A stretch of 64,000 nt of DNA. It comes from Pedobacter psychrophilus (GTDB lineage Bacteria; Bacteroidota; Bacteroidia; Sphingobacteriales; Sphingobacteriaceae). The first letter of the stretch is position 1. The number at the start of each line of letters is the position of its first letter. The notes under the pieces are model-generated. The model saw nothing but the letters and a program-made list of their open reading frames with translations. It searched no databases and was not told where the DNA came from. Positions 1 through 64,000 of this stretch are shown here, in pieces. Position numbers and translations under genes: made by a program. The DNA is taken from assembly GCF_001652725.1 (NCBI RefSeq), contig NZ_LWHJ01000011.1, positions 682,001-746,000 on the forward strand, written 5' to 3'.

Positions 1-744
1 AAATAATTCTCCTAATGAAGGGATTTTAGTTTTAACTTCGATGTATATACATTCTTCATTTTCCTCGTCAGGACCACCATAAATGTAATCAACTTTCTTA
101 TATGACTGTGTCCATTTAAGTTCGCTAATTATTCTTTTATTATAAAAATCAATACCTGAAACTGTAAGTTGCGAATAAGAAAACTTTATCATTATGTCGA
201 TAAATCCTATAATATTTTTTGTCGAAGTATAACCAGAAGTTTTGGATATAGACTGTGAAGTTACAGGAAGTTCCCATATTCTACTTAAGACTTTAATTTT
301 GTTTCTTTCAGGTACATCATTTGTAAAAATTGAATTTTTATTAAGGTCGATTAATGCTTTTTCACTAGTAGAAATTTTTTCCATTAAAACAAGAATCTCT
401 TTTTCTGATTCATCTATTGTGATTTGATGAAAGTCGTATTGTTCTTTTGTTACTTTATCTTTAGATTCAGAGATTCTATTTTCTAGCCAAAGAATTCGTT
501 CCTTAAATTTATTAATATTTGATTTTACTATTTCGGTATTACTTTCTAAAATTGAAGTGCATCTTTTCCTAAGTTCTTCCATTTTTAAATCTGAAAACTG
601 TAATAATTGCGGATAAACTCCATAAATTATTTCTTCAGCATTCTGGTCAACCCATTTTAAAATGTCATCATGTAACGGTTTTTTTAAATCCTCATCAAAA
701 AATCCTAATTTTTGCTGTAGTGTTTTTGCTTTTGGTTCTGCCAT
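1..744 (-). CDS. Partial PD-(D/E)XK nuclease-like protein (C-terminus beyond window)
   Basis: An open reading frame of 248 codons runs from the ATG at 744 off the left edge and has no stop in the window. The N-terminus (TLQQKLGFFDEDLKKP..HDDI) leads into a charged, probably coiled-coil stretch at about residues 60-140. Near the break are an acidic residue in GFIDIMI (D183) and, after about 50 residues, an E-V-K in YIEVKTK (E236-K238). A D...ExK pair in hydrophobic strands is the core pattern of PD-(D/E)XK nucleases, so a nuclease is plausible but not proven. It lies immediately downstream of an attC-like structure and could be a mobile cassette gene. Family not recognised with certainty. Confidence 0.6.
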   Translation of the reverse strand, partial: MAEPKAKTLQQKLGFFDEDLKKPLHDDILKWVDQNAEEIIYGVYPQLLQFSDLKMEELRKRCTSILESNTEIVKSNINKFKERILWLENRISESKDKVTKEQYDFHQITIDESEKEILVLMEKISTSEKALIDLNKNSIFTNDVPERNKIKVLSRIWELPVTSQSISKTSGYTSTKNIIGFIDIMIKFSYSQLTVSGIDFYNKRIISELKWTQSYKKVDYIYGGPDEENEECIYIEVKTKIPSLGELF

Positions 745-877
745 AATTTGTCGATTGAAAATAGAGCTAAAATTTTATTTTGTGAAGTTCATTATTCCTT
801 ATTTGCTACTCTTAATTTTATATTTATTCATGTCTATTTCGTTAAATGATAAATTTTGTTCGGGGGGACACTTACAT

Positions 878-1008
878 ATAACGTTTTGAAAATTTGCGCA
901 GAAATGGCATTACTTGCAGAACCATTGTCGCACCGCAACGGACTAAATAATTAACGAAAAACTTAAGTTGAACCACCGTCAGCCATTTTTGCGCAAATTT
1001 GCTGTTAT
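878..1008 (-). other. attC-like recombination site (integron cassette type), candidate
   Basis: Read on the minus strand, this 131-bp segment begins ATAAC (1008-1004) and ends GTTAT (882-878). Just inside these outer boxes lies a second complementary pair: AAATTTGCGCA-A-AAATGGC near the start and GCCATTT-C-TGCGCAAATTT near the end, separated by unequal spacers and enclosing a central loop. Two nested pairs of complementary boxes, this length, and an upstream stop codon (TAA, 1007-1005) inside the first outer box are the usual architecture of integron attC sites. The outer boxes match the attC core consensus only partly, so this is a candidate, not a certain site. Confidence 0.5.
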
Positions 1009-1924
1009 CTGCTGGCATATTCTTCAAATCTGTAGATAACATTAAAAACAGTCAAATTAATTGGAGTTTCGTTATTTTTTTCTTTGGCTTTTATGTAATT
1101 TCCGACTATATGTTCTAAATATTTTAAATCTGCGCATGCTACATTTCTTTCACATAAATCTAACATTGAGATATCTCTAGCTGTTGAGAAATCATTTAAA
1201 AAAGAGTTGACATTTTCATCACTTCCTTTATCAATAAATGTTTGTATTTTTTTTAAATCAATCCTGGTTGAATGAATTAAAGTTAAATCTTTCATTACAG
1301 GAAAAACAAAATCTTCAAATAGTAAATCGCTGTTAATTGTTGCTTCGTTAAAAGGGCAGTCACTGATAAAAGAAGGGATATTTGTGTTTAATAAGAAAGT
1401 TTTGTTAAATATATTTTTGAAGTCATCTTTAAATCTTATTGGTTGCATTGCTAGCAAAATCCTTTTCAATTCTTGATGCATATCGGTATTGAAAATTTTT
1501 TCCAAATTAATTTTTAATCTTTCTTCATTTTCATCTTTAAAACCAAGACCAAGGTCATCAACGCTGAAAAAATCTTTAGCATTTTAAAAGATTCATCATA
1601 TTGCCTAACTCGCCATTTGGACAAGTAAGCTAATGAAATTAAAGACTTTAATATTTTGCCGTCAAATATCTTCTTAGTTGTTATTTCTGTTAAAACTCCA
1701 GCAAAGTAAGAATCATATTCAGAGTAAATTTTTTCAACAAAATCATCATTTTCTCCAACTAAATTTTTAAAAGTATTCCTATCTTTTTGAACAAATAAAT
1801 TTTCGGTTGAACTTTCATAAAATCTATTCTCAATTTTATCATAAACATATAATTTCCCATTGTCATTTGTGAAATGTCTCATTAAAAATTGAGGAACGTA
1901 ATGATGTCGTTTGGATTTATTCAT
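1005..1924 (-). pseudogene. DUF4238 protein gene, broken by a 1-nt frameshift
   Basis: The first 136 codons (from ATG 1924) begin NKSKRHHYVPQFLMRHF, the hallmark N-terminus of DUF4238 proteins. The frame then drifts into a non-homologous tail and stops at 1514. The adjacent frame continues sensibly (KDFFSVDDLGLGFKDENEER into the segment ending at 1005). Adding one A in the A-run complementary to 1582-1585 restores a single protein of about 306 residues, a normal DUF4238 length. The local sequence is not a canonical -1 slippery heptamer, so a mutation or base-call error is likelier than programmed frameshifting. Function of the family is unknown. The stop codon lies inside the attC-like site, and a GTTAT core lies upstream, suggesting a cassette. 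Confidence 0.75.
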
Positions 1925-1941
1925 GAATTCGGGAATGCTTG

Positions 1942-1961
1942 CAGATAACTTGTATATAACG
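1942..1961 (-). other. Cassette-boundary-like sequence upstream of the DUF4238 gene
   Basis: On the minus strand this reads CGTTATAT followed shortly by AAGTTATCTG. The motif CGTTATAT-N2-AAG also occurs at the end of the attC-like site (883 downward), directly before the next gene. Two genes each preceded by the same CGTTATAT core is what recombination at G^TT boundaries would give. No complete attC-like hairpin is seen on the far side, towards 2004. Confidence 0.35.
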
Positions 1962-2003
1962 GGGGTTTTGTATACCTAAAATATAAAAAATCGCTAAATA
2001 AAA

Positions 2004-3083
2004 TCAAACAACCCTCCACCACTTCTCAAAATTTTGCTCTCCACCCAACCCAAAAGTCTCTCCAATTTGAGGAGTTAAAATTGAAACGTTTTCTTTTTCC
2101 GCTTCTAAAACTGCTCTTTCAATTGGTTCTATCCAGCTATGTGTGGAAAGGGCAAATTTAGCCCAATGGACAGGCATCAAAACTTTTGCCTTTAACAATT
2201 TACTCGCTTTTACGGTTTCTTCTGGTGTCATGTGAATTTTAGGCCAGTATTTGCCGTACTGTCCGCATTCTAAAATGGCTAAATCAAAAGGTCCGTATTC
2301 GTTTCCTATCTTTTCAAAATGGGTATCAAAGCCAGAATCTCCACCTAAATACAAGTTGTAATTTTCGGTTTTTAAGGCAAAAGAACTCCATAAAGAAATT
2401 GCTCTTTTAAATTTTCTGCCGGAAAAATGTCTTGCTGGTAAACAGGTAAAATTAAAATTTTCAATTGAGGCAGATTCATCCCAATTTAAACTGGTTAGCT
2501 GATTTTCTGTTGCTCCCCATAATTTTAAATGGACATCAATGCCTTTAGAAGTAATGATTTGTTTTGTTTTTGGTAAGATGTCTTTAAAAAATTGATAATC
2601 AAGATGGTCATAATGGTCATGTGAAATCACTAAAATATCAATTTCAGGGAAGTCATTAGCAGTATATTCATCACTCATTTTAAAAGGTTTTCCCATTAAT
2701 GAAACTGGAGAAGCTCTGTTAAAAACTGGGTCAATTAATATTTTTTTCCCTTCGATGTAAATCAAATAAGAAGAATGCCCAAACCAGATTATTTTTGGCT
2801 CATTGCCTGGGTTAAAATTGATTAAATCAGTTTTAATAATTGGGATGATATTTTTGGGTACGTTATCTTTTGGTTTATTTATCCACTCCTTCAATATCTT
2901 AATGAAAGAACCATCCGGCGACATTACTTCTGTTAAAGATTGATTGTAAAAGACGCCATCTTTATAGTTAGGATATTTTAGAAATTGCTCCGATTTAGGT
3001 TCTGCGCCAAATACAGACGAATTTAAAAATGTGAGTATAAAAAAGGCAATAATTGCAATTGCTAAGCTGATATATATCACCAT
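2004..3083 (-). CDS. MBL-fold metallo-hydrolase (NAPE-PLD/UlaG-like)
   Basis: A 359-aa protein with a hydrophobic N-terminal segment (about residues 3-22) that is a signal peptide or membrane anchor. The metallo-beta-lactamase core starts at WFGHSSYLI (about 100) and carries the metal-binding HDHYDH at 155-160, a GGDSGFD aspartate and a late MPVHW histidine, so a two-metal site looks intact. The pattern PVFNRASPVSLMGKPF fits the N-acyl-phosphatidylethanolamine phospholipase D / RomA-like branch, whose members cleave phosphodiesters or lactones; the substrate here cannot be read from sequence. Its start overlaps the stop of the upstream dehydrogenase by one base (TAATG), so the two are co-transcribed and probably translationally coupled. 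Confidence 0.88.
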   Translation of the reverse strand: MVIYISLAIAIIAFFILTFLNSSVFGAEPKSEQFLKYPNYKDGVFYNQSLTEVMSPDGSFIKILKEWINKPKDNVPKNIIPIIKTDLINFNPGNEPKIIWFGHSSYLIYIEGKKILIDPVFNRASPVSLMGKPFKMSDEYTANDFPEIDILVISHDHYDHLDYQFFKDILPKTKQIITSKGIDVHLKLWGATENQLTSLNWDESASIENFNFTCLPARHFSGRKFKRAISLWSSFALKTENYNLYLGGDSGFDTHFEKIGNEYGPFDLAILECGQYGKYWPKIHMTPEETVKASKLLKAKVLMPVHWAKFALSTHSWIEPIERAVLEAEKENVSILTPQIGETFGLGGEQNFEKWWRVV

Positions 3084-3964
3084 TATATTCCTGCGTCTTT
3101 AGATACACCACCAGAAATTCCTTCTACCCAATCGCTATCTGACTTTCCGTTTGCCAAAGCGCTCATTAAACGATTGTAAACCAAACTTAATAAAGGAGCT
3201 GGCATATTTACATCTAATGCCATTTTAGTAGCTAATCTTGCATCTTTGAAGCCCAACTCGCTTTTAAAGCCAACCGGTTCATACTGTTTTTTTGCGATTA
3301 ACGTACCATAATTTTTATAAATGGGTGCATTGAAAACGGTTTCACCAAAAAATTCGGCAACCTTTTCTCTATCCAAACCTTGCTTTTCTGCCAAGGTAAA
3401 GGCTTCTGCCATGGTTTCCATAGATGCCATAATCATAAAGTTACCAGCCAATTTCACCACATTTGCAGCGCCGGGTTCTTCCCCAAAATCATAAACTCCC
3501 TGACTCAAAATCTCTAAAATTGGTTTTACCTTTTCTTTGATAATTTTATCGCCAGAAGTACAAATAAAAAGCTTAGCAATTGCAGCAGCATTTGGTCGCC
3601 CAAAAACGGGAGCAGTTACATAATGTGTTCCCTTTTCCTGGTGTAATTCATAAAGTTCACGACTAGTTTCTGGCGCAATGGTGCTCATGCTAATATGTAT
3701 GGCGTCCTTTTTCATGATCTGTAAAAACCCCGTTTTGCTGGAAGTCACCTCTTTTAAAGCCTCATCTTCAGCAAGCATCGTAATAATGATATCTGCATCT
3801 TCAGCCGTTTCGATTACAGTTTGAAACTGCTCAAAATCGCCTTCCAATTCTTGAGATTTAGATGCGGTTCTGATAAAAACATTTAATTTATAACCTGCGT
3901 TAATTAAATTTTGGGCCATTCCAATGCCCATGTTTCCTAATCCTATAAATGCTATTTTGTTCAT
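3083..3964 (-). CDS. NAD(P)-dependent beta-hydroxyacid dehydrogenase (HIBADH family)
   Basis: A 293-aa protein of the 3-hydroxyisobutyrate dehydrogenase / glyoxylate reductase / 6-phosphogluconate dehydrogenase-like superfamily. The N-terminal Rossmann fold shows IAFIGLGNMGIGMA (dinucleotide loop, residues 8-13). The substrate helix with the catalytic lysine is seen as VVKLAGNFM, followed by the all-helical C-terminal domain. Such enzymes oxidise or reduce small beta-hydroxyacids or semialdehydes with NAD(P). The exact substrate is not determinable. First gene of a two-gene unit with the MBL-fold hydrolase (1-nt overlap). Confidence 0.88.
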   Translation of the reverse strand: MNKIAFIGLGNMGIGMAQNLINAGYKLNVFIRTASKSQELEGDFEQFQTVIETAEDADIIITMLAEDEALKEVTSSKTGFLQIMKKDAIHISMSTIAPETSRELYELHQEKGTHYVTAPVFGRPNAAAIAKLFICTSGDKIIKEKVKPILEILSQGVYDFGEEPGAANVVKLAGNFMIMASMETMAEAFTLAEKQGLDREKVAEFFGETVFNAPIYKNYGTLIAKKQYEPVGFKSELGFKDARLATKMALDVNMPAPLLSLVYNRLMSALANGKSDSDWVEGISGGVSKDAGI

Positions 3965-3995
3965 TTTTTTGTTTTTGCGACTAATTAAATTTTTG

Positions 3996-4197
3996 TTTTT
4001 GCCACTAATGCACTAATATTCACTAATGCTTATATTTTTTTTTATTTCACTAATCTAAATCGATAGGTTTTATATGCTAATTCGTGGCTTAATTTTTTGC
4101 TACTAATGGCACTAATTTTCACTAATGGTTATATAGTTTTTATATCACTAATTTAAATCTATAAGTTTTATTAGAGTTAATTCGTGTATTCTTGGCT
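3996..4197. repeat. Two tandem ~95-105 bp units (left repeat array)
   Basis: Units at about 3996-4088 and 4093-4197 share the order TGCyACTAATG, CACTAAT, TTCACTAATG, TTATAT, TCACTAAT, TAAATC, GTTTTAT, TAATTCGTG, GGC. The core GCCACTAAT is the reverse complement of the ATTAGTGGC core in the array at 4706-4907, so the two arrays face each other across the gene at 4224-4601. No ORF is present in the array. Confidence 0.8.
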
Positions 4198-4223
4198 AAT
4201 TTCTTCTTTACTAATGCTAATTT

Positions 4224-4601
4224 TTAATAAACTATTCTTTTATACTCCAACCTGTCTTTTCCAAAGTTTATTAATAATACTAATTGATGTCCAGATGCTT
4301 TAAGATAATTTATAGTTTGAGAAATATGTTCGTTAATAATAGAATTACAAGATTTAATTTCTAATACGATTTTATCCATTACCACAAAATCAGCATAAAA
4401 TTTATGTTTTAATTGAATACCTCTAAAATAAATATCGTATTTAACTTCTCTTTCACAAAACATTTCATCCTGATTAAAAGGAATTTCTAAAGCATCTTTA
4501 TAAACTATTTCAGAAAATCCATGACCTAAAGCATTATGAACTTCCATACACTTACCAATAATCTCAAAAGCTTCCGTTTTATAAATTAACTCAATACTCA
4601 T
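4224..4601 (-). CDS. GxxExxY family protein
   Basis: A 125-aa protein with the family signature GHGFSEIVYKDAL (G-x-x-E-x-x-Y) near residue 27, followed by FYADFVV and VLEIKSC, strands resembling a PD-(D/E)XK nuclease core (D...E-x-K). Length matches the family. These small proteins are widespread in Bacteroidota and are often found alone between genes or in rRNA intervening sequences; their function is unknown. This copy stands alone and is bracketed by divergent repeat arrays, which suggests that gene and repeats move or spread as a unit. No promoter consensus was recognised. Confidence 0.9.
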   Translation of the reverse strand: MSIELIYKTEAFEIIGKCMEVHNALGHGFSEIVYKDALEIPFNQDEMFCEREVKYDIYFRGIQLKHKFYADFVVMDKIVLEIKSCNSIINEHISQTINYLKASGHQLVLLINFGKDRLEYKRIVY

Positions 4602-4705
4602 TTATTAAATTTAGGCTTATAATTTCAATAAATATCAACTCCTAAAAGTGAAATTTTAAACCAACGCATAAGGTTTAGTTCAATTCGTCACAAAAAATAT
4701 CAACC

Positions 4706-4907
4706 CAGATTAGTGAAATTTTTTAACATATTCAGATTTGTTTTAATTAGTGCCATTCGTGGCAAAAAAAAATTCAGCTTAATGAAATTCTTTTAAAACA
4801 TTCAGATTAGTTTTAATTAGTGCCATTAATGGCAAAAAACTCAGATTAGTGAAATTCTTTTAAAACATTCAGATTAGTTTTAATTAGTGCCATTAGTGGC
4901 AAAAAAA
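4706..4907. repeat. Three tandem ~65-bp units (right repeat array)
   Basis: Copies at 4706-4769, 4775-4839 and 4842-4907 follow the plan AGATTAGTGAAATTCTTTT, AAACATTCAGATTAG, TTTTAATTAGTGCCATT, then AGTGGCAAAAAA, with minor changes (CGTGGC, AATGGC, AGTGGC). They lie between the GxxExxY gene start and the stop of the LapA-like gene. Orientation is opposite to the array at 3996-4197. Confidence 0.85.
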
Positions 4908-4915
4908 CAAAGATT

Positions 4916-5227
4916 CTAATTTATATAATCCCTATCCTCATCACTCAAATCATTTTTCTTTTTCATGTCAACATAATCATCATCAGCAGAATTTATATTT
5001 CCATTCGAGGTATTAGTTTCTAAAACAACTTCTTTGTTCTTTCTTTTAGGTCTTGCTACAATCACACCAATTATAAACCCAAAAACAGTTACAATTAACA
5101 TCATGATAAGCTTGGAAACGTAGATCTCTTTCCAAAGTAGTGTAAACATTACCTGATCCGTGTTTTGCATAAATATTACGGTAATTAATACCGCAAGAAC
5201 AATGATTACAATGGTTTTAAAACTCAT
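4916..5227 (-). CDS. LapA domain-containing membrane protein
   Basis: A 103-aa protein with two hydrophobic helices (about residues 3-20 and 38-58) separated by MQNTDQVMFTLLWKEIYVS, the layout and spacing of LapA (formerly DUF1049) proteins, then a basic patch (RPKRKNK) and an acidic tail rich in Asp ending SDEDRDYIN. In proteobacteria LapA-type proteins assist lipopolysaccharide assembly control; a similar envelope role here is inference. It starts 3 nt after the stop of the large outer-membrane protein gene and so is the last gene of that operon. Confidence 0.8.
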   Translation of the reverse strand: MSFKTIVIIVLAVLITVIFMQNTDQVMFTLLWKEIYVSKLIMMLIVTVFGFIIGVIVARPKRKNKEVVLETNTSNGNINSADDDYVDMKKKNDLSDEDRDYIN

Positions 5228-5230
5228 GAT

Positions 5231-8080
5231 TTAAAGGTTAAAATTTAAAATTAATTCAAATATTGGGCTTTTTGTATTTTGATGATTTGGTATAGCAATT
5301 TTACCGCCTAAATCAAAATTAGGCAAATAAAACCTTAGTAGATTCATATCGGCTCTCAACTCGGCTCCATAAGTTCTTAACCCGCTTCCTTTTCCGATGT
5401 TTTCAAAATCAGCAAAAAAACCGCCTTTGATTCTTTTCACATAGGCTAAAGGTCCAATTTCCCAATCAGGATAAGCAATTGGGAAACGATAATCAACTAA
5501 AAAAGTATTCGATAAATCTCTAATTCCTGCTAAGTTCGCATAACCACTCGCCCTGGGTAAATCTATAGTGAATTGATAAACACCAGAATTTTTTTGCCAA
5601 TTGAAACTTGTACTTAAACTGTGGTTATTGGCAAATCCTGGAAAGTAAAACAAAGATTTAAAAACTAAATTATTTCCTCTTAAAGCCCTTTCAAATGGTA
5701 AATGTTCATAAGCTAAATTAATATTTTGTCCCCATCTAGGCGCTAAATCTCTTTCAGAAGTTCTGGTATTTAAACCCAAAGACAAATTGTATTTTAAAGG
5801 AAAATTAATGCTTTTAATAAAGTTTGTGGGTATGTAGGTGAGATCATATCTATCGCTATAATAAGTTTCTATGGCAAAAGCCGAGTAAAAATTTTTGTTT
5901 AACCAATTGGCGGCAAAAGGTAAATTTATGTTTAGTGAAGTATAATTCTCTCTAAAATTAAATGGTACTATCTGAACAAGAGGTCCGGCAAATTGTTGAG
6001 CGTAAGCTAATCTTGCTCTGTTTTCATAATTAATAGAAATCTGTGGATAATATTTTAGATAACTGATTGAAGCCCTATACTCACTTTTGCCAAGTGCATT
6101 GTTGTAACGATAGCCAAAAGAACTTGCAACAGTATTCAATTTATTATTAGAAACTAAATCCAAACCATAGTTATTATTATCTGTCAAGTCATTAGCTTCA
6201 TTTATAATTCTTGCACTATGAAAGTAAAAAAGATGATCAACTTCTTTATATTTTTTGCTTGGATATTCAATATTAGGGATGGAATCGAAAACATTTGGCT
6301 TATTTTCCTGAGCTACAACTGGGGCAAAATAATTAACGAATGTGTTTGCTTGGGTAAAAGGCTTAAATGTATCAGAAGCTTTTAAATCAATTGAATTAGC
6401 ATCATAGCCTTTTGACTTATAATTATTAAACAGCAAAATTTCCAATTCTTCATTTACCGAAGGATTGTAAGCTCCAAATTGTGCATTTGTAATTTGATTG
6501 ATTTTTTTATCATCTAAATTGAGCGAGTAAATATTATCAATCCCGTTGTAATGTGCTTTGTAAATTATTTTATTTTGATAAAAAACAGGTCTGGAAATGA
6601 TTTGAGTGACTTGAGGAAGCAAAACTTCTTGTTTATAATTTTGATATAATATCAAAGTTTTACCAGCTTCATTAACAGCAGTAACAATAATTTTTTCTCC
6701 TGTTTTATCAAAACCAGGAGTTTGTAAAGTAAAGTTTTGAGGGTTTGGATAAGTTTTTATAATCTCGCCTGTTTCTGTACTTATCTCTATCAAATTAAAG
6801 ATATTTTCTGCAGTTACATTAACGGCAATAATTCTTTCGCCATCAGGCGATAATGAAGGAGAGAATAATCTGGTTTTATGAGTAAGCTGTTTATAGGTAT
6901 TTGTAGAGAGGTTATAAGTGCAAATTACATTGAAAGAACGTTGTCCAAATCTGCTGTCAGAACGATACTCATCCCAAGTGATTATACCATTTTTATAGTT
7001 CAAATTTGGTTCTGTTTGATAGCCTATTTTAATGATATTTTTTTCGTTTTTTTCTTTATCAATGATGATGATTTTCGAGGCTTCAACCTTTGATGTTTTG
7101 ATACAAATAACCTCACCATTTTCAGTTAAAAATGGAAGTAGATAAGAGGTCGGAATTTTACCAATTTCTTTATTTAACGAACTGTAATTTTCAGGCTCTA
7201 ATTTTTGAATTTGACCTTTCCAAAGTGAATCCATTTCGGTCATGGTTTGGAAGTAAAGTTGATGAGTTCCGATGCCTCCAAACTTTTTTAAAGAGGAGCT
7301 AAAATTATAAGGGCGGATTGGAAAATTTTTAATACGCTCTAAAATTTTATCTAAAATTTGAGGGCCATAATCTCTTCTTATTTTGGTGGTCATAAAATAA
7401 CCTAAAGGATAATAACCAGGAGTGTAATCTTTAAAAGAACCCAGATAATTTTTAGAGTAGCTAAAGCGATTTTTTGAAAGTTCGTTAGCCCTTAAAACAA
7501 GTTCAAAATTTGGCTGTCTTCCCCGGCCGGCGTGGGTAAGTTCGGTCTCAATTCCTACAGCATCTCCTTCAAAATACCAGGGCGGTAAATTAATCCCAAA
7601 CAGTGCTAATTTCAATTCTTCAAAAAGTGGAGCAGTTAAATTTGGAGCCAGCTTATCAAACTGAACAACATGTCTTAATTCATGGACCGCTAAACTGTTC
7701 AGCCAATCTTGTGCGTCAAATTCCTGACCAGGGATAGTGTAAAATTCTGTTCTTCTTGGCGCCATCTGAACAAAGGCATTTGATATCACTCCCTGGGTTT
7801 GTAAAATGACAGATATAGGCTTTGGTAAATGACCTAGACTTTTAGCCACATCAGGTATAATAGTAGTTAATACATTTGCCATTCTTTGCGCTTCCTTCTC
7901 AAATAGGGTAGGGTAGATGATTTGAAATTGAGGAGTGTTGATTTGCTTAAATTTTACACTAGGTGGATTTTGTGAAGCATCAAAAATTTGAGAAAAACAG
8001 GATTGTGAAGTGGTTATTGATATGATAATACATAAGTATCTGAAAATTAGTTTTTTAAACGAAATATTAATATTACACAT
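5231..8080 (-). CDS. Outer-membrane protein: gluzincin-like domain, TolB-like propeller, beta-barrel
   Basis: A 949-aa protein with an N-terminal signal (hydrophobic to about residue 30; the Cys before FSQ may be part of a lipobox-like sequence, uncertain). Residues 133-137 form HELRH, an HExxH zinc motif, and PPWYFEGDAV supplies a likely third ligand (E171), as in gluzincin peptidases. The middle (about 310-600) has TolB/WD40-like repeats (LFSPSLSPDGERI, QTPGFDKTGEKI). The last 300 residues alternate aromatic and polar residues and end in FELILNFNL, typical of an outer-membrane barrel. It probably acts at the cell surface; whether the peptidase domain is active is unknown. It forms an operon with the LapA-like gene 3 nt downstream. 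Confidence 0.8.
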   Translation of the reverse strand: MCNINISFKKLIFRYLCIIISITTSQSCFSQIFDASQNPPSVKFKQINTPQFQIIYPTLFEKEAQRMANVLTTIIPDVAKSLGHLPKPISVILQTQGVISNAFVQMAPRRTEFYTIPGQEFDAQDWLNSLAVHELRHVVQFDKLAPNLTAPLFEELKLALFGINLPPWYFEGDAVGIETELTHAGRGRQPNFELVLRANELSKNRFSYSKNYLGSFKDYTPGYYPLGYFMTTKIRRDYGPQILDKILERIKNFPIRPYNFSSSLKKFGGIGTHQLYFQTMTEMDSLWKGQIQKLEPENYSSLNKEIGKIPTSYLLPFLTENGEVICIKTSKVEASKIIIIDKEKNEKNIIKIGYQTEPNLNYKNGIITWDEYRSDSRFGQRSFNVICTYNLSTNTYKQLTHKTRLFSPSLSPDGERIIAVNVTAENIFNLIEISTETGEIIKTYPNPQNFTLQTPGFDKTGEKIIVTAVNEAGKTLILYQNYKQEVLLPQVTQIISRPVFYQNKIIYKAHYNGIDNIYSLNLDDKKINQITNAQFGAYNPSVNEELEILLFNNYKSKGYDANSIDLKASDTFKPFTQANTFVNYFAPVVAQENKPNVFDSIPNIEYPSKKYKEVDHLFYFHSARIINEANDLTDNNNYGLDLVSNNKLNTVASSFGYRYNNALGKSEYRASISYLKYYPQISINYENRARLAYAQQFAGPLVQIVPFNFRENYTSLNINLPFAANWLNKNFYSAFAIETYYSDRYDLTYIPTNFIKSINFPLKYNLSLGLNTRTSERDLAPRWGQNINLAYEHLPFERALRGNNLVFKSLFYFPGFANNHSLSTSFNWQKNSGVYQFTIDLPRASGYANLAGIRDLSNTFLVDYRFPIAYPDWEIGPLAYVKRIKGGFFADFENIGKGSGLRTYGAELRADMNLLRFYLPNFDLGGKIAIPNHQNTKSPIFELILNFNL

Positions 8081-8725
8081 AAAGCATTGCTAAAAATTTT
8101 AGTTTATCTAAATATTTAAAAATCAAATTAACTGATTTATTAAATTAAGTAGAATTTATAAATAACTGATTTTCAATTGTATTATTAAAATTTAATGATG
8201 TTGATGATCTTTGATATCTTGAGTTTTTACACACTTAAATCATTGATAATATCAATCTACAATAAGATTTAAACAGTGTTAAATATAATTATTATTTTCA
8301 AATTAAAATCACACTAAGCAAGCTAAAAAGAGGTAGATAATTTATAAATTTAAAATAGAGATTTTGATATTTTGTATACAAATAACCATTATCAGGATTT
8401 AAATTATTAAGAAAATAGGCGTTATTTCTCTATTAATATATTAGAATTCTTAAGATATTATATTAGGTATTAAGCAGAGTTAATTTAATAATTAGGCACT
8501 GTAAAACTATTATTAAAATAGTGCTTAGTGTATTTTTTTTAAAATACTATATATGCTTAGAGCCTAAAAAATTCGAAATTTCTATATGTTTTTATATTTT
8601 ATGTCGTAAATTTTTAAGTAATTAGTAAATACAAAAAGGGATTTTTGTATGCCATTTGGCTAAATTTTATAAAAAGTTAGCCATCATAATTAAAGACTAT
8701 CAGGTAATTTTGAGGAAGATTTTGA
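8081..8725. other. AT-rich intergenic region, no gene recognised
   Basis: About 645 bp between the large outer-membrane protein gene and the EamA gene, both on the minus strand. Very AT-rich, with stops in every frame and no convincing hairpin terminator. It should hold the promoter of the outer-membrane protein gene, but I could not pick out a TTTG/TAnnTTTG pair with confidence. Confidence 0.6.
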
Positions 8726-9631
8726 TTAAACCAAAGGAGTTATTTTGGTGATTTTCCTGTTTTCAATCTTTTTCTTTACAACAGGAAATAAGAAGATTGC
8801 TCCTAAAATAACGGCTGCTCCAAGATAAAATCCATTGGTCATTTTCTCAACTTTTCCGAAAATAATCAAGGCTAAAACAATAGCATAAACGGGTTCTAAA
8901 TTGGTGATTAATGCAACTCTAAAAGCACTTAATTCTTTCATGACAGATACACCTGCAACATAAGCAACCGATGTGCAGATTGTTCCTAAAATCAATAAAT
9001 ATATTAGATCTAACGGAATCAATTTCATAGAAGAATTGAATCCTCCGATGATGAAAAGATAAATACTTATCCAAAAAAAAGCACCCAATAATTCGTAAAA
9101 ACTGATGATGGTAGCCGGTCTGTTTTTAGCTTGTTTAGCATTAATAATAGAGAATAAACTGGCACACAAAGCACTTGATAAACCCATAATAATACCTACT
9201 TTATATTGGGTCTCAAATTTAAAAATAAGGTAAATCCCGAAGATGATTAATACCCCCACAATTACCTCCAGTTTGGAGATTTTTGTCTTGTTTAAGATAG
9301 GTTCTAATATGGCAGTAAATAGGGTTAATGATGAGAGACAAACCATCGCTACGGAAACCGTAGAATTCTTAATTGCTCCAAAGAATAGTATCCAGTGCAA
9401 ACCTACAATTGCACCAGTAAAAAACAGTTTTAAAAACACATTTCTACTGATCTTAATATCCTTTTTTGTCCATTTAAAATAAATGAATAGAGAGACAAAA
9501 GCGATCAAAACTCGGTACCAAACCAGGTGAGTTTCGTTGATGGTGATTAGAGCGCCAAGAATACCAGTAAATCCCCATACAATAACTGTTAGGTGCAGAA
9601 TGAGCAAGTTGCTCTTAAGATTTAATTTCAT
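8726..9631 (-). CDS. EamA/DMT-family transporter
   Basis: A 301-aa integral membrane protein with about ten hydrophobic helices arranged as two EamA repeats. Typical features are HLTVIVWGFTGILGALI at the start, the proline-containing LEPILNK at the end of the first repeat and NLEPVYAIVLALIIFGK in the second. Length fits the drug/metabolite transporter superfamily. Such proteins export or import small metabolites; the substrate is unknown. The ATG directly abuts the stop of the lptF gene upstream (no gap), so it is co-transcribed with it. Confidence 0.9.
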   Translation of the reverse strand: MKLNLKSNLLILHLTVIVWGFTGILGALITINETHLVWYRVLIAFVSLFIYFKWTKKDIKISRNVFLKLFFTGAIVGLHWILFFGAIKNSTVSVAMVCLSSLTLFTAILEPILNKTKISKLEVIVGVLIIFGIYLIFKFETQYKVGIIMGLSSALCASLFSIINAKQAKNRPATIISFYELLGAFFWISIYLFIIGGFNSSMKLIPLDLIYLLILGTICTSVAYVAGVSVMKELSAFRVALITNLEPVYAIVLALIIFGKVEKMTNGFYLGAAVILGAIFLFPVVKKKIENRKITKITPLV

Positions 9632-10726
9632 TTATTTAGGGGCTTTAATCGCTAAAATAACTCCAATGGTACCAAAGATAAGGTTGGGAATAATAACAGC
9701 AATGATTGGTGGTAAACCGCCCTTTAAGGCAAATACATTAGAAAATTGTATCAAGAGGATGTATAAGAAGCTTAAACCAATTCCAATTCCTAAAGGTAAA
9801 CCAACACCACCACGCACTTTTCTAGAGGATAAAGCAACACCTATAAGTGTTAGAACATAAGTGGAGAATGGGTAAGTCCAACGCTTATATTTCTCTAACT
9901 CTAAATTTACCATAATGCCAGAACCTCTTATCTTCTCTTTTTCAATTTTCTCGTTCAACTCCCTGTAATTCATTGCCGAGTAAATATTATCTCTAAGGTC
10001 GAAATCAATGGGACGCATATCTAAAGTAGTATCTTTTTCAGTTCCACTAACCATATTTTCCTTTAATCCATTTACATATCTAATGGTATAATTATAAATT
10101 TTCCATTTTTTACCTACAGAATCCCATGAAATCCTGTCAGCCATTAATTTCGACTTTAATTCATCCTTCTCAAAACTTTCTAAAGAGAACCTATAACCTG
10201 TATTAGACCTATTTTCAAAGGATTCCATGTAAACATAGGTAGAGTTATCTAATTTTATATGGACATTAGTTCTGGAGGTATTGCTATCTTTTAAATAGGT
10301 ATTGGTAAAATTTGTCATCAACCGATTAGTCTCTGGAATAACCAATTGATTAAAAATCATGCTGGTAATAAATATTAAGGTAGAAGCAATAAAATAAGGT
10401 CTTAAAAACCGATTGAAGCTGGCTTTTCCACATAAAATAGGCACAATCTCAGTTTGATCTGCCATTTTTGCTGTAAAAAAAATAACAGCTATAAAGTTGA
10501 TTAAGGGAGATAAAAAGTTTAAATAAAATGGAATAAAACCACCGTAATATTGAAAAATGATTTGACTTTGAGTGGCACTGCCTTTTAAAAAATCATCTAA
10601 CTTTTCTGATATATCAAAAACAACAGAAATTACCGTAAAAATAGCCAAGGTAAAAATATAAGTACCTAAGTATTTCTTGATTATATACCAATCAATTATT
10701 TTAATATATCGGTCTAAAAATTTCAT
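9632..10726 (-). CDS. LptF/LptG family permease (lipopolysaccharide export)
   Basis: A 364-aa YjgP/YjgQ-family protein. Three helices near the N-terminus (after DWYIIKKYLGTYIFTLAIF), a periplasmic beta-rich domain in the middle (about 130-260) and three C-terminal helices match the family. LptF and LptG form the inner-membrane permease that, with the ATPase LptB, extracts lipopolysaccharide and hands it to LptC. It starts 20 nt after the tgt stop codon and is followed without a gap by the EamA transporter, giving a tgt-lptF-eamA operon. The F versus G assignment is not certain. Confidence 0.88.
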   Translation of the reverse strand: MKFLDRYIKIIDWYIIKKYLGTYIFTLAIFTVISVVFDISEKLDDFLKGSATQSQIIFQYYGGFIPFYLNFLSPLINFIAVIFFTAKMADQTEIVPILCGKASFNRFLRPYFIASTLIFITSMIFNQLVIPETNRLMTNFTNTYLKDSNTSRTNVHIKLDNSTYVYMESFENRSNTGYRFSLESFEKDELKSKLMADRISWDSVGKKWKIYNYTIRYVNGLKENMVSGTEKDTTLDMRPIDFDLRDNIYSAMNYRELNEKIEKEKIRGSGIMVNLELEKYKRWTYPFSTYVLTLIGVALSSRKVRGGVGLPLGIGIGLSFLYILLIQFSNVFALKGGLPPIIAVIIPNLIFGTIGVILAIKAPK

Positions 10727-10745
10727 TTATTCAGAAAAAACCAAA

Positions 10746-11876
10746 TTACAATTTAACACCTAAAACCTGTACCATTTTATTTTTCCAGTCGTAAAAATCA
10801 CCATTTATTATTTTCTCTCTGGCTTGGCCTACTAACCAAACGTAAAAGTGTAAATTATGTAAAGAGGCAATTTGAGCTCCTAATATCTCTTTAGAATGTA
10901 TTAAATGCCTTAAATACGCCTTAGAATAATTCAAATCAGAGAAAAGATCACTTTCTGCATCTATTGGAGAAAAATCATTTTTCCATTTTTCATTTTTGAT
11001 GTTAATGATGCCATTTCTTGTAAAAAGCATTCCGTTTCTACCATTTCTTGTAGGCATTACACAATCAAACATATCAATTCCCAAAGCAATGTTTTCTAAT
11101 AAATTAATTGGCGTACCAACGCCCATTAAATATCTTGGTTTTTCTTCTGGTAAAATATTACAAACCACTTCCGTCATGGCATACATTTCTTCTGCTGGTT
11201 CGCCTACGGAAAGTCCGCCAATGGCATTTCCTTGTTGATTTTGTGCTGCAATAAATTCGGCAGATTTAATTCTTAAATCTTTATAAACAGAACCTTGTAC
11301 AATTGGAAATAAAGTTTGCGAATATCCATAGTGAGGTACGGTTTCATCAAAACGTTTGATACAACGTTTTAACCACCTGTGCGTCATATCAATGGAGCGT
11401 CTTGCGTAATGATAATCGCATGGATAAGGCGTACATTCATCAAAAGCCATAATGATATCTGCACCAATAACCCTTTGAATATCCATCACATTTTCAGGAG
11501 TAAACAAATGTTTAGAACCATCAATATGGGATTTAAATGTTACTCCTTCTTCCTTAATTTTTCTTACTTCGGTTAAAGAATAGACTTGATAACCGCCACT
11601 ATCTGTTAAAATTGGTTTATCCCAGCCATTAAATTTATGTAATCCACCTGCTAGTTTTATAGTTTCTAAACCCGGGCGTAAATATAAATGATAAGTATTT
11701 CCTAATATAATTTGAGCTTTGATATCCTCAGCCAATTCACGCTGATGCACCGCTTTAACAGTTGCTGCAGTACCTACGGGCATAAAAATTGGAGTTTGTA
11801 TTTTCCCGTGATCCGTTGTGATTTCGCCCGCCCTCGCTTTAGAATGAGGGTCTTTTTTTGCTAACTTAAACTCCAT
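10746..11876 (-). CDS. tgt: tRNA-guanine transglycosylase (zinc cysteines absent)
   Basis: A 376-aa protein aligned over its whole length with bacterial TGT, which exchanges guanine-34 for the queuosine precursor preQ1 in tRNAs with GUN anticodons. Active-site segments are intact: TDSGGYQVYSL, FDECTPYP, GGLSVGEP and the nucleophile region GIDMFDCVMPTRNGRNG. At the usual zinc site (CxCxxC...H) the three cysteine positions are S309, L311 and D314, while the histidine (H340, SLHNLHFY) remains at the same spacing. The structural zinc site is therefore probably lost while catalysis looks intact. First gene of the operon with lptF. Confidence 0.95.
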   Translation of the reverse strand: MEFKLAKKDPHSKARAGEITTDHGKIQTPIFMPVGTAATVKAVHQRELAEDIKAQIILGNTYHLYLRPGLETIKLAGGLHKFNGWDKPILTDSGGYQVYSLTEVRKIKEEGVTFKSHIDGSKHLFTPENVMDIQRVIGADIIMAFDECTPYPCDYHYARRSIDMTHRWLKRCIKRFDETVPHYGYSQTLFPIVQGSVYKDLRIKSAEFIAAQNQQGNAIGGLSVGEPAEEMYAMTEVVCNILPEEKPRYLMGVGTPINLLENIALGIDMFDCVMPTRNGRNGMLFTRNGIINIKNEKWKNDFSPIDAESDLFSDLNYSKAYLRHLIHSKEILGAQIASLHNLHFYVWLVGQAREKIINGDFYDWKNKMVQVLGVKL

Positions 11877-11901
11877 TTAAAATAAAAATTCTTTGAGGGT
11901 G

Positions 11902-11909
11902 CAAAATTA
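11902..11909 (-). promoter_or_regulatory. Candidate -7 box of the tgt-lptF-eamA operon
   Basis: On the minus strand this reads TAATTTTG, matching the Bacteroidota TAnnTTTG -7 consensus, 26 nt before the tgt ATG. No good TTTG -33 element is seen at the expected distance, so support is moderate. Confidence 0.45.
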
Positions 11910-12074
11910 ACAAAATTTGGGTAACGGGGGACATCCTGCAACATAAGCTAGATAAATGCAGTTGTTGATTAAAAATTTTATTGGACAGAATTCTTTGTTA
12001 TGGGTTCAGATAAATATTAATATTTTTATTTGGATATTATTTAAAAGGATATTCTAAATTAATCGGGTTTTTGG

Positions 12075-12800
12075 CTAAATCTTATTATTTCGATTTAAAA
12101 TGATTCTTGAATTCTTTATTTGATCAAAGTCTTTTAAAAATTTCTTATCAATATAAAATGAATTATTAAAAATTTCATTTTTGATATTGTCTTTTGACAT
12201 CTCCCTTTTTAACGCTTTAAAGCTTTCTTCAATTTTTAATTCTATTGTTTCTATTAATTTTATTACAAGCTTTTCAAGTAATTCAAGGTTGTAATTGAAA
12301 CTTTGAAATTCTAAAGAAGATAAATATAAACTACTTTTGCTTGATTCGTCAAAACTAAACATCAAATGAGATTTTGAATAAATCTCTGATCCAGCATGCG
12401 CAATTTGAGTATTCCTAATTTCAATTAATTTATTGTGAAGCGTTTTAAGTTCATTGTCAAATTTATTAACAATATCATGTTCTAAAACCACACGTCTCTT
12501 TTTCGCTTCTGAGAAACATTTTCCATACAAAATTGAAATATGGCTTGATAATGCTTCCTTAAGTAAATCAGATAATAGGTTATTAGTTTTTAATTCTTTA
12601 GCTGATGACAAAACGACTTTCATATCCTCTCTAATTAAAAGATATCCTAAGTGTTGTTTTGCAATCTCATGATTAAAGAGTGACTTATCAGTTTCTAAGT
12701 CAAAATTTGTAAATTCTAAATCCAAAATTACATGACGTCTCTCTGGATTTAGAATTTTTATAACTGATCCATTATTCAAAAGTGTGTACTTACCCTTCAT
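12075..12800 (-). CDS. Hypothetical protein with HEPN-like R-x5-H motif
   Basis: A 241-aa, mostly helical protein that I do not recognise as a named family. The short beta-rich start (KYTLLNNGSVIKI) is followed by long helices. The segment EIRNTQIAHAG (R129-N...H135) resembles the R(N)x4-6H active site of HEPN-fold RNases, common in toxins and defence proteins such as AbiU2-like proteins. It sits between tgt and the left end of the integrated element but outside the 17-bp repeat, so it belongs to the chromosome side. The HEPN reading is inference from one motif and the helical context. Confidence 0.55.
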   Translation of the reverse strand: MKGKYTLLNNGSVIKILNPERRHVILDLEFTNFDLETDKSLFNHEIAKQHLGYLLIREDMKVVLSSAKELKTNNLLSDLLKEALSSHISILYGKCFSEAKKRRVVLEHDIVNKFDNELKTLHNKLIEIRNTQIAHAGSEIYSKSHLMFSFDESSKSSLYLSSLEFQSFNYNLELLEKLVIKLIETIELKIEESFKALKREMSKDNIKNEIFNNSFYIDKKFLKDFDQIKNSRIILNRNNKI

Positions 12801-12918
12801 TATTCAATAGTTTAGTGTAATTTTTAATTTAAGTTTATAAAACTTCAAATCTTATAAACATAAACATTAATATTTCTACTAATATCTTCAATTCTTAACA
12901 TTTACTTTACCATAACCG

Positions 12919-12950
12919 TTTGAAATTCATACACCTATTCCTTACCTTTG
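12919..12950 (+). promoter_or_regulatory. Ancestral ahcY promoter, now separated from ahcY
   Basis: TTTG at 12919-12922, a 20-bp spacer and TACCTTTG at 12943-12950 give a full match to the Bacteroidota promoter pattern TTTG-N20-TAnnTTTG. Transcription should start about 12956 and run into the copy of the ahcY 5' end (ATG at 12973) kept in the left repeat, where the frame closes after six codons. Before the element inserted, this promoter would have driven ahcY directly. Confidence 0.75.
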
Positions 12951-12968
12951 CAGCTCACTAAAATAAAT

Positions 12969-12985
12969 AACTATGTCATCAGTAG
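12969..12985. repeat. attL: left 17-bp direct repeat of the integrated element
   Basis: The 17 bp AACTATGTCATCAGTAG are identical to 19793-19809, which include the start codon and first codons of ahcY. The repeat ends sharply on both sides (flanking bases differ). A 10-bp palindrome TAGTTAACTA lies at 12991-13000, just inside. Confidence 0.85.
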
Positions 12986-13101
12986 TGATATAGTTAACTA
13001 TTAAATACTACCAAAAACCTATTCACAACCATTAAAAAACCTCTTTAAAGCCTTCATTAAAAGATTACACATTTATAAATATTTGCTATTATTTAAAAAA
13101 T

Positions 13102-13134
13102 GTTTGCACATGTGTGTGCACATGCTTATATTTG
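13102..13134 (+). promoter_or_regulatory. Integrase promoter with palindromic operator in the spacer
   Basis: TTTG (13103-13106), a 20-bp spacer and TATATTTG (13127-13134) form a consensus promoter. The spacer is almost filled by an inverted repeat TGCACA-TGTG-TGTGCA (13105-13120), as expected for a repressor operator. The composite GTTTGCACAT-N3-TGTGCACAT (13102-13123) recurs, nearly identical, at 19720-19741 near the right end. The -7 box ends 3 nt before the likely ATG at 13138, so the mRNA may be leaderless. Confidence 0.65.
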
Positions 13135-13137
13135 GGT

Positions 13138-14396
13138 ATGGCAAGTGTATATTTATTTTTAGATAAGCGTAGGGTTTTAGCGAACGGCAATTTTAAAATC
13201 AGGTTAAGGGTTACCGAAAACAGAAAATCAATTTATTTCACCACAAATTATTCTGTTCCTAATTACACTAAAAAAGGCAAGGTTGATGAAACCTTTGAAG
13301 CTATACAAAGTGGCAAGAATTTAACATCTGAATTTAAAGCAGCAAGTAAAGATTTAAAACTAGAATTGAGCAGAGCCTACGAAATCATAAAAGAATTAGA
13401 GCCGTTCAGTTTTAAGGCATTTAAAACAAGGTTTAGCGCAAAGGGCAATAGAAATGATATTATTGATCTGTTAAAATGTAAATCAGTTGAGTTACTGGCA
13501 AAAAATCAAATATCTAGTTCAAATCTTTATAAACAAGCTTCGCAAATGTTTTTAGATTATGCTCAATCTGTTCTAAATACAAATGAAATTCTTACAAAGA
13601 ATGTAAACTCAAAGCTTTTAAAAGATGTTGAGACGTGGGCAAATAATAAAGAATACAAAAAATTAAGCCTAACAACCATAGGCATGTACATGGTGCGAAC
13701 TAAGGCAGTTATCAACGAAATAATTAAAACATCAGAATTTAGCAAAGCGAAATATCCATTTGGCAAAAAAGATGATGGTCTGTACTCTATACCAAAATCA
13801 AAAAACTCAAAAAGACCGTTAACTATCGAAGAGATAATGCAGGTTTATAATTTTGATGCAACATCAGAAACTCAAAAGTTTGCAAAAGATATATTTCTGT
13901 TTTCTTATTTGGCAAGCGGCATGAACCTAGCGGATATTTTCAAGCTTAAATTTTCAAACTTTGATAAAGATAGATTTACTTTCATTAGGCAAAAAACAGC
14001 CCACAAAAAAAGCGACTTAATAACTGTATTGCTTAATGAAGATTTAAAAGCGATCATTGATAGGCACTCGCAAAGGGTAATAGGTAACGATTATGTTTTT
14101 AATGTGCTTAATCCCGGCATGAATAAAATAGAAGCTAACAAGGCTTTAAGATGTGCAGTTACGAGTATTAACCAAGCTTTAAAGATTATCGCTAAGAAAT
14201 TAGATATACCTCAAACTATTTCTACTTATTACGCAAGACATTCATTCTCAAATATCTTAATGCAAAGTGAAGCACCTTTGGCATTTATAAGTCAAAGTTA
14301 GGACATTCGGATTTAGGCACTACTCAAATTTATCTTAGTCAATTCACTAAAGACAGTGAAGAACGTTACACAGCTAAACTTTTAAAGAAAGCTTAA
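13138..14396 (+). pseudogene. Tyrosine recombinase (integrase), frameshifted near the C-terminus
   Basis: A Bacteroidota-type tyrosine recombinase: N-terminal arm-binding region (ASVYLFLDKRRVLANG), SAM-like core-binding domain and catalytic domain with YYARHSFSNIL. The position usually holding the first catalytic Arg reads LASGMN, with Ser, as in the CTnDOT IntDOT recombinase. The open frame stops at 14301; adding one T at about 14299 continues as LGHSDLGTTQIYLSQF and ends at 14396, giving about 419 residues. The frameshift removes the LGH histidine and the tyrosine nucleophile, so the truncated product should be inactive. ATG 13138 is preferred over 13114 because the latter lies inside the promoter. 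Confidence 0.85.
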
Positions 14397-14399
14397 GCC

Positions 14400-15203
14400 A
14401 TGCAAAAGACTAATGAATTAATATTTATACTAAAACATTTTATTTTTGGTTACCAAGATGGATTAATCTCATTTAAAGAGTATAATCCAAACCTTGCATG
14501 TGATCTTAATACTGAACTTGATTTTAGATTAAAATCTTATAAAAGCTTGTTAAAAACACATTCCATAGATAAATTAGATAGTTTATTGAGAGATGTAATT
14601 AACGAGATTGAAAATATTGATGTAAATAATCAAGAATTAAGAAAGCGAATAGCCGGTAAATTTCGTTTTATATTTTCGCATAAAACATTTAATCAACTTA
14701 ATGGGATAGAATCGAATGAAACCGAAATTGATCTCGATAGTGATTTAAGTTTGGTTTTCTTACAAGTTGATGGATTTATAAACAAAGTGAAAATCAATTT
14801 AAATAGATTACTCAATGAATTAAATCATTTTTTTGATAGTGTTCCATTAATAACCGAACCCCAAAGATTAAGAATTGAGCTAAGTAAATACGGATTTATG
14901 GAGCTAGATAAAGTCAATAATTTTAAAAACAAAAATAAAATATTTGAACTTTTAGCTATTAGAAATTGCTCATTACAGATTGCAACACTTCAATATTTTG
15001 ATTTTATTCAGCATGTAAATTTAAAATTTGCAAAAGGTGTATCAAAAGAACTAGCTAATATCATTAGTGAAATTATGAAACTAGAAAAAACAGATGTTTT
15101 AAATAACATTAATGCCTTAAATTCTGGCTCTAAAGTAGAAAGAACTAGATATAAATCGAGAGAATATTTAATGAAAATAGATAATCATATAATTGATGGC
15201 TAA
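14400..15203 (+). CDS. Hypothetical protein of the integrated element
   Basis: A 267-aa protein starting 3 nt after the stop of the restored integrase frame, so probably co-transcribed with it. It is charged, mainly alpha-helical, with no signal peptide or membrane segment. A polar N-terminal part (about 1-115, with KRIAGKFRFIFSHKTF) is followed by a leucine-rich helical middle and a basic C-terminus (SKVERTRYKSREYL). No family was recognised. RteC, a regulator often found in Bacteroidota elements, was considered, but its motifs are not evident. Confidence 0.7.
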   Translation: MQKTNELIFILKHFIFGYQDGLISFKEYNPNLACDLNTELDFRLKSYKSLLKTHSIDKLDSLLRDVINEIENIDVNNQELRKRIAGKFRFIFSHKTFNQLNGIESNETEIDLDSDLSLVFLQVDGFINKVKINLNRLLNELNHFFDSVPLITEPQRLRIELSKYGFMELDKVNNFKNKNKIFELLAIRNCSLQIATLQYFDFIQHVNLKFAKGVSKELANIISEIMKLEKTDVLNNINALNSGSKVERTRYKSREYLMKIDNHIIDG

Positions 15204-15233
15204 ATAAGTTTTTGCCATTAAATGCCATTTTTA

Positions 15234-15264
15234 CCATTGTGTTAATCAAATAATAACACAATGG
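15234..15264 (+). promoter_or_regulatory. 11-bp perfect inverted repeat covering the start codon of the HTH gene
   Basis: CCATTGTGTTA (15234-15244), a 9-nt loop and TAACACAATGG (15254-15264). The ATG at 15261-15263 lies inside the right arm and a -7-like TACCATTG (15232-15239) overlaps the left arm. As DNA this could be an operator for the HTH protein it precedes; as RNA the hairpin would hide the start codon. Confidence 0.7.
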
Positions 15265-15584
15265 AAACTATAGTAAATCATTCAAATGCACCGCTTTACT
15301 TGGGCAAAATTCTTGATGAAATTAGGGAACTAAGAAACGAGATTGCACAGATACCAGCCGTAAAAACCGCATCACTCCCAAAGTACGTTAACATCAACGA
15401 GGGTGCAAAGATTGTCAGTAAAAGCCCGAACGCTTTAAGGGTTCAAATCTCACTAGGCAATCTAAAATCAATTAAAAAAGGAAGTAGACATTATTTCGAG
15501 AGAGAGTATTTAGAAAACTGGATTTCTGGGAAACTAGATAATGATAAGTTTTTTGATAAAAAGAAGGGAGTAACCAAACCATGA
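15261..15584 (+). CDS. HTH (excisionase/MerR-like) DNA-binding protein
   Basis: A 107-aa protein with a short N-terminal helix (LGKILDEIRELRNEI) and a helix-turn-helix of the excisionase/HTH_17 type at about residues 45-92: VNINEGAKIVSKSPNALRV, then HYFEREYLENWISG. Such proteins in integrative elements direct excision or regulate the element. First gene of a four-gene operon whose coding regions all overlap by 4-11 nt. The start codon lies in an 11-bp inverted repeat, so autoregulation is plausible. Confidence 0.75.
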   Translation: METIVNHSNAPLYLGKILDEIRELRNEIAQIPAVKTASLPKYVNINEGAKIVSKSPNALRVQISLGNLKSIKKGSRHYFEREYLENWISGKLDNDKFFDKKKGVTKP

Positions 15585-15862
15585 TTACTCCAAACAATCC
15601 AAACCAAAAAATCAACAATCCCAAAGGTAGCGAAAACAAAGCCGTTTACAAAGCTTTGCTAATCTCAAAGAAGCCGCTAACAAGGCGACAATTTAATGAG
15701 CTTTCAGGCTTAGAAATTGGAAATTTGTGCCGTTGCTTGCATGACTTAGTTTACAAGTCTAAAACGCTACAGATAGCAAAATATGCACCATGTGGCACAA
15801 CTGGCAAAACTGTACAGCATTTCTATTTCTCTGATAGCCTAAAACTAAAACGGAATGACTAA
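15581..15862 (+). CDS. Small winged-helix-like protein
   Basis: A 93-aa basic protein. Residues 22-65 (NKAVYKALLISKKPLTRRQF into LSGLEIGNLCRCLHDLV) look like a winged helix-turn-helix in which a short helix pair recognises DNA, followed by a beta-hairpin (TGKTVQHFYF). Similar small proteins occur in Bacteroidota islands, usually unnamed. The ATG overlaps the stop of the HTH gene as ATGA and its own stop overlaps the VRR-NUC gene, indicating translational coupling. Role unknown; likely regulation or replication of the element. Confidence 0.65.
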   Translation: MITPNNPNQKINNPKGSENKAVYKALLISKKPLTRRQFNELSGLEIGNLCRCLHDLVYKSKTLQIAKYAPCGTTGKTVQHFYFSDSLKLKRND

Positions 15863-16265
15863 GAGATACAGCGCACCACCTGCAGTTGTTTGGCTTAGAA
15901 ATATTACCAATCAAAAGACTTTAGAAGATAGAACCTCACAGGGGATTACTAAGTGTGTAATGCTTTATGTTAACCACATAGGCGGTTTCTGTTCTGAAAT
16001 TGATAACAGGGGTTTTTTTAATAAAGAGCTTAACAGGTTTGTGCCGTCCAAAATTAAAAATGGGTTTCCAGATGTGGTAGCCTGTTTAAGCGGACGCTTT
16101 ATTGGAATTGAGGTCAAGAGTGGGAAGGATACAATGAGACAGGCACAATATGAGATTTGTATCGAGATTGAACAAGCCAAAGGGCGGTATTTTATAGCAA
16201 AGGACTTTCAGGGCTTTTATGAGTGGATACAGGTTTTAAAGAAAGGGGCTAACAATGGCAAATGA
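15855..16265 (+). CDS. VRR-NUC domain nuclease
   Basis: A 136-aa single-domain protein. The PD-(D/E)XK nuclease core is visible as GFPDVVACLSGRFIGIEVKSG: PD at 72-73 and E-V-K at 86-88, followed by the TMRQAQYE helix with the conserved Gln. This matches stand-alone VRR-NUC nucleases of phages and mobile elements, which are related to the FAN1 nuclease domain and include structure-specific (Holliday-junction resolving) endonucleases. Here it probably processes replication or recombination intermediates of the element. It overlaps both neighbours (8 and 11 nt). Confidence 0.88.
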   Translation: MTKRYSAPPAVVWLRNITNQKTLEDRTSQGITKCVMLYVNHIGGFCSEIDNRGFFNKELNRFVPSKIKNGFPDVVACLSGRFIGIEVKSGKDTMRQAQYEICIEIEQAKGRYFIAKDFQGFYEWIQVLKKGANNGK

Positions 16266-16944
16266 TAAAAACATTAGTTATTTTAATTTCCCTATAGAAA
16301 TAATCAAAGATGCAATTGATGATATTCATAAAACCTGCGATAATATTATTTCATATTCTATTTATAATCTCTTTTTAAAGTTAGAGTTTGGGGATGATGA
16401 AGTCAAGATTAAACATGTTTTTGATTATTTGGGTATTAATAATCCAAACTGGAAATCATCACTTGAAAGAGCTAAAGAACTGTTTTCTGAAATCAATAAC
16501 CACAGGGTAAAAACTGGCATCAAAAGAGATTTAGCATTTGAGTTTAGGGATCAATTTAAAAGTGATTTTGATATAGCCCTTTTTGTTGCTTATTGCGCCC
16601 TTAGAAGCATACTTGGTAGTAAACCCTATCATAAGTGTGGGAATGATTTTCTATTAGCTAGAATGGCAGGATTTGCCAAGGTTGATGAATTAGATGAAGG
16701 TATACCGGATAGAATCAAAAAATATTCAAATCGGTATCAATTAGACAAGATCAAAAAAGAATTAGAAAGAAGCTGGGGGCTTAAATATTACAGTCAACAA
16801 ACTAGAGGTTTTTATTTCTCATTTGATATATCATTTGAATCATTAGTAATGCAAGCTGAATTAAAACGAAAAAAATATTTAGACAAAAAAGCTAATGAAG
16901 AAAGGATGCAAATTATTAAAAGTGTAAAGCAAAATTTAAAATAA
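16255..16944 (+). CDS. Element protein, possible replication initiator
   Basis: A 229-aa basic soluble protein, the last gene of the overlapping operon. It starts SYFNFPIEIIKDAIDD and has helical segments and a C-terminal part (DKIKKELERSWGLKYYSQQTR) that could be a winged helix, with a lysine-rich tail. I do not recognise a named family. Position supports a replication role: its stop codon is immediately followed by two sets of short direct repeats resembling iterons (16944-17075 and 17072-17123) and a T-rich stretch. This is inference from context; a phage replisome-organiser-like protein is the leading idea. Confidence 0.55.
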   Translation: MANDKNISYFNFPIEIIKDAIDDIHKTCDNIISYSIYNLFLKLEFGDDEVKIKHVFDYLGINNPNWKSSLERAKELFSEINNHRVKTGIKRDLAFEFRDQFKSDFDIALFVAYCALRSILGSKPYHKCGNDFLLARMAGFAKVDELDEGIPDRIKKYSNRYQLDKIKKELERSWGLKYYSQQTRGFYFSFDISFESLVMQAELKRKKYLDKKANEERMQIIKSVKQNLK

Positions 16945-17075
16945 GCACCTATAGTAAGGGATTTTTAAGCACCTATAGTAAGACATCAAAAATAGACAGC
17001 TATAGTAAGGAAATTTAAAACAGCACAACAACTTAACAGCAATGACATCAACACAAAGTAAGCAGCTATAGAAAT
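16944..17075 (+). repeat. Four iteron-like CTATAG repeats
   Basis: AGCACCTATAGTAAG occurs at 16944-16958 and 16968-16982, GACAGCTATAGTAAG at 16995-17009 and AGCAGCTATAGAAAT at 17061-17075. All are in the same orientation with starts 24, 27 and 66 bp apart. The first begins in the stop codon of the preceding gene. Confidence 0.75.
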
Positions 17076-17123
17076 ATCTTTTAGTAATATCTTTTAGTAA
17101 TATCTATTAGAAATATCTTTTAG
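17072..17123 (+). repeat. Four perfect-phase 13-bp direct repeats
   Basis: WAATATCTWTTAG repeats at 17072-17084, 17085-17097, 17098-17110 and 17111-17123, head to tail without gaps; only the first base and one inner base vary. A T-rich run follows at about 17131-17143. This layout resembles an iteron array beside an AT-rich unwinding region. Confidence 0.85.
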
Positions 17124-17246
17124 GGGAGTGTTTATTTTTTTTTCAAAGAATTGAGACAGTAGATACAAACCTTAAAAAGAAAAGAAAAAAAGCCCGCCGA
17201 AAAAAAGAAAAAGAAAATTAATTATTAACACTTAAAAAAGCAGATC

Positions 17247-17393
17247 ATGACAACAAAAGAAAGAATCAAAAAATTGAATGAAGAAATCGAAGCAATGAAA
17301 GAAAATTTAACCGAGCTTCAAGACCAGGAGAGATTGGAAAGCCAAAAGCCGGCAACAGATGAAGAGGTAGAAGCTGTTTTTGACAACCTATAA
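17247..17393 (+). CDS. 48-aa coiled-coil small protein
   Basis: A short ORF from ATG 17247 to TAA 17391-17393. The sequence is dominated by a heptad-like amphipathic helix (KERIKKLNEEIEAMKENL), then a Glu-rich tail ending DEEVEAVFDNL. It follows the repeat arrays at about 120 bp and precedes the next gene by 69 bp. Composition is clearly protein-like (no rare codons, strong acidic/basic patterning). Function unknown; dimerisation through the coiled coil is the only thing that can be suggested. Confidence 0.55.
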   Translation: MTTKERIKKLNEEIEAMKENLTELQDQERLESQKPATDEEVEAVFDNL

Positions 17394-17462
17394 AGCAACC
17401 ATTAATTAATAAATGAAATATGCCATTAGGTAATAAATGTAACATCAAAAGAAAATTTTAAA

Positions 17463-18164
17463 ATGAGAAAATCAGTAGTAAAAATGAACGAGCCTAAAAC
17501 ATTATCACAGGACTTAATAACTTATAACGCAATACTAAGCGATTACAGCCTATTTAGTCCAATACTTGACAAAGTAGTAGAGGACTATGAGAAATTAGGT
17601 CTAGGGGCTTTAAATGCTCAAGTATGGGATAAGATTAAGTATTCAAACACCGATTGCTTAGAAAGAGAGTATTTGAAGACCTTGAACGATCAGCTGGATA
17701 GTGCTGGCATAAGGTCTGACAGTATGCGAAAAATCAATTTAAAAGATTGGCAGCTACCATTAATTGAATTAGGAAATTTAATAGATCAATTACATCGTGT
17801 TTATGTTGACAAATTAAATATCAATAGGTTGCGTTTAGACTTAACGCAAATCAGTTTTATAGATGGTAAATTTGAGATAAGTGAAGAAACTAAAACCGAA
17901 ATATTGTTAGGCTTAACGGTATCATTAAACAGCCCTACAGAAAGGTTAATCTATGAGCGTTTAATTAAGACTGCAAAAGCCATGACAGATACCTATGAGC
18001 TTGCAAGGGAGATAGGTTTTATAGATCGCAGCGGATGGAAGGATGTTAAAATTAACTACGTTAATCATCTTATAAAGCAAACAGAAAACGGGTTTGAAGT
18101 AGATAATAATATGTTAAGATGGCAATTAGATGTAATGCAAAGAAATAGTCAAAAAATAATTTAA
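17463..18164 (+). CDS. Hypothetical protein of the integrated element
   Basis: A 233-aa soluble, largely helical protein of unknown family. A second possible start (Met8) lies a few codons downstream of the first. Residues such as DWQLPLIELGNLIDQLHRVYVDKLN and SPTERLIYERLIKTAKAMTD suggest packed amphipathic helices; there is no signal peptide, membrane segment or recognisable catalytic motif. It lies alone between the iteron-like region and the operator/promoter at 18224-18279. It may belong to the replication or maintenance module, but nothing in the sequence proves it. Confidence 0.65.
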   Translation: MRKSVVKMNEPKTLSQDLITYNAILSDYSLFSPILDKVVEDYEKLGLGALNAQVWDKIKYSNTDCLEREYLKTLNDQLDSAGIRSDSMRKINLKDWQLPLIELGNLIDQLHRVYVDKLNINRLRLDLTQISFIDGKFEISEETKTEILLGLTVSLNSPTERLIYERLIKTAKAMTDTYELAREIGFIDRSGWKDVKINYVNHLIKQTENGFEVDNNMLRWQLDVMQRNSQKII

Positions 18165-18223
18165 AATAATTTAAAAAAGTTAAGTGCTAGTTATCAAAAA
18201 GTTAAGCCCCGAAAAATCCAAAT

Positions 18224-18240
18224 TATACGGTAACAGTATA
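18224..18240 (+). promoter_or_regulatory. Operator-like palindrome TATAC-N7-GTATA
   Basis: TATAC-GGTAACA-GTATA, located 7 bp upstream of the -33 element of the promoter at 18248-18279. A near-identical palindrome in the opposite sense lies at 18796-18814 and a half-site TATACGGTAA at 18776-18785. Confidence 0.6.
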
Positions 18241-18247
18241 TTAACTA

Positions 18248-18279
18248 TTTGTTTATCAATATGTTATGTTTTATATTTG
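18248..18279 (+). promoter_or_regulatory. Consensus promoter of the 82-aa gene
   Basis: TTTG (18248-18251), 20-bp spacer, TATATTTG (18272-18279). Expected start of transcription is about 18285, which rules out the in-frame ATG at 18249 and supports ATG 18306 as the translation start. Confidence 0.75.
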
Positions 18280-18305
18280 TTCAACAAACAACTAAAAACA
18301 GCATT

Positions 18306-18554
18306 ATGAGACTTATAAAAAAAGAGAAAGCATTATTAAACGGGTTTATTGATAGAGGTGCTAAAACTATAAAAGAACAAGGTATTGTTAGGACTTTCAA
18401 ACATTCAAAGGTAGTTCAAACATTAACAGGTCTTAGATATTGTATAATATTGAACACCGAAACTGGCGAAAGGTTGCTTTTAGAACGTAACGGTAATTAC
18501 AATAAATTTTATAATGTACCTAAAACTAGTATTCTTTTAGACTTATTAGGATAA
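18306..18554 (+). CDS. Small basic hypothetical protein (82 aa)
   Basis: ATG 18306 is chosen because the upstream in-frame ATG at 18249 overlaps the -33 element. The 82-aa product has a basic N-terminal half (MRLIKKEKALLNGF, DRGAKTIKEQG) and a beta-strand-rich second half (RYCIILNTETGERLLLER, NKFYNVPKTSILLDLLG). No family recognised. Its own promoter flanked by TATAC-N7-GTATA palindromes suggests tight control, perhaps autoregulation, but the protein lacks an obvious HTH. Confidence 0.6.
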   Translation: MRLIKKEKALLNGFIDRGAKTIKEQGIVRTFKHSKVVQTLTGLRYCIILNTETGERLLLERNGNYNKFYNVPKTSILLDLLG

Positions 18555-18795
18555 ATAATTAAAAGCTGGGCGCAAAGCTTACAAATCGGGCGCAACCTTT
18601 TTTTATTCTCCTCAAATTTAGGGCGTATATTTCTGTAACGGCTTAAGCTTAATGCAATATTTACAATATGAAACGGGGGTTTGATAACTTCATCAAATGA
18701 CAATTTAAACACCCCAAAATTGGTGTATTTAAAACCCTCAATGATTTAAATAGGCAAAAAACAGCCCATTTAAAATATACGGTAATTGAATAAAA

Positions 18796-18814
18796 TTATA
18801 CAGTAACCGTATAA
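18796..18814 (+). promoter_or_regulatory. Second operator-like palindrome TTATAC-N7-GTATAA
   Basis: TTATAC-AGTAACC-GTATAA. Its reverse complement matches the palindrome at 18224-18240 at nearly all positions (both contain GGTnAC in the centre). It lies about 240 bp downstream of the 82-aa gene in non-coding sequence. Confidence 0.5.
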
Positions 18815-18918
18815 AAATATAAACTATCAAAGTTTTAAATATCAAAACAAAGTCTTGATGTTCTTGAAAACCATGTTCCACGATTATCACCGCCATTCTT
18901 AACTTCCACTAAATCAGT

Positions 18919-19066
18919 CAGTAGGCATATTAGCCTACTGCTTAAATTAGTGATAAGCATATTAGCCTATTAGGAAATTATCCAAAGTGAGAAATCACAC
19001 TTTGACATGTATATCGGAATTCCGTTATGATAAAAACCATGTGTGAGAAAATCACATACATGGTTT
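18919..19066. other. Cluster of stem-loops in the right end of the element
   Basis: In order: CAGTAGGC/GCCTACTG (18919-18940, 6-nt loop); a partial copy with the direct repeat GCATATTAGCCTA (18925-18937 and 18958-18970); CAAAGTG/CACTTTG (18983-19004); the palindrome CGGAATTCCG (19015-19024); and AAACCATGT-GTGA/TCAC-ACATGGTTT with a 2-nt bulge (19034-19066). The last two hairpins share the centre GTGAGAAA(A)TCACA. The 670 bp from 18555 to 19223 contain no gene; this may be a structured RNA, an origin or a recombination site. Confidence 0.6.
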
Positions 19067-19181
19067 AAAAGACTTTATCCGAAATATCAGAAAAACTACA
19101 ACAGCTCGACATTCAAATCGAACCCTAGAAATGATAAGAAATATCCGAAATAACCGAACCCTATAAAAAGGGATAGGATTT

Positions 19182-19219
19182 TTAAAAAAAAAATAGCCTT
19201 AACAAATGCTAAGGCTATT
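19182..19219 (-). terminator. Intrinsic terminator of the lipoprotein gene
   Basis: Perfect 10-bp stem AATAGCCTTA/TAAGGCTATT (19192-19201 and 19210-19219) with an 8-nt loop. On the minus strand it is followed by a T-run (A-run on plus at 19184-19193), 5 nt after the stop of the lipoprotein gene. Confidence 0.85.
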
Positions 19220-19223
19220 AAAT

Positions 19224-19604
19224 CTATTTTTTACTACCAGTCCAAGTACCGCTAAAACCTAGAGATGTGTTAGACCACGTTCCAGTTGCGGTTGTTGATG
19301 ACATTTGCCCTGTAAATGTTGATCCTGAACTAGAACTGCCAGCGGTTGCGGTAAACTGTCCACTATTGGAAACTGAACCCTTAACATCAAAACTTTGACT
19401 GTAAGGAGTAGAGGTGGTATTTCCCGAAATAGAACCAGTTGAACTTACAACTATTGAAAATACGCCCCTATCATTGTTACCTGAATAAGTACCGATCCAA
19501 TTTCCCTGATAAACAGATGTGCTGGTGGTGTCATCTTTCTTTGAACAGCTAAATAAGGTTAAAACCAAACAAGCTAATAATGTAATGGATAAAATTTTCT
19601 TCAT
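19224..19604 (-). CDS. Small secreted lipoprotein
   Basis: A 126-aa protein with a classical lipoprotein signal: basic start (MKK), hydrophobic core and lipobox LFSC with Cys20, followed by SKKDD, which favours surface or periplasmic anchoring. The mature part is Ser/Thr/Gly-rich and beta-stranded (YQGNWIGTYSG, TGTWSNTSLGFSGTWTGSKK), reminiscent of small lipocalin-like or beta-sandwich Bacteroidota lipoproteins. It is the only cargo gene read toward the left in the element and ends at a strong terminator. Function unknown. Confidence 0.8.
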   Translation of the reverse strand: MKKILSITLLACLVLTLFSCSKKDDTTSTSVYQGNWIGTYSGNNDRGVFSIVVSSTGSISGNTTSTPYSQSFDVKGSVSNSGQFTATAGSSSSGSTFTGQMSSTTATGTWSNTSLGFSGTWTGSKK

Positions 19605-19680
19605 GATTATTTGTGATTTAGAGTTATAAAGTTCAATTTATATTAATAATCAATAAAAAAGAAAACAATTTTAATTTAAT

Positions 19681-19688
19681 TACTTTTG
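19681..19688 (+). promoter_or_regulatory. Candidate replacement -7 box for ahcY inside the element
   Basis: TACTTTTG fits TAnnTTTG and lies 108 bp before the ahcY start, within the right end of the element. No TTTG is present at the -33 position, so this promoter looks weaker than the displaced one at 12919-12950. Confidence 0.4.
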
Positions 19689-19719
19689 TATCTATAAATG
19701 ATTAGAGAGGGGGCAAAGT

Positions 19720-19741
19720 GTTTGCACATTTATGTGCGCAT
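19720..19741 (+). promoter_or_regulatory. Right-end copy of the 22-bp GTTTGCACAT composite motif
   Basis: GTTTGCACAT-TTA-TGTGCGCAT matches 13102-13123 at 19 of 22 positions, in the same orientation and with the same 3-nt spacing. It contains the inverted repeat GCACAT-TT-ATGTGC and lies 51 bp inside attR. Candidate integrase arm site or repressor operator. Confidence 0.6.
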
Positions 19742-19792
19742 ACCTCTAAAAACTACTCATAACTAATTGATTTACAAATAAATAAAAACAAA

Positions 19793-19809
19793 AACTATGT
19801 CATCAGTAG
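19793..19809. repeat. attR: right 17-bp direct repeat, overlapping the ahcY start
   Basis: AACTATGTCATCAGTAG, identical to 12969-12985. Contains the ahcY ATG (19797-19799) and its codons 2-4. Supports integration into the 5' end of ahcY with restoration of the reading frame. Confidence 0.85.
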
Positions 19810-21113
19810 AGACAACTTACGTACCTTACAAAGTGAAGGACATTTCCCTTGCAGAATGGGGAAGAAAAGAAATTGAATTAGCCGAAGCAGAAATGCCAGG
19901 TTTAATGGCACTTAGAGCAGAGTTTGGCGAAAGTCAACCGCTTAAAGGAGCTAGAATTGCAGGATGTTTACACATGACTATTCAAACCGCGGTTTTAATT
20001 GAAACGTTAACTGCATTAGGAGCTGATGTTACTTGGTCATCATGTAATATTTTTTCAACACAAGATCATGCTGCTGCTGCAATTGCTGCTGCTGGAGTTC
20101 CTGTTTATGCTTGGAAAGGCTTAAACGAAGAGGAATTTGATTGGTGTATTGAGCAAACTTTATTCTTCGGTGAAAACCGTGAGCCATTAAACATGATTTT
20201 AGATGATGGTGGCGATTTAACCAACATGGTTTTAGACAGATACCCAGAGTTAGCTGCTGGTATTAAAGGAATCTCTGAAGAAACTACAACTGGCGTTCTT
20301 CGCTTACACGATCGTGTTAAAAAAGGAACTTTACCAATGCCTGCAATCAACATTAATGATTCGGTTACTAAATCTAAATTTGATAACAAATACGGATGTC
20401 GTGAGTCTTTAGTTGATGCAATTCGTAGAGCAACTGACGTAATGATGGCTGGAAAAGTAGCTGTTGTTTGTGGTTACGGCGATGTTGGTAAAGGTTCTGC
20501 AGAATCTTTAGCTAGAGCAGGAGTTAGGGTTATTGTTACTGAAATTGATCCAATTTGTGCTTTACAAGCTGCTATGGAAGGTTATGAAGTAAAGAAATTA
20601 AATACTGCTATTAAAGAAGCTGACATTGTAGTTACGGCAACTGGTAATAAAGACATTGTTAGAGGCGAGCATTTTGAGGCTTTAAAAGACAAAGCTATCG
20701 TTTGTAACATTGGTCACTTTGATAACGAGATTGATATGGCGTGGTTAAACAAAACTCACGGTGCGTCTAAAATAGAAATTAAACCTCAGGTTGATAAATA
20801 TACAATCAACGGAAGCGATGTAATCGTTTTAGCAGAAGGTAGATTAGTAAACTTAGGTTGTGCAACCGGTCACCCATCTTTTGTAATGTCTAACTCTTTC
20901 ACAAACCAAACTTTAGCACAAATGGAGCTTTGGTCTAATTCTGGCGCTTACGAAAACCAAGTTTACGTATTGCCAAAAACTTTAGATGAGAAAGTTGCCC
21001 GTTTACATTTAGCTAAAATTGGTGTAGAATTAGAAGAATTAAGAAACGATCAAGCAGAATACATTGGTGTAACTGTAGAAGGTCCTTTTAAATCTGATTC
21101 TTACCGTTACTAA
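19797..21113 (+). CDS. ahcY: Adenosylhomocysteinase (S-adenosylhomocysteine hydrolase)
   Basis: A 438-aa cytosolic enzyme that splits S-adenosylhomocysteine into adenosine and homocysteine, keeping methylation reactions running. Clear family segments: [32 protein letters not shown], the NAD-binding [27 protein letters not shown] and the C-terminal KSDSYRY. Length is normal for the bacterial enzyme. Its first codons form the right attachment repeat of the integrated element, so expression now depends on promoters in the element's right end or on read-through. A strong terminator follows at 21149-21180. Confidence 0.97.
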
Positions 21114-21148
21114 TTTTTAGAAATAAGAAGCTAGAATTAAGATTCAAG

Positions 21149-21180
21149 ACCGTTCTGATTTATTTCAGAGCGGTTTTTTT
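21149..21180 (+). terminator. Intrinsic terminator downstream of ahcY
   Basis: Stem ACCGTTCTGA/TCAGAGCGGT (21149-21158 and 21165-21174, one G-U pair) followed by a T-run. Confidence 0.9.
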
Positions 21181-21371
21181 GTTTTAGAAAAGCAAGGCTT
21201 GTGGTCAATTATTTCCGATAGTCCGGCTGTCCACACTCGCTTTTTTAAAACTTTTTTCAAAAGCTTTAAAAAGAGCTCTAACAAATGCTTCCATCCGGTT
21301 TATTTAACATCCTTTAACGTTATTAATATTATTTTATATTTATCTTGATATTCATATCGTGAATGTAAGAA

Positions 21372-21701
21372 ATGAAAAAAATACGCTTGCTATTTAATTT
21401 TTATAAAGGCTTTTTCTTAGCACCATTATTAATATCCATAGCAAGCTCAGCCTTATTATTTGTTTGGGGAATGGAAGCCTTCACCATGATTTTTTGGTAT
21501 AAAATTGCCACTATGTTAATCATCTACTCATTTATAAACAGTTATAAAAGGAAAGAATTATTTTACTATCAAAATTTAGGAATAGGAAAACTAAAACTAT
21601 GGTTTTTTGCATACAGCTTAGATTTTTTCTTTTTTGTAATTCTGATAAGCCAATCTCAAAAATTCAGCTTTTTTAGTTTTCTCCTAAAATATCGCATGTG
21701 A
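21372..21701 (+). CDS. Small membrane protein, likely partner of the ABC ATPase
   Basis: A 109-aa protein with three hydrophobic helices (about residues 14-32, 38-55 and 78-100) and few polar loops. No family recognised. Its stop overlaps the GTG start of the ATPase gene (GTGA), so both are translated together, and it probably forms or recruits the membrane part of the transporter. It is shorter than a normal ABC permease (six helices), so either it oligomerises or another permease is encoded elsewhere. Confidence 0.6.
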   Translation: MKKIRLLFNFYKGFFLAPLLISIASSALLFVWGMEAFTMIFWYKIATMLIIYSFINSYKRKELFYYQNLGIGKLKLWFFAYSLDFFFFVILISQSQKFSFFSFLLKYRM

Positions 21702-22372
21702 AAAATAAACTGGAAGTTGACAGTGTTTTTCTAGAATTCGGTAATCGTAGAATATTATCAGATGTTTATTTAAAATGTGAAACTGATAAAATAATCGGGT
21801 TATTAGGGCGAAATGGAAATGGCAAAACTAGCTTAATGAATATCATTTACGGCAATCTTAATTGTAATTCTAAATCTGTCCGATTTAATGGTGAAACAAA
21901 CTTTAAGGCTTATAAAAAGCCTGAGTTGCTAATGTATTTACCTCAGTTTAATTTTATTCCAGGAAGCCTTAGCTTAAAAAGAATATTTAAAGATTATGAA
22001 TTGGATTTTAAAGATTTTGAAAATCGGTTTCCATTTTATAAGTCTAAATATAAATCGTCTTTTCAAAGTTTATCAGGCGGACAACGAAGAATCGTAGAGA
22101 TTTATATCATATCTAAATCTAAAACGCAATTTGTTATCCTAGATGAACCTTTCTCGCATTTAAGCCCAATTCAAATAGAAGAAGTGAAACAATTTATTCT
22201 TGAAGAAAAAACAAACAAAGGTTTTTTGATAACAGATCACATGTATCAACATGTATTAAATATTAGTGATGATATTTATGTTTTGGCTAACGGCAAAACT
22301 CACCTTATAAAAGATATAATTGAAATTCAGTATTTAGGCTATGCTAATCTTAATATAAATATGATCAAATAA
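21698..22372 (+). CDS. ABC transporter ATP-binding protein
   Basis: A 224-aa nucleotide-binding domain starting at GTG 21698 (the nearby ATG is out of frame). Walker A GRNGNGKTS (about 37-45), Q-loop region LPQFNF, signature LSGGQRRIVEIYI, Walker B FVILDEPFSHLS and the H-loop ITDHMYQ are all present, so ATP hydrolysis should work. It powers transport of an unknown substrate. Co-translated with the small three-helix membrane protein upstream. Confidence 0.88.
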   Translation: MKNKLEVDSVFLEFGNRRILSDVYLKCETDKIIGLLGRNGNGKTSLMNIIYGNLNCNSKSVRFNGETNFKAYKKPELLMYLPQFNFIPGSLSLKRIFKDYELDFKDFENRFPFYKSKYKSSFQSLSGGQRRIVEIYIISKSKTQFVILDEPFSHLSPIQIEEVKQFILEEKTNKGFLITDHMYQHVLNISDDIYVLANGKTHLIKDIIEIQYLGYANLNINMIK

Positions 22373-22471
22373 GAGGAATTAAGCATAGTTACATTTTAAA
22401 TATTCTTAATGATAATGTTGCCTTTTTAAAATCTATAATTAAAATCGTTTTTTATCAAAGATTAAAAACCC

Positions 22472-22479
22472 TACCTTTG
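22472..22479 (+). promoter_or_regulatory. -7 box of the J-domain/KTSC gene
   Basis: TACCTTTG, identical to the -7 box of the ancestral ahcY promoter, with a TTTT at the -33 position (22448-22451) and a 58-nt leader to the ATG at 22538. Confidence 0.65.
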
Positions 22480-22537
22480 CGCCAAATTATTTTGACTAAT
22501 TCAAATAAGTGGCTAGTCAACAGTAATTTATAATATT

Positions 22538-22987
22538 ATGAAGAAAATTGTTGATTATAGAAAATTATTGGAAGTGACTGAAAAAGCTACTTTAGCAGAG
22601 TTGAAGTCAGTATATAGAAGTTTAATGAAAACTTATCATCCAGATAAATTTCCTGAAGGCGAAGAACGTACTGAAGCGGAACATACTAGCAAAAATATGA
22701 TTGAGGCTTATCATTTTCTAGTAAGTATAGCTCCAGAAACTCGTGATCAAAATTTAGCAGCTTACACAGAAACCACTACAAATTCTAATATTCAAGATTT
22801 TGATTTTAAATCTCAAGTTTTAACTGTTGAGTTTTTAGACGGTAACACTTATGAATATTTTGATGTACCAAGAGCTGTATATGTAAAATTAGTAAACGCA
22901 GATTCAAGAGGAAGATTTGCGAGAAGGCATATTTTCACTTCTTATGTTTATAGAAGTACAAGTAGGTTAGTTGCTACAACCGCTTAG
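22538..22987 (+). CDS. J-domain protein with C-terminal KTSC domain
   Basis: A 149-aa protein. The N-terminal half is a J domain with the HPD motif at 34-36 (KTYHPDKFPEG), which stimulates Hsp70/DnaK ATPase. The C-terminal half (about 85-145, VLTVEFLDGNTYEYFDVPRAVYVKLVNADS...) is a KTSC domain, a small beta fold named for its C-terminal motif and associated with lysyl-tRNA synthetase-like and J-domain proteins. The fusion is known in Bacteroidota; the client is unknown. It has its own promoter and ends at a strong bidirectional terminator. Confidence 0.85.
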   Translation: MKKIVDYRKLLEVTEKATLAELKSVYRSLMKTYHPDKFPEGEERTEAEHTSKNMIEAYHFLVSIAPETRDQNLAAYTETTTNSNIQDFDFKSQVLTVEFLDGNTYEYFDVPRAVYVKLVNADSRGRFARRHIFTSYVYRSTSRLVATTA

Positions 22988-23004
22988 TTCACTTAATAAA
23001 CTAC

Positions 23005-23041
23005 AAAAAAGGGATAATCAAATTTTGATTATCCCTTTTTT
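23005..23041. terminator. Bidirectional intrinsic terminator
   Basis: A-run, stem GGGATAATCAAA/TTTGATTATCCC (23011-23022 and 23024-23035), T-run. Serves the J-domain gene on plus and the SDR gene on minus. Confidence 0.95.
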
Positions 23042-23854
23042 TTATCCAAAAGCAGATTCAACTGCTCCGCCATCAACGCGGTAATTACTTCCATTAACGT
23101 AACTTGCTTTATCAGAACATAAGAAAGCAATCACCGATGCTACTTCTTCTGGCCTTCCTCTTCTTTTTACTGCAATATGTGGCCTATCGTTTTTTAGGAA
23201 ATAATCAACGGCCTCTTTTATTGTCGAGTTTCTTTTCTCTGCTAATTCTTCCATCATTGCATCCGTCATTGGTGTTTCTATAAAAGCCGGAGAAACGCAA
23301 TTAAACAGCAAATTATCTTTAGAGTAAGCCCTAGATAAACATTTCGTTAGATTAATAATTGCAGCTTTACAAGCATTATACGGGCTTTCTTCAATATAAG
23401 GTTGAAAAGCATTTTCAGAAGCAATAGTTACCACACGACCCCATTTTTTATCTAATAATTGAGGTAGAAATGCTCGACATAATCTTACTGCCCCCATTAA
23501 ATCAATATCTATAGTTTTCATCCAATCAGCATCAGAAAGTGTCATGAAATCTCCTGCAGCACCTCTTGCACCAGCACAATTCACTAAAATATCAATACCT
23601 CCCCAATCCTTTTTAACTTTTTCTGAAGCTTCGTCTACTTTTACAGGATCACTTAGATCTAATGGTAATAAATAGACTTTCGCATCAGAAACGGACTTTA
23701 ATAATTCTTTTTTAGCATTTTCTAAATCCTTTTCCTTAATATCAGACAAAATAATTATTACACCTTCAGATGCTAATATTTTTGCGGTTTCTAATCCTAT
23801 TCCAGAATCTGCACCTGTGATTAATGCTATCTTATTTTTAATTCCTAAATCCAT
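23042..23854 (-). CDS. SDR-family NAD(P)-dependent oxidoreductase
   Basis: A 270-aa classical short-chain dehydrogenase. Cofactor loop ALITGADSGIGLETA near residue 11, the LVNCAGARGAAG segment, catalytic Ser in TIASENAF and the YNACKAA motif with Tyr and Lys are all visible, as is the C-terminal PEEVASVIAFLCSDKASYVNGSNYRVDGG. It oxidises or reduces a hydroxyl/carbonyl group on an unknown substrate. Stand-alone gene between a shared terminator and the pdxJ promoter region. Confidence 0.92.
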   Translation of the reverse strand: MDLGIKNKIALITGADSGIGLETAKILASEGVIIILSDIKEKDLENAKKELLKSVSDAKVYLLPLDLSDPVKVDEASEKVKKDWGGIDILVNCAGARGAAGDFMTLSDADWMKTIDIDLMGAVRLCRAFLPQLLDKKWGRVVTIASENAFQPYIEESPYNACKAAIINLTKCLSRAYSKDNLLFNCVSPAFIETPMTDAMMEELAEKRNSTIKEAVDYFLKNDRPHIAVKRRGRPEEVASVIAFLCSDKASYVNGSNYRVDGGAVESAFG

Positions 23855-23942
23855 GTTACAATATTTAATTATTTAAACCATAAATAATGCCAGCTGAAGC
23901 TCATTTATTTAAGGCAAACAATAGGAAGATATTTTGCTTTAA

Positions 23943-23950
23943 TATATTTG
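23943..23950 (+). promoter_or_regulatory. -7 box of the pdxJ-mnmH-selD operon, 3 nt before the ATG
   Basis: TATATTTG followed by TAT and the ATG at 23954. The distance implies transcription starting at or next to the start codon (leaderless mRNA). The -33 element is not obvious. Confidence 0.6.
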
Positions 23951-23953
23951 TAT

Positions 23954-24676
23954 ATGTCACAAGCAAAATTATCCGTCAACATAAATAAAATTGCCACTTT
24001 ACGTAATTCGCGTGGTGGTAATAATCCTAATTTAGTGAAAACTGCATTAGATTGCGAGCGGTTTGGAGCACAAGGAATTACAGTTCATCCTCGACCTGAT
24101 GAGCGTCATATTAGATATCAGGATGTTTTTGATTTAAAAGACAAAATCCAAACAGAATTTAACATCGAAGGAAACTGTGAAGAAGAAAAATTTGTAGAGT
24201 TAGTTTTAAAAAATAAACCTGCACAAGTTACTTTGGTACCAGATGTTTTGGGTCAAATTACTTCTAATCATGGTTGGGATACAATCAAACATCAAAATTA
24301 CCTTCAAGATATCATTGCTAAATTTAGAGAACAAAATATAAGGGTTTCTATTTTTGTTGATGCAAATGTGGAGATGATTGAAGCTGCTAAAACTACAGGT
24401 ACAGATAGGATTGAGTTATATACTGAAGCTTATGCCAAGCAGTTTGAAAATAATAGAGAAAAAGCGATTTTACCATATATTGCTGCTGCGCATAAAGCCA
24501 ATGAATTGGGAATTGGAATTAATGCGGGTCATGATTTAGATTTACATAACCTTCATTATTTTGCTCAAAATATACCAGGATTATTAGAGGTTAGCATAGG
24601 TCATGCATTAATTGTAGATGCCTTATATTTAGGATTAGAGAATACTATACAGCGCTATCTATATCAATTAAAATAA
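23954..24676 (+). CDS. pdxJ: Pyridoxine 5'-phosphate synthase
   Basis: A 240-aa TIM-barrel enzyme that condenses 1-deoxyxylulose 5-phosphate and 3-amino-2-oxopropyl phosphate to pyridoxine 5'-phosphate, the last committed step of the DXP-dependent vitamin B6 route. Typical motifs: LSVNINKIATLRNSRG, GITVHPRPDERHI, NIEGN, VTLVPD, RIELYTEAYA and INAGHDLDLHNL. ATG 23954 is preferred over the in-frame TTG two codons upstream, which is the end of the -7 box. The next gene (mnmH) starts immediately after the stop codon, so the genes form an operon. Confidence 0.96.
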   Translation: MSQAKLSVNINKIATLRNSRGGNNPNLVKTALDCERFGAQGITVHPRPDERHIRYQDVFDLKDKIQTEFNIEGNCEEEKFVELVLKNKPAQVTLVPDVLGQITSNHGWDTIKHQNYLQDIIAKFREQNIRVSIFVDANVEMIEAAKTTGTDRIELYTEAYAKQFENNREKAILPYIAAAHKANELGIGINAGHDLDLHNLHYFAQNIPGLLEVSIGHALIVDALYLGLENTIQRYLYQLK

Positions 24677-25708
24677 ATGTCTAATCAAATTCCCCTTTCA
24701 GATTTTTTAGAAAAGGCTAACGATGCATTAGTAATTGATGTACGTACGCCATTAGAATTTGTGCAAGGGCATATTCCTGATGCTATAAATATTCCAATTT
24801 TTACAAATGAAGAAAGAGTTTTAGTCGGCACAACCTATAAACAAAAAGGTAAGCAACCCGCAATTCTTTTAGGTTTTGAACTAACAGGTAATAAATGGTC
24901 TGATTTTATTAGAGAAGTTGAAAAATTAGCAGATAATAAAAAAATTTTAGTGCATTGCTGGCGAGGAGGAATGAGGAGTGGTGCAATGGCCTGGGCTTTT
25001 GGCTTATATGGATTTGAAGTTTCAACTCTTAAAGGAGGTTATAAAGCATTTAGAAAAGCGAATATTGAATCGTTTTCTGATAGTTATCAGTTTAAAATTT
25101 TAAGTGGTTTTACAGGAAGTGCAAAAACAGAAATTTTGAATGAGATGAAAACAATGGGTGAGCAAGTAATTGATTTAGAAAGTTTAGCTCAACATCAAGG
25201 TTCTTCTTTTGGTTCAATGGGGAGAATGACACAGCCATCTCAAGAACAATTTGAAAATTTATTTGGGATGGAACTTCAAAAAATGGATGTTTCTAAAAGA
25301 ATTTGGTTAGAAGATGAAAGTGTTACTATTGGTAAGAGAGTAATTCCCAAATCTATTTGGGATCAAATGCGAAATTCTGATGTCATTAAAATCGAAATTT
25401 CTAAAGAAGAAAGGGTTGACTTTTTAAATAAAAACTATGGGAGCCTAGATAAAGAATTTTTGAAAGATGCAGTTTTAGGAATTGCAAAAAGATTGGGTCC
25501 GCTAGAAACAAAATTAACGCTTCAAGCAATAGATGAAAATAGGATGAAGGATTTTATTAATCAAGTTTTAGTTTATTATGATAAAACATATATTAAAGGA
25601 TTGAGCAATAGAAATCAAGAATTAATAAAAACATTAGAATTTAAAAGAATTGAACCTAAAGAAAATGCCAAATCAATCATATCATTTACAAATAAAATAA
25701 ATGGATAA
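24677..25708 (+). CDS. mnmH: tRNA 2-selenouridine synthase
   Basis: A 343-aa two-domain protein (also called SelU/YbbB). The N-terminal rhodanese domain has the catalytic cysteine in [10 protein letters not shown] (C94), and the second domain has a P-loop [11 protein letters not shown] (144-154). The enzyme geranylates and then selenates 2-thiouridine at tRNA wobble position 34 using selenophosphate. Its 3' end overlaps selD by 8 nt, so substrate synthesis and use are co-expressed. It is preceded without a gap by pdxJ. Confidence 0.94.
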
Positions 25709-26744
25709 TATTAAACTTACCCAATACTCTCATGGGGCAGGCTGTGGATGTAAAATAGCACCATCAGTTTTAGACAAAATTTTACATAGTGGAATAAAGT
25801 ATGAAGCGGATAAAAATTTATTGGTTGGTAACGATACAAGGGACGATGCAGCGGCTTATGATTTAGGAAATGGAACCGCTTTAGTTTCTACTACAGATTT
25901 TTTTATGCCAATAGTGGATGATGCCTTTGATTTTGGAAGAATCGCGTCTGCGAATGCAATTTCGGATGTTTACGCAATGGGTGGAAAGCCCGTTTTAGCA
26001 ATTGCAATTTTGGGTTGGCCAATAGATAAGCTAGCTCCAGAAGTTGCACAAAAAGTTTTAGAAGGTGCAAGGTCTATTTGTGCAGAAGCCGGAATTACTT
26101 TAGCAGGTGGGCACAGTATTGACTGCCCTGAACCAGTTTTTGGACTGGCGGTAAATGGAATTGTTGATATTAAAAACTTAAAACAAAATTCTACCGCTGT
26201 GGCGGGATGTAAATTGTATTTAACCAAAGCTTTAGGAGTAGGCATTTTAACTACCGCTCAAAAAAAAGGAATATTAAAATCTGAGCATGCTGATATAGCT
26301 CCAAATTCTATGTCGAAATTAAATAGAATTGGAGAGTTGGTAGGAAAATTAGATTATGTAAAAGCAATGACCGATGTTACAGGTTTTGGATTGCTAGGAC
26401 ACCTTTCAGAAATGTGCGAAGGGAGTAATTTACAAGCGGAAATCGATTTTGATAAAGTTCCTAAATTAGGAGTTATAGATGAGTATTTAGAGCAAAATTC
26501 TGTTCCAGGAGGTACAAATAGAAATTGGGCAAGTTACGGGCATAAAATTGGTGAAATTACCGAAAGGCAAAAGCATATTTTAGCGGACCCTCAAACTAGT
26601 GGAGGATTATTGATAGCCGTTTTACCAGAAAATTCTGATGATTTTGGAAACTTTTTAAAAAGCAATGGTATCGAACCAGAATTTTGCCGCTCGTTTGGTT
26701 ATTTATCCAACAAAAAAGGAGAAAAACTTATTCATGTTAGTTAA
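25701..26744 (+). CDS. selD: Selenide, water dikinase (selenophosphate synthase)
   Basis: A 347-aa enzyme of the AIR-synthase/PurM fold that makes selenophosphate from selenide and ATP. The N-terminal glycine-rich loop [10 protein letters not shown] carries the active Cys15 and Lys18 (equivalent to Cys17 and Lys20 of the E. coli enzyme), here cysteine rather than selenocysteine. [22 protein letters not shown] and the [11 protein letters not shown] segment are present. Coupled to mnmH, so selenium is probably used for tRNA 2-selenouridine; no selA/selB gene is in the window. A bidirectional terminator follows. Confidence 0.96.
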
Positions 26745-26755
26745 TAGAATATCAT

Positions 26756-26793
26756 AAAAAAAGTCCTTCAGATTATATCTGAAGGACTTTTTT
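26756..26793. terminator. Bidirectional intrinsic terminator
   Basis: Perfect 13-bp stem AAGTCCTTCAGAT/ATCTGAAGGACTT (26761-26773 and 26777-26789) with a 3-nt loop, flanked by A-run and T-run. Terminates selD on plus and the glutamine synthetase gene on minus. Confidence 0.95.
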
Positions 26794-26809
26794 TATCACA
26801 ACCAATTTA

Positions 26810-28981
26810 TTATTTAATGAATAACAATTCTCTAAACTTAGGCAATGGCCAGATATTATCATCAACCATTAATTCTAATTTATCTACATGATAACGGATT
26901 GGCTCGAAATAAGATTTTACCTTTTCGTCATAAGCAATGGCTTTATCTCTTGAATCTTCTATAGCGTTTGCAAGTTTTCTTTCCTCTACCATTGCATGCA
27001 CATTCTCTTTTATAAATGTAATATGCTCTGAAATTTGTTTAATTAACAACATTTGAGCTGGATAAGCATCTTCTCCCATACCTATGTCTTTTAATCCTTT
27101 AACGTTAGTTACCAAAACAGTTTGATAATTAACAGCAGCTGGGATTACAACATTGGTAACTAGTTCTCCAATAACTCTCGCTTCAATTTGTAATTTTTTG
27201 TAATAATCTTCTAAAAGGATTTCATGTCTTGCATGAGCTTCTCTATCGCTAAATACTTGAGTGTCCTTAAATAATTTTAAAGATTTATCAGAAATTAAAG
27301 CATCTAAAGCTTTTGGAGTTGTTTTAATATTAGATAATCCTCTTTTTTCCGCTTCCTCTGTCCATTCATCACTATATCCGTTTCCTTCAAAACGTATGTT
27401 TTTAGATTCTTTGATATATTTTTTAAGAACAGTTAAAATAGCAACGTCTTTTTTATCACCTTTCTTAATCAGCTTATCAACATCTGCTTTAAATTTGATT
27501 AACTGTTCTGCCATGATCATGTTTAGCACAGTCATAGGGTTAGAAGAATTGGCAGCTGATCCAACGGCCCTTAATTCAAATTTATTTCCGGTAAATGCAA
27601 ATGATGATGTCCTGTTTCTATCCGTATTATCCAATAAAATACTTGGAATTTTAGGAATGCTATGCCACATTGTATCTTCCTTAGCCTTTTTGCTAATTCT
27701 TGAAGTTTCTATTTCATCTAAAACATCATTCAGTTGGCTTCCCAAAAACATAGAAATAATTGCAGGAGGTGCTTCATTAGCGCCCAATCTATGATCATTA
27801 CTAACAGAAGCAATAGAAGCTCTTAATAGATCTGAATGTTCATAAACTGCTTTGATGGTATTAACAAAGAAAGTTAAGAACATCAAATTATTTTTAGGTG
27901 TTTTTCCTGGAGCCAATAAATTTTTACCAGTATCAGTAATTAAAGACCAGTTATTATGTTTACCAGATCCATTTATACCTGCATATGGTTTTTCATGTAA
28001 TAAAACCTTAAAATTATGTCTCTTACCTACCTTTTCCATCAAATCCATCAATAGTTGGTTATGATCGATAGCTAAATTTATTTCTTCATATAAAGGAGCA
28101 CATTCAAATTGTGATGGAGCTACTTCATTATGACGAGTTTTTAATGGAATACCTAATTTTAAAGCTTCCATTTCAAAATCTTGCATATAGGCAACCACTC
28201 TTTCAGGGATTGATCCAAAATAATGATCATCTAATTGTTGATTTTTGGCAGAGGAATGACCAAATAAAGCTCTTCCTGTCAATAGCATATCAGGTCTTGC
28301 GTTAAATAATGCAAGATCTACTAAAAAATATTCTTGTTCAATACCTAAAGACGCATTAACTTTAGTAATTCCCTTATCAAAATAATGGCAAACATCTACT
28401 GCTGCATTATCTAAACTTGCCAAAGCTTTTAACAATGGTGCTTTATAATCTAATGCTTCACCGGTATATGAAACAAATACAGTAGGAATACATAATGTTT
28501 TTCCAAATATGAAAGCTGGTGAAGAAGGATCCCAAGCGGTATAACCTCTTGCTTCAAAAGTACTTCTTATACCACCGTTAGGAAAACTTGATGCATCTGG
28601 TTCTTGTTGTACCAAAGCACCTCCAGAAAAAACTTCTACAGGTGAGCCATCAGATGCTGGCTCAAAAAAAGAATCATGTTTTTCTGCAGTTGTGCCAGTT
28701 AATGGCTGAAACCAATGTGTATAATGAGTAACACCTTTACTTAAAGCCCATGATTTCATGGAAGAAGCAATATGTTCAGCTATATCTCTTTCTATAGGAG
28801 TTCCTTTTTCGATAGCATTTGTAATTGCTTGAAAAGCTTCCTTAGACATATAAGCCTTCATTTTTACTTTATCAAAAACATTAACACCATAATAATCAGA
28901 AATTTTAGCTGATGGTGCTTTTACTTCAGGAATTATTCTTCCTAATACAGACTGTAATGCTTGAAATCTAATAGTTGACAT
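26810..28981 (-). CDS. glnN: Glutamine synthetase type III
   Basis: A 723-aa GSIII enzyme forming glutamine from glutamate, ammonia and ATP; length matches the type III family, much longer than GSI. Signature stretches include the N-terminal SKEAFQAI and the insertion-bearing core (LGIEQEYFLVD; RHNEVAPSQFE; NGSGKHNNWSL; DNTDRNRTSSFAFTGNKFELRAVGS). It acts in the cytosol as a large oligomer. It is transcribed away from the amt-porin pair, with a shared 485-bp intergenic region. Its start codon is preceded directly by CCTAAACA, a leader motif shared with amt and the porin gene. Confidence 0.95.
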   Translation of the reverse strand: MSTIRFQALQSVLGRIIPEVKAPSAKISDYYGVNVFDKVKMKAYMSKEAFQAITNAIEKGTPIERDIAEHIASSMKSWALSKGVTHYTHWFQPLTGTTAEKHDSFFEPASDGSPVEVFSGGALVQQEPDASSFPNGGIRSTFEARGYTAWDPSSPAFIFGKTLCIPTVFVSYTGEALDYKAPLLKALASLDNAAVDVCHYFDKGITKVNASLGIEQEYFLVDLALFNARPDMLLTGRALFGHSSAKNQQLDDHYFGSIPERVVAYMQDFEMEALKLGIPLKTRHNEVAPSQFECAPLYEEINLAIDHNQLLMDLMEKVGKRHNFKVLLHEKPYAGINGSGKHNNWSLITDTGKNLLAPGKTPKNNLMFLTFFVNTIKAVYEHSDLLRASIASVSNDHRLGANEAPPAIISMFLGSQLNDVLDEIETSRISKKAKEDTMWHSIPKIPSILLDNTDRNRTSSFAFTGNKFELRAVGSAANSSNPMTVLNMIMAEQLIKFKADVDKLIKKGDKKDVAILTVLKKYIKESKNIRFEGNGYSDEWTEEAEKRGLSNIKTTPKALDALISDKSLKLFKDTQVFSDREAHARHEILLEDYYKKLQIEARVIGELVTNVVIPAAVNYQTVLVTNVKGLKDIGMGEDAYPAQMLLIKQISEHITFIKENVHAMVEERKLANAIEDSRDKAIAYDEKVKSYFEPIRYHVDKLELMVDDNIWPLPKFRELLFIK

Positions 28982-29466
28982 TGTTTAGGTTGTTTTTTAT
29001 TGTTCTTAAATAAATACTCTTGTTTAGATGGTTAAAAGTAGTATGAAATATTGGATATATCATAAAATTTTTGAAAATAATTGAATTAACAAGCTTTTTT
29101 GTTGTGAATTCAATTAAAAAAATCCAATTATTTATAATTTATGTTAAAAAATGAACTTTTGGTATAAAAATTCTAAAAAATTATGCTTTAAAATATAATT
29201 ATACAATGAAATAGTGAGAATTTCGTTTGAAGATAATTTAAAATTTGCACTTTAATATTAAAAATATGATAATATAACATGAATAAATTTATGTTATATT
29301 AAATATATGGTAAAAATTTTTACTTTTTTACTTATTATTTTGTGATATTTTATTATTTATTGATTTTAGGGCTTACAAATAAGGAGGTTATTTGTTTCTT
29401 TAAAATTTATAATATCACTTAATAAATATCAATAATTTAATTTTAACTAAACCCTAAACAATTAAA
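28982..29466. promoter_or_regulatory. Divergent control region between glnN and amt
   Basis: 485 AT-rich bases without an ORF of note. Contains a hairpin ACAAATAA-GGAGG-TTATTTGT (29375-29395, perfect 8-bp stem with GGAGG in the loop) 72 nt before the amt ATG, and the motif CCTAAACAAT at 29453-29462. No clear TTTG-N20-TAnnTTTG promoter was found, so these genes may use an alternative sigma factor or an activator. Confidence 0.5.
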
Positions 29467-30804
29467 ATGGAGAATTTGTCCTTAATCACAACTCAAGTTG
29501 CAGAAGTATTGCAATTTAAATTGCCTCTACTAGCCATGTCTGCACCGATGCAAGCAGCGGTATCAATGGAAGACGCTGCAAAAGAAGCGTTTTTTAATAC
29601 TAGTAATGTTTGGATGATGGTTTGTGCCGCATTGGTATTTATCATGAATTTAGGATTTGCCGCTGTAGAAGCAGGGTTTTCCCAAACTAAAAACACGGTT
29701 AATATCTTATTCAAGAATGCTATTACCCCTGTAATTGGTATTTTATTATATGCTTTGGTAGGATTTAATTTAATGTATCCAGGCTTTGGAGACGTACCAG
29801 GATGGTTTGGTTTTGCAGGTTTTGGATTGACTGAGCCAGAAGGTGGAGGAACTTTAGCATATAACGCGGGTTATCCATACTATACAGATTTCTTGTTTCA
29901 AGCAATGTTTGCTGCAACAACGGCAACAATAGTTTCTGGAGCTGTTGCTGAACGTATTAAGTTCTCTGCTTATATAATATTTACAATTTTCTTTGTTGGC
30001 TTGGTTTATCCAATATGTGGTAGCTGGCAATGGGGAGCTGGTATGGTTTCATCTTGGGGATTTCATGATTTTGCAGGTTCTACTTTAGTTCACTCTGTTG
30101 GTGGATGGGGTGCTTTAGCTGGTATTATCTTATTAGGCCCAAGAATTGGAAGATTCGTAGGAAAGGGAAATCCTTTCCCTGCTTCTAACTTTGCATTAGG
30201 AACAATTGGTGTATTCATTCTTTGGTTAGGATGGTTTGGTTTTAACGGTGGATCAGTTTTATCATCAGACCCAGCGTTAACTTCTCTAGTATTAACTAAT
30301 ACTACTTTAGGAGCATGTGCCGGAGCAGTTGGATCTTTTATTTTAGCGACGTTAATATTTAAAACATATGATTACGGATTGGTTTTAAACGGAATTCTTG
30401 CTGGCTTGGTTGGTATTACTGCAGGAGCGGATGTTGTAACTCCAATGGAATCAATTTATATTGGATTTATTGCAGGTTTGATCGTTGTTTTAGCAGTAAT
30501 CTTTCTAGAAAAAATTAAACTAGATGACGTAGTTGGTGCAGTACCAGTCCATTTATTTTGTGGAGTTTGGGGAACCCTTGCTGTTGGTATCTGGGGTACA
30601 GACATGAGTTTTATTGCTCAACTAAAAGGAGTTGCCGTTTACGGAGCTGCTGCATTCACTGCATCATTCATACTTTTCGCTATTATGAAATATACTATGG
30701 GAATAAGAGTAGATGCTAAAGAAGAAACTGAAGGTTTAGATGTTCACGAACATGGTGTACATGCTTATACTACTTCTTTAACTGGAGAAATCCCAGTTCA
30801 TTAA
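29467..30804 (+). CDS. amt: Ammonium transporter (Amt/MEP/Rh family)
   Basis: A 445-aa inner-membrane channel for ammonium/ammonia. About eleven hydrophobic helices follow a roughly 45-residue N-terminal extension that may be a signal or extra segment. Family motifs are clear: GFAAVEAGFSQTKNTVNIL, ERIKFSAY, the first conserved histidine in STLVHSVGGWGAL, GWFGFNGGS and the second histidine in VPVHLFCGVWGTLAVG. Next to glutamine synthetase and an outer-membrane protein, it builds a nitrogen-uptake locus. No GlnB/GlnK gene is adjacent. A hairpin separates it from the porin gene. Confidence 0.95.
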   Translation: MENLSLITTQVAEVLQFKLPLLAMSAPMQAAVSMEDAAKEAFFNTSNVWMMVCAALVFIMNLGFAAVEAGFSQTKNTVNILFKNAITPVIGILLYALVGFNLMYPGFGDVPGWFGFAGFGLTEPEGGGTLAYNAGYPYYTDFLFQAMFAATTATIVSGAVAERIKFSAYIIFTIFFVGLVYPICGSWQWGAGMVSSWGFHDFAGSTLVHSVGGWGALAGIILLGPRIGRFVGKGNPFPASNFALGTIGVFILWLGWFGFNGGSVLSSDPALTSLVLTNTTLGACAGAVGSFILATLIFKTYDYGLVLNGILAGLVGITAGADVVTPMESIYIGFIAGLIVVLAVIFLEKIKLDDVVGAVPVHLFCGVWGTLAVGIWGTDMSFIAQLKGVAVYGAAAFTASFILFAIMKYTMGIRVDAKEETEGLDVHEHGVHAYTTSLTGEIPVH

Positions 30805-30810
30805 TATTTA

Positions 30811-30849
30811 TGCAGACAATATAATTGAATAAGATTGTCTGCATAATTT
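30811..30849 (+). terminator. Terminator or attenuator between amt and the porin gene
   Basis: Stem TGCAGACAAT/ATTGTCTGCA (30811-30820 and 30834-30843), 13-nt loop, then TAATTTT. The short, interrupted T-run suggests partial termination and differential expression of amt and the porin. Confidence 0.7.
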
Positions 30850-30890
30850 TCAATTTAAATAAACAATAAATCCTAAACAATTAACAAACA

Positions 30891-31937
30891 ATGAAAAAAG
30901 TATTATTAACATTAACCGCAGCAATTTTGGTAACTTTTACCTCAAAAGCTCAAGACAGTACCTCAACACCTTTGTCCATTTCGGGCTCAGTTGATGCTTA
31001 TTATAAGTATGATTTTGCTAAAGTACCTAATATAGGAACCAGTTTTGCAACTGACCAGAATTCAGCATCTTTAGGGATGATAGATGTTGCATTAAAGAAA
31101 ACAACAGGAAAAGCATCATTTGTTGGCGAGGTTTCTTTTGGACCTAGAGGAGAAGGACAATCAATTCCTAATGCAGGTTCTGGAGGTCAATCATTCCATA
31201 TTCAAAATTTATATGCTAGTTATGCTTTCTCAGATAAATTTAGCATGACTGCTGGATATATGGGAACATTTGTAGGATATGAAGTTATCTCTCCTGTAGG
31301 AAATTATAATTATTCTACATCTTATTTATTTACTAACGGTCCTTTCCAAAATGCAGGGATTAAAGCAACTTATGCTTTTTCGCCAAAAGTAAGTTTAATG
31401 GCGGGTCTATTTAATGGCTGGAATTCTTACACAGCAACTAATGGAGTTTCTAATTTTGGGGCTCAATTAATGGTTGCTCCAGTAGAAGGTTGGTCTGCTT
31501 ATTTAAATTTATTAACGGGTGAAGACGCTTACGGAGGTTATGGAACAGTTTTAGATTTAACTACAGGTTACCAAGTTACAGAAAAATTTAAAGTTGGATT
31601 AAACGTAGCAGATTTTAGTAAATCTGAAGATGCAGATGGTGGATATTCTGGTGGAGCTTTATACCTTCAAGAAGGTATTACTTCTGGTTTCAGCCTTGGA
31701 TTAAGAGGAGAATATTTTAAATCTAAAAGTGGTGCTACTGGCTTAACTTTATCAGGAGTTGTTCCAGGTGAATCTGTAACAGCGTTTACTTTATCTGGTA
31801 ATTTGAAAGCTGGTGGATTAACTTTTATTCCTGAGGTAAGATTTGATAATGGTTCAGTAAATCAATTCCTTAAAGAAAATGGTAGTGCTACAAAATCAGC
31901 TTCTCAATTTTTATTGGCTGTTGTATATGCTTTCTAA
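30891..31937 (+). CDS. Outer-membrane beta-barrel porin-like protein
   Basis: A 348-aa protein with a clear signal peptide (KKVLLTLTAAILVTFTSKAQD, cleavage after the Ala-Gln region) and a mature part of alternating strands (FSMTAGYMGTFVGYE, KVSLMAGLFNGWNSY), ending in an aromatic residue (FLLAVVYAF), as outer-membrane barrels do. It resembles the OmpL/BBP2-like porin group found beside amt genes in Bacteroidota. Its leader carries CCTAAACAAT like amt and glnN, so it is probably induced by nitrogen limitation and admits nitrogen compounds; this is inference from context. Confidence 0.82.
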   Translation: MKKVLLTLTAAILVTFTSKAQDSTSTPLSISGSVDAYYKYDFAKVPNIGTSFATDQNSASLGMIDVALKKTTGKASFVGEVSFGPRGEGQSIPNAGSGGQSFHIQNLYASYAFSDKFSMTAGYMGTFVGYEVISPVGNYNYSTSYLFTNGPFQNAGIKATYAFSPKVSLMAGLFNGWNSYTATNGVSNFGAQLMVAPVEGWSAYLNLLTGEDAYGGYGTVLDLTTGYQVTEKFKVGLNVADFSKSEDADGGYSGGALYLQEGITSGFSLGLRGEYFKSKSGATGLTLSGVVPGESVTAFTLSGNLKAGGLTFIPEVRFDNGSVNQFLKENGSATKSASQFLLAVVYAF

Positions 31938-31960
31938 ATAAAATAATAATTAATTCTTTA

Positions 31961-31998
31961 AAAAAACCATTCCAATTATTGGGATGGTTTTTTTTTTA
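31961..31998 (+). terminator. Intrinsic terminator after the porin gene
   Basis: Stem AACCATTCC/GGGATGGTT (31965-31973 and 31981-31989) with a 7-nt loop followed by a long T-run. Confidence 0.9.
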
Positions 31999-32027
31999 AT
32001 AAAAAATTAAGCATTTAATTATTTTAC

Positions 32028-32060
32028 AAAAAAAGCCCAAACTTTAGGTTTGGGCTTTTA
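32028..32060 (-). terminator. Intrinsic terminator of rpoD
   Basis: Perfect 12-bp stem AAAAGCCCAAAC/GTTTGGGCTTTT (32031-32042 and 32048-32059) with a 5-nt loop, 20 nt after the rpoD stop on the minus strand. Confidence 0.85.
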
Positions 32061-32078
32061 AATATAATAGATATTATC

Positions 32079-32939
32079 TTATCCTAAATAAGATTTCAAG
32101 ATTTTACTTCTTGAAGTATGTCTAAGCCTTTGTAGTGCTTTATCTTTGATTTGTCTTACTCTTTCTCTAGTTAAATTAAACTTCTCTCCAATTTCTTCTA
32201 ATGAAAGGGGATGATTAGTACTTAATCCAAAGAAAAGAACGATAATTTCTCTTTCTCTTTCTGTTAATGTAGATAAAGATCGCTTTATTTCTTCTGATAA
32301 CGATTCGTCTATTAAATTACTATCTGTATTAGGATTATCATTTTCTAAAACATCTAATAAAGTATTTTCCTCACCTTGTACAAATGGGGCATCCATAGAA
32401 ACATGACGACCAGAATTACTTAAGGTGTCAGAAATTTTATCTACAGTAGTTTCTAAAGTTTCTGCCAATTCTTCTGGAGAAGGTTCTCTTTCAAACTCTT
32501 GTTCTAATCTAGAAAAAGCTTTACTTATCTTACTTAAAGAACCTACTTGATTTAATGGCAAACGCACAATACGAGATTGCTCTGCAATTGCTTGTAATAT
32601 TGATTGGCGAATCCACCAAACAGCATAAGAAATAAACTTAAAACCCTTAGTTTCATCAAATCTTTTTGCAGCTTTAATTAACCCAAGGTTTCCCTCATTA
32701 ATTAAATCTCCTAATGTAAGCCCTTGATTTTGATATTGTTTAGCAACAGAAACCACAAAACGTAAGTTTGTTTTAGTTAAACGCTCTAAAGCAGCTTGGT
32801 CACCTTCTCTTATTTTTTGCGCTAGAATAACTTCTTCTTCGGCAGTGATTAGATCAACTTTACCAATTTCGTGAAGGTATTTATCTAAAGATTGTGATTC
32901 ACGGTTGGTAATTGATTGCGTAATCTTGAGTTGTCTCAT
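32079..32939 (-). CDS. rpoD: Primary RNA polymerase sigma factor (Bacteroidota type)
   Basis: A 286-aa sigma-70 family protein that starts almost directly at region 1.2/2 ([17 protein letters not shown]), lacking region 1.1 and the long non-conserved region, as is typical for the Bacteroidota housekeeping sigma. Region 2 reads [29 protein letters not shown] and [15 protein letters not shown]; region 3 RIVRLP; region 4 has the helix-turn-helix [28 protein letters not shown]. It directs transcription from TTTG/TAnnTTTG promoters such as those in this window. Start supported by a -7 box 45 nt upstream. Confidence 0.97.
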
Positions 32940-32983
32940 TTATATATATTAATATTCTCGATACTATTAAAAGCAAAAGTCTG

Positions 32984-32991
32984 CAAAGTTA
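32984..32991 (-). promoter_or_regulatory. -7 box of rpoD
   Basis: On the minus strand TAACTTTG, matching TAnnTTTG, 44 nt before the rpoD ATG. A clear -33 TTTG was not seen. Confidence 0.55.
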
Positions 32992-33124
32992 AAAAAATTT
33001 ACCTCATTTAACGTTAAATATCTGAAAATGTTAGGGATTTTTATACAAAAATTAATTCATAAATTCTTCTGTCATTCCTCAAAAATCAAGCCATTGAAAT
33101 TTTGTCAGTACGTTTCTATTGTAT

Positions 33125-34144
33125 TTAATGTGGTATATAATTTACTATTGTTTGAACAATTAATGTTGATAAACCAAAAGCGATTGAATAGTAAATTGCA
33201 AGACGAAACATTTTCCATAATGTTTCTCTTCCTGATCTTTTATAAACTAATTTTAAACTTTTGAAAATATACCAAACTAACACTCCAAAAACCACAATTT
33301 TTATTAAGGAACCAATAATGCTAGGAAGTAAAAAGACTAAATGATCGCTTATTAAGAGTACTATAAACGCAAAAGATTGAAAATGCAGAGTATATATAAT
33401 ATGCTCTAAATATAATTTACCGTTTTTTCTAAAAGTTCGCATCAGAAAGAAAGCAAAAATCGGGGTAAGGAGAAAGAAAACCTTAGAGCCATATTTCCTC
33501 ATCACATCTGATGATGAAAGTTCATCATTTTCTGGTTCATAAGTGTCAATTTTTAGCTTAGAAATATATATTCTGTTTATTTTCTCTAAATATGATTTTA
33601 GCTCTTTATTGTTTCTATTGTTGTTGCTAATTTTCTTTAAGCTATCAATTGCTTCTGATTGTCTTTGCTTACTTAATTTAGAAAAGTTTATTAAATCGGC
33701 TTTTTCTAATGTTTTAGTAATTAATGGTTCAGTAAATTTTGGCAAACTATCAAAAGCTTTTTCATATTCAAAAGGGATATAAGCACCTTCTTTCTTTTTA
33801 GCATCTAATGTAAAAAATTCATCATTCTTTTTATTTTTTAATAATGGCGTAACCAAAAAATAAACAATAGAGATGAAAATAAACATGCTAACAGGTTGTA
33901 AAAACTGAGTTCTTTTTCCCTCAATATAAGCTACTGTTAAAAACCCAGGTTTTGTGATTAAAGGCTTTAGTGTATTAAAAAATTTAGAATCGAAATGAAA
34001 ATAATGCCCAACACTATGCCCTAAAAAGTGCCAAAAAGACTCGTGGAGATTAAGGTTTTCTTGTCCACAATTAGAACAAAAGTTGCCACTAACTTCTGCA
34101 CCACAATTTAAACAGTCTTTTTCTTCTCTATGCCGATGTTTCAT
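33125..34144 (-). CDS. DUF3667 membrane protein with zinc ribbon
   Basis: A 339-aa protein. The N-terminus is a zinc ribbon (CLNCGAEVSGNFCSNCGQ, two CxxC pairs) followed by NLHESFWHFLGHSVGHYFHFDSKFFNTLKPLITKPG, the hallmark of DUF3667. A first hydrophobic helix (about 90-108) precedes a long polar, helical insertion (about 115-225), and three or four more membrane helices follow. Family function is unknown; it is common in Bacteroidota. It starts 6 nt after the permease gene stop, so it is in an operon with it. Confidence 0.85.
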   Translation of the reverse strand: MKHRHREEKDCLNCGAEVSGNFCSNCGQENLNLHESFWHFLGHSVGHYFHFDSKFFNTLKPLITKPGFLTVAYIEGKRTQFLQPVSMFIFISIVYFLVTPLLKNKKNDEFFTLDAKKKEGAYIPFEYEKAFDSLPKFTEPLITKTLEKADLINFSKLSKQRQSEAIDSLKKISNNNRNNKELKSYLEKINRIYISKLKIDTYEPENDELSSSDVMRKYGSKVFFLLTPIFAFFLMRTFRKNGKLYLEHIIYTLHFQSFAFIVLLISDHLVFLLPSIIGSLIKIVVFGVLVWYIFKSLKLVYKRSGRETLWKMFRLAIYYSIAFGLSTLIVQTIVNYIPH

Positions 34145-34150
34145 ATCATG

Positions 34151-35395
34151 TTAATGAGCAACAGCTGTTGCCATCTCATCTTTTTGATGTTTATACTTGA
34201 AAATTATTGGAAAAATAATAGCTAATAAAAGAGCATATCCTGCAAATGAGAACCAAATGCTTTCCCAATCCCTTACTCCATTTGTTGTAAAATGATCAAC
34301 CACCCAACCACTTAAAATCCCACCAAAAAAAGCACCTAAACCATTAGTCATTATCATGAATAAACCTTGTGCACTTGCCCTTATTTTTGGATCAGCTTCA
34401 CGTTCTACAAATAAAGAACCTGAGATATTGAAGAAATCAAAAGCCATTCCGTAAATAATCATTGATAATATCAATAAAAACAAACCGTCTCCTGGGTTTC
34501 CAATTGCAAATAATCCAAACCTAAAAACCCAAGCTATAATACTGAATAGCATCACTTTTTTAATTCCGAATCTCCTTAAAAAGAAAGGAATAGTAAGGAT
34601 AAATAGGGTTTCTGAAATCTGAGATATGGATAATAACAAATTAGGATGTTCTACTCCGAAAGTGCCTGGATATAGCGTTTTAAAGTCATCTAAGAAAGAG
34701 CCTCCAAACAAATTGGTAATTTGTAATGCTGCACCTAATAACATTGAAAAGGTGAAAAAAATCGCCATTTTTTTTGTTTTAAATAAAACAAAAGCATCTA
34801 AACCAACACTATTTGCTAGACTTCTAGCATCCGAAGATTTTAAAGGTGGGCGTTTAGGCATTGTAAAAGAATATATACCTAATACCAAGGCAGAAATCCC
34901 GCTAACATATAATTGCCCAGAACTTTTTGTAAAACCTAAAAAATCTACCGCCCACATGGCAACTATAAATCCAATAGTTCCCCAAACCCTAATAGGAGGG
35001 AAAGATTTAACTATGTCTTGGCCGCTTTTTTCTAATGCATTATAAGATACCGTATTAGTTAATGCTATAGTTGGCATGTAAAACATGGCATTAAATAACA
35101 TAATGATATATAATGTAGGATAATCTGTAATTCTTGTAGCTAGGAGAAGCAAAGCAGCACCTATAATATGACAAAAACCAAGAACTCTTTCGGCATTATA
35201 AAATCGATCTGCAAGAATACCCATTATGGCAGGCATAAAAAGAGAAGCAATGCCCATGGTAGAAAAAATACTTCCAACCTCTACACCTGTAAATTTTAAA
35301 GTAACAATCATGTAACCGCCCAAAGAAATGAGCCATGAACCCCATACAAAAAATTGTAAAAAGTTTAAAATGATGAGCCTGATTCTAATATTCAT
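34151..35395 (-). CDS. Nucleoside permease / MFS transporter (NupG-like)
   Basis: A 414-aa protein with about twelve transmembrane helices of the nucleoside:H+ symporter branch of the major facilitator superfamily. Recognisable stretches are LNFLQFFVWGSWLISLGGYM, GIASLFMPAIMGILADR and GAFFGGILSGWVVDHF. ATG 35395 is preferred to the TTG five codons upstream. It should import nucleosides by proton symport at the inner membrane; the family assignment is firmer than the substrate. It is followed 6 nt later by the DUF3667 gene. Confidence 0.85.
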   Translation of the reverse strand: MNIRIRLIILNFLQFFVWGSWLISLGGYMIVTLKFTGVEVGSIFSTMGIASLFMPAIMGILADRFYNAERVLGFCHIIGAALLLLATRITDYPTLYIIMLFNAMFYMPTIALTNTVSYNALEKSGQDIVKSFPPIRVWGTIGFIVAMWAVDFLGFTKSSGQLYVSGISALVLGIYSFTMPKRPPLKSSDARSLANSVGLDAFVLFKTKKMAIFFTFSMLLGAALQITNLFGGSFLDDFKTLYPGTFGVEHPNLLLSISQISETLFILTIPFFLRRFGIKKVMLFSIIAWVFRFGLFAIGNPGDGLFLLILSMIIYGMAFDFFNISGSLFVEREADPKIRASAQGLFMIMTNGLGAFFGGILSGWVVDHFTTNGVRDWESIWFSFAGYALLLAIIFPIIFKYKHQKDEMATAVAH

Positions 35396-35490
35396 ACCGG
35401 AGTTTAGCAAAATTTGAAGATGCCAATATATGTATAATCAGGAAATTATAAAGAAGGAGATTTTGCTTAAAATAATTTTATTCTAAAGGA

Positions 35491-36081
35491 TTAATTTGAT
35501 TTTCTTTTAGAGATTTCATCACGGATTTTTACCGCTTTTTCATAAGCTTCTTCGGCTAATGCTTCCTTTAATTTTGTTTGTAATTCTTCATCTGAAAAAG
35601 TGGAATAGCTATTTCCAGTTACAGTTGGTTCTTTGGATGGTTCTATATTATCCAAAAACACAAAATCATTTCCTTCAATGACAATCCCAGCAGAAGCTAA
35701 AATAAACTCATATGTATAAATAGGACAGCCAAATCTTACCGCTAAAGCAATTGCATCAGAAGAACGGGCATCAATCTCTATATTTTTTTTACCATCGTTA
35801 CAAACCAACTTGCTGTAAAAAACGCCATCAACTAAATTATAGATAATTATTTCTGAGATATGAATATGATAAGCTTCTGCAAAAGATTTAAATAAATCAT
35901 GCGTAAGCGGACGACTAGGAGTCATCTTTTCAATCTCAATAGCTATTGCTTGAGCTTCAAATCCACCGATAATGATTGGCAATCTTCTTCTGCCACTTAC
36001 TTCCCCTAAAACTAAAGCATAAGCGCCAGATTGAGTTTGACTATATGATAAACCTATGATATCTAATTTTAATTTCTTCAT
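35491..36081 (-). CDS. Bifunctional nuclease family protein (DUF151) with UVR motif
   Basis: A 196-aa protein. Residues 1-140 form the BFN/DUF151 domain (LPIIIGGFEAQAIAIEIE, PLTHDL, IDARSSDAIALAVRFGCPIY). The C-terminus (DEELQTKLKEALAEEAYEKAVKIRDEI) is a UVR-type helical motif as in UvrB. Some members have both RNase and DNase activity and contribute to stress responses in plants and bacteria; others are uncharacterised. Its role here is inferred only from family. The upstream gap of 322 bp contains a dispersed repeat copy. Confidence 0.88.
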   Translation of the reverse strand: MKKLKLDIIGLSYSQTQSGAYALVLGEVSGRRRLPIIIGGFEAQAIAIEIEKMTPSRPLTHDLFKSFAEAYHIHISEIIIYNLVDGVFYSKLVCNDGKKNIEIDARSSDAIALAVRFGCPIYTYEFILASAGIVIEGNDFVFLDNIEPSKEPTVTGNSYSTFSDEELQTKLKEALAEEAYEKAVKIRDEISKRKSN

Positions 36082-36227
36082 TTTATAAATTATCCAAAAA
36101 CTTTACCAAATAAGTTGAGTCCTTAACGTGAGTAAGGTTTTTTTTAAAATTGTTTTGGCAATCTCTGTTATTATATATTTTATTATTAAATAACTCCAGT
36201 GTTTATTTAATCACTATATTTTATTTA

Positions 36228-36301
36228 GGCGTTTTTACACGCTTTCCACTATATCTTTTTTTCTGAAAAGAAAAAAAGGATGTCGTTTCAATCGTTAACG
36301 C
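36228..36301 (-). repeat. Dispersed repeat family, copy A (diverged, inverted)
   Basis: On the minus strand it begins GCGTTAACGATTGAAACGAC and ends GCTTTC...AACGCC-like, paralleling copies B and C. The centre is a hairpin ATC-TTTTTTTCT/AGAAAAAAA-GAT. It lies in the 322-bp gap between etfA and the DUF151 gene; the rest of that gap (36082-36227, 36302-36403) shows no gene. Confidence 0.65.
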
Positions 36302-36403
36302 AAAAAAATACTAAGCGTATGGATTAGAAATTCTTTTTAACTAAAAACTCGTTTGCAAAGGTAAGCATACCAACACAAACGAGTTTAAATATTTTATTTA
36401 AAA

Positions 36404-37378
36404 TTAAGAATTTGCTTTTAATGCTTTAACAGCTTCAATCATTTTTGGAACCACTTCAAAAGCATCACCAACAATTCCATAATCTGCTACCTTAAAAAAA
36501 GGTGCTTCAGGATCTTTATTGATCACAACAATTACTTTAGAAGATGAAACACCTGCTAAATGTTGTATGGCTCCAGAAATACCAATGGCGATATATAAAT
36601 TAGGAGAAATTGCAATTCCTGTTTGCCCTACGTGTTCGCTATGTGGACGCCAATCAGCATCAGAAACTGGTTTAGAACAAGCGGTTGCTGCACCTAATAA
36701 ATTTGCCAGTTCTTCAATCATTCCCCAATTTTCTGGTCCTTTTAAACCTCGACCAGCACTAACAACCAATTCTGCATCTGGTAAAGAAACTTTATCAGTT
36801 GCTCTTACAATTTCTTTAATGATCACCTTAAAATCAGAATCTTTATTTTCTGAATTAAATTCTTCTATGGTAGCAGGTGTACCATCTTCTACCACTTTGT
36901 GAGAATTTGGAGTTAAAGAAATCACTTTATTTTCTGAATTCATTTCTACCATTGCAAAAGCTTTGTTAGAAAACGCAGTTTTCTTTACAATAAACTTTCC
37001 ATCGGTAGTTGGTAATTCTATAGCCCCATCAGCAACTGCTGCTTCTAGTTTTACTCCAATTCTTGGCGCTAAACCTTTACCAGAAAAAGAGTTAGAAAGT
37101 ACAACAACATTTGCAGCTTCTTTTTTTGCAGCTTCGGCTATTACAGAAGCATAAGCTTGGTTGATAAAAGATTTTAATTTATCATTAGTTACGTTTAGCA
37201 CTTTTTCTACTCCGTATTTTCCTAAATTTTCTAATTCTGAGGAAGCCACATTACCAATTGAAATGGCAATTAAGCTGGTATTCATTTGTTTTGCGATTGC
37301 TTTTGCATAAGATACAACCTCAAATATTGATTTTTTGAATTTGCCTTCGGCATTTTCTACATATACTAAAACAGACAT
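36404..37378 (-). CDS. etfA: Electron transfer flavoprotein subunit alpha
   Basis: A 324-aa ETF alpha subunit, with the N-terminal domain I (SVLVYVENAEGKFKKSIFEVVSYAK) and the C-terminal FAD-binding domain II: VSAGRGLKGPENW, ELANLLGAATACSKPVSDADW, HVGQTGIAISPNLYIAIGISGAIQHLAG and INKDPEAPFFKVADYGIVGD. With EtfB it carries electrons from acyl-CoA and other dehydrogenases to the quinone pool. It lies downstream of etfB with a 161-bp gap that holds a dispersed repeat. Confidence 0.96.
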   Translation of the reverse strand: MSVLVYVENAEGKFKKSIFEVVSYAKAIAKQMNTSLIAISIGNVASSELENLGKYGVEKVLNVTNDKLKSFINQAYASVIAEAAKKEAANVVVLSNSFSGKGLAPRIGVKLEAAVADGAIELPTTDGKFIVKKTAFSNKAFAMVEMNSENKVISLTPNSHKVVEDGTPATIEEFNSENKDSDFKVIIKEIVRATDKVSLPDAELVVSAGRGLKGPENWGMIEELANLLGAATACSKPVSDADWRPHSEHVGQTGIAISPNLYIAIGISGAIQHLAGVSSSKVIVVINKDPEAPFFKVADYGIVGDAFEVVPKMIEAVKALKANS

Positions 37379-37440
37379 ATTTTTTTATTTTATTTGGATG
37401 TTTTTAAAGTCATCCGTTATCATTTAAACCGTTCATTTTT

Positions 37441-37531
37441 GCGTTAGGGATTGAAACGGCATCCTTTTTTTGCAAATGGCCATATTGCAGATGGCAAAAA
37501 AAGATACAGAGCAAAGCCCGCCCGAACGCCC
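37441..37531 (+). repeat. Dispersed repeat family, copy B
   Basis: Starts GCGTTAGGGATTGAAACGGC, then ATCC and a hairpin TTTTTTTGC/GCAAAAAAA, and ends AAAGCCCGCCCGAACGCCC. Same start and end as copy C (51735-51815). Located between etfB and etfA in the opposite sense to those genes. Confidence 0.9.
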
Positions 37532-37539
37532 TAATTAAT

Positions 37540-38280
37540 TTAAAAAACTTTTGCTTCGCTATGTAAAAGTTCAATCAGTTTTTCTGGATCGCCAGCATCC
37601 ACTAATTTAACGGCACCTCTAGGAGCTGGAGTTTCAAACTTCACAATATCAGACAATATTTGTACATCAATAGCTTCTACAACTGTCAAAGGTTTTGTCC
37701 TTGCGCTCATAATTCCTCTCATGTTTGGAATTTTCCACTCGGCTACACCTTCGGCAGTACCCGCAACAAATGGAAAAGGAATAGTCAATACTTCTTTACC
37801 ACCTTCAATTTCACGTTCTACAGTTGCTTTTTCACCATCTACTTCTAACTTTTTGATGATAGAAACGGAAGGAATATCCAAAAGCTCGCCCAACATAGCG
37901 GCTACCTTTGCTCCATTATAATCAATAGACTCACGTCCAGTTAAAATTAAATCATAAGATTGATCTTTTGCATAAGCAGCAACTTGTTTTGCCACAAAAT
38001 AGGCATCTTTTGGTGCGGCATTAATTCTTACTGCATCTGTTGCGCCGATTGCTAGAGCTTTTCTAATGGTTGGTTCTGTACTTGCTTCCCCTACATTAAT
38101 CACTGTGACAGTTCCGTTGCCACCATCAGTTAGCTCAATTGCCCTAGAAAGCGCAATCTCATCATAAGGATTTAAAACAAATTGTACTCCGGCTTGATTA
38201 AACTGGGTGTTATCATTAGTAAAAGTTATTTTTGTGGTAGTATCTGGAACGTTACTAATACAAACTAAAATTTTCATCAT
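37540..38280 (-). CDS. etfB: Electron transfer flavoprotein subunit beta
   Basis: A 246-aa ETF beta subunit. Typical segments: KILVCISNVPDTTTKI, NPYDEIALSRAIEL, AMP-binding LTGRESIDYNGAKVAAMLGE and the conserved PNMRGIMSARTKPL loop that inserts between partners. It pairs with EtfA as the heterodimeric electron carrier for flavin dehydrogenases (beta-oxidation, branched-chain amino acid breakdown). Either of the two adjacent ATG codons at 38280 or 38277 may be used. Confidence 0.96.
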   Translation of the reverse strand: MMKILVCISNVPDTTTKITFTNDNTQFNQAGVQFVLNPYDEIALSRAIELTDGGNGTVTVINVGEASTEPTIRKALAIGATDAVRINAAPKDAYFVAKQVAAYAKDQSYDLILTGRESIDYNGAKVAAMLGELLDIPSVSIIKKLEVDGEKATVEREIEGGKEVLTIPFPFVAGTAEGVAEWKIPNMRGIMSARTKPLTVVEAIDVQILSDIVKFETPAPRGAVKLVDAGDPEKLIELLHSEAKVF

Positions 38281-38415
38281 TTTATCTTTTATTTTTTAAT
38301 GGTGATGAAGCAATCATGAAAAGATAATGATATCTAGTGAAGTTTTGTATAATCATGATAGTTTCATATAATTGGTTTTTATACAAATTTAATTAATTAA
38401 GTGGCTTTATAAAAC

Positions 38416-38742
38416 ATGGTAAACAGATTGGAAAAATTATTAGAGTTCATAGACAATGAACCAAATGACCCATTTTTGAAATATGCCCTCGCAACCGAAT
38501 ATCTAAGATTAAATAACCAGGATGAAGCATTAAAGTTTTATTTAGATTTGGTGCAAAACCATCAGGATTATGTGGGTACGTATTATCATTTAGGTAAATT
38601 ATATGAATTAAGACAGGAACAAGAACTGGCTTTAAAAACTTATCAAAAAGGAATGGATGTGGCAAAAAAAATAAAAGATAACCATGCATATAGTGAATTG
38701 ATGGGGGTATTTAATAGTTTGCAAGATGAAATGGAGGATTGA
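38416..38742 (+). CDS. Tetratricopeptide repeat protein
   Basis: A 108-aa soluble protein with two or three TPR-like helix pairs (PFLKYALATEYLRLNNQDEAL, VGTYYHLGKLYELRQEQELAL, HAYSELMGVFNSLQDEME). Such proteins are protein-binding scaffolds; partner unknown. It stands alone between etfB (divergent) and the chromate transporter. The 146 bp that follow are a low-complexity GAATGA/AATGA-rich stretch with no gene. Confidence 0.82.
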   Translation: MVNRLEKLLEFIDNEPNDPFLKYALATEYLRLNNQDEALKFYLDLVQNHQDYVGTYYHLGKLYELRQEQELALKTYQKGMDVAKKIKDNHAYSELMGVFNSLQDEMED

Positions 38743-38888
38743 TTTTGAATGATGGATTAAAAGAATGAATGAACAATGGAATGATAAATGAATAAGAGAA
38801 TGATTGAATGCTTGAGTTAATGAATTGATTTCTACTTGAAATTTATTCTATTATCCAAAATTCTATCTTCCAAAATTAATTAAACAAT

Positions 38889-40100
38889 TTGAAAGGGAAA
38901 CGTTTTAGAAATCTGGTTTTTTTAGGAGATGTATTGGCTTTTATGCTAACTTCTTTTGGGGGACCACAGGCTCATTTAGCCATTTTATTGAACGATTTTG
39001 TAAAAAAAAGACGGTATCTAACTGAGGAAGAATTAATGGAACTTTATTCCTTAACTCAGATTTTACCTGGACCATCATCTACGCAAACCTTAATTGGGGT
39101 GGCTTATAAAATTGGTGGATTGTGGCTTTCCTTAATCACTTTTATAATTTGGTCTATACCAGCTGCAGCTGTAATGTGCTTTATAGCAATTAGCTATGGG
39201 AGTTTATCTGTAAATGCGCATTTTGCCAAAGTATTAAGTGTTATCCAACCCATTGCTTTAGGTATTGTTGCATTTGCTGCCTATTCTTTTGGTAAAACAG
39301 CATTAAAATCAGAGGTTAACATAATTTTATGTTTGTGTGCAATTGCAGCCAGTTTAATATTACGTAGTCCTTATGCTTTTCCGATATTGATTTTATTAGG
39401 CGGTATCATCAGCTCGGCGACAGAGACTAAATATGAAGAAAATGAATTAAGGGTAAAATTATTCTCAAACATCAATACTAAGAAAGTTGCATATTTTATT
39501 GGGATTCTCTTATTATTTGGCTTGTTAGGAGCAATTATTAACAGAACATCACCGTTTAGTTTACCAATCAGATTATTTGAAAATTTTTATAGAAACGGAA
39601 TTATCATTTTTGGCGGCGGACAGGTATTAGTGCCTTTAATGTATACGGAGTTTGTAGATGTAAAACACTATTTAACAGGACAGGAGTTTTTATCTGGATT
39701 TGCTTTTCAGCAAATGATTCCCGGCCCAACTTTTTCTTTTACTTCTTTTTTAGGAGCAATGTCTTTAGGAAACAGAGGATACGGCATAACTGGGCAGATT
39801 ATGGGAAGCTTAATTGCGGTTGTAGGAATTAATGCCCCAGGAATAATTTTAGTTTTATTTATTGTGCCCTTTTGGGAAGATTTAAAGAAAATAACCAGAA
39901 TAAAACGATCATTAAGTGGTATAAATGCTGTTGCAGTAGGATTTATGATAGCTGCATTTTTTCTTTTACTTGCACCTATTGGCTTAAATTTTTTAAGCAT
40001 TGGTATTATGATAGCTACTTTTATAATATTAAGATTTACCAGAATAAAAACCCCATATATTATACTATTCGGTATAATAATGGGATTAATAATGGCATAA
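38889..40100 (+). CDS. chrA: Chromate transporter (ChrA, two-domain form)
   Basis: A 403-aa membrane protein made of two homologous CHR halves: FGGPQAHLAILLNDFVKKRRYLTEEELMELYSLTQILPGPSSTQT in the first and FGGGQVLVPLMYTEF...LTGQEFLSGFAFQQMIPGPTFSFTSFLGAMSLG in the second, with about ten helices. Known ChrA proteins export chromate in a proton-driven way; many homologues have unknown natural substrates. The first in-frame start after the upstream stop is TTG 38889; no ATG lies before the conserved FGGP motif except one that would truncate it, so TTG is retained. Confidence 0.88.
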   Translation: MKGKRFRNLVFLGDVLAFMLTSFGGPQAHLAILLNDFVKKRRYLTEEELMELYSLTQILPGPSSTQTLIGVAYKIGGLWLSLITFIIWSIPAAAVMCFIAISYGSLSVNAHFAKVLSVIQPIALGIVAFAAYSFGKTALKSEVNIILCLCAIAASLILRSPYAFPILILLGGIISSATETKYEENELRVKLFSNINTKKVAYFIGILLLFGLLGAIINRTSPFSLPIRLFENFYRNGIIIFGGGQVLVPLMYTEFVDVKHYLTGQEFLSGFAFQQMIPGPTFSFTSFLGAMSLGNRGYGITGQIMGSLIAVVGINAPGIILVLFIVPFWEDLKKITRIKRSLSGINAVAVGFMIAAFFLLLAPIGLNFLSIGIMIATFIILRFTRIKTPYIILFGIIMGLIMA

Positions 40101-40145
40101 AATCATATTTTTTACTACTTTATAAAATAATCATATATTAAAATT

Positions 40146-41609
40146 ATGAGAATTCCGATAACCAGAAAAGATGTAACAGTAATGCCAGACCCAAAGAGGG
40201 TTATAGCTCGTTTTTTTTATAACGGGGATGAGAGGGCAAAAGAAATTATTGAACATTTAGATGCTTTAGATGAGAAGCAAATTTTTGAAATTATCACACC
40301 TATTTTACAAGAATTTTCTAAAAGGCACAGGAATATCACTAAAATTTTAATCAAACACGCTGATATGCTTGCCGTAGAATCACCGGATTTAGCACAAGCT
40401 GTAAAGGAAACCTCTAATTTTAAAAAACTATTAATTGGCGCTTATTTTACGCATGAATACTCTATAGAATCTGCTGCTTTTTTTAACCCTTCTATTGTTG
40501 ATGATCCTGATCAATCGGATTTAATAGAGGGTGAAAGAAGATTGATTATTAGTTTCAGAGCGGTTGGCGAAGGGCATATCTCCTCGATTGTTTTCAGATC
40601 AGCAATTTTAAAAAGTAATAATGATATTGAAGTAATGAATGCTGGGAGATATGTGCATGAGGCAGATATTATCAAAAATAATGTTTATAAAAAAAAATAT
40701 TTTTTAGAAAAAGCGGAAGATGCCCAGATATCTATTAAAACGTTAGAACTTGCTAAGGAATATCTGGACGAAAAATTTGATTATAAGAAACTTAGAGAAA
40801 CCATAGATCGATTAGTTTCTGATGAATCAATTGATAAATCTGAAACAGAATTGAATAAATTGCTTTGGCTTGCAGATTCTTATCATGAAATTATTTTTTC
40901 TTTAGATACTGATATCTCCGATCGTATCATTTATCCAATTACAGAATATGAGAGGAAAGGAATTGAAGATGCCCGTTTTGTTAAATTTTTTAATGAAGAT
41001 GGATCTTCTAAATTTTACGCCACTTATACCGCATACGATGGAAATACCATTATGCCTAAGCTATTAGAAACCAGTGATTTTTACAATTTTAAAGTTAGGC
41101 CTGTTTATGGTGAAGGAGCGAAAAATAAGAATTTAGCTTTATTTCCCAGAAAAATAAATGGGAAATATGTAATGATGTCTAGAATTGATGGCTGGAATAA
41201 TTATATTATGTATTCAGATAAAATTAATGTCTGGACAAATCCTATTAAATTACAATCGCCCAAATACCCTTGGGAATTTGTACAAATTGGCAATTGTGGA
41301 TCGCCAATTGAAACCGACAAAGGTTGGTTAATGGTAACCCATGGAGTAGGGGCAATGCGTAGATATTGTTTGGGAGTAAGTTTATTAGATTTAGAAGATC
41401 CATCTAATGAAATTGGAAGATTAAAAGAGCCTCTATTAATTGCAAATAAAAATGAACGAGAAGGATATGTGCCAAATGTGGTTTATTCCTGTGGGTCAAT
41501 TATCAATAATGGAGAATTAATTATCCCTTATGGACTTTCGGATTATTCATCTTCATTTATGACCGTAAATTTAGAAATGCTTTTAAACAAGTTAATCAAT
41601 GAGCATTAA
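40146..41609 (+). CDS. Glycoside hydrolase family 130 phosphorylase
   Basis: A 487-aa protein of the GH130 family (beta-mannoside phosphorylases and relatives). The start RIPITRKDVTVMPDPKRVIARFF and the five-bladed propeller segments (MSRIDGWNNYIMYSDKINVW, WEFVQIGNCGSPIETDKGWLMVTHGVG, YVPNVVYSCGSI) match the longer, N-terminally extended subgroup. GH130 enzymes phosphorolyse beta-mannosyl oligosaccharides; the exact linkage cannot be read. It faces two GT4 genes head-on (stop-to-stop gap of 4 nt), a conserved pairing that suggests a shared mannan-related pathway. Confidence 0.88.
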   Translation: MRIPITRKDVTVMPDPKRVIARFFYNGDERAKEIIEHLDALDEKQIFEIITPILQEFSKRHRNITKILIKHADMLAVESPDLAQAVKETSNFKKLLIGAYFTHEYSIESAAFFNPSIVDDPDQSDLIEGERRLIISFRAVGEGHISSIVFRSAILKSNNDIEVMNAGRYVHEADIIKNNVYKKKYFLEKAEDAQISIKTLELAKEYLDEKFDYKKLRETIDRLVSDESIDKSETELNKLLWLADSYHEIIFSLDTDISDRIIYPITEYERKGIEDARFVKFFNEDGSSKFYATYTAYDGNTIMPKLLETSDFYNFKVRPVYGEGAKNKNLALFPRKINGKYVMMSRIDGWNNYIMYSDKINVWTNPIKLQSPKYPWEFVQIGNCGSPIETDKGWLMVTHGVGAMRRYCLGVSLLDLEDPSNEIGRLKEPLLIANKNEREGYVPNVVYSCGSIINNGELIIPYGLSDYSSSFMTVNLEMLLNKLINEH

Positions 41610-41613
41610 TTGC

Positions 41614-42621
41614 TCATTGATTTAAAATTTGATGGTAAAGTTTTAAATATTCGCTGGCCATTGTTTTTGCTGAAAATCTATTTTTAGCAAGTTCCGAACA
41701 TTTTTTTCTGTCTATACTAGATGTTTTGTCAATAGCATCAACTGCTTTTTCAACATTATCAACTAAAAAGCCATTTTTATTATTTTCGATTAACTCTGGC
41801 ATAGAACCACGATTAAAAGCAATAACTGGCGTTCCACACATCATGGCTTCTGCAACGCTTAAGCCAAAAGGTTCGTTAAAATTTATAGGATGAAGCAAAG
41901 CCAATGATTCTCCCATCAATTCATTTCGTTTTTGCGGCCCGGCAGATCCAATAAATTGTACATCTTCATTAAGATGTGGTTTTATTTCTCTTTCAAAATA
42001 GCCTTCGTCCTGTATAATACCCGCTATAATTAGTTTCTTATTTGTTTTTTTCGCTATTGCGATTGCTTCCGCAGTTCCTTTATCAGGATGAATCCTTCCA
42101 AAAAATAACAATTGATCTTTTGGAGACGGATTAAAAGTGAATTCTTCAGTATTTAATCCATTGTAAACTGTAGCTAAATATTTCAGTTTATCACTTCTAT
42201 CAGAATTACTGATTGAAACATAATAGGTATGATCATTATATTTTTGATAAACGGGAATAATTTTATCAGAAGAAAACCCATGAATGGTAGTTATTATGGG
42301 TGTTTTTATTAGTTTAGAATAAGTTAAAGGCAAAAAATCAAAATGATTATGTATGATATCAAATTGATCCGCATTTTCTATCAGGTTACTGATATGCAAA
42401 CATTCTAAAACCTTGGCATCTTGTCCTTTTTCAGTTTCATATCCTTTAAGAATAACAGAGTTTAGTTTTCCTGATGTAAATGAATCTCCGGTTGCAAAGA
42501 GCGTTACATCAATCCCTAATTTTACTAAATTTTCAGCTAAATTTGATGCCATTTGCTCCCATGGGCCATAATGAACAGGCGGAGTTCGCCAAGCAACAGG
42601 AGACAAAATTGCGACTTTCAT
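41614..42621 (-). CDS. Glycosyltransferase family 4
   Basis: A 335-aa GT-B fold retaining glycosyltransferase. N-terminal VAILSPVAWRTPPVHYGPWEQ, and donor-binding C-terminal half LFFGRIHPDKGTAEAIAIAKK, FIGSAGPQKRNELMGESLALLHPINFNEPFGLSVAEAMMCGTPVIAF with the E-x7-E motif. It transfers a sugar from a nucleotide donor, probably in glycan synthesis with the neighbouring GT4 fusion. Its ATG overlaps the stop of that gene by one base (TAATG), so they are co-translated. Confidence 0.92.
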   Translation of the reverse strand: MKVAILSPVAWRTPPVHYGPWEQMASNLAENLVKLGIDVTLFATGDSFTSGKLNSVILKGYETEKGQDAKVLECLHISNLIENADQFDIIHNHFDFLPLTYSKLIKTPIITTIHGFSSDKIIPVYQKYNDHTYYVSISNSDRSDKLKYLATVYNGLNTEEFTFNPSPKDQLLFFGRIHPDKGTAEAIAIAKKTNKKLIIAGIIQDEGYFEREIKPHLNEDVQFIGSAGPQKRNELMGESLALLHPINFNEPFGLSVAEAMMCGTPVIAFNRGSMPELIENNKNGFLVDNVEKAVDAIDKTSSIDRKKCSELAKNRFSAKTMASEYLKLYHQILNQ

Positions 42622-44882
42622 TAATCGCGACTTACTCCCATAATTGTTTTATCAAACAAATACTCTTTCTCCTGGGCTTTCAAAACTGTTAAATGAGAAA
42701 TAAAATAAGCTAAGGTACTTTCTGCACCTTGATTTCTATTAATACCATGTGGAGTTAATCCATCACAACATCCATTTGTTTCATGATCGTATAAAGGTAT
42801 TCTTAATGCATTTTCTCCTAAGAACCAAAGGTAAGTCTTAAACATCTTTTCGATATAAATTACATCTTCTGTAACTTCAAAAGCTTGAAAATACATCATT
42901 ACAGCCGCCATAGTTTCGATAGCTTGCTGATCAAAAATAGCTTTATCTTGATTTTTATAAAACCATCCATCATTACCAATTGGGTTATAATAACCTTGAT
43001 CTAAAGTTTCTTTATCTAAAAACGTTAAACTTTCTATACCTATTTCTTTATAGATTACATTTTTAGTAATATCATAAGTTTTAAGAAGAGCTAATGGTAA
43101 AATGGCATTATCATAAGTCATTTTTTCCTCAAACCAATGCCAATTCTCCGATTTATTAATTTGATAGGCATTAACTAATTTATCAGCCAAGGCAATCAAT
43201 TTAATTTCTAAATTTTCATCTGGATAAGTTTTAAGATAATGGGCTAAACCTATAATGCTATTTCCAAATCCACGTAAATGCTCAAGTTCATCTAAATGTT
43301 CTAATGAATTAAAAAATAATTCTCTGGCAAATTCTTTATAAGAATTGTTTGGCGAATTACATATCATAAAGCCTAAAGCCCAAAGCGTTCGTCCATAACT
43401 ATCATCCGTTCCAACCTCATCCAAATACTCACGTTTAAAACTTAGAAAATTTCTAAAGTTTCCATTTTCGCATTGCATGTATTGTATAAAACTCAAATAA
43501 ATTGGTAATAAATCTAAAGCTTCCTTTGATTGAAATTGATTGTAAGACATCAGAGCCAAAATTAAAGCTCTACTATTATCGTCCATACAATATCCCTCTT
43601 TAAGATTAGGAATACCATATTTAGCATGTTGAACGATGCCAGTATCATCTGTTAATCTTTTAACATAATCTAAAGTAAATGCTGGTAGCAAATCAGTATT
43701 TAGCGTAAATTTTTCTACTATTGGCCTTAGATTATTCTCTGAAACAATTTCTTTAGCCAAATTAAGATAGATATTACCAATTTTTGGATAACGTAATGTT
43801 AGGCCATAAGCATAAGCATTATCACGTATATCTTTTAGGGATTTATCATTGGTTAATAAATCATTTATAATTGAAGCAAGGTGTTCAGAGTCTCCAAAAT
43901 CAAATAATTTACCACGGTTATTTTTTAGTAATTCTTGAGCATGCCAGTAAGGTGTAGATATTACTGCTGCCCCAGCGCCAACTGCATAAGATAAAGTCCC
44001 ACTTGTAATTTGGGCTTCATTTAAATATGGAGTAATATAAATCTCAGCAGCTTTTAAATAATCCATCAACTCATCTTCGGCTAAAAACTTATTAATAAAG
44101 TTTACATTTTTACTTACGCCTAAATCTGAAGCTAATTTTTTAAGGTAATCTCTATATTCTTCTCCCTGATTTTTTAAAACATGGGGATGTGTTTTACCAA
44201 TAATAGTATAAACAACATCTGGATGGTTTTTTACAACTGCTGGTAAAGCCTTTATCATGGTTTCTAAGCCCTTATTTCTAGATATTAAACCAAAAGTGAG
44301 GAGTACTCTTTTACCGGGTAATAAATCAGCCTTGTTTAATATTTTTTCAATAGAATCATCATAATCTGGAACTCCATGTTCTATTAGTGCAATTTTTTCT
44401 TTTGGAATGTGATAAATATTCATCAAAAAATCAACAGCTTTTTCAGCCATTACCACAATCCTGGAAGATTGATTAGCAATTTCTTGAATAATTAATTTTT
44501 GGATATAACTGGGGTCTTGTAAAACAGTATGCAAAATGGTAATTAATGGTTTTTCTATCCTCTTAATTAAAGGCAAAACATAAATACCACTATCTCCGCC
44601 ATAAATACCAAATTCATGTTGCATAACGCAAACATCAGCTGCACTATTATTTATTTGATTTGCTGCTTGTATGTAGTCCTTTTGATGTTGTTGCCTAATG
44701 ATATATTTGACCTCTTTACCATACTGATATTGATTTAGTTCGTCAGAATCGTTGATTGCAATTACATAGCCACCTTGATTCTTATTTAAAAGGTTTATTT
44801 CAATAGCATTTTTAAGATTGGAATTAAAGGTAGCCAAGCCACATGGGCGAGGCATATATGTTGAAATATATGCTATTTTCAT
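42621..44882 (-). CDS. GT4 glycosyltransferase fused to a helical (alpha/alpha-like) domain
   Basis: A 753-aa two-part protein. Residues 1-390 are a GT4 glycosyltransferase (AYISTYMPRPCGLATFNSNL; LTFGLISRNKGLETMIKALP; DYLKAAEIYITPYLNEAQITSGTLSYAVGAGAAVISTP). Residues 400-750 are an alpha-helical, probably alpha/alpha-toroid domain (YCMDDNSRALILALMSYNQF, DDSYGRTLWALGFM, NRNQGAESTLAYFI) resembling glycosidase-like helical barrels. The fusion is seen with GH130 genes in Bacteroidota; its product is unknown. First gene of the two-GT operon. Confidence 0.88.
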   Translation of the reverse strand: MKIAYISTYMPRPCGLATFNSNLKNAIEINLLNKNQGGYVIAINDSDELNQYQYGKEVKYIIRQQHQKDYIQAANQINNSAADVCVMQHEFGIYGGDSGIYVLPLIKRIEKPLITILHTVLQDPSYIQKLIIQEIANQSSRIVVMAEKAVDFLMNIYHIPKEKIALIEHGVPDYDDSIEKILNKADLLPGKRVLLTFGLISRNKGLETMIKALPAVVKNHPDVVYTIIGKTHPHVLKNQGEEYRDYLKKLASDLGVSKNVNFINKFLAEDELMDYLKAAEIYITPYLNEAQITSGTLSYAVGAGAAVISTPYWHAQELLKNNRGKLFDFGDSEHLASIINDLLTNDKSLKDIRDNAYAYGLTLRYPKIGNIYLNLAKEIVSENNLRPIVEKFTLNTDLLPAFTLDYVKRLTDDTGIVQHAKYGIPNLKEGYCMDDNSRALILALMSYNQFQSKEALDLLPIYLSFIQYMQCENGNFRNFLSFKREYLDEVGTDDSYGRTLWALGFMICNSPNNSYKEFARELFFNSLEHLDELEHLRGFGNSIIGLAHYLKTYPDENLEIKLIALADKLVNAYQINKSENWHWFEEKMTYDNAILPLALLKTYDITKNVIYKEIGIESLTFLDKETLDQGYYNPIGNDGWFYKNQDKAIFDQQAIETMAAVMMYFQAFEVTEDVIYIEKMFKTYLWFLGENALRIPLYDHETNGCCDGLTPHGINRNQGAESTLAYFISHLTVLKAQEKEYLFDKTIMGVSRD

Positions 44883-44961
44883 GATGATTTATTTTAGTAA
44901 AGAGTAGATGATTACTAATATATGGCTAAAATGTATGCCAAAAATGAAAGTGTAAACAGAA

Positions 44962-44987
44962 AGCACAAAAAATTAATCTTTTGTGCT
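44962..44987 (-). terminator. Possible terminator downstream of the cNMP/CBS/DUF294 gene
   Basis: Stem AGCACAAAA/TTTTGTGCT (44962-44970 and 44979-44987) with an 8-nt loop. A second hairpin, TATAAGT/ACTTATA, lies just before at 44999-45018. The T-run is poor, so termination is uncertain. Confidence 0.45.
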
Positions 44988-45041
44988 ATTTATTGGCTTA
45001 TAAGTGTTTAAACTTATATATTTTTGATTTTTTATATTAAA

Positions 45042-46952
45042 CTATAAAAGATTACCAGTAAATTTTATTCTTATACCGTCCTGAAAATTAGTAATGGTTT
45101 TGAAGATTTCTTTGATGGTTGCTTGCTCTATTTTTGTTAGAGATTCTATATCTATGATGTTTTGTGCTTCGGCTTTATTTTCTATCATTTGTTGTGCTTG
45201 TTTTCTTAGCCGTAAGCCCATCAAATAATAATAAGATTGCATTAATTCATTAAATTGAGTTTCTGAAAAAATCCCCATTTCTTTCAAAGCTTTCAGTCTC
45301 TCTCCAGTATTTTCTTTCTGAAAAATTCTGTTTTGTAAAGCATAAACACGTACCAAATCTACAATTGGTGTCATTGCTCTTTTAATGTCAAATACTTCTT
45401 TTTTATCTTGTGTGAAAGTTCTGATATTTTTAAAAAATGTAAGCGGAGCTTCATATTGTAATGCATTCTTTGCCATGTAAACAAAGAACTTTTCAGTTGG
45501 TTTCTTTAATTCATTATCTACAAATTCCCTTAGTTCATCCATAATTGGTGTATGGCCGTATATCGCTCTACAATCAAAAAATGTAGAAAATTTAATGGCA
45601 GATTCTGGTAAAGCATCATCTATCCAGGCTTTATAATTTCTTTTCCAGTGAGAAAGTGAATGTGTCCATTTCGGATTTTTAGCCATAAAATCCCCAGTGC
45701 AATATACAAAACCAATATCATTTAATTTATCTGAGACTCTGGTTGCAAATTCTAAGAAATATTTACGCACCAATTCCCTTTGCTCATTGGCTTTATCTTC
45801 ATAAATTATAGCATTGTCTTGGTCAGTTTTTAAAGTTTGCTCTTTACGTCCTTCACTTCCTAAAACTATATAAACAAATTTAGCTGGTGCGGGTCCAATC
45901 TCAGAAAAAACTTCTTCAATAACTTTTAAAGAGATGGTATCTGCAATGGTAGTAATAACTTCGTTTACAATTTCTGCGTGAACTCCACGACCTAATAATT
46001 GTGAAACTATATTTGGCACTTTTTGCCACTTGGATTTAAGCTCAATTGAAGAATTGGCTAGTTTTACAGATTGGATGAATAGGAGTGGGGATTGAGCTTG
46101 CTCGCTTAACAATCTATTTCTACTTAAAAACCCTAGGAAATTCCCTTGACTTTCTTCAATTAGAATATAACGAGTCTTTGTCCTAAACATCATTAAAACT
46201 GCCTCATAGATATAAGCTTCCTTTTTAATGGTAATAATATTATTATCTGTAACGTTAATAATTGGGTCTTCAGAATGTCTTTGTCCGGCAATAACCTTAT
46301 CCCTTAAAATAATATCGGTAACAAAACCTATAATTTTTTTATCGTCATCCTCTACAAATAAACAGCTTACTTTATTTTGAGACATTTTTTTTGCGACCTC
46401 AAAAATTGGAGTATTTTGATTTGCTGTTACTAATTCCTTATAAGCAATACCTTCAATTTTTCTAGAAAAAAACTGATCTGCAGCAATGTAGCTTTCTTCA
46501 AAAGATGCCGGTTTTCTATAAAAATGAGCAAATTCTTCATCCAGCATTTTCTTGCCGAAATCTGCCGTGAAATAATGAAAGAATTCTTCATAAGCTGCAC
46601 ATAAACTCTTAAATTCTTTACGGTGTAAATGATAAACCTTAGTTTCTTTTTTGGCAATTATTGTTTTTAATGCTTTCCTTTTATTGAGTAAAACTGAAAT
46701 TCCACCAAAGGTTTGCCCTCTTTTTAAAATTTCTAAATTCCTTTTATTTTGATCAGTATCATAAAAAAAAGATTCAAATTCTCCTTCGGCGATAATATCT
46801 ATTCCTTTAAGTTTTGTTGTATTTTGTTGATATAATGATTTTTCTTTTGGATAATATTCTTCTTGTAATAGTGTTGCTATTTCTATTAAAACATCTTCTG
46901 GGAGTATATTAAAAGGAGCTGTGATTTTTAATAATTCTAATTTACTTTCCAT
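45042..46952 (-). CDS. cNMP-binding / CBS / DUF294 nucleotidyltransferase-like protein
   Basis: A 636-aa multidomain signalling protein. Order: cyclic-nucleotide-binding domain (about 1-135, LKGIDIIAEGEFESFFY), a CBS-domain pair (about 160-290, VAKKMSQNKVSCLFVEDD and VTDNNIITIKKEAYIYEAV), a DUF294 nucleotidyltransferase-like domain with GSEGRKEQTLKTDQDNAII (about 365-390) and the DUF294 C-terminal helical domain. The combination suggests nucleotide sensing linked to an enzymatic or regulatory output, as for GlnD-like proteins; target unknown. Its start overlaps the end of the exonuclease gene by 11 nt. Confidence 0.88.
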   Translation of the reverse strand: MESKLELLKITAPFNILPEDVLIEIATLLQEEYYPKEKSLYQQNTTKLKGIDIIAEGEFESFFYDTDQNKRNLEILKRGQTFGGISVLLNKRKALKTIIAKKETKVYHLHRKEFKSLCAAYEEFFHYFTADFGKKMLDEEFAHFYRKPASFEESYIAADQFFSRKIEGIAYKELVTANQNTPIFEVAKKMSQNKVSCLFVEDDDKKIIGFVTDIILRDKVIAGQRHSEDPIINVTDNNIITIKKEAYIYEAVLMMFRTKTRYILIEESQGNFLGFLSRNRLLSEQAQSPLLFIQSVKLANSSIELKSKWQKVPNIVSQLLGRGVHAEIVNEVITTIADTISLKVIEEVFSEIGPAPAKFVYIVLGSEGRKEQTLKTDQDNAIIYEDKANEQRELVRKYFLEFATRVSDKLNDIGFVYCTGDFMAKNPKWTHSLSHWKRNYKAWIDDALPESAIKFSTFFDCRAIYGHTPIMDELREFVDNELKKPTEKFFVYMAKNALQYEAPLTFFKNIRTFTQDKKEVFDIKRAMTPIVDLVRVYALQNRIFQKENTGERLKALKEMGIFSETQFNELMQSYYYLMGLRLRKQAQQMIENKAEAQNIIDIESLTKIEQATIKEIFKTITNFQDGIRIKFTGNLL

Positions 46953-47649
46953 ATGCTAAATAGCTGATTAAAATAGTTAGAATGACAATTAATACTAAAC
47001 CAATCAATTTAAAATTAGGATTGATTTTTTTGTTTTTTATATGAAATAAAGTCTGTTGATGCTCAATTATATCGTCATCAATTTCATTTTTTTTTAATAG
47101 ATGGAAAAAAATTTCTGAGGTTAATTCGGCATCAACAATAGCATCATGAAGTATTTCAGGACGTTTATTAAACAAGGTTTTGTAAAACCTATTTAGTTTT
47201 AGATATTTTAATGATGGATTTTTAATATAGGATTTACTTGCCATCATTGTACAATAAAGAGGCAATTCATTAATGCAATTTTTAATGTTTTCACGATAAA
47301 ATTCTGCACAAATCAGATTAAAATCTAGCTCTACAAAATGTCCGATAATAAGCGGATGATAGGTTTCTAAATCGGTAGCAAATCTAGTCATTACTTCAAG
47401 TCTATCTTTCCCATTTAGTGTTAAGAAGTTATAATCTAAGTGATGTACATTTTGAGATGCTTTAGAGATTTTTACATTTTTTATGTTGATGTAATGGTTT
47501 TCTCTTTTTATTTCTTCTCCATTTTTATTAAAAATGATCCAAGCTAGTTGTAAGATGTAAGGCCAATTATTGGGAGCGCTGTAAGGTAAATCCCATTTTT
47601 TTGGTAAGCCAGATGTTTCAGAATCTACAACTAAATAAAAATCCTTCAA
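46942..47649 (-). CDS. DnaQ-like 3'-5' exonuclease with C-terminal membrane anchor
   Basis: A 235-aa DEDDh exonuclease: VVDSETSGLP (D9, E11), VELDFNLI and LHDAIVDAELTSEIF carrying the His and final Asp. A C-terminal hydrophobic helix (about 213-231, KLIGLVLIVILTILISYLAYG) anchors it to the membrane, which is unusual for DnaQ-like enzymes. It overlaps the cNMP/CBS/DUF294 gene by 11 nt; pairing of these two gene types is a recurrent arrangement and suggests a joint signalling role rather than replication proofreading. Confidence 0.88.
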   Translation of the reverse strand: MKDFYLVVDSETSGLPKKWDLPYSAPNNWPYILQLAWIIFNKNGEEIKRENHYINIKNVKISKASQNVHHLDYNFLTLNGKDRLEVMTRFATDLETYHPLIIGHFVELDFNLICAEFYRENIKNCINELPLYCTMMASKSYIKNPSLKYLKLNRFYKTLFNKRPEILHDAIVDAELTSEIFFHLLKKNEIDDDIIEHQQTLFHIKNKKINPNFKLIGLVLIVILTILISYLAYGK

Positions 47650-47683
47650 TTTCTTTATCTATTTTTAAACTAAAGTAATATTC

Positions 47684-47714
47684 AAAAAAAAACTCCCAAT
47701 TTGGGAGTTTCAAA
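47684..47714 (-). terminator. Intrinsic terminator of the decarboxylase gene
   Basis: Stem AAACTCCCAA/TTGGGAGTTT (47690-47699 and 47701-47710), followed on the minus strand by a T-run (A-run on plus at 47684-47692). It lies 6 nt after the stop of the decarboxylase gene. Confidence 0.85.
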
Positions 47715-47716
47715 TT

Positions 47717-49108
47717 TTATAAATAGCCTAATATTTTCATCACTTGTTTACTATTTTGTTCTTCGCCAAAAACCTCATAATTAAAAGTTTCATCTCTATT
47801 TCTTCTGATGATAACATGTTTTGGAGAGGGCAATAAACAATGATGTATGCCGCCATAACCGCTTAAAACTTCTTGATAAGCACCCGTATGGAAAAATCCA
47901 AGAAATTGTACTTTACGAGTTTTAGGCATAAAAACGTTTCCAACATGCGCTTCCTGATTATAATAATCTTGCCCATCGCAAGTAATACCTCCTAAATTCA
48001 CACGCTCATATTCGCTGTCCCAATTATTTATGGGTAGTAAAACATAACGCTGATTCATGGCCCAAATATCTGGCAAATTGGTAATGAAAGAACCATCTAA
48101 CATTAACCATTTTTCACGATCGTTCTGTTGTTTTCTTCCTAATACTTTATATAAAATACCTGAAGCTTCGGCTACTGTATATTTACCAAATTCGGTTATA
48201 ATATCTGGCTCCATTACTTCATGCTCAGCACAAATTTCTTTAATACGTTTAATGATCTCATTAATCATGTATTCGTAATCGAAATCAAAAACCAGGGAAT
48301 CCTTAAATGGCATTCCTCCGCCAATATCCAAAGTATCTAAATCTGGATTTATTTTCTTGAATTTACAATAAAGCGTAACGTATTTTTCCAACTCATTCCA
48401 ATAATAGGGAGTATCGGTAATTCCTGAGTTGATAAAGAAATGAAGCAGTTTAACTTTAAAGTTAGGGTTGCTTTTTATTTTATTAGTGTAAAAATCAATT
48501 ACATCTTCTTGTCTTACTCCTAAACGAGAGGTGTAAAATTGCGAATCAGGTTGCTCTTCAGCAGCAATTCTAATTCCTAAATTACATGGAGTATCAATAT
48601 CAATTTCATCATCATAAAGATTAAATTCTTCTTTATTATCTAAAACAGGGATGATATTTGTGAAGCCATCATGCAACATATCAATAATATATTGCTTGTA
48701 TTGAAAAGTTTTAAAACCGTTGCAGATAACTGTCACATCTTTTGTTAGTGAACCTTTTTTCTCTAAAGCATCAATCATCGGCATATCAAAAGCAGAAGAA
48801 GTTTCTAAATGGATATCATTTTTCAATGCCTCTTCAACAATATGTCTAAAATGAGAACTTTTAGTGCAGTAGCAATATTTATAGGTACCTCTATAATTAT
48901 TTTTAAGAATGGCAGTTTGAAATAAAATTTTTGCCTGTTGTATCTTTTTACTGATGATAGGTAAATAAGTAAATCTTAAAGGTGTACCATAAGTTTCAAT
49001 CATTTCCATCAAATTTAAATCATGGAAATAAAGTTCATCATCAATAATATCAAAACCTTCTTGAGGGAAACCAACGCTTAGGTCTAGAAATTCTTCGTAG
49101 CTCTGCAT
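47717..49108 (-). CDS. speA: Arginine decarboxylase-like PLP enzyme (Bacteroidota type)
   Basis: A 463-aa fold-III PLP decarboxylase of the ornithine/arginine/diaminopimelate family. The barrel starts after TYGTPLRFTYLPII with the PLP-lysine segment YKYCYCTKSSHF; LDIGGGMPF is the PLP phosphate loop, ITEFGKYTVAEASG follows, and the catalytic Cys/Asp region reads GGITCDGQDYY. Length and the N-terminus match the Bacteroidota arginine decarboxylase, which makes agmatine for polyamine synthesis. The neighbourhood (CtlX-like, deiminase-like, ArgRS) supports an arginine substrate. Substrate remains an inference. Confidence 0.85.
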   Translation of the reverse strand: MQSYEEFLDLSVGFPQEGFDIIDDELYFHDLNLMEMIETYGTPLRFTYLPIISKKIQQAKILFQTAILKNNYRGTYKYCYCTKSSHFRHIVEEALKNDIHLETSSAFDMPMIDALEKKGSLTKDVTVICNGFKTFQYKQYIIDMLHDGFTNIIPVLDNKEEFNLYDDEIDIDTPCNLGIRIAAEEQPDSQFYTSRLGVRQEDVIDFYTNKIKSNPNFKVKLLHFFINSGITDTPYYWNELEKYVTLYCKFKKINPDLDTLDIGGGMPFKDSLVFDFDYEYMINEIIKRIKEICAEHEVMEPDIITEFGKYTVAEASGILYKVLGRKQQNDREKWLMLDGSFITNLPDIWAMNQRYVLLPINNWDSEYERVNLGGITCDGQDYYNQEAHVGNVFMPKTRKVQFLGFFHTGAYQEVLSGYGGIHHCLLPSPKHVIIRRNRDETFNYEVFGEEQNSKQVMKILGYL

Positions 49109-49195
49109 TTATTATTAAATTTTTTTTCGCAAAAATGTGATTAAATTATGGAATTGTATAGAAATCAGAAAAGTTTTACAATTTCTGTATGGTAA

Positions 49196-49228
49196 AGACT
49201 TACGAAGTTTCAAAAACTTCGTAAGTCT
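49196..49228. repeat. 33-bp palindrome, copy 1 (terminator-like)
   Basis: AGACTTACGAAGTTT (49196-49210), loop CAA, AAACTTCGTAAGTCT (49214-49228). The 15-bp arms are identical to those at 53678-53710. Positioned 9 nt after the stop of the CtlX-like gene, so it could terminate its transcription. Confidence 0.85.
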
Positions 49229-49237
49229 AAATAGCCT

Positions 49238-50152
49238 CTACAACTTATCTAAATGAATTTCGGCCATCATACATCTTGCACTTCCACCACCATTGTCTTC
49301 AATAGTTGTTAAAGGGGATGATAAAATAGCAGCATATTTAGAAATCTTTTCTATCTGATTTTCATTTAAAGCGTGATGCGCTCTTTCGCTCATTACTAAA
49401 AAGCTTTTACCGTCTTTATTATTAACTTGAAGCATATTTCCTGCAAATTGGTTCATTTGCGAGTAGTCAATTTCAATGATTTCTTTAACAGTTTTTTTAA
49501 AGCAAGAAATCAATTTATTTTTCTCTTCTTCATTTGGTACTGCATCTAAACAAATTACCACAAATTTATCTGCAACACACATCATCACATTGGTATGATA
49601 AATGGCAAATCCATTTTGGTCTACAGCATCAAAAGTTAGCGTTTGGTAACCACTTTCATTACAGAAAATATCTAAGACATTTTGTTGGGTTCGAATTGAT
49701 AAGCATGCGTAAGCAATCTTATTTTCCCTATCCAAAACCATACTTCCCGTACCCTCTAAATATTCTCCCCGGTCTTCTGTAAAAGAAATATCATTAATCT
49801 CCCTAATGTCGAAAGTCTTGCTTAAGGTGTCAATTAAATCATCCCTACGTTCTAAGCGGCGGTTTTCTGCTTGCATAGGATATAAATAAATACTTCCATC
49901 TTCATGAAAAGATATCCAGTTATTAGGGAAAATAGAATCGGGAGTACGTGGTTTTAAAGTATCCTCAATAACAGTAACTTCAATTCCTTTGGCTCTTAAT
50001 TTATCTGCAAAAGCATCAAATTCTGCTAATGCTTTTTCCTGTACTTTTTCTTGAGGTGCGGATTTATTTTGAAAAGCATTACTATCAGCAGTTTGGATAT
50101 TTAATCCAAATGCTACCGGACGGATCATTAAAATTTGGGAAGTTGTTTGCAT
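49238..50152 (-). CDS. ctlX: CtlX-like citrulline hydrolase / amidinotransferase family
   Basis: A 304-aa protein of the guanidino-group modifying superfamily. Motifs: FPNNWISFHEDGSIYLYPMQAENRRLERR, FTEDRGEYLEGTGSMVLDR, the catalytic-His segment YHTNVMMCVADKF and the nucleophilic cysteine in GGGSARCMMAEIHL (C294). The closest named group is CtlX of citrulline utilisation. Beside an arginine deiminase-like gene and a decarboxylase, it should act on citrulline or arginine. Followed by a palindrome that is probably its terminator. Confidence 0.85.
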   Translation of the reverse strand: MQTTSQILMIRPVAFGLNIQTADSNAFQNKSAPQEKVQEKALAEFDAFADKLRAKGIEVTVIEDTLKPRTPDSIFPNNWISFHEDGSIYLYPMQAENRRLERRDDLIDTLSKTFDIREINDISFTEDRGEYLEGTGSMVLDRENKIAYACLSIRTQQNVLDIFCNESGYQTLTFDAVDQNGFAIYHTNVMMCVADKFVVICLDAVPNEEEKNKLISCFKKTVKEIIEIDYSQMNQFAGNMLQVNNKDGKSFLVMSERAHHALNENQIEKISKYAAILSSPLTTIEDNGGGSARCMMAEIHLDKL

Positions 50153-50259
50153 TTTTAAGTTAAATAGTCTGAAGTCCGTAGACGGAACTGTTTTGGTAAT
50201 TTATCAAAAATAAAAGCCTGAGATTCTAATCCGGACTTCGATTCTCCGAATTTTGACAT

Positions 50260-51711
50260 CTAAATCTCATCTCTAAAAACTGGCATACTCATACAATGGA
50301 AACCACCTCTCGCTCTAGAAAGTTCAGCAGATGGCATAGTAATAAATGTATTTTCTAAAGTCTCGGGATTTAACTCACCACTTTCAAATTTTTGTAATAA
50401 ATCTGTTACGTGTGTTACCATAAATCCTTTTTTCTTAAATGCGTTAATAGTATGATCATTTCTATCATAACCTAAAACTACACCTTCTTTAACCGCTAAT
50501 AAATTACAAGAATCTGTCCATTGTTCTCTGGAATCGTAAGGGAATTCTTCATTTCCTGAATAGATGATTTCTGTTTTTTCATTAGATTTTAAATCGTTTT
50601 CGCTGATATCAGTTAAAAGTTGTTCTACAGAATCAAATTTAATAGGTTCATTAATTTTACCTTTTATAAATTGTGTAACTTCAGTTCTATCCTCAGGTTG
50701 TTTAGTTGTAATATGATCAATAGGTTCATTTCCATTACCACGATGGTCAACCATCCCAATTGATTTTAAAATTACCCACATATTCCTTTTCACTTGAGTA
50801 AAAACGGTATCAAGATGCATAAAATCACGTTTATGTGGAATTTTTACAATCGATACTTTTTCTACCACATTTCTATCAAATAACATCTTAACAGTTTCAT
50901 TTATGGCTGCTGCCGATGTTCTTTCACTAAAACCGATTAGCAAATGGTTTTTTGCAACAACCATTACATCTCCACCTTCTAAAGTACTATGTTGTTCATT
51001 TTCTTCGCCCGGACGTAAAAAATGTGGTAATGAATCTGGAATTTCTAAAATGTTATTTTTATAAGCGGTAAATAAAGGGTGGTTAAAAAATATATATCTG
51101 GCAATTAGTGTTTCTCTTGATCGGGCTTTTTTTGCTGGTTTATTTAAAAGTATAAAATTGTTGATAATGATGGCCACATCTCTGGTAAAGATTAGGTTTG
51201 GGATTGGAGCAAAAATCATCTTTCCATTATCCATGGTTCCAGAAATGATGATATTGGCCAATTCTGTGGTGCTTCTAGTCAATAAATCATTTTGTAGATG
51301 ATAAGTGACACTTTCCATTGCACAAACCGAGGCTATTAACTTTTGTTTGATACTTTCTACTTCCAAAATATCAGATAACAATTTCTGAAGCTCGACTACT
51401 TTTAATGAGTTATGAAATTGTGCTTTACTAGGCTTATAAAATTCTCTTGACGCATCGTTATCAATATCGTTTAGTTTTCCTTTTATTAATTGGGGATCTA
51501 AAAAATAGAGAAGAAGTTTTAAATAGTGGTCGTATTCGTTTTTTCGGATGGTTTCTAAATGTACAATATCTTCGAAAAGCCAATCTTGTGCTTTAGAAGG
51601 AACAACTTTTCCTAAACCACTATCGGGGCTATGAATAATTAAGCAACGTAACGTTCCTATTTCTGAACCAACATTTAATTTAAAATCATTTGAAGATAAG
51701 CTTTGCGACAT
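50260..51711 (-). CDS. Arginine deiminase-family protein
   Basis: A 483-aa amidinotransferase-fold enzyme, longer than typical ArcA (about 410). Conserved active-site parts are present: GTLRCLIIHSPDSGLGKV, NLIFTRDVAIIINNF, LEGGDVMVVAKNHLLIGFSERTS, HKRDFMHLDTVFTQV and the nucleophilic cysteine in RARGGFHCMSMPVFR (C473). It most likely hydrolyses arginine to citrulline and ammonia. The extra length lies in the N-terminal and middle helical parts. The gap to ctlX (107 bp) contains the distant inverted repeat GAAGTCCG/CGGACTTC (50171 and 50232). Confidence 0.85.
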   Translation of the reverse strand: MSQSLSSNDFKLNVGSEIGTLRCLIIHSPDSGLGKVVPSKAQDWLFEDIVHLETIRKNEYDHYLKLLLYFLDPQLIKGKLNDIDNDASREFYKPSKAQFHNSLKVVELQKLLSDILEVESIKQKLIASVCAMESVTYHLQNDLLTRSTTELANIIISGTMDNGKMIFAPIPNLIFTRDVAIIINNFILLNKPAKKARSRETLIARYIFFNHPLFTAYKNNILEIPDSLPHFLRPGEENEQHSTLEGGDVMVVAKNHLLIGFSERTSAAAINETVKMLFDRNVVEKVSIVKIPHKRDFMHLDTVFTQVKRNMWVILKSIGMVDHRGNGNEPIDHITTKQPEDRTEVTQFIKGKINEPIKFDSVEQLLTDISENDLKSNEKTEIIYSGNEEFPYDSREQWTDSCNLLAVKEGVVLGYDRNDHTINAFKKKGFMVTHVTDLLQKFESGELNPETLENTFITMPSAELSRARGGFHCMSMPVFRDEI

Positions 51712-51734
51712 AAAATGGCATTTTTACAGGTTTT

Positions 51735-51815
51735 GCGTTAGGGATTGAAACGGCAGCTTTTTTGTCTGCCAGCTGGCGGACAAAAAACTAAAGTGTAAAG
51801 CCCGCCCGAACGCCC
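51735..51815 (+). repeat. Dispersed repeat family, copy C
   Basis: Starts GCGTTAGGGATTGAAACGGC, contains a long hairpin TTTTTTGTC-GCCAGCTGGC-GACAAAAAA with one mismatch pair, and ends AAAGCCCGCCCGAACGCCC. Lies between the deiminase-like gene and argS. Confidence 0.9.
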
Positions 51816-51879
51816 AAATCATTATTCCCTTAATTACAAATCTATCAGAATTAAATAATTATATACAGGCATTATTAAT

Positions 51880-51887
51880 TATTTTTG
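51880..51887 (+). promoter_or_regulatory. -7 box of argS, 4 nt before the ATG
   Basis: TATTTTTG followed by CCTC and the ATG at 51892; matches TAnnTTTG. Implies a leaderless or nearly leaderless mRNA. No clear -33 TTTG is present. Confidence 0.55.
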
Positions 51888-51891
51888 CCTC

Positions 51892-53661
51892 ATGAATTTT
51901 TTACATCAAGCCATTTCCAAAGCGTTTAATGAAATTTTTGATCATGAAGTTTCTGAAAATCAGATAGTTTTAGAGCAAACTAAGAAAGAGTTTGAAGGTC
52001 AGGTTACTTTTGTAGTTTTTCCTTTTGTAAGATTTTCAAAAAAATCTCCAGAACAAACGGCAACTTTAATTGGTGATTATCTAAAAGAATATTGCGAAGA
52101 AGTTGCTGATTTTAACGTAATAAAAGGCTTTTTAAATATTGTATTAAGTGACGCTTATTGGATTGATGAATTTCTAAATATTTCACATCCTGATTTTGGG
52201 AGATTGCCATCAAATGGACAAAAGGTGATGGTAGAATATTCATCGCCAAATACCAATAAGCCTTTACATTTGGGGCATGTGCGTAATAATTTATTGGGTT
52301 ATGCTGTGGCCGAGATTTTACAAGCAGCTGGTTTTGAGGTTATAAAAGCGAATCTTGTTAATGATAGAGGCATACATATTTGTAAATCTATGTTGGCTTG
52401 GCAAAAATTTGGAGAGAATGAAACGCCAGAATCTACCCATTTAAAAGGCGATCATTTAGTAGGTAAATATTATGTAATTTTTGACCAACATTATAAAAAA
52501 GAAATAGAATTTTTAAAAGCAGAAGGGAAAACCGAGGAAGAGGCAAAAAAACAAGCACCACTAATTTTAGAGGCGCAAGAAATGTTATTGAAATGGGAAA
52601 CTGGAGATGAAGCGGTAATTGCGCTTTGGAAAAAAATGAACGAATGGGTTTATGCCGGTTTTGATAAAACTTATAAAGCTTTAGGTGTAAATTTTGATAA
52701 ATATTATTATGAATCTAACACTTACTTACTAGGGAAGGATATTGTTGCCGAAGGTTTAGAAAAAGGAGTTTTCTTTAAAAAAGAAGATGGTTCTGTTTGG
52801 ATAGATTTAACTGCGGATGGTTTGGACGAAAAGTTGGTGCAAAGAGCTGATGGAACTTCCGTTTACATTACACAAGATTTAGGTACTGCGCAATTAAAAT
52901 ACAATGATTTTAAAATGCAGGAATCTATTTATGTGGTTGGTAATGAACAAGATTACCATTTTAAAGTTTTGTTTTTGATTTTAGAAAAATTGGGTAAATC
53001 CTGGGCTAAGGGTTTGTATCATCTTTCTTATGGGATGGTTGATTTGCCTTCTGGTAAAATGAAATCGAGGGAAGGAACGGTAGTAGATGCAGATGATTTA
53101 ATTGAGGAAATGAAGCAAACGGCGAAGGAAAAAACCGAAGCTCTAGGCAAGGTTGATAATTTTGAAGCCGCAGAAAAAGAGCAACTTTTTGAAATGATTG
53201 GTTTGGGAGCTTTAAAATATTTCTTGTTAAAAGTAGAGCCAAAAAAACGTTTACTTTTTGATCCGAACGAGTCGATAGATTTTCAAGGAAATACGGGTCC
53301 GTTTATTCAATACACCCATGCCAGGATAAAATCTGTTTTAGCTAAAGCCGAAAAGGAATTAGGCAAAATCATTATTAAAAAGACGGAAGCATTAGCAGAA
53401 ACAGAATTAGAATTGATACAGATTTTAAGTAAATACCCTAATTTAATAAAATTAGCAGCTGAAGAACATAATCCTGCTTCAGTTGCAAATTATGCTTATG
53501 AGCTAGCCAAAATTTACAACAAATTTTATCAAACAGAAAGCATTTTAAAAGTAGAAGATGAAGATTTGAAAATCTTTAGACTTAAGCTTTCTTATCATAC
53601 TGCATCAACATTAAAAAAAGCTATGGGATTGCTAGGAATTGAAATGCCTGAAAGGATGTAG
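51892..53661 (+). CDS. argS: Arginyl-tRNA synthetase
   Basis: A 589-aa class I synthetase that charges tRNA-Arg. It has the N-terminal Add-1 domain, the VEYSSPNTNKPLHLGHVRNN block with the HIGH-type HLGH (126-129), the KMSKS-loop equivalent SGKMKSREGTVVDADDL, and the C-terminal DALR anticodon-binding domain ending IEMPERM. The KMSKS loop deviates in the middle as is common in ArgRS. Transcribed alone, with a -7 box just before its ATG and a palindromic terminator-like repeat after it. Confidence 0.97.
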   Translation: MNFLHQAISKAFNEIFDHEVSENQIVLEQTKKEFEGQVTFVVFPFVRFSKKSPEQTATLIGDYLKEYCEEVADFNVIKGFLNIVLSDAYWIDEFLNISHPDFGRLPSNGQKVMVEYSSPNTNKPLHLGHVRNNLLGYAVAEILQAAGFEVIKANLVNDRGIHICKSMLAWQKFGENETPESTHLKGDHLVGKYYVIFDQHYKKEIEFLKAEGKTEEEAKKQAPLILEAQEMLLKWETGDEAVIALWKKMNEWVYAGFDKTYKALGVNFDKYYYESNTYLLGKDIVAEGLEKGVFFKKEDGSVWIDLTADGLDEKLVQRADGTSVYITQDLGTAQLKYNDFKMQESIYVVGNEQDYHFKVLFLILEKLGKSWAKGLYHLSYGMVDLPSGKMKSREGTVVDADDLIEEMKQTAKEKTEALGKVDNFEAAEKEQLFEMIGLGALKYFLLKVEPKKRLLFDPNESIDFQGNTGPFIQYTHARIKSVLAKAEKELGKIIIKKTEALAETELELIQILSKYPNLIKLAAEEHNPASVANYAYELAKIYNKFYQTESILKVEDEDLKIFRLKLSYHTASTLKKAMGLLGIEMPERM

Positions 53662-53677
53662 AACTGAGACTTATTTC

Positions 53678-53710
53678 AGACTTACGAAGTTTTTAAAACT
53701 TCGTAAGTCT
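53678..53710. repeat. 33-bp palindrome, copy 2 (terminator-like)
   Basis: AGACTTACGAAGTTT (53678-53692), loop TTA, AAACTTCGTAAGTCT (53696-53710); arms identical to copy 1 at 49196-49228. Lies between the converging argS and GNAT-like genes and may terminate both. Confidence 0.85.
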
Positions 53711-53717
53711 TTAAAAG

Positions 53718-54836
53718 TTAAAAAACACAGATCATGGTTGCGTGTTTTTTGCCAAAAACAGAGCCTGTTGCGTCATGAATAGCCAACATTTTATCGTTAA
53801 AATCACCCACCCAAGAAAGTTCTAATTCATCGTACTGTTTCATTGGTATCACGTACTCTTTCAACTTTATGAAAATTGCAGATTCTAAACCATGTTTTTG
53901 AAATTTTTGCTTCGTTCCCATCACAATAGCCCGCATTCTATTTACACCTTTCCATCGCTTATAAACAAATTTCAACTTTCCAATTAAATCTAGTTTACCA
54001 TTTAAAGGTTTAATCATCAAATTTGCATCCGGTAAAATCACCACAAAAGAAGCTGGTTCTCCATTTATGTAAGCAAACCAAATAAGTTTGGGATCCATAA
54101 TTTGCTTCATTTGCTCAAAACTTTCTTGAACGGTTTCTAATTTAATGGGAGCGAAATGGTCAAAGTTTTTCCAACCATCATTATAAATCTCCATGAAATC
54201 CTTTGCATACTTATCAAAGTTTTTTGGATCTAAATATTCAAAAGTATAACCTGGTTTATTTGAAACCCAGTTTGCTATTTTTGTAAAACGTTCTGGAAAA
54301 GGCTTTGTAATATCTAAGTGGTTAGTTAGTTGATTGTACTCATTAACAAAACCATAGTTTTCGAAATGCTTTTGATAATAAGGTTTGTTATAATTCATTC
54401 CGTACGACGGATGAGTGAAACCTTCAATCAGTAAGCCCCAAAAAGTATCATTTTCCCCAAAATTAATTGGCCCTTCCATGGCTTGCATTCTGTTTTCTTT
54501 CAGCCACTTTCTTGCGGTATCAAATAAGAGTTTAAAAGCGGCATCATTATCTATACACTCAACAAAACCCACACCACCAGTTGGTTGTGCAAAAGTATTG
54601 GCTTTTTTGTCATTTATAAATGCTGCTATCCTTCCAATCAGATTTTTATTATCGTCTAATAAAATCCATCTTATTGCTTTACCATGAGCATGGTAACTGT
54701 TTTTTTTTGGATCAAAAACTGTCTTAATATCATTATCTAAAGGGCAAACCCAAACAGAATCATTTTTGTATATAATCCTTGCTACATCTAAAAAATCCTT
54801 TTCTCTTTTTGGGGAGTTAACCTCTAAAATTTTCAT
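53718..54836 (-). CDS. GNAT-fold acetyltransferase-like protein
   Basis: A 372-aa cytosolic protein. The N-terminal part (DSVWVCPLDNDIKTVFDPKKNSYHAHGKAIRWILLDDNKNLIGRIAAF) and the middle (AMEGPINFGENDTFWGLLIEGF) belong to a family widespread in Bacteroidota and usually listed as hypothetical or GNAT-like; the second half (WFAYINGEPASFVVILPDANLMI) contains the GNAT-like beta core. The final ELSWVGDFNDKMLAIHDATGS is characteristic. No substrate can be assigned. Converges with argS across the 33-bp palindrome. Confidence 0.7.
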   Translation of the reverse strand: MKILEVNSPKREKDFLDVARIIYKNDSVWVCPLDNDIKTVFDPKKNSYHAHGKAIRWILLDDNKNLIGRIAAFINDKKANTFAQPTGGVGFVECIDNDAAFKLLFDTARKWLKENRMQAMEGPINFGENDTFWGLLIEGFTHPSYGMNYNKPYYQKHFENYGFVNEYNQLTNHLDITKPFPERFTKIANWVSNKPGYTFEYLDPKNFDKYAKDFMEIYNDGWKNFDHFAPIKLETVQESFEQMKQIMDPKLIWFAYINGEPASFVVILPDANLMIKPLNGKLDLIGKLKFVYKRWKGVNRMRAIVMGTKQKFQKHGLESAIFIKLKEYVIPMKQYDELELSWVGDFNDKMLAIHDATGSVFGKKHATMICVF

Positions 54837-54859
54837 TTAAACTTTATTGTTATTAAATA

Positions 54860-54890
54860 AAAAAGCATCCACCATCATCTGGCGGATGCT
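54860..54890 (-). terminator. Terminator of the acidic microprotein gene
   Basis: Stem AGCATCC-CCA/TGG-GGATGCT (54864-54874 and 54880-54890, one mismatch), followed on the minus strand by a T-run (A-run on plus). Confidence 0.7.
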
Positions 54891-54913
54891 CAAAAATAAT
54901 TATTTAAAGAGAC

Positions 54914-55075
54914 TTAATAGTCGTCGTCGTCGTCAAAATCGGTTTCTATAACATCCAAGTCGTCTAACGGCATATCTAAGTCGTCATCTTCATCCTCAGT
55001 AAATTTACTTTTTGATGTAGAGTCTAAAGATTCGTCATCTAAATCTTCTTCGATTGGTTTGTGTTGCTTTCCCAT
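54914..55075 (-). CDS. Acidic microprotein, 53 aa
   Basis: A short ORF from ATG 55075 to TAA at 54916-54914. About 40% of residues are Asp or Glu, ending in DFDDDDDY; the start MGKQHKPIEEDLDDES is the only less acidic part. It sits between its own terminator (54860-54890) and a non-coding leader, which supports real expression. Similar Asp-rich small proteins are seen in Bacteroidota genomes near scpB. Function unknown; a nucleic-acid mimic or metal-binding role is only speculation. Confidence 0.65.
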   Translation of the reverse strand: MGKQHKPIEEDLDDESLDSTSKSKFTEDEDDDLDMPLDDLDVIETDFDDDDDY

Positions 55076-55206
55076 TTGTATGATTTTTATTATGCTAATA
55101 AAGTTATAATTTTTAAAAAGGAACTAAAAATTTATTTTAATTTTTTTGTGTGTTAAAACGTCCTCAAAAATATAAAGGAAATTGAATAACAAGAAATATT
55201 TTAAAA

Positions 55207-55764
55207 TTAATCTGATTTTTCTCCAACTTCAGATTGAGATGGCGATTCAATATCTTTTAAATGAGGTAAATCTGAAATAGTGTTAATTCCAAAATAATCT
55301 AAAAAATAATCGCTTAAGCTGTAAATTATAGGTTTTCCAGGGGTTTCGGCTTTACCAGCGATTGTAATTAAATCTTTTTCCAGCAGTTTTTGTACCGTAT
55401 AATCACAATTTACGCCTCTAACTTGCTCAATTTCTGTTTTGGTAATAGGTTGCCTATAGGCGATAATTGCTAATGTTTCTAAAGCAGACTGACTAAGTTT
55501 CTTTTTAGTTTTTTGAATATGAAGTTGATTAATAACTGGTAGCATTTCTTTAATAGTAAGAAATTGATAACCGCCAGAAATTTTAACTAATTCTAGAGCA
55601 GAGTTTTGGCTTTTATACTTTTTTTGAATGTTTTCAATTGTTATCAAAACGTCTTCTTCCTTGATGTCTTTCTCTAAGGTTGCTTCCAAGCACAAAATAA
55701 TTTCTTCTAATCTGATGCTGGTATCAGATGCAAAGATTAATGCCTCGATATATTGCTCAAACAT
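55207..55764 (-). CDS. scpB: Segregation and condensation protein B
   Basis: A 185-aa ScpB with two winged-helix domains: MFEQYIEALIFASDTSIRLEEII at the N-terminus and KKKLSQSALETLAIIAYRQPITKTEIEQVRGVNCDYTVQKLLEKDLI in the second. It binds ScpA and the SMC kleisin ring to organise chromosomes. The C-terminus is extended by an acidic/serine tail after the domain. scpA is not adjacent. A 131-bp upstream gap separates it from the acidic microprotein. Confidence 0.95.
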   Translation of the reverse strand: MFEQYIEALIFASDTSIRLEEIILCLEATLEKDIKEEDVLITIENIQKKYKSQNSALELVKISGGYQFLTIKEMLPVINQLHIQKTKKKLSQSALETLAIIAYRQPITKTEIEQVRGVNCDYTVQKLLEKDLITIAGKAETPGKPIIYSLSDYFLDYFGINTISDLPHLKDIESPSQSEVGEKSD

Positions 55765-55821
55765 AAATTTTTGTAATTGATTAAAATTAAAAGAGCTAAG
55801 ATATTTTATAACAAAACTATA

Positions 55822-56946
55822 CTAATAGTCAATTACTTGTTGTTCTAAATGCTTTACATCTGTTCGCCATTGATAAAGTTGGTTACGCAATTGAGGTTCA
55901 AATCCCGCATCTATAATAGATTCTTGGATACCGTTAGAAGTAAAACGATGAGGAGCACCCGCTGCACTAACCACATTTTCTTCGATCATGATAGAACCAA
56001 AATCATTTGCACCAGCATGTAAACAAATTTGCGCCACCTGCTTGCCAACCGTTAGCCAACTTGCTTGTATGTTTTTAATATTTGGCAACATTATTCTGCT
56101 CAAAGCAATCATTCTAATGTATTCGTCTCCGGTAACATTATTGGTGATTCCTCTTAGTTTTTTTAGCAATGTGCCATCATCCTGAAAAGGCCAAGGAATA
56201 AATGCAACAAAACCATGATTTCCTTCAGGTTTTTCAGCTTGAACTTCTCTTATCCATATCAAATGCTCAAAACGTTCTTCAATTGTTTCAATATGGCCAA
56301 ACATCATAGTGGCAGAAGTTGGAATATTTAATTGATGAGCAGCTCTCATTACATCTAACCACTCTTGTCCGCCGCATTTTCCTTTAGAGATTAATCTTCT
56401 AACCCTATCGTTTAAAATTTCTGCTCCAGCACCTGGTAGAGAATCTAAACCAGCTTGTTTCATATTCTTTAAGACGTCATAATGACTCATGCCTTCTAAT
56501 TTTGCAACATGGGCAATTTCTGGCGGACCTAAAGAGTGCAATTTTACTTGTGGATAAAGTTGTTTTAACTGTCTAAATAAATCTGAATAAAATTTTAAGC
56601 CTAAATCCGGGTGATGACCTCCTTGTAATAAAAGTTGATCTCCACCTAATTTGATGGTTTCTTCAATTTTCACCTTATAGGTTTCAATATCGGTAATGTA
56701 GCTTTCCTCATGCCCTGGTCTTCGAAAAAAATTACAGAACTTACAATTAGCAATGCAGACGTTTGTTGTGTTTACGTTCCTATCTATTTGCCAAGTAACC
56801 TTGCCATGCGGTACTTGCTTTTTACGCAGTTCATTAGCAACGTACATCAACTCTGGTGTGGAAGCGTTATGGTAAAGATGCAAGCCTTCTTCTAAATTTA
56901 AAAATTCAAAATTTTGAGCTCTGCTCAATATCTCAGGAATATTCAT
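55822..56946 (-). CDS. mqnC: Cyclic dehypoxanthinyl futalosine synthase (radical SAM)
   Basis: A 374-aa radical SAM enzyme. The iron-sulphur motif is NVCIANCKFCNFFRR (C64, C68, C71); LLLQGGHHPDLGLKFYSDLF, LHSLGPPEI, DSLPGAGAEIL and TSATMMFGHIE follow the MqnC pattern. MqnC closes the ring in the futalosine route of menaquinone synthesis, so this organism probably makes menaquinone via futalosine. MqnE is a close relative, hence some uncertainty. ATG 56946 is chosen rather than the upstream TTG because a -7 box TATTTTTG ends 3 nt before it. Confidence 0.88.
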   Translation of the reverse strand: MNIPEILSRAQNFEFLNLEEGLHLYHNASTPELMYVANELRKKQVPHGKVTWQIDRNVNTTNVCIANCKFCNFFRRPGHEESYITDIETYKVKIEETIKLGGDQLLLQGGHHPDLGLKFYSDLFRQLKQLYPQVKLHSLGPPEIAHVAKLEGMSHYDVLKNMKQAGLDSLPGAGAEILNDRVRRLISKGKCGGQEWLDVMRAAHQLNIPTSATMMFGHIETIEERFEHLIWIREVQAEKPEGNHGFVAFIPWPFQDDGTLLKKLRGITNNVTGDEYIRMIALSRIMLPNIKNIQASWLTVGKQVAQICLHAGANDFGSIMIEENVVSAAGAPHRFTSNGIQESIIDAGFEPQLRNQLYQWRTDVKHLEQQVIDY

Positions 56947-56949
56947 ACA

Positions 56950-56957
56950 CAAAAATA
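56950..56957 (-). promoter_or_regulatory. -7 box of mqnC, 3 nt before the ATG
   Basis: Minus strand TATTTTTG-TGT-ATG. Same spacing as in the pdxJ and integrase promoters. Confidence 0.55.
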
Positions 56958-57495
56958 CAGCTTATAATCAATTTTGTTTGTGAATTTTTAATAGTTGACT
57001 TTAATTCATTAATCAAAAAAAAAATGATTTTTTAAATTACGAAAAGCTTATAAAACAGTTAAGCTCCAAACGGGGAGAGTGGAGCTTAAACTAACCAATT
57101 ATAAACCTAAATTAAACGATAGGAAATTTTATAAAGTAACTGAGAACCACCTCGAATTACTTGGTGTAAAGATAACACTATGAGTAATCCTAATTGTCAT
57201 GTTTTTGTCAGTAATTTATTAAATTTTAAACCATATGTTTTTATTATTGATAATTCAATAGGTCAAATGTTAAAAAAATGTTAAATTAATAAGTATTATG
57301 TATGCATTGGGTAAATATTGTTGATAATTTTGAGTTTAAACAAAGTCTAATTAACAATTTTGCAAAAACCTTTTTAAGGACTTTAGTTTTTGATAAATCA
57401 CTATTACATTAAAATCTAATTAAACTTCTAGAAACATTTAAAATTTATCGATACATTTAACATCCTGTAAAACAATTTTTTACGTTTATTACCGT
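56958..57495. other. Non-coding region upstream of the subtilase gene
   Basis: 538 bp without an ORF. Holds a hairpin TTAAGCTCCA/TGGAGCTTAA (57059-57068 and 57080-57089, 11-nt G-rich loop) followed by AACTAACCAATTATAAACC, a leader style often seen before surface-protein genes in these bacteria. The hairpin is 400 nt before the subtilase ATG; it might be a terminator remnant or an RNA element. No promoter consensus was fixed. Confidence 0.45.
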
Positions 57496-60363
57496 ATGAA
57501 AAAATATTTCTACTTATTTTCTGTAATAATTCTTGTAGTTTTTAAATCACTAGCTTTTGGTACAGAGAAAGATTCTTTAAGAACTTATCATCTGCCAAAA
57601 GGTGTTAATGAATCAGACTATTTAGATAAAACTATTATTGTAAAATATAAAAATGTCCCTCTACAGGGAGTTAAAACATTTGATACTGGTAACAATAAAA
57701 ATTCATCTCTTCTAAAAATAAATTCTCAAAAGCCAGTCTTAAGAGTTGGGGATTTATCTCGTAAAACTTTTTCAGATCAACAAAAAATCAACGAAGTTGG
57801 TCTAAACAGGATATTTGAAGTAGTTTATGATGATCATATTTCTGTTGAAGCGGCAATTAATGAAATATTGAAAGATAAAACTGTTGAATATGCAGAACCA
57901 AGTTTTATCTATCATACTTTTACCGATCCAAATGATCCTTCTTACACAGGAGGAAATCAAAACTATCTGAATCAGGTAAAAGCATCTCAGGCTTGGAATA
58001 TACAACCAAATGCAAATGGAATTGTAATTGCGATTGTAGATTCTGGTTCTGATTTAACCCATGAAGATTTAGCAGCTAATATATTCGTTAACCCAAATGA
58101 TCCTATTAATGGTATTGACGATGATAACGATGGCTACATTGATAACAATAAAGGTTGGGATTTTGTGGGTTTATCTGCAAGTAATTTAAAAGAAGATAAT
58201 GATCCTTCAGCAAAATCGGACTCTGTTGATCATGGGATACACGTAAGTGGTTTAGCATCTGCCGTCACTAATAACGGTAAAGGAATCGCAAGTATCGCCC
58301 AAACGGCAAAATTAATGATCTTAAAAGTTGGTTCTGATGATAATGCCAGTGCCATTTATAGAGGTTATGATGGAATTATATATGCAGCAGACCATGGAGT
58401 AAAAATAATTAGTTGTTCTTGGGGCGGTCCTGGAGGAGGTGCATTTGGACAGGATGTGATTAATTATGCAGTGAGTAAAGGTTGCCTGGTAGTGGTTGCA
58501 GCTGGTAATAGTAGAACAGATGAGCCTATTTTTCCTGCTGCTTATAAAGGTGCATTTGCAGTGTCTAATGTTGCAAACAATGATGTGAAGGCTTCTTCAT
58601 CAAGTTATGGCTACCATGTTTCTTTAGCATCGCCTGGTTCTTCAATTTATAGTACAGTTAATAGGAGTTTATATGGTTATAAAAGTGGAACTTCTATGGC
58701 TACACCGATTGTTTCTAGTGCAGTAGCTTTAGTTTGGGCAAAATATCCAAGTCTAACCGCTATTCAAATTGGAGAAATTTTACGATTAAATTCTGATGAC
58801 ATTTATGGATTGACAGGTAATAGTAATTATATTAATCAGTTAGGTAAAGGACGATTTAACGTTTATAAAGCATTACTTAATGGTTCAAATTCACCATCAA
58901 TTAAAAATCAGAAAATTACCATAACAGATCATTCTTTTGGAGCTTATTCTCAGGGAGATACTTTGTTATATTATTTTGATTTAAAAAATATCTTGCAAAA
59001 CACAAATAATCTATCAGTAACCTTAAGTTCTACCAATCCTAGTATTAATATTCTGAATGCGAATTTGAACGCTGGAACTATTAATACTAATCAAATAAAA
59101 AACATTGGTCCTTTTAAAGTTGTGGTTAAACCGGTTACTGCCGATAATTCATCAATTATATTTACTTTAAATTATACAGATTTAGCTTCCTCTTATCAGG
59201 ATAATGAATTTTTTACGACAACCGTTAATTTAGATTATCAAAATATTACTGTTAATAAAACCTATACAACAATTACTAGTAATGGAAAAGTGGGTTTTAG
59301 TGCTGATGATGCAACAAATGGTTTAGGATTTATTTATAAGGATTTTGATTTATTATATGAAGCTAGTTTAATGATCGGTAACTCAGCAACTGTAGTTTCA
59401 AATAATGCTAGAGGCACAAACGGGACTTCTGATCATCATTTTGTTAAATTGAGTAAAGTAGCAAAAGTAACAAACTCAACTGCAGATTATGAGGGAAATG
59501 CAACTTTTACAGATGCTGCTAATCCTTCAGCTTTAGGATTATCAGTAAAAAATACATTAACCGCTTATAAAAATTCTCCCGATGACAAATATGTAATTAC
59601 GCAATATGAGATCACCAATAAAACAACTGCTACTATTAGCAATGTTTATGCAGGTTTATTTACAGATTGGGATGTGGATGAAGGGGATAAAAACCTTTTA
59701 AGATATGATGATGCTTTAAAATTAGCTTATTGTTATGCTAGTACTCCGCTTTCTCCTTATGCTGGAGTGAAACTTCTATCTGCTACTGCGACTCCAGTTT
59801 TTTATCCAATGTCATATCAAATACCTGGGGATTTTCAAGAAGATGGAAACTTTACTATATCAGAAAAATTCGCGACTTTATCTAGTGGAATAAAATCTAA
59901 TACTTTAGGAACCGGAACTGGTTTAGATGTGATGTTTACCTCTGGTTACGGCCCTTATTCTTTAGCGCCGAATCAAACTGTAAAAGTGGCTTTTGCATTT
60001 TTGGCTGGCGATGATTTAACGGATATTAAAACTTCCGCTTTAGCTGCACAAGCAAAATATGGGCAAATTACCACTGCTGTAAATCCAGAGGCTATTTTAA
60101 ATCAGTTTTCTGTGTCTCAAAATTATCCTAATCCTGCAACTTCAAACACAAACTTTATGGTTTATATCCCATCAAATGGAAGATTAGATATTGAATTATA
60201 TGATTTGACAGGCAAAAAAATTAAAACTTTGTTTAATGGAGATTCAAAAAAAGGCAATCATGATTTTACTATCGATGCTAATCTATTAAACAGTGGAATT
60301 TATTTTTACAAAGCTTCTTTTGGAGGATTAGATAGGGTTATGAAAATGGTGGTGATAAAATAA
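57496..60363 (+). CDS. Secreted S8 subtilisin-like protease with type IX sorting domain
   Basis: A 955-aa exported protein. Signal peptide (about 1-22), an I9-like propeptide region (about 40-140) and the S8 catalytic domain with Asp182 (IAIVDSGSDL), His246 (DHGIHVSG), the oxyanion Asn338 (AAGNS) and Ser400 (SGTSMATP), so it looks active. A long beta-rich region follows (about 480-860). The last 80 residues (NYPNPATSNTNFMVYIPSNG, LDIELYDLTGKKI, SGIYFYKA, VMKMVVIK) form a type A C-terminal domain that directs type IX secretion to the surface. It probably degrades extracellular protein. Confidence 0.95.
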   Translation: MKKYFYLFSVIILVVFKSLAFGTEKDSLRTYHLPKGVNESDYLDKTIIVKYKNVPLQGVKTFDTGNNKNSSLLKINSQKPVLRVGDLSRKTFSDQQKINEVGLNRIFEVVYDDHISVEAAINEILKDKTVEYAEPSFIYHTFTDPNDPSYTGGNQNYLNQVKASQAWNIQPNANGIVIAIVDSGSDLTHEDLAANIFVNPNDPINGIDDDNDGYIDNNKGWDFVGLSASNLKEDNDPSAKSDSVDHGIHVSGLASAVTNNGKGIASIAQTAKLMILKVGSDDNASAIYRGYDGIIYAADHGVKIISCSWGGPGGGAFGQDVINYAVSKGCLVVVAAGNSRTDEPIFPAAYKGAFAVSNVANNDVKASSSSYGYHVSLASPGSSIYSTVNRSLYGYKSGTSMATPIVSSAVALVWAKYPSLTAIQIGEILRLNSDDIYGLTGNSNYINQLGKGRFNVYKALLNGSNSPSIKNQKITITDHSFGAYSQGDTLLYYFDLKNILQNTNNLSVTLSSTNPSINILNANLNAGTINTNQIKNIGPFKVVVKPVTADNSSIIFTLNYTDLASSYQDNEFFTTTVNLDYQNITVNKTYTTITSNGKVGFSADDATNGLGFIYKDFDLLYEASLMIGNSATVVSNNARGTNGTSDHHFVKLSKVAKVTNSTADYEGNATFTDAANPSALGLSVKNTLTAYKNSPDDKYVITQYEITNKTTATISNVYAGLFTDWDVDEGDKNLLRYDDALKLAYCYASTPLSPYAGVKLLSATATPVFYPMSYQIPGDFQEDGNFTISEKFATLSSGIKSNTLGTGTGLDVMFTSGYGPYSLAPNQTVKVAFAFLAGDDLTDIKTSALAAQAKYGQITTAVNPEAILNQFSVSQNYPNPATSNTNFMVYIPSNGRLDIELYDLTGKKIKTLFNGDSKKGNHDFTIDANLLNSGIYFYKASFGGLDRVMKMVVIK

Positions 60364-60460
60364 ACTTTCATATTATATAAATAAAAAGGATGTAATTTTG
60401 AAATTTTAACATGAAGAAATTAAGATATAATTCTTAATGCCTTAATGGTGAGAAAACTAA

Positions 60461-61033
60461 TTAATCTAAATTAAAACAAACCCTGCACCTAGGCTCATAG
60501 CTTTCTTTTTCTCCTAACATGACTTGATTTTTATTTTCTACCAGGCGGTAACTAAAAAGAGCAGAATTACCACATTTCATGCAAACTGCATGAACTTTGG
60601 TTACATCATCAGCAATGGCCATTAAAGCTGGAATTGGACCAAAAGGTCGGCCTTCAAAATCCATATCTAAACCTGCAATAATTACTCTTATACCTCTGTT
60701 TGCCAACTTGACACATACATCGGGCAATTCATCATCAAAAAACTGGGCTTCATCAATCCCAACAACTTGGGCATTGCTTCCATATAATAAAATAGCAGAA
60801 GAATGGTCTACAGGTGTAGATTGTACTGAATTTAAATCGTGAGAAACTACAGCTGTTTCATCATATCTAGTATCAGTTTTAGGTTTAAAAATTTCTACCT
60901 GTAATTTGGCAATTTGGGCTCTTTTTAAACGGCGCAAAAGTTCTTCTGTTTTACCAGAAAACATAGAACCGCATACTACTTCAATACTTCCTCCTAACTC
61001 GCTTCTTATTCTTAACCTATTATCGCTAAACAT
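60461..61033 (-). CDS. tdk: Thymidine kinase
   Basis: A 190-aa type II thymidine kinase: P-loop [19 protein letters not shown], the [11 protein letters not shown] segment, Walker-B-like [12 protein letters not shown], lasso region, and a zinc ribbon with four cysteines ([13 protein letters not shown] and CRVCF). It phosphorylates thymidine to dTMP in the salvage pathway. Length is normal. Stand-alone on the minus strand, diverging from the acidic protein gene. Confidence 0.96.
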
Positions 61034-61128
61034 AAATTGCCTTAAACCTTTCGGCTAATATCAGAATTATATGTTATTTTTGAGAACGTTTTACCAACAT
61101 AAATAGTCGATAATTACGTTTCCTTACC

Positions 61129-62115
61129 ATGATGAATAAACAACAAATCCTAAGAAAAATAGGTGATATTATTCAAGAACTTAAAGAGCAACATCAGTAT
61201 TTAACTAATGCAAAAAAAATCAGTTTGTTAGAATTGGAGTTATTTACGGCTAATTCAGATTTTTTGATTGATCATATAGAAATTCTTAAAAAATTAGATT
61301 TAAATGTAGATTTAGAACAAAAATTAATCGAACAAACTCCCGAAATCAAAAAAATTGAAGAGCATCGAGAAGATGAAAAGCCAGTAATCATTTTAGAAGA
61401 ACATTCACAAACAAATGAAGAACAGGTTTTTGAAGATGAAGAAATATCACAACCCAAAAAAAGAATTTTTGATTTTTCTTTTGACGAGCAGCCTACAGAA
61501 ATGATTTTTGATTTTGAGAAAAAAATAGAAGTTGCTGATGTTTTTGATAGGAATTTAAGTGAAGAAGAAGAGAAATTTTTAGCCAATAAATCAAAGGAAT
61601 TAAAAGATGTAACAGATGTTGAGGAAGAGGATTTTGATGATGTTGAAGAAGAAATTGGAGAAGAACCTTTTTTGGTTGTTAAACCAGAAGAAAATCATAT
61701 TGAAGCTATTGAAGAATTAGAACCAATAATTGAAGAAAAAGTAGAAGTTAAACTAGTAAAAGATTCTACTCCAACAATTATAGAAAATTCAGAAAAACAA
61801 GAAAAGCGATTAACTTTAAATGAAATGCTGTCGGCAAAATTGGGTAAAAATTCTGGCAGTAATTCTGGGTCTAAACAAATTACAGATTTAAAAACTTCTA
61901 TCAGTTTAAATGATAAAATGGTCTTTATCAAAGAACTTTTTAATGGCTATAATTTAGCTTATAGCGAAGCAATTGAGATTATAAACAGATTTGAAACTTT
62001 TGATGCAGCAGATAATTTTCTTCAAAAAAACTATTCTGTAAAAAATGATTGGACATTAAAGCAATCAACTGTTGATAGACTTTATGAATATCTTAACAAA
62101 AAATTTGTTAGTTAA
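61129..62115 (+). CDS. Acidic hypothetical protein (conserved ends, variable middle)
   Basis: A 328-aa protein. The N-terminus is helical ([22 protein letters not shown]), the middle (about 100-215) is a repetitive Glu/Asp-rich low-complexity linker, and the C-terminal 100 residues are again ordered ([82 protein letters not shown]). Such a layout is typical of a poorly characterised Bacteroidota family. It may bridge two partners; no catalytic motif is visible. A -7 box TATTTTTG lies at 61075-61082. Confidence 0.75.
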
Positions 62116-62149
62116 ATTCAATTATTGTCTTATAATTCTTACGCTATAA

Positions 62150-63025
62150 ATGCCTGTTAAAAAAGCTCTGCAAAACATCAAGAGCAAACCAAAAAGAACT
62201 CCTCGTAAAACTAAAAAAAAGAGTAATAAATGGAAGTTTAGAGTTATTACTTTAATTATTGTTTGCTTAGTTTTTTCTCCTTTTTATTATGGTAAAGTTT
62301 TAAAAACCGCAGTTTCTACCGGAAGATGGTTTCATGATCTTTTTATCTTTGATGAATATCCTCATTATGAAAAATTTGGAATTAGAATTCCGAGAAAATA
62401 TTACGTTCATGGGATTGATGTCTCATCTTATCAAAGTAAAATTGATTGGCAAAAAGTAAATGCAATGGAATTTAATGGCATTAAAATCAACTTTGCCTTT
62501 ATTAAAGCTACGGAAGGGGTTACTTTGGTTGATCCATATTTTCAAAGAAATTGGAGAGAAAGCAAAAAATCTGGAGTAATTAGAGGAGCTTATCATTATT
62601 TTAAACCTAAAAAATCTGGGATTTGGCAAGCTCGATTTTTCTTACAAACTCTAAAAGTTGAAGCGGGAGATTTACCTCCAGTTGTTGACATTGAGGAATC
62701 TGCTGGATTAAGTCCAGATGAATTGGTTCCGAATTTGCAGGATTTTTTAGACGAAGTAGAAAGAAAAACCAAAGTAAAACCAATAATTTATACAGGTTAT
62801 CAGTTTTATAAAGAAAATTTAAAAGGAAATTTTAATGATTATCCCTTATGGATTGCTCATTATTATCAGCCTAAATTGAAATTGGATAGCAAAACTCATT
62901 GGGATTTTTGGCAACATGCAGATAATGCCCATATTGATGGTATAAAATCTAAAGTTGATATGAATGTTTTTAATGGCGAGTTAGAAGATTTAAGTGGTTT
63001 ATTAATTCAAAAAACAAAAGATTAA
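62150..63025 (+). CDS. Membrane-anchored GH25 lysozyme-like glycosidase
   Basis: A 291-aa protein: a lysine/arginine-rich cytoplasmic start, one membrane helix (about 29-44) and a GH25 barrel from HGIDVSSYQSKIDW (about 88). Catalytic Asp/Glu pattern is kept (GIDVSSY; FIKATEG; PVVDIEE), as is the FWQHADNAHIDGIKSKVDMNVF end. GH25 enzymes cleave peptidoglycan glycan chains between N-acetylmuramic acid and N-acetylglucosamine. It starts 34 nt after the acidic protein and ends 2 nt before yjbQ, so these form an operon. Confidence 0.92.
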   Translation: MPVKKALQNIKSKPKRTPRKTKKKSNKWKFRVITLIIVCLVFSPFYYGKVLKTAVSTGRWFHDLFIFDEYPHYEKFGIRIPRKYYVHGIDVSSYQSKIDWQKVNAMEFNGIKINFAFIKATEGVTLVDPYFQRNWRESKKSGVIRGAYHYFKPKKSGIWQARFFLQTLKVEAGDLPPVVDIEESAGLSPDELVPNLQDFLDEVERKTKVKPIIYTGYQFYKENLKGNFNDYPLWIAHYYQPKLKLDSKTHWDFWQHADNAHIDGIKSKVDMNVFNGELEDLSGLLIQKTKD

Positions 63026-63027
63026 AT

Positions 63028-63450
63028 ATGATTATTCATCAGAAACATTTTAGCTTAAAAGAAAAAAGAAGAGGTTTTCATTTAATGACAAGTGAAGTTA
63101 TCAATGCAATACCTCAAATTTCTGAAATTAAAATGGGGATGTTGCAGCTATTTATTCAACATACTTCTGCATCATTAACTATCAATGAAAACGCAGATGC
63201 AACAGTTAGACAAGATTTTGAAATGTTCTTTAATAAAACCGTAAAAGAAAACGATCCTGAATATAAACATGATTATGAAGGTTCTGATGATATGCCAGCT
63301 CATTTAAAAGCGGCAATCTTGGGTTCTTCGGTTACTATTCCCATTACAAATGGGCGGTTAGCTTTTGGCACTTGGCAAGGTATTTATTTATGCGAACATC
63401 GAAATCATGGCGGCAACCGTCAGTTTATAGCAACAGCTTGGGGAGTTTAA
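63028..63450 (+). CDS. yjbQ: YjbQ family (UPF0047) protein
   Basis: A 140-aa UPF0047 protein with the family motifs LFIQHTSASLTINENAD, DMPAHLKAAILGSSVTIPITNGRLAFGTWQGIYLCEHR and GNRQFIATAWG. Some members have low thiamine-phosphate synthase activity and complement thiE mutants, but the physiological role is unresolved. It follows the GH25 gene by 2 nt. Confidence 0.92.
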   Translation: MIIHQKHFSLKEKRRGFHLMTSEVINAIPQISEIKMGMLQLFIQHTSASLTINENADATVRQDFEMFFNKTVKENDPEYKHDYEGSDDMPAHLKAAILGSSVTIPITNGRLAFGTWQGIYLCEHRNHGGNRQFIATAWGV

Positions 63451-63507
63451 AATCTGAGATTTTCTTTCTAAATTTTGTTTTTTGTTATTAAGCTAAAAAT
63501 GTGAAAT

Positions 63508-64000
63508 TTGCAGCTTCATAAACTCAAACGTTTGGATTTTTATATCAATTACGCTCTATTTTTTCTGCTTCAAATCTGCCTTATTACTCAGCTATATTAT
63601 TTGCTGGTTATCCAAAGAAAATTTTCTGTTTTTAAATCTAAAACATCAAACTTAAATAAAGTTTCTTATCCTGTTTCTGTAATTATCTGTGCGAGAAATG
63701 AAGCTGTAAACCTCCAAAAATATTTACCTTTTATTTTAGAGCAAAACCATCCAAATTTTGAAGTTGTAGTAGTAAATGATTGCTCTTATGATAATAGTGA
63801 AGATGTTTTAAAAGTTTTTACTGAAAAATATAAACATCTTAAAATAGTTAAAATAGAAGAACATCCTCGTTTTAAAACAGCTAAAAAGTTTGCTGCAACT
63901 TTGGGTATAAAAGCAGCTTTAAATGAAATTATTTTATTTACCGATGCAGATTGCAAACCAGAATCTGAAAATTGGATCATTGAAATGACTGCTCATTACC
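63508..64000 (+). CDS. Partial family 2 glycosyltransferase (C-terminus beyond window)
   Basis: An open frame begins after an in-frame stop at 63502-63504 and runs off the right edge. No ATG is available before the conserved domain, so TTG 63508 is the likely start. One N-terminal membrane helix (about 15-33) precedes a GT-A fold domain: VSVIICARNEAVNLQKYLPFIL, FEVVVVNDCSYDNSEDVL, and the metal-binding DxD-like FTDADCKPES. It probably adds a sugar to a membrane-associated acceptor; the rest of the protein is not visible. Confidence 0.85.
   Translation, partial: MQLHKLKRLDFYINYALFFLLQICLITQLYYLLVIQRKFSVFKSKTSNLNKVSYPVSVIICARNEAVNLQKYLPFILEQNHPNFEVVVVNDCSYDNSEDVLKVFTEKYKHLKIVKIEEHPRFKTAKKFAATLGIKAALNEIILFTDADCKPESENWIIEMTAHY

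Follow-up and report, generated by a model that had tools for sequence, protein, structure and literature searches.

The first five codons of ahcY (ATGTCATCAGTAG) are best understood as the attachment site of a tyrosine-recombinase element. In the explanation that we favour, and to which we give a probability of about 0.8, an element entering at the start of ahcY brings a promoter of its own (P_R), this promoter is kept when the element decays, and the site can be used again, the process having been repeated across Pedobacter. The case is built on one such element, 6.8 kb long, in a window of 64,000 nucleotides (the whole stretch of DNA that was analysed), and on its counterparts in related genomes. 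Features are on the plus strand unless stated.

The attachment site at the start of ahcY

A perfect 17-bp repeat, AACTATGTCATCAGTAG, brackets this integrase-led segment. Its two copies, attL (12969..12985) and attR (19793..19809), occur at no other position in the window (two matches against 0.11 expected, with up to three mismatches tolerated), and an exact search of the whole 4.0-Mb genome gave two forward matches, no reverse one and none for the control. The preliminary description of this DNA had taken the repeat for the borders of an insertion, and its restriction to the two ends, genome-wide, agrees with that view. Indeed, the right copy includes, as proposed there, the start of ahcY (19797..21113), an intact reading frame for a 438-aa adenosylhomocysteinase that passes the NCBIfam model (TIGR00936, E 2e-189). 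Upstream of the left copy the expected promoter, TTTG-N20-TACCTTTG (12919..12950), was found severed from ahcY, with attL opening a six-codon stub, MSSVVI* (12973..12993). Inverted core-type arms (12962-12978 and 12986-13002, 82% complementary) flank TCAGTAG, which is the probable overlap for strand exchange. No tRNA gene was found in the 64,000 nucleotides, and the GC content of the element (0.310) is no different from that of its left flank (0.304) or of the 20 kb to its right (0.323).

The Bacteroidetes −33/−7 promoter consensus is TTTG/TANNTTTG (PMC6847099). A promoter of the same type as the severed one adjoins ahcY in relatives: genome G009, whose AhcY is 97% identical, has a near-identical one immediately upstream of the gene, with tgt adjacent, and because relatives of this kind carry their promoter directly before ahcY, it is the segment in the window that is the insertion. 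This arrangement is shared by ten genomes (G009 and nine others) out of 18 in the genus to which the window belongs, five being left unclassified, either because the search pattern found no ahcY (G008, G010, G012) or for want of a recognised promoter (G011, G013). It supports both the insertion and the loss of the native control region that had been proposed. Among the relatives compared, none had positions 12,986-19,792 as an ancestral region in place of an element. In the sister genus the site is present as one exact copy in 101 of 119 genomes and as two in nine, four of the single-site genomes (G319, G379, G401, G407) being occupied on closer look. Direct repeats at both ends and empty sites in relatives, the marks of a site-specific element, are thus found together.

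The same codons have received other elements, which differ from one another and measure 4-24 kb. Pedobacter glucosidilyticus (G005) harbours one of 10.5 kb (L043) with an integrase 42% identical to that of the window, and further cases come from the sister genus, which again fits the proposed insertion. Strains with an occupied site include P. glucosidilyticus DSM 23534 and P. terrae DSM 17933. It might be argued that the repeat arose by segmental duplication of the beginning of ahcY, or by faulty assembly, with no integrase involved. Duplications do occur here: in G432 promoter and start are duplicated, and no integrase was seen in between. Yet an integrase lies immediately after the same ahcY codons in 11 other genomes, with differing cargo, and this recurrence, together with the native sites of relatives, makes the argument very hard to sustain.

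Gene content and the integrase clade

The element opens with a tyrosine integrase gene (13138..14301, in a reading frame spanning 13114-14301) whose frame is broken. It terminates at ISQS*, and the last conserved part (LGHSDLGTTQIYLSQF...), including the catalytic tyrosine, is encoded in a different frame at 14298-14396, so that the complete catalytic domain present in nine related aligned integrases is wanting in the window copy. Because of this break the element is probably immobile now, unless the break is a sequencing error. Eleven nucleotides upstream of the integrase ATG, TATATTTG (13127..13134) is the likely −7 box of the gene; a −7 box occupies the matching place in six of 11 left ends, once as TACCTTCG. 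A simple hairpin scan between attL and the integrase revealed no consistent terminator (three weak matches in 12).

Both ends of the element carry TGTGCAAAT-type arm repeats, putative sites that the integrase would bind: a direct repeat on the left (TGTTTGCACATG twice, 13101..13124) and, recognised by eye, GTTTGCACAT / TGTGCGCAT on the right (19719..19741). Repeats resembling the left one, again by eye, are visible in the other left ends, G432 excepted.

Beyond the integrase comes a 267-aa protein (14400..15203), function unassigned, with a weak relative in a Mucilaginibacter element (30% over 158 aa, E 1e-9). It is followed by a helix-turn-helix protein (15261..15584), a candidate excisionase (HTH_17, E 1e-4, under the curated cut-off; phrog_66, 0.02) with relatives in eight of 20 element loci searched, and, after a 93-aa protein without assignment (15581..15862), by an endonuclease-like protein of the VRR-NUC or Holliday-junction-resolvase type (15855..16265; phrog_93, E 2e-12, Pfam matches under cut-off). 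Proteins of 229 aa (16255..16944) and 233 aa (17463..18164) and an 82-aa reading frame (18306..18554) have no assignment. On the minus strand, a small predicted lipoprotein of 126 aa (19224..19604, lipobox by eye) gave weak matches only, mainly in its signal region. None of the nine element proteins matches a relaxase, the mark of an IME, or a capsid, terminase or portal protein, the marks of a temperate phage. Elsewhere, the elements of G265 and G280 have a relaxase, and a scan of 60 proteins encoded by six further elements gave two matches to MobC and none to a structural phage family, for the 25 of 55 PHROG families listed.

The ten best integrases among 399 genomes of the family are all located at ATGTCATCAGTA. 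In a tree these ten ahcY-site enzymes form one side of a branch with support 100/100, against 20 others (L064 and L080 being labelled 'other' there), and in an enlarged tree 13 integrases, with the addition of L156, L164 and one found at gcvH, separate from 18 others, again at 100/100. Searching for related loci with the window's integrase alone found nothing; the alignment of ten integrases succeeded (the best 80 of 95 matches were kept). Viral contigs yielded 12 integrase loci, all distant (19-29% identity). As for the sites of the outgroup integrases, Rfam tRNA models reach the gathering score in only three of 21 loci (L062, L165, L177), which are the secure tRNA-site labels. For L063, L078, L079 and L081 the label was given by eye, from a T-arm-like GTTCGAACC or similar; L064, L080 and L169 have weaker Rfam tRNA matches, and ARAGORN, run on 30 integrase loci, produced no tRNA for any of them. 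To judge from these sequences, the start of ahcY is a recurrent insertion hot spot for one integrase clade across Pedobacter.

Putative promoters at element right ends and in element-free genomes

After integration the host promoter would drive nothing but the stub at the left, and the right end of the element would come to lie upstream of a rebuilt ahcY. All 12 element right ends have an outward −7 box, TAnnTTTG, 103-116 nt upstream of ahcY. Counted over the final 150 nt of each right end, the motif is present in 12 of 12, against 1.98 expected (P 2e-10), and on the minus strand in two of 12 (G432, with its duplicated promoter and no integrase, is excluded from the right-end sets). In the window the box is TACTTTTG (19681..19688), the −7 box of a proposed P_R facing ahcY without a TTTG −33 box; the full consensus, with TTTG at the usual spacing, is found in five of the 12 right ends. 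Just upstream of the ATG the A content is 0.57 in right ends and 0.66 in native sites. The displacement of the native promoter, as first described, therefore stands, with the addition that the element appears to supply a substitute. Since the right end would carry a Bacteroidota-type promoter and a leader with putative arm sites, expression of ahcY most likely continues, with element DNA as its source.

P_R shares with the native consensus TTTG-N20-TAnnTTTG and ten of 20 spacer letters, a likeness for which the only eight other promoters fitting the long consensus are too few to serve as background. Three genomes classed as native (G229, G316, G420) have P_R-like spacers, hence a shared origin of P_R and host promoter is likely, the direction of copying being unproven. 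An outward promoter at the right end could also serve another purpose: in the circular form it would read across attP into the integrase gene, and transcription of ahcY after integration would be a by-product. In the circle the right end would directly precede the integrase gene, and five of the 11 left ends have no −7 box of their own before it. Against this stand the six that do, immediately upstream of the ATG, and the P_R-type promoters retained in 38 genomes without an ahcY-type integrase, which integrase expression cannot explain. We think this account improbable, if worth keeping in mind, and the two roles of P_R may coexist.

These 38 genomes belong to the sister genus, where 108 genomes divide into 58 with the native promoter, 12 occupied and 38 with an element-type promoter and no ahcY-type integrase in the assembly. 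In 98 single-copy genomes the position of the −7 box before ahcY is bimodal: native in 56, element-like in 40, both in one and neither in one. A profile built from the 12 right ends (pass at 10 bits or more) recognised 38 of the 40 element-like genomes, G065 and G331 failing, as well as the genome with both, two of the 56 native ones and none of 276 controls. A whole-genome search of 44 genomes met an ahcY-type integrase (over 450 bits) in G401 and G407 only. It appears that these 38 long-leader promoters are scars of lost elements, a scar often outlasting its element. We propose that P_R is retained after decay because ahcY by then depends on it, selection preventing its loss. Since the start codons would still be available, a new element could displace the scar. 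Comparison of promoters indicates that one genome, G280, is re-occupied in this way: the promoter to the left of its element shares 81-90% identity with the scars of the four genomes closest to it in the tree (G208, G250, G361, G429), the next best comparison giving 71% and native promoters a mean of 61%.

Might the long-leader promoter rather be an old native architecture of some Pedobacter lineages, later captured by elements, the element-free genomes never having been occupied? The letters that P_R has in common with the native consensus and the three native-classed genomes with P_R-like spacers would suit such a history. So would the clustering of long-leader genomes on the tree (19 changes of promoter state in 92 genomes, against 30.5 in shuffles, on an ahcY gene tree that may differ from the species tree), and the fact that an attL-like site preceded by a promoter lies upstream in just one of 40. 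However, the changes are numerous and scattered, and 36 of the 38 scars fit the right-end profile. Arm repeats, which are parts of elements, were recognised by pattern in nine of 40 long leaders (six of the nine being scars; 31 unrecognised) and in ten of 12 right ends, against none of 56 native leaders, and in G379 an attL, together with the native promoter, lies 4.3 kb upstream of P_R. We therefore hold the old-architecture reading to be unlikely, more so than the integrase-transcription one.

Taken further, elements in one genus, some with a look-alike of the ahcY promoter, would have gone through many rounds of insertion and decay in the manner of a ratchet, leaving 50 of 108 species examined with a likely ahcY promoter of element origin, displaced anew in one case, and the strategy would have moved to the one-carbon gene gcvH. 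This extension is plausible, and less firmly held than the main reading. A sister of the window's integrase does sit at the first codons of gcvH, and the gcvH start pattern was found in 51 of 149 genomes, twice in one. Among 30 gcvH upstream regions, 28 have a native −7 box and two none recognised (one of these, L444, at a contig edge), and there is no promoter scar. At the occupied site the sole exact TAnnTTTG, at −75, falls inside the arm repeat, which makes the promoter claim weak for this gene.

Precedents and meaning for the methyl cycle

That the first codons of a gene serve as the site has held; that such use is uncommon needs qualification, 5′-gene-end elements that bring promoters being already known at dusA and prfC. 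The element at prfC, ICE SXT, is a large conjugative element of Vibrio, and both host and gene differ from the ahcY case. Closer are the dusA islands and prophages (Farrugia et al. 2015, PMC4482086) and IMEVchUSA3 (PMC8409611): there too an integrase family is associated with a housekeeping gene's 5′ end, and the element rebuilds the reading frame and supplies a new promoter, as the elements at ahcY may also do. Reporter fusions for IMEVchUSA3 showed dusA still expressed, at a lower level (PMC8409611). In contrast, the elements described here target ahcY (or gcvH) in Sphingobacteriaceae, their core covers codons 1-5 and leaves the protein unchanged where IMEVchUSA3 replaces the N-terminus of DusA, and promoter scars after element loss are not described in the available excerpts of these two reports. 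Islands at tRNA genes of Bacteroidota, such as the Riemerella 10K island at tRNA-Arg, are alike in integrase, direct repeats and small size; they differ in the site, and the excerpts of that report describe no swap of a host promoter (PMC6764341). The open-access literature yielded no integrase attachment site at ahcY and none for a Pedobacter integrase; matches combining adenosylhomocysteinase with integrative elements and attB were unrelated by title. Pairing S-adenosylhomocysteine hydrolase with prophage led, in the text available, to a phage gene of that name rather than to an integration site.

If true, this would be a case, countable and replicated across the phylogeny, in which mobile DNA rewires how a central gene of the methyl cycle is expressed, with the states before, during and after all found within one genus. 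A housekeeping gene would be usable as a site without harm, since the element brings a substitute promoter, and this same promoter would make the element's own end hard to lose. The genus would thereby offer a natural series for the effects of promoter replacement on the metabolism of methionine and S-adenosylhomocysteine, and insertion followed by decay may be an ordinary route of promoter turnover.

The start of ahcY as an attachment site

The 17-bp repeat that brackets the element at 12969-19809 is perfect: both copies are exact, and no further copy occurs in the window or in the genome. The other junction features of the preliminary description were likewise recovered. The native ahcY promoter (12919-12950) points into the left copy, with an ATG and a six-codon stub downstream; the right copy holds the ahcY start, and from these codons an intact ahcY of 438 aa is read; and the segment between is indeed integrase-led, comprising, besides the integrase, an HTH protein, a nuclease-like protein and proteins of unknown function. 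Near 14290-14300, immediately ahead of the catalytic C-terminus, the integrase reading frame breaks, its last conserved block (catalytic histidine and tyrosine region) lying in another frame, to 14396. As nine aligned relatives have an intact frame there, this copy is either a pseudogene or affected by a sequencing error. Nearby, the stretch separating tgt from the ahcY promoter holds a 241-aa minus-strand ORF (12075-12800), apparently a further accessory gene of this gap. It has no match at the locus in the close relative G009, where tgt adjoins ahcY; a 38% relative is found upstream of ahcY in G017 (locus L020), and phrog_8440 matches (E 8e-9).

The proposal that the ahcY start is an insertion site holds in the window's genus. 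A native-type promoter stands directly before ahcY in 10 of 18 genomes (G001-G004, G006, G007, G009, G014, G016, G017), the window's own, G000, being counted in the 18. The site is occupied in two, G000 and P. glucosidilyticus (G005), the element of the latter differing from the window's (10.5 kb, integrase 42% identical) at the same ahcY codons. In G015 (77% complete) ahcY is preceded by a right end of element type, the assembly containing no ahcY-type integrase, and five genomes were left unclassified.

The ten top-ranking matches of the G005 integrase in 399 family genomes (itself included; identity at least 38%) all lie directly 3' of ATGTCATCAGTA and form one side of a branch against 20 other integrases (support 100/100). 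Hosts identified among them are P. glucosidilyticus, P. planticolens, P. ureilyticus, P. psychroterrae, Pedobacter sp. Leaf170 and PLR, P. sandarakinus, P. fastidiosus and P. jejuensis; the ahcY-site integrases further include those of P. terrae (G401) and one MAG. The att copies are 4.2 kb (G381) to 24 kb (G113) apart, G030, G193 and G244 yielding no size because theirs sit on different contigs. Cargo varies from genome to genome: a MobA relaxase (G265, G280), IS110 (G319), a C39-type ABC exporter with C39 peptidase (G265) and, defence-like, MmeI-type (type IIG) restriction (G280, G113) and a NACHT protein (G113), the exporter and defence-like genes belonging to loci L136, L137 and L134.

Inside this clade, grouping with the window's integrase (100/99; 48% identity), is that of a Mucilaginibacter MAG (G463, locus L159), which adjoins ATGAATTTTCCCGCTGAA, the first codons of what we take, from its sequence, to be gcvH. 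Members of the clade have thus also adopted a 5'-end target that is not ahcY. The empty gcvH site is seen in a relative, G362, and a second core copy on a different G463 contig (L446) starts a complete 126-aa reading frame. Attachment at a gene's first codons, described beforehand as uncommon, has precedents: insertion at a 5' end with supply of a new promoter is already shown for dusA islands (PMC4482086, PMC8409611) and for SXT at prfC. In the open-access literature searched, we found no published account of ahcY or gcvH in this role, nor of serial promoter scarring.

A putative promoter at the right end

All 12 right ends tested (G000, G005, G015, G030, G113, G193, G244, G253, G265, G280, G319, G381; G432 left out) carry TAnnTTTG on the sense strand, 103-116 nt upstream of ahcY, against 1.98 expected from shuffles (P 2e-10) and 2/12 on the minus strand; the motif had been spotted in three of them before being tested on all. 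The consensus has been described in the literature on Bacteroidetes, the -33 box being weak in Flavobacterium (PMC6847099). Five right ends (G030, G113, G253, G319, G381) have the full TTTG-N18-21-TAnnTTTG, close to the consensus of the long-leader genomes described below, TTTGAATTTGGCTAAACTATTGTGTAATTTTG; the other seven, the window's among them, show the -7 box alone. Arm-type repeats were recognised by pattern in 10/12. By eye, short inverted repeats appear in the spacer of both promoter types (ahcY promoters of loci L270-L367), TTTGGCCAAA in many element-type and GCTTT-CAC-AAAGC in many native ones, a possible candidate for a regulator site.

Probable promoter scars in the sister genus

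The sister genus, home of most named Pedobacter matches, was sampled with 119 genomes. The att core over ahcY codons 1-5 is nearly invariant there, TATGTCATCAGTAGNGA being exact in 110 though synonymous codons are possible; nine lack the exact site, and two at contig edges were left out. In 98 single-copy genomes, read up to 9 kb upstream, the -7 position before ahcY lies at -24 to -46 in 56 (native) and at -75 to -130 in 40 (long leader); one of the remaining two has both and the other neither, its box being one change off. Of the 40, 32 have the full promoter. A profile built from the 12 right ends matches 38/40 long-leader genomes, 2/56 native ones and 0/276 controls, and a recognisable arm repeat is kept in 9/40 versus 0/56. 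A whole-genome search of 44 genomes, including the 41 concerned here, found ahcY-type integrases only in G401 and G407, both occupied (in G407 on a separate contig with its own att copy), absence meaning absence from the assembly only, since some are drafts (G414 is 83% complete). Lower-scoring integrases (111-212 bits) lie elsewhere in G205, G208 and G250; a fragment of an integrase lies 3 kb upstream in G331; and both att copies persist in G379, where the search found no ahcY-type integrase. An upstream attL preceded by a promoter was found in only one of the 40.

Altogether 108 genomes were sorted: the 98, the nine that have two copies, and G319. They comprise 58 native (the 56, G093 and G432), 12 occupied (G030, G113, G193, G244, G265, G280, G319, G381, G401, G407, and G253 and G379, where the integrase is a remnant or gone) and 38 scars, that is, element-type promoters before ahcY with no ahcY-type integrase in the assembly. 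The profile is passed by 36 scars, G065 and G331 failing; two genomes native by distance, both scoring above 10 bits on the profile, look otherwise, G316 resembling a scar whose leader has become shorter and G229 a mixture. In G432 (L132) the ahcY promoter and start occur twice, 4.6 kb apart, with a 987-aa protein and no integrase-like ORF listed between; this looks like a duplication, not an element of the present type.

When mapped on a tree of ahcY from 92 genomes (79 from the sister genus, 13 from the window's), promoter state requires 19 changes (bootstrap 19-20; shuffles 30.5), 17 changes being forced by supported branches; removal of G065 and G331 leaves 19, and 34 scars against natives alone give 12. 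G280 falls in one clade with G208, G250, G361 and G429, whose scars are 81-90% identical to its left, displaced promoter, to which its own right end is 61% identical. Judged by tree and sequences, a vertically inherited scar was followed in G280 by a second insertion.

Proposed consequences for ahcY expression

At the left junction TCAGTAG lies between inverted core arms, an arrangement suggestive of a 7-bp overlap within ahcY codons 3-5; the integrase presumably binds the arm-type repeats. After insertion the native promoter would read the stub, and the putative right-end promoter would read ahcY. This promoter may descend from an ahcY promoter, because some native promoters resemble it; the likeness bears on its origin, and arm repeats together with the profile support a derivation of the scars from elements. 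If the right end were lost, ahcY would fall silent; decay of the element should therefore, under the selection we infer, spare that end.
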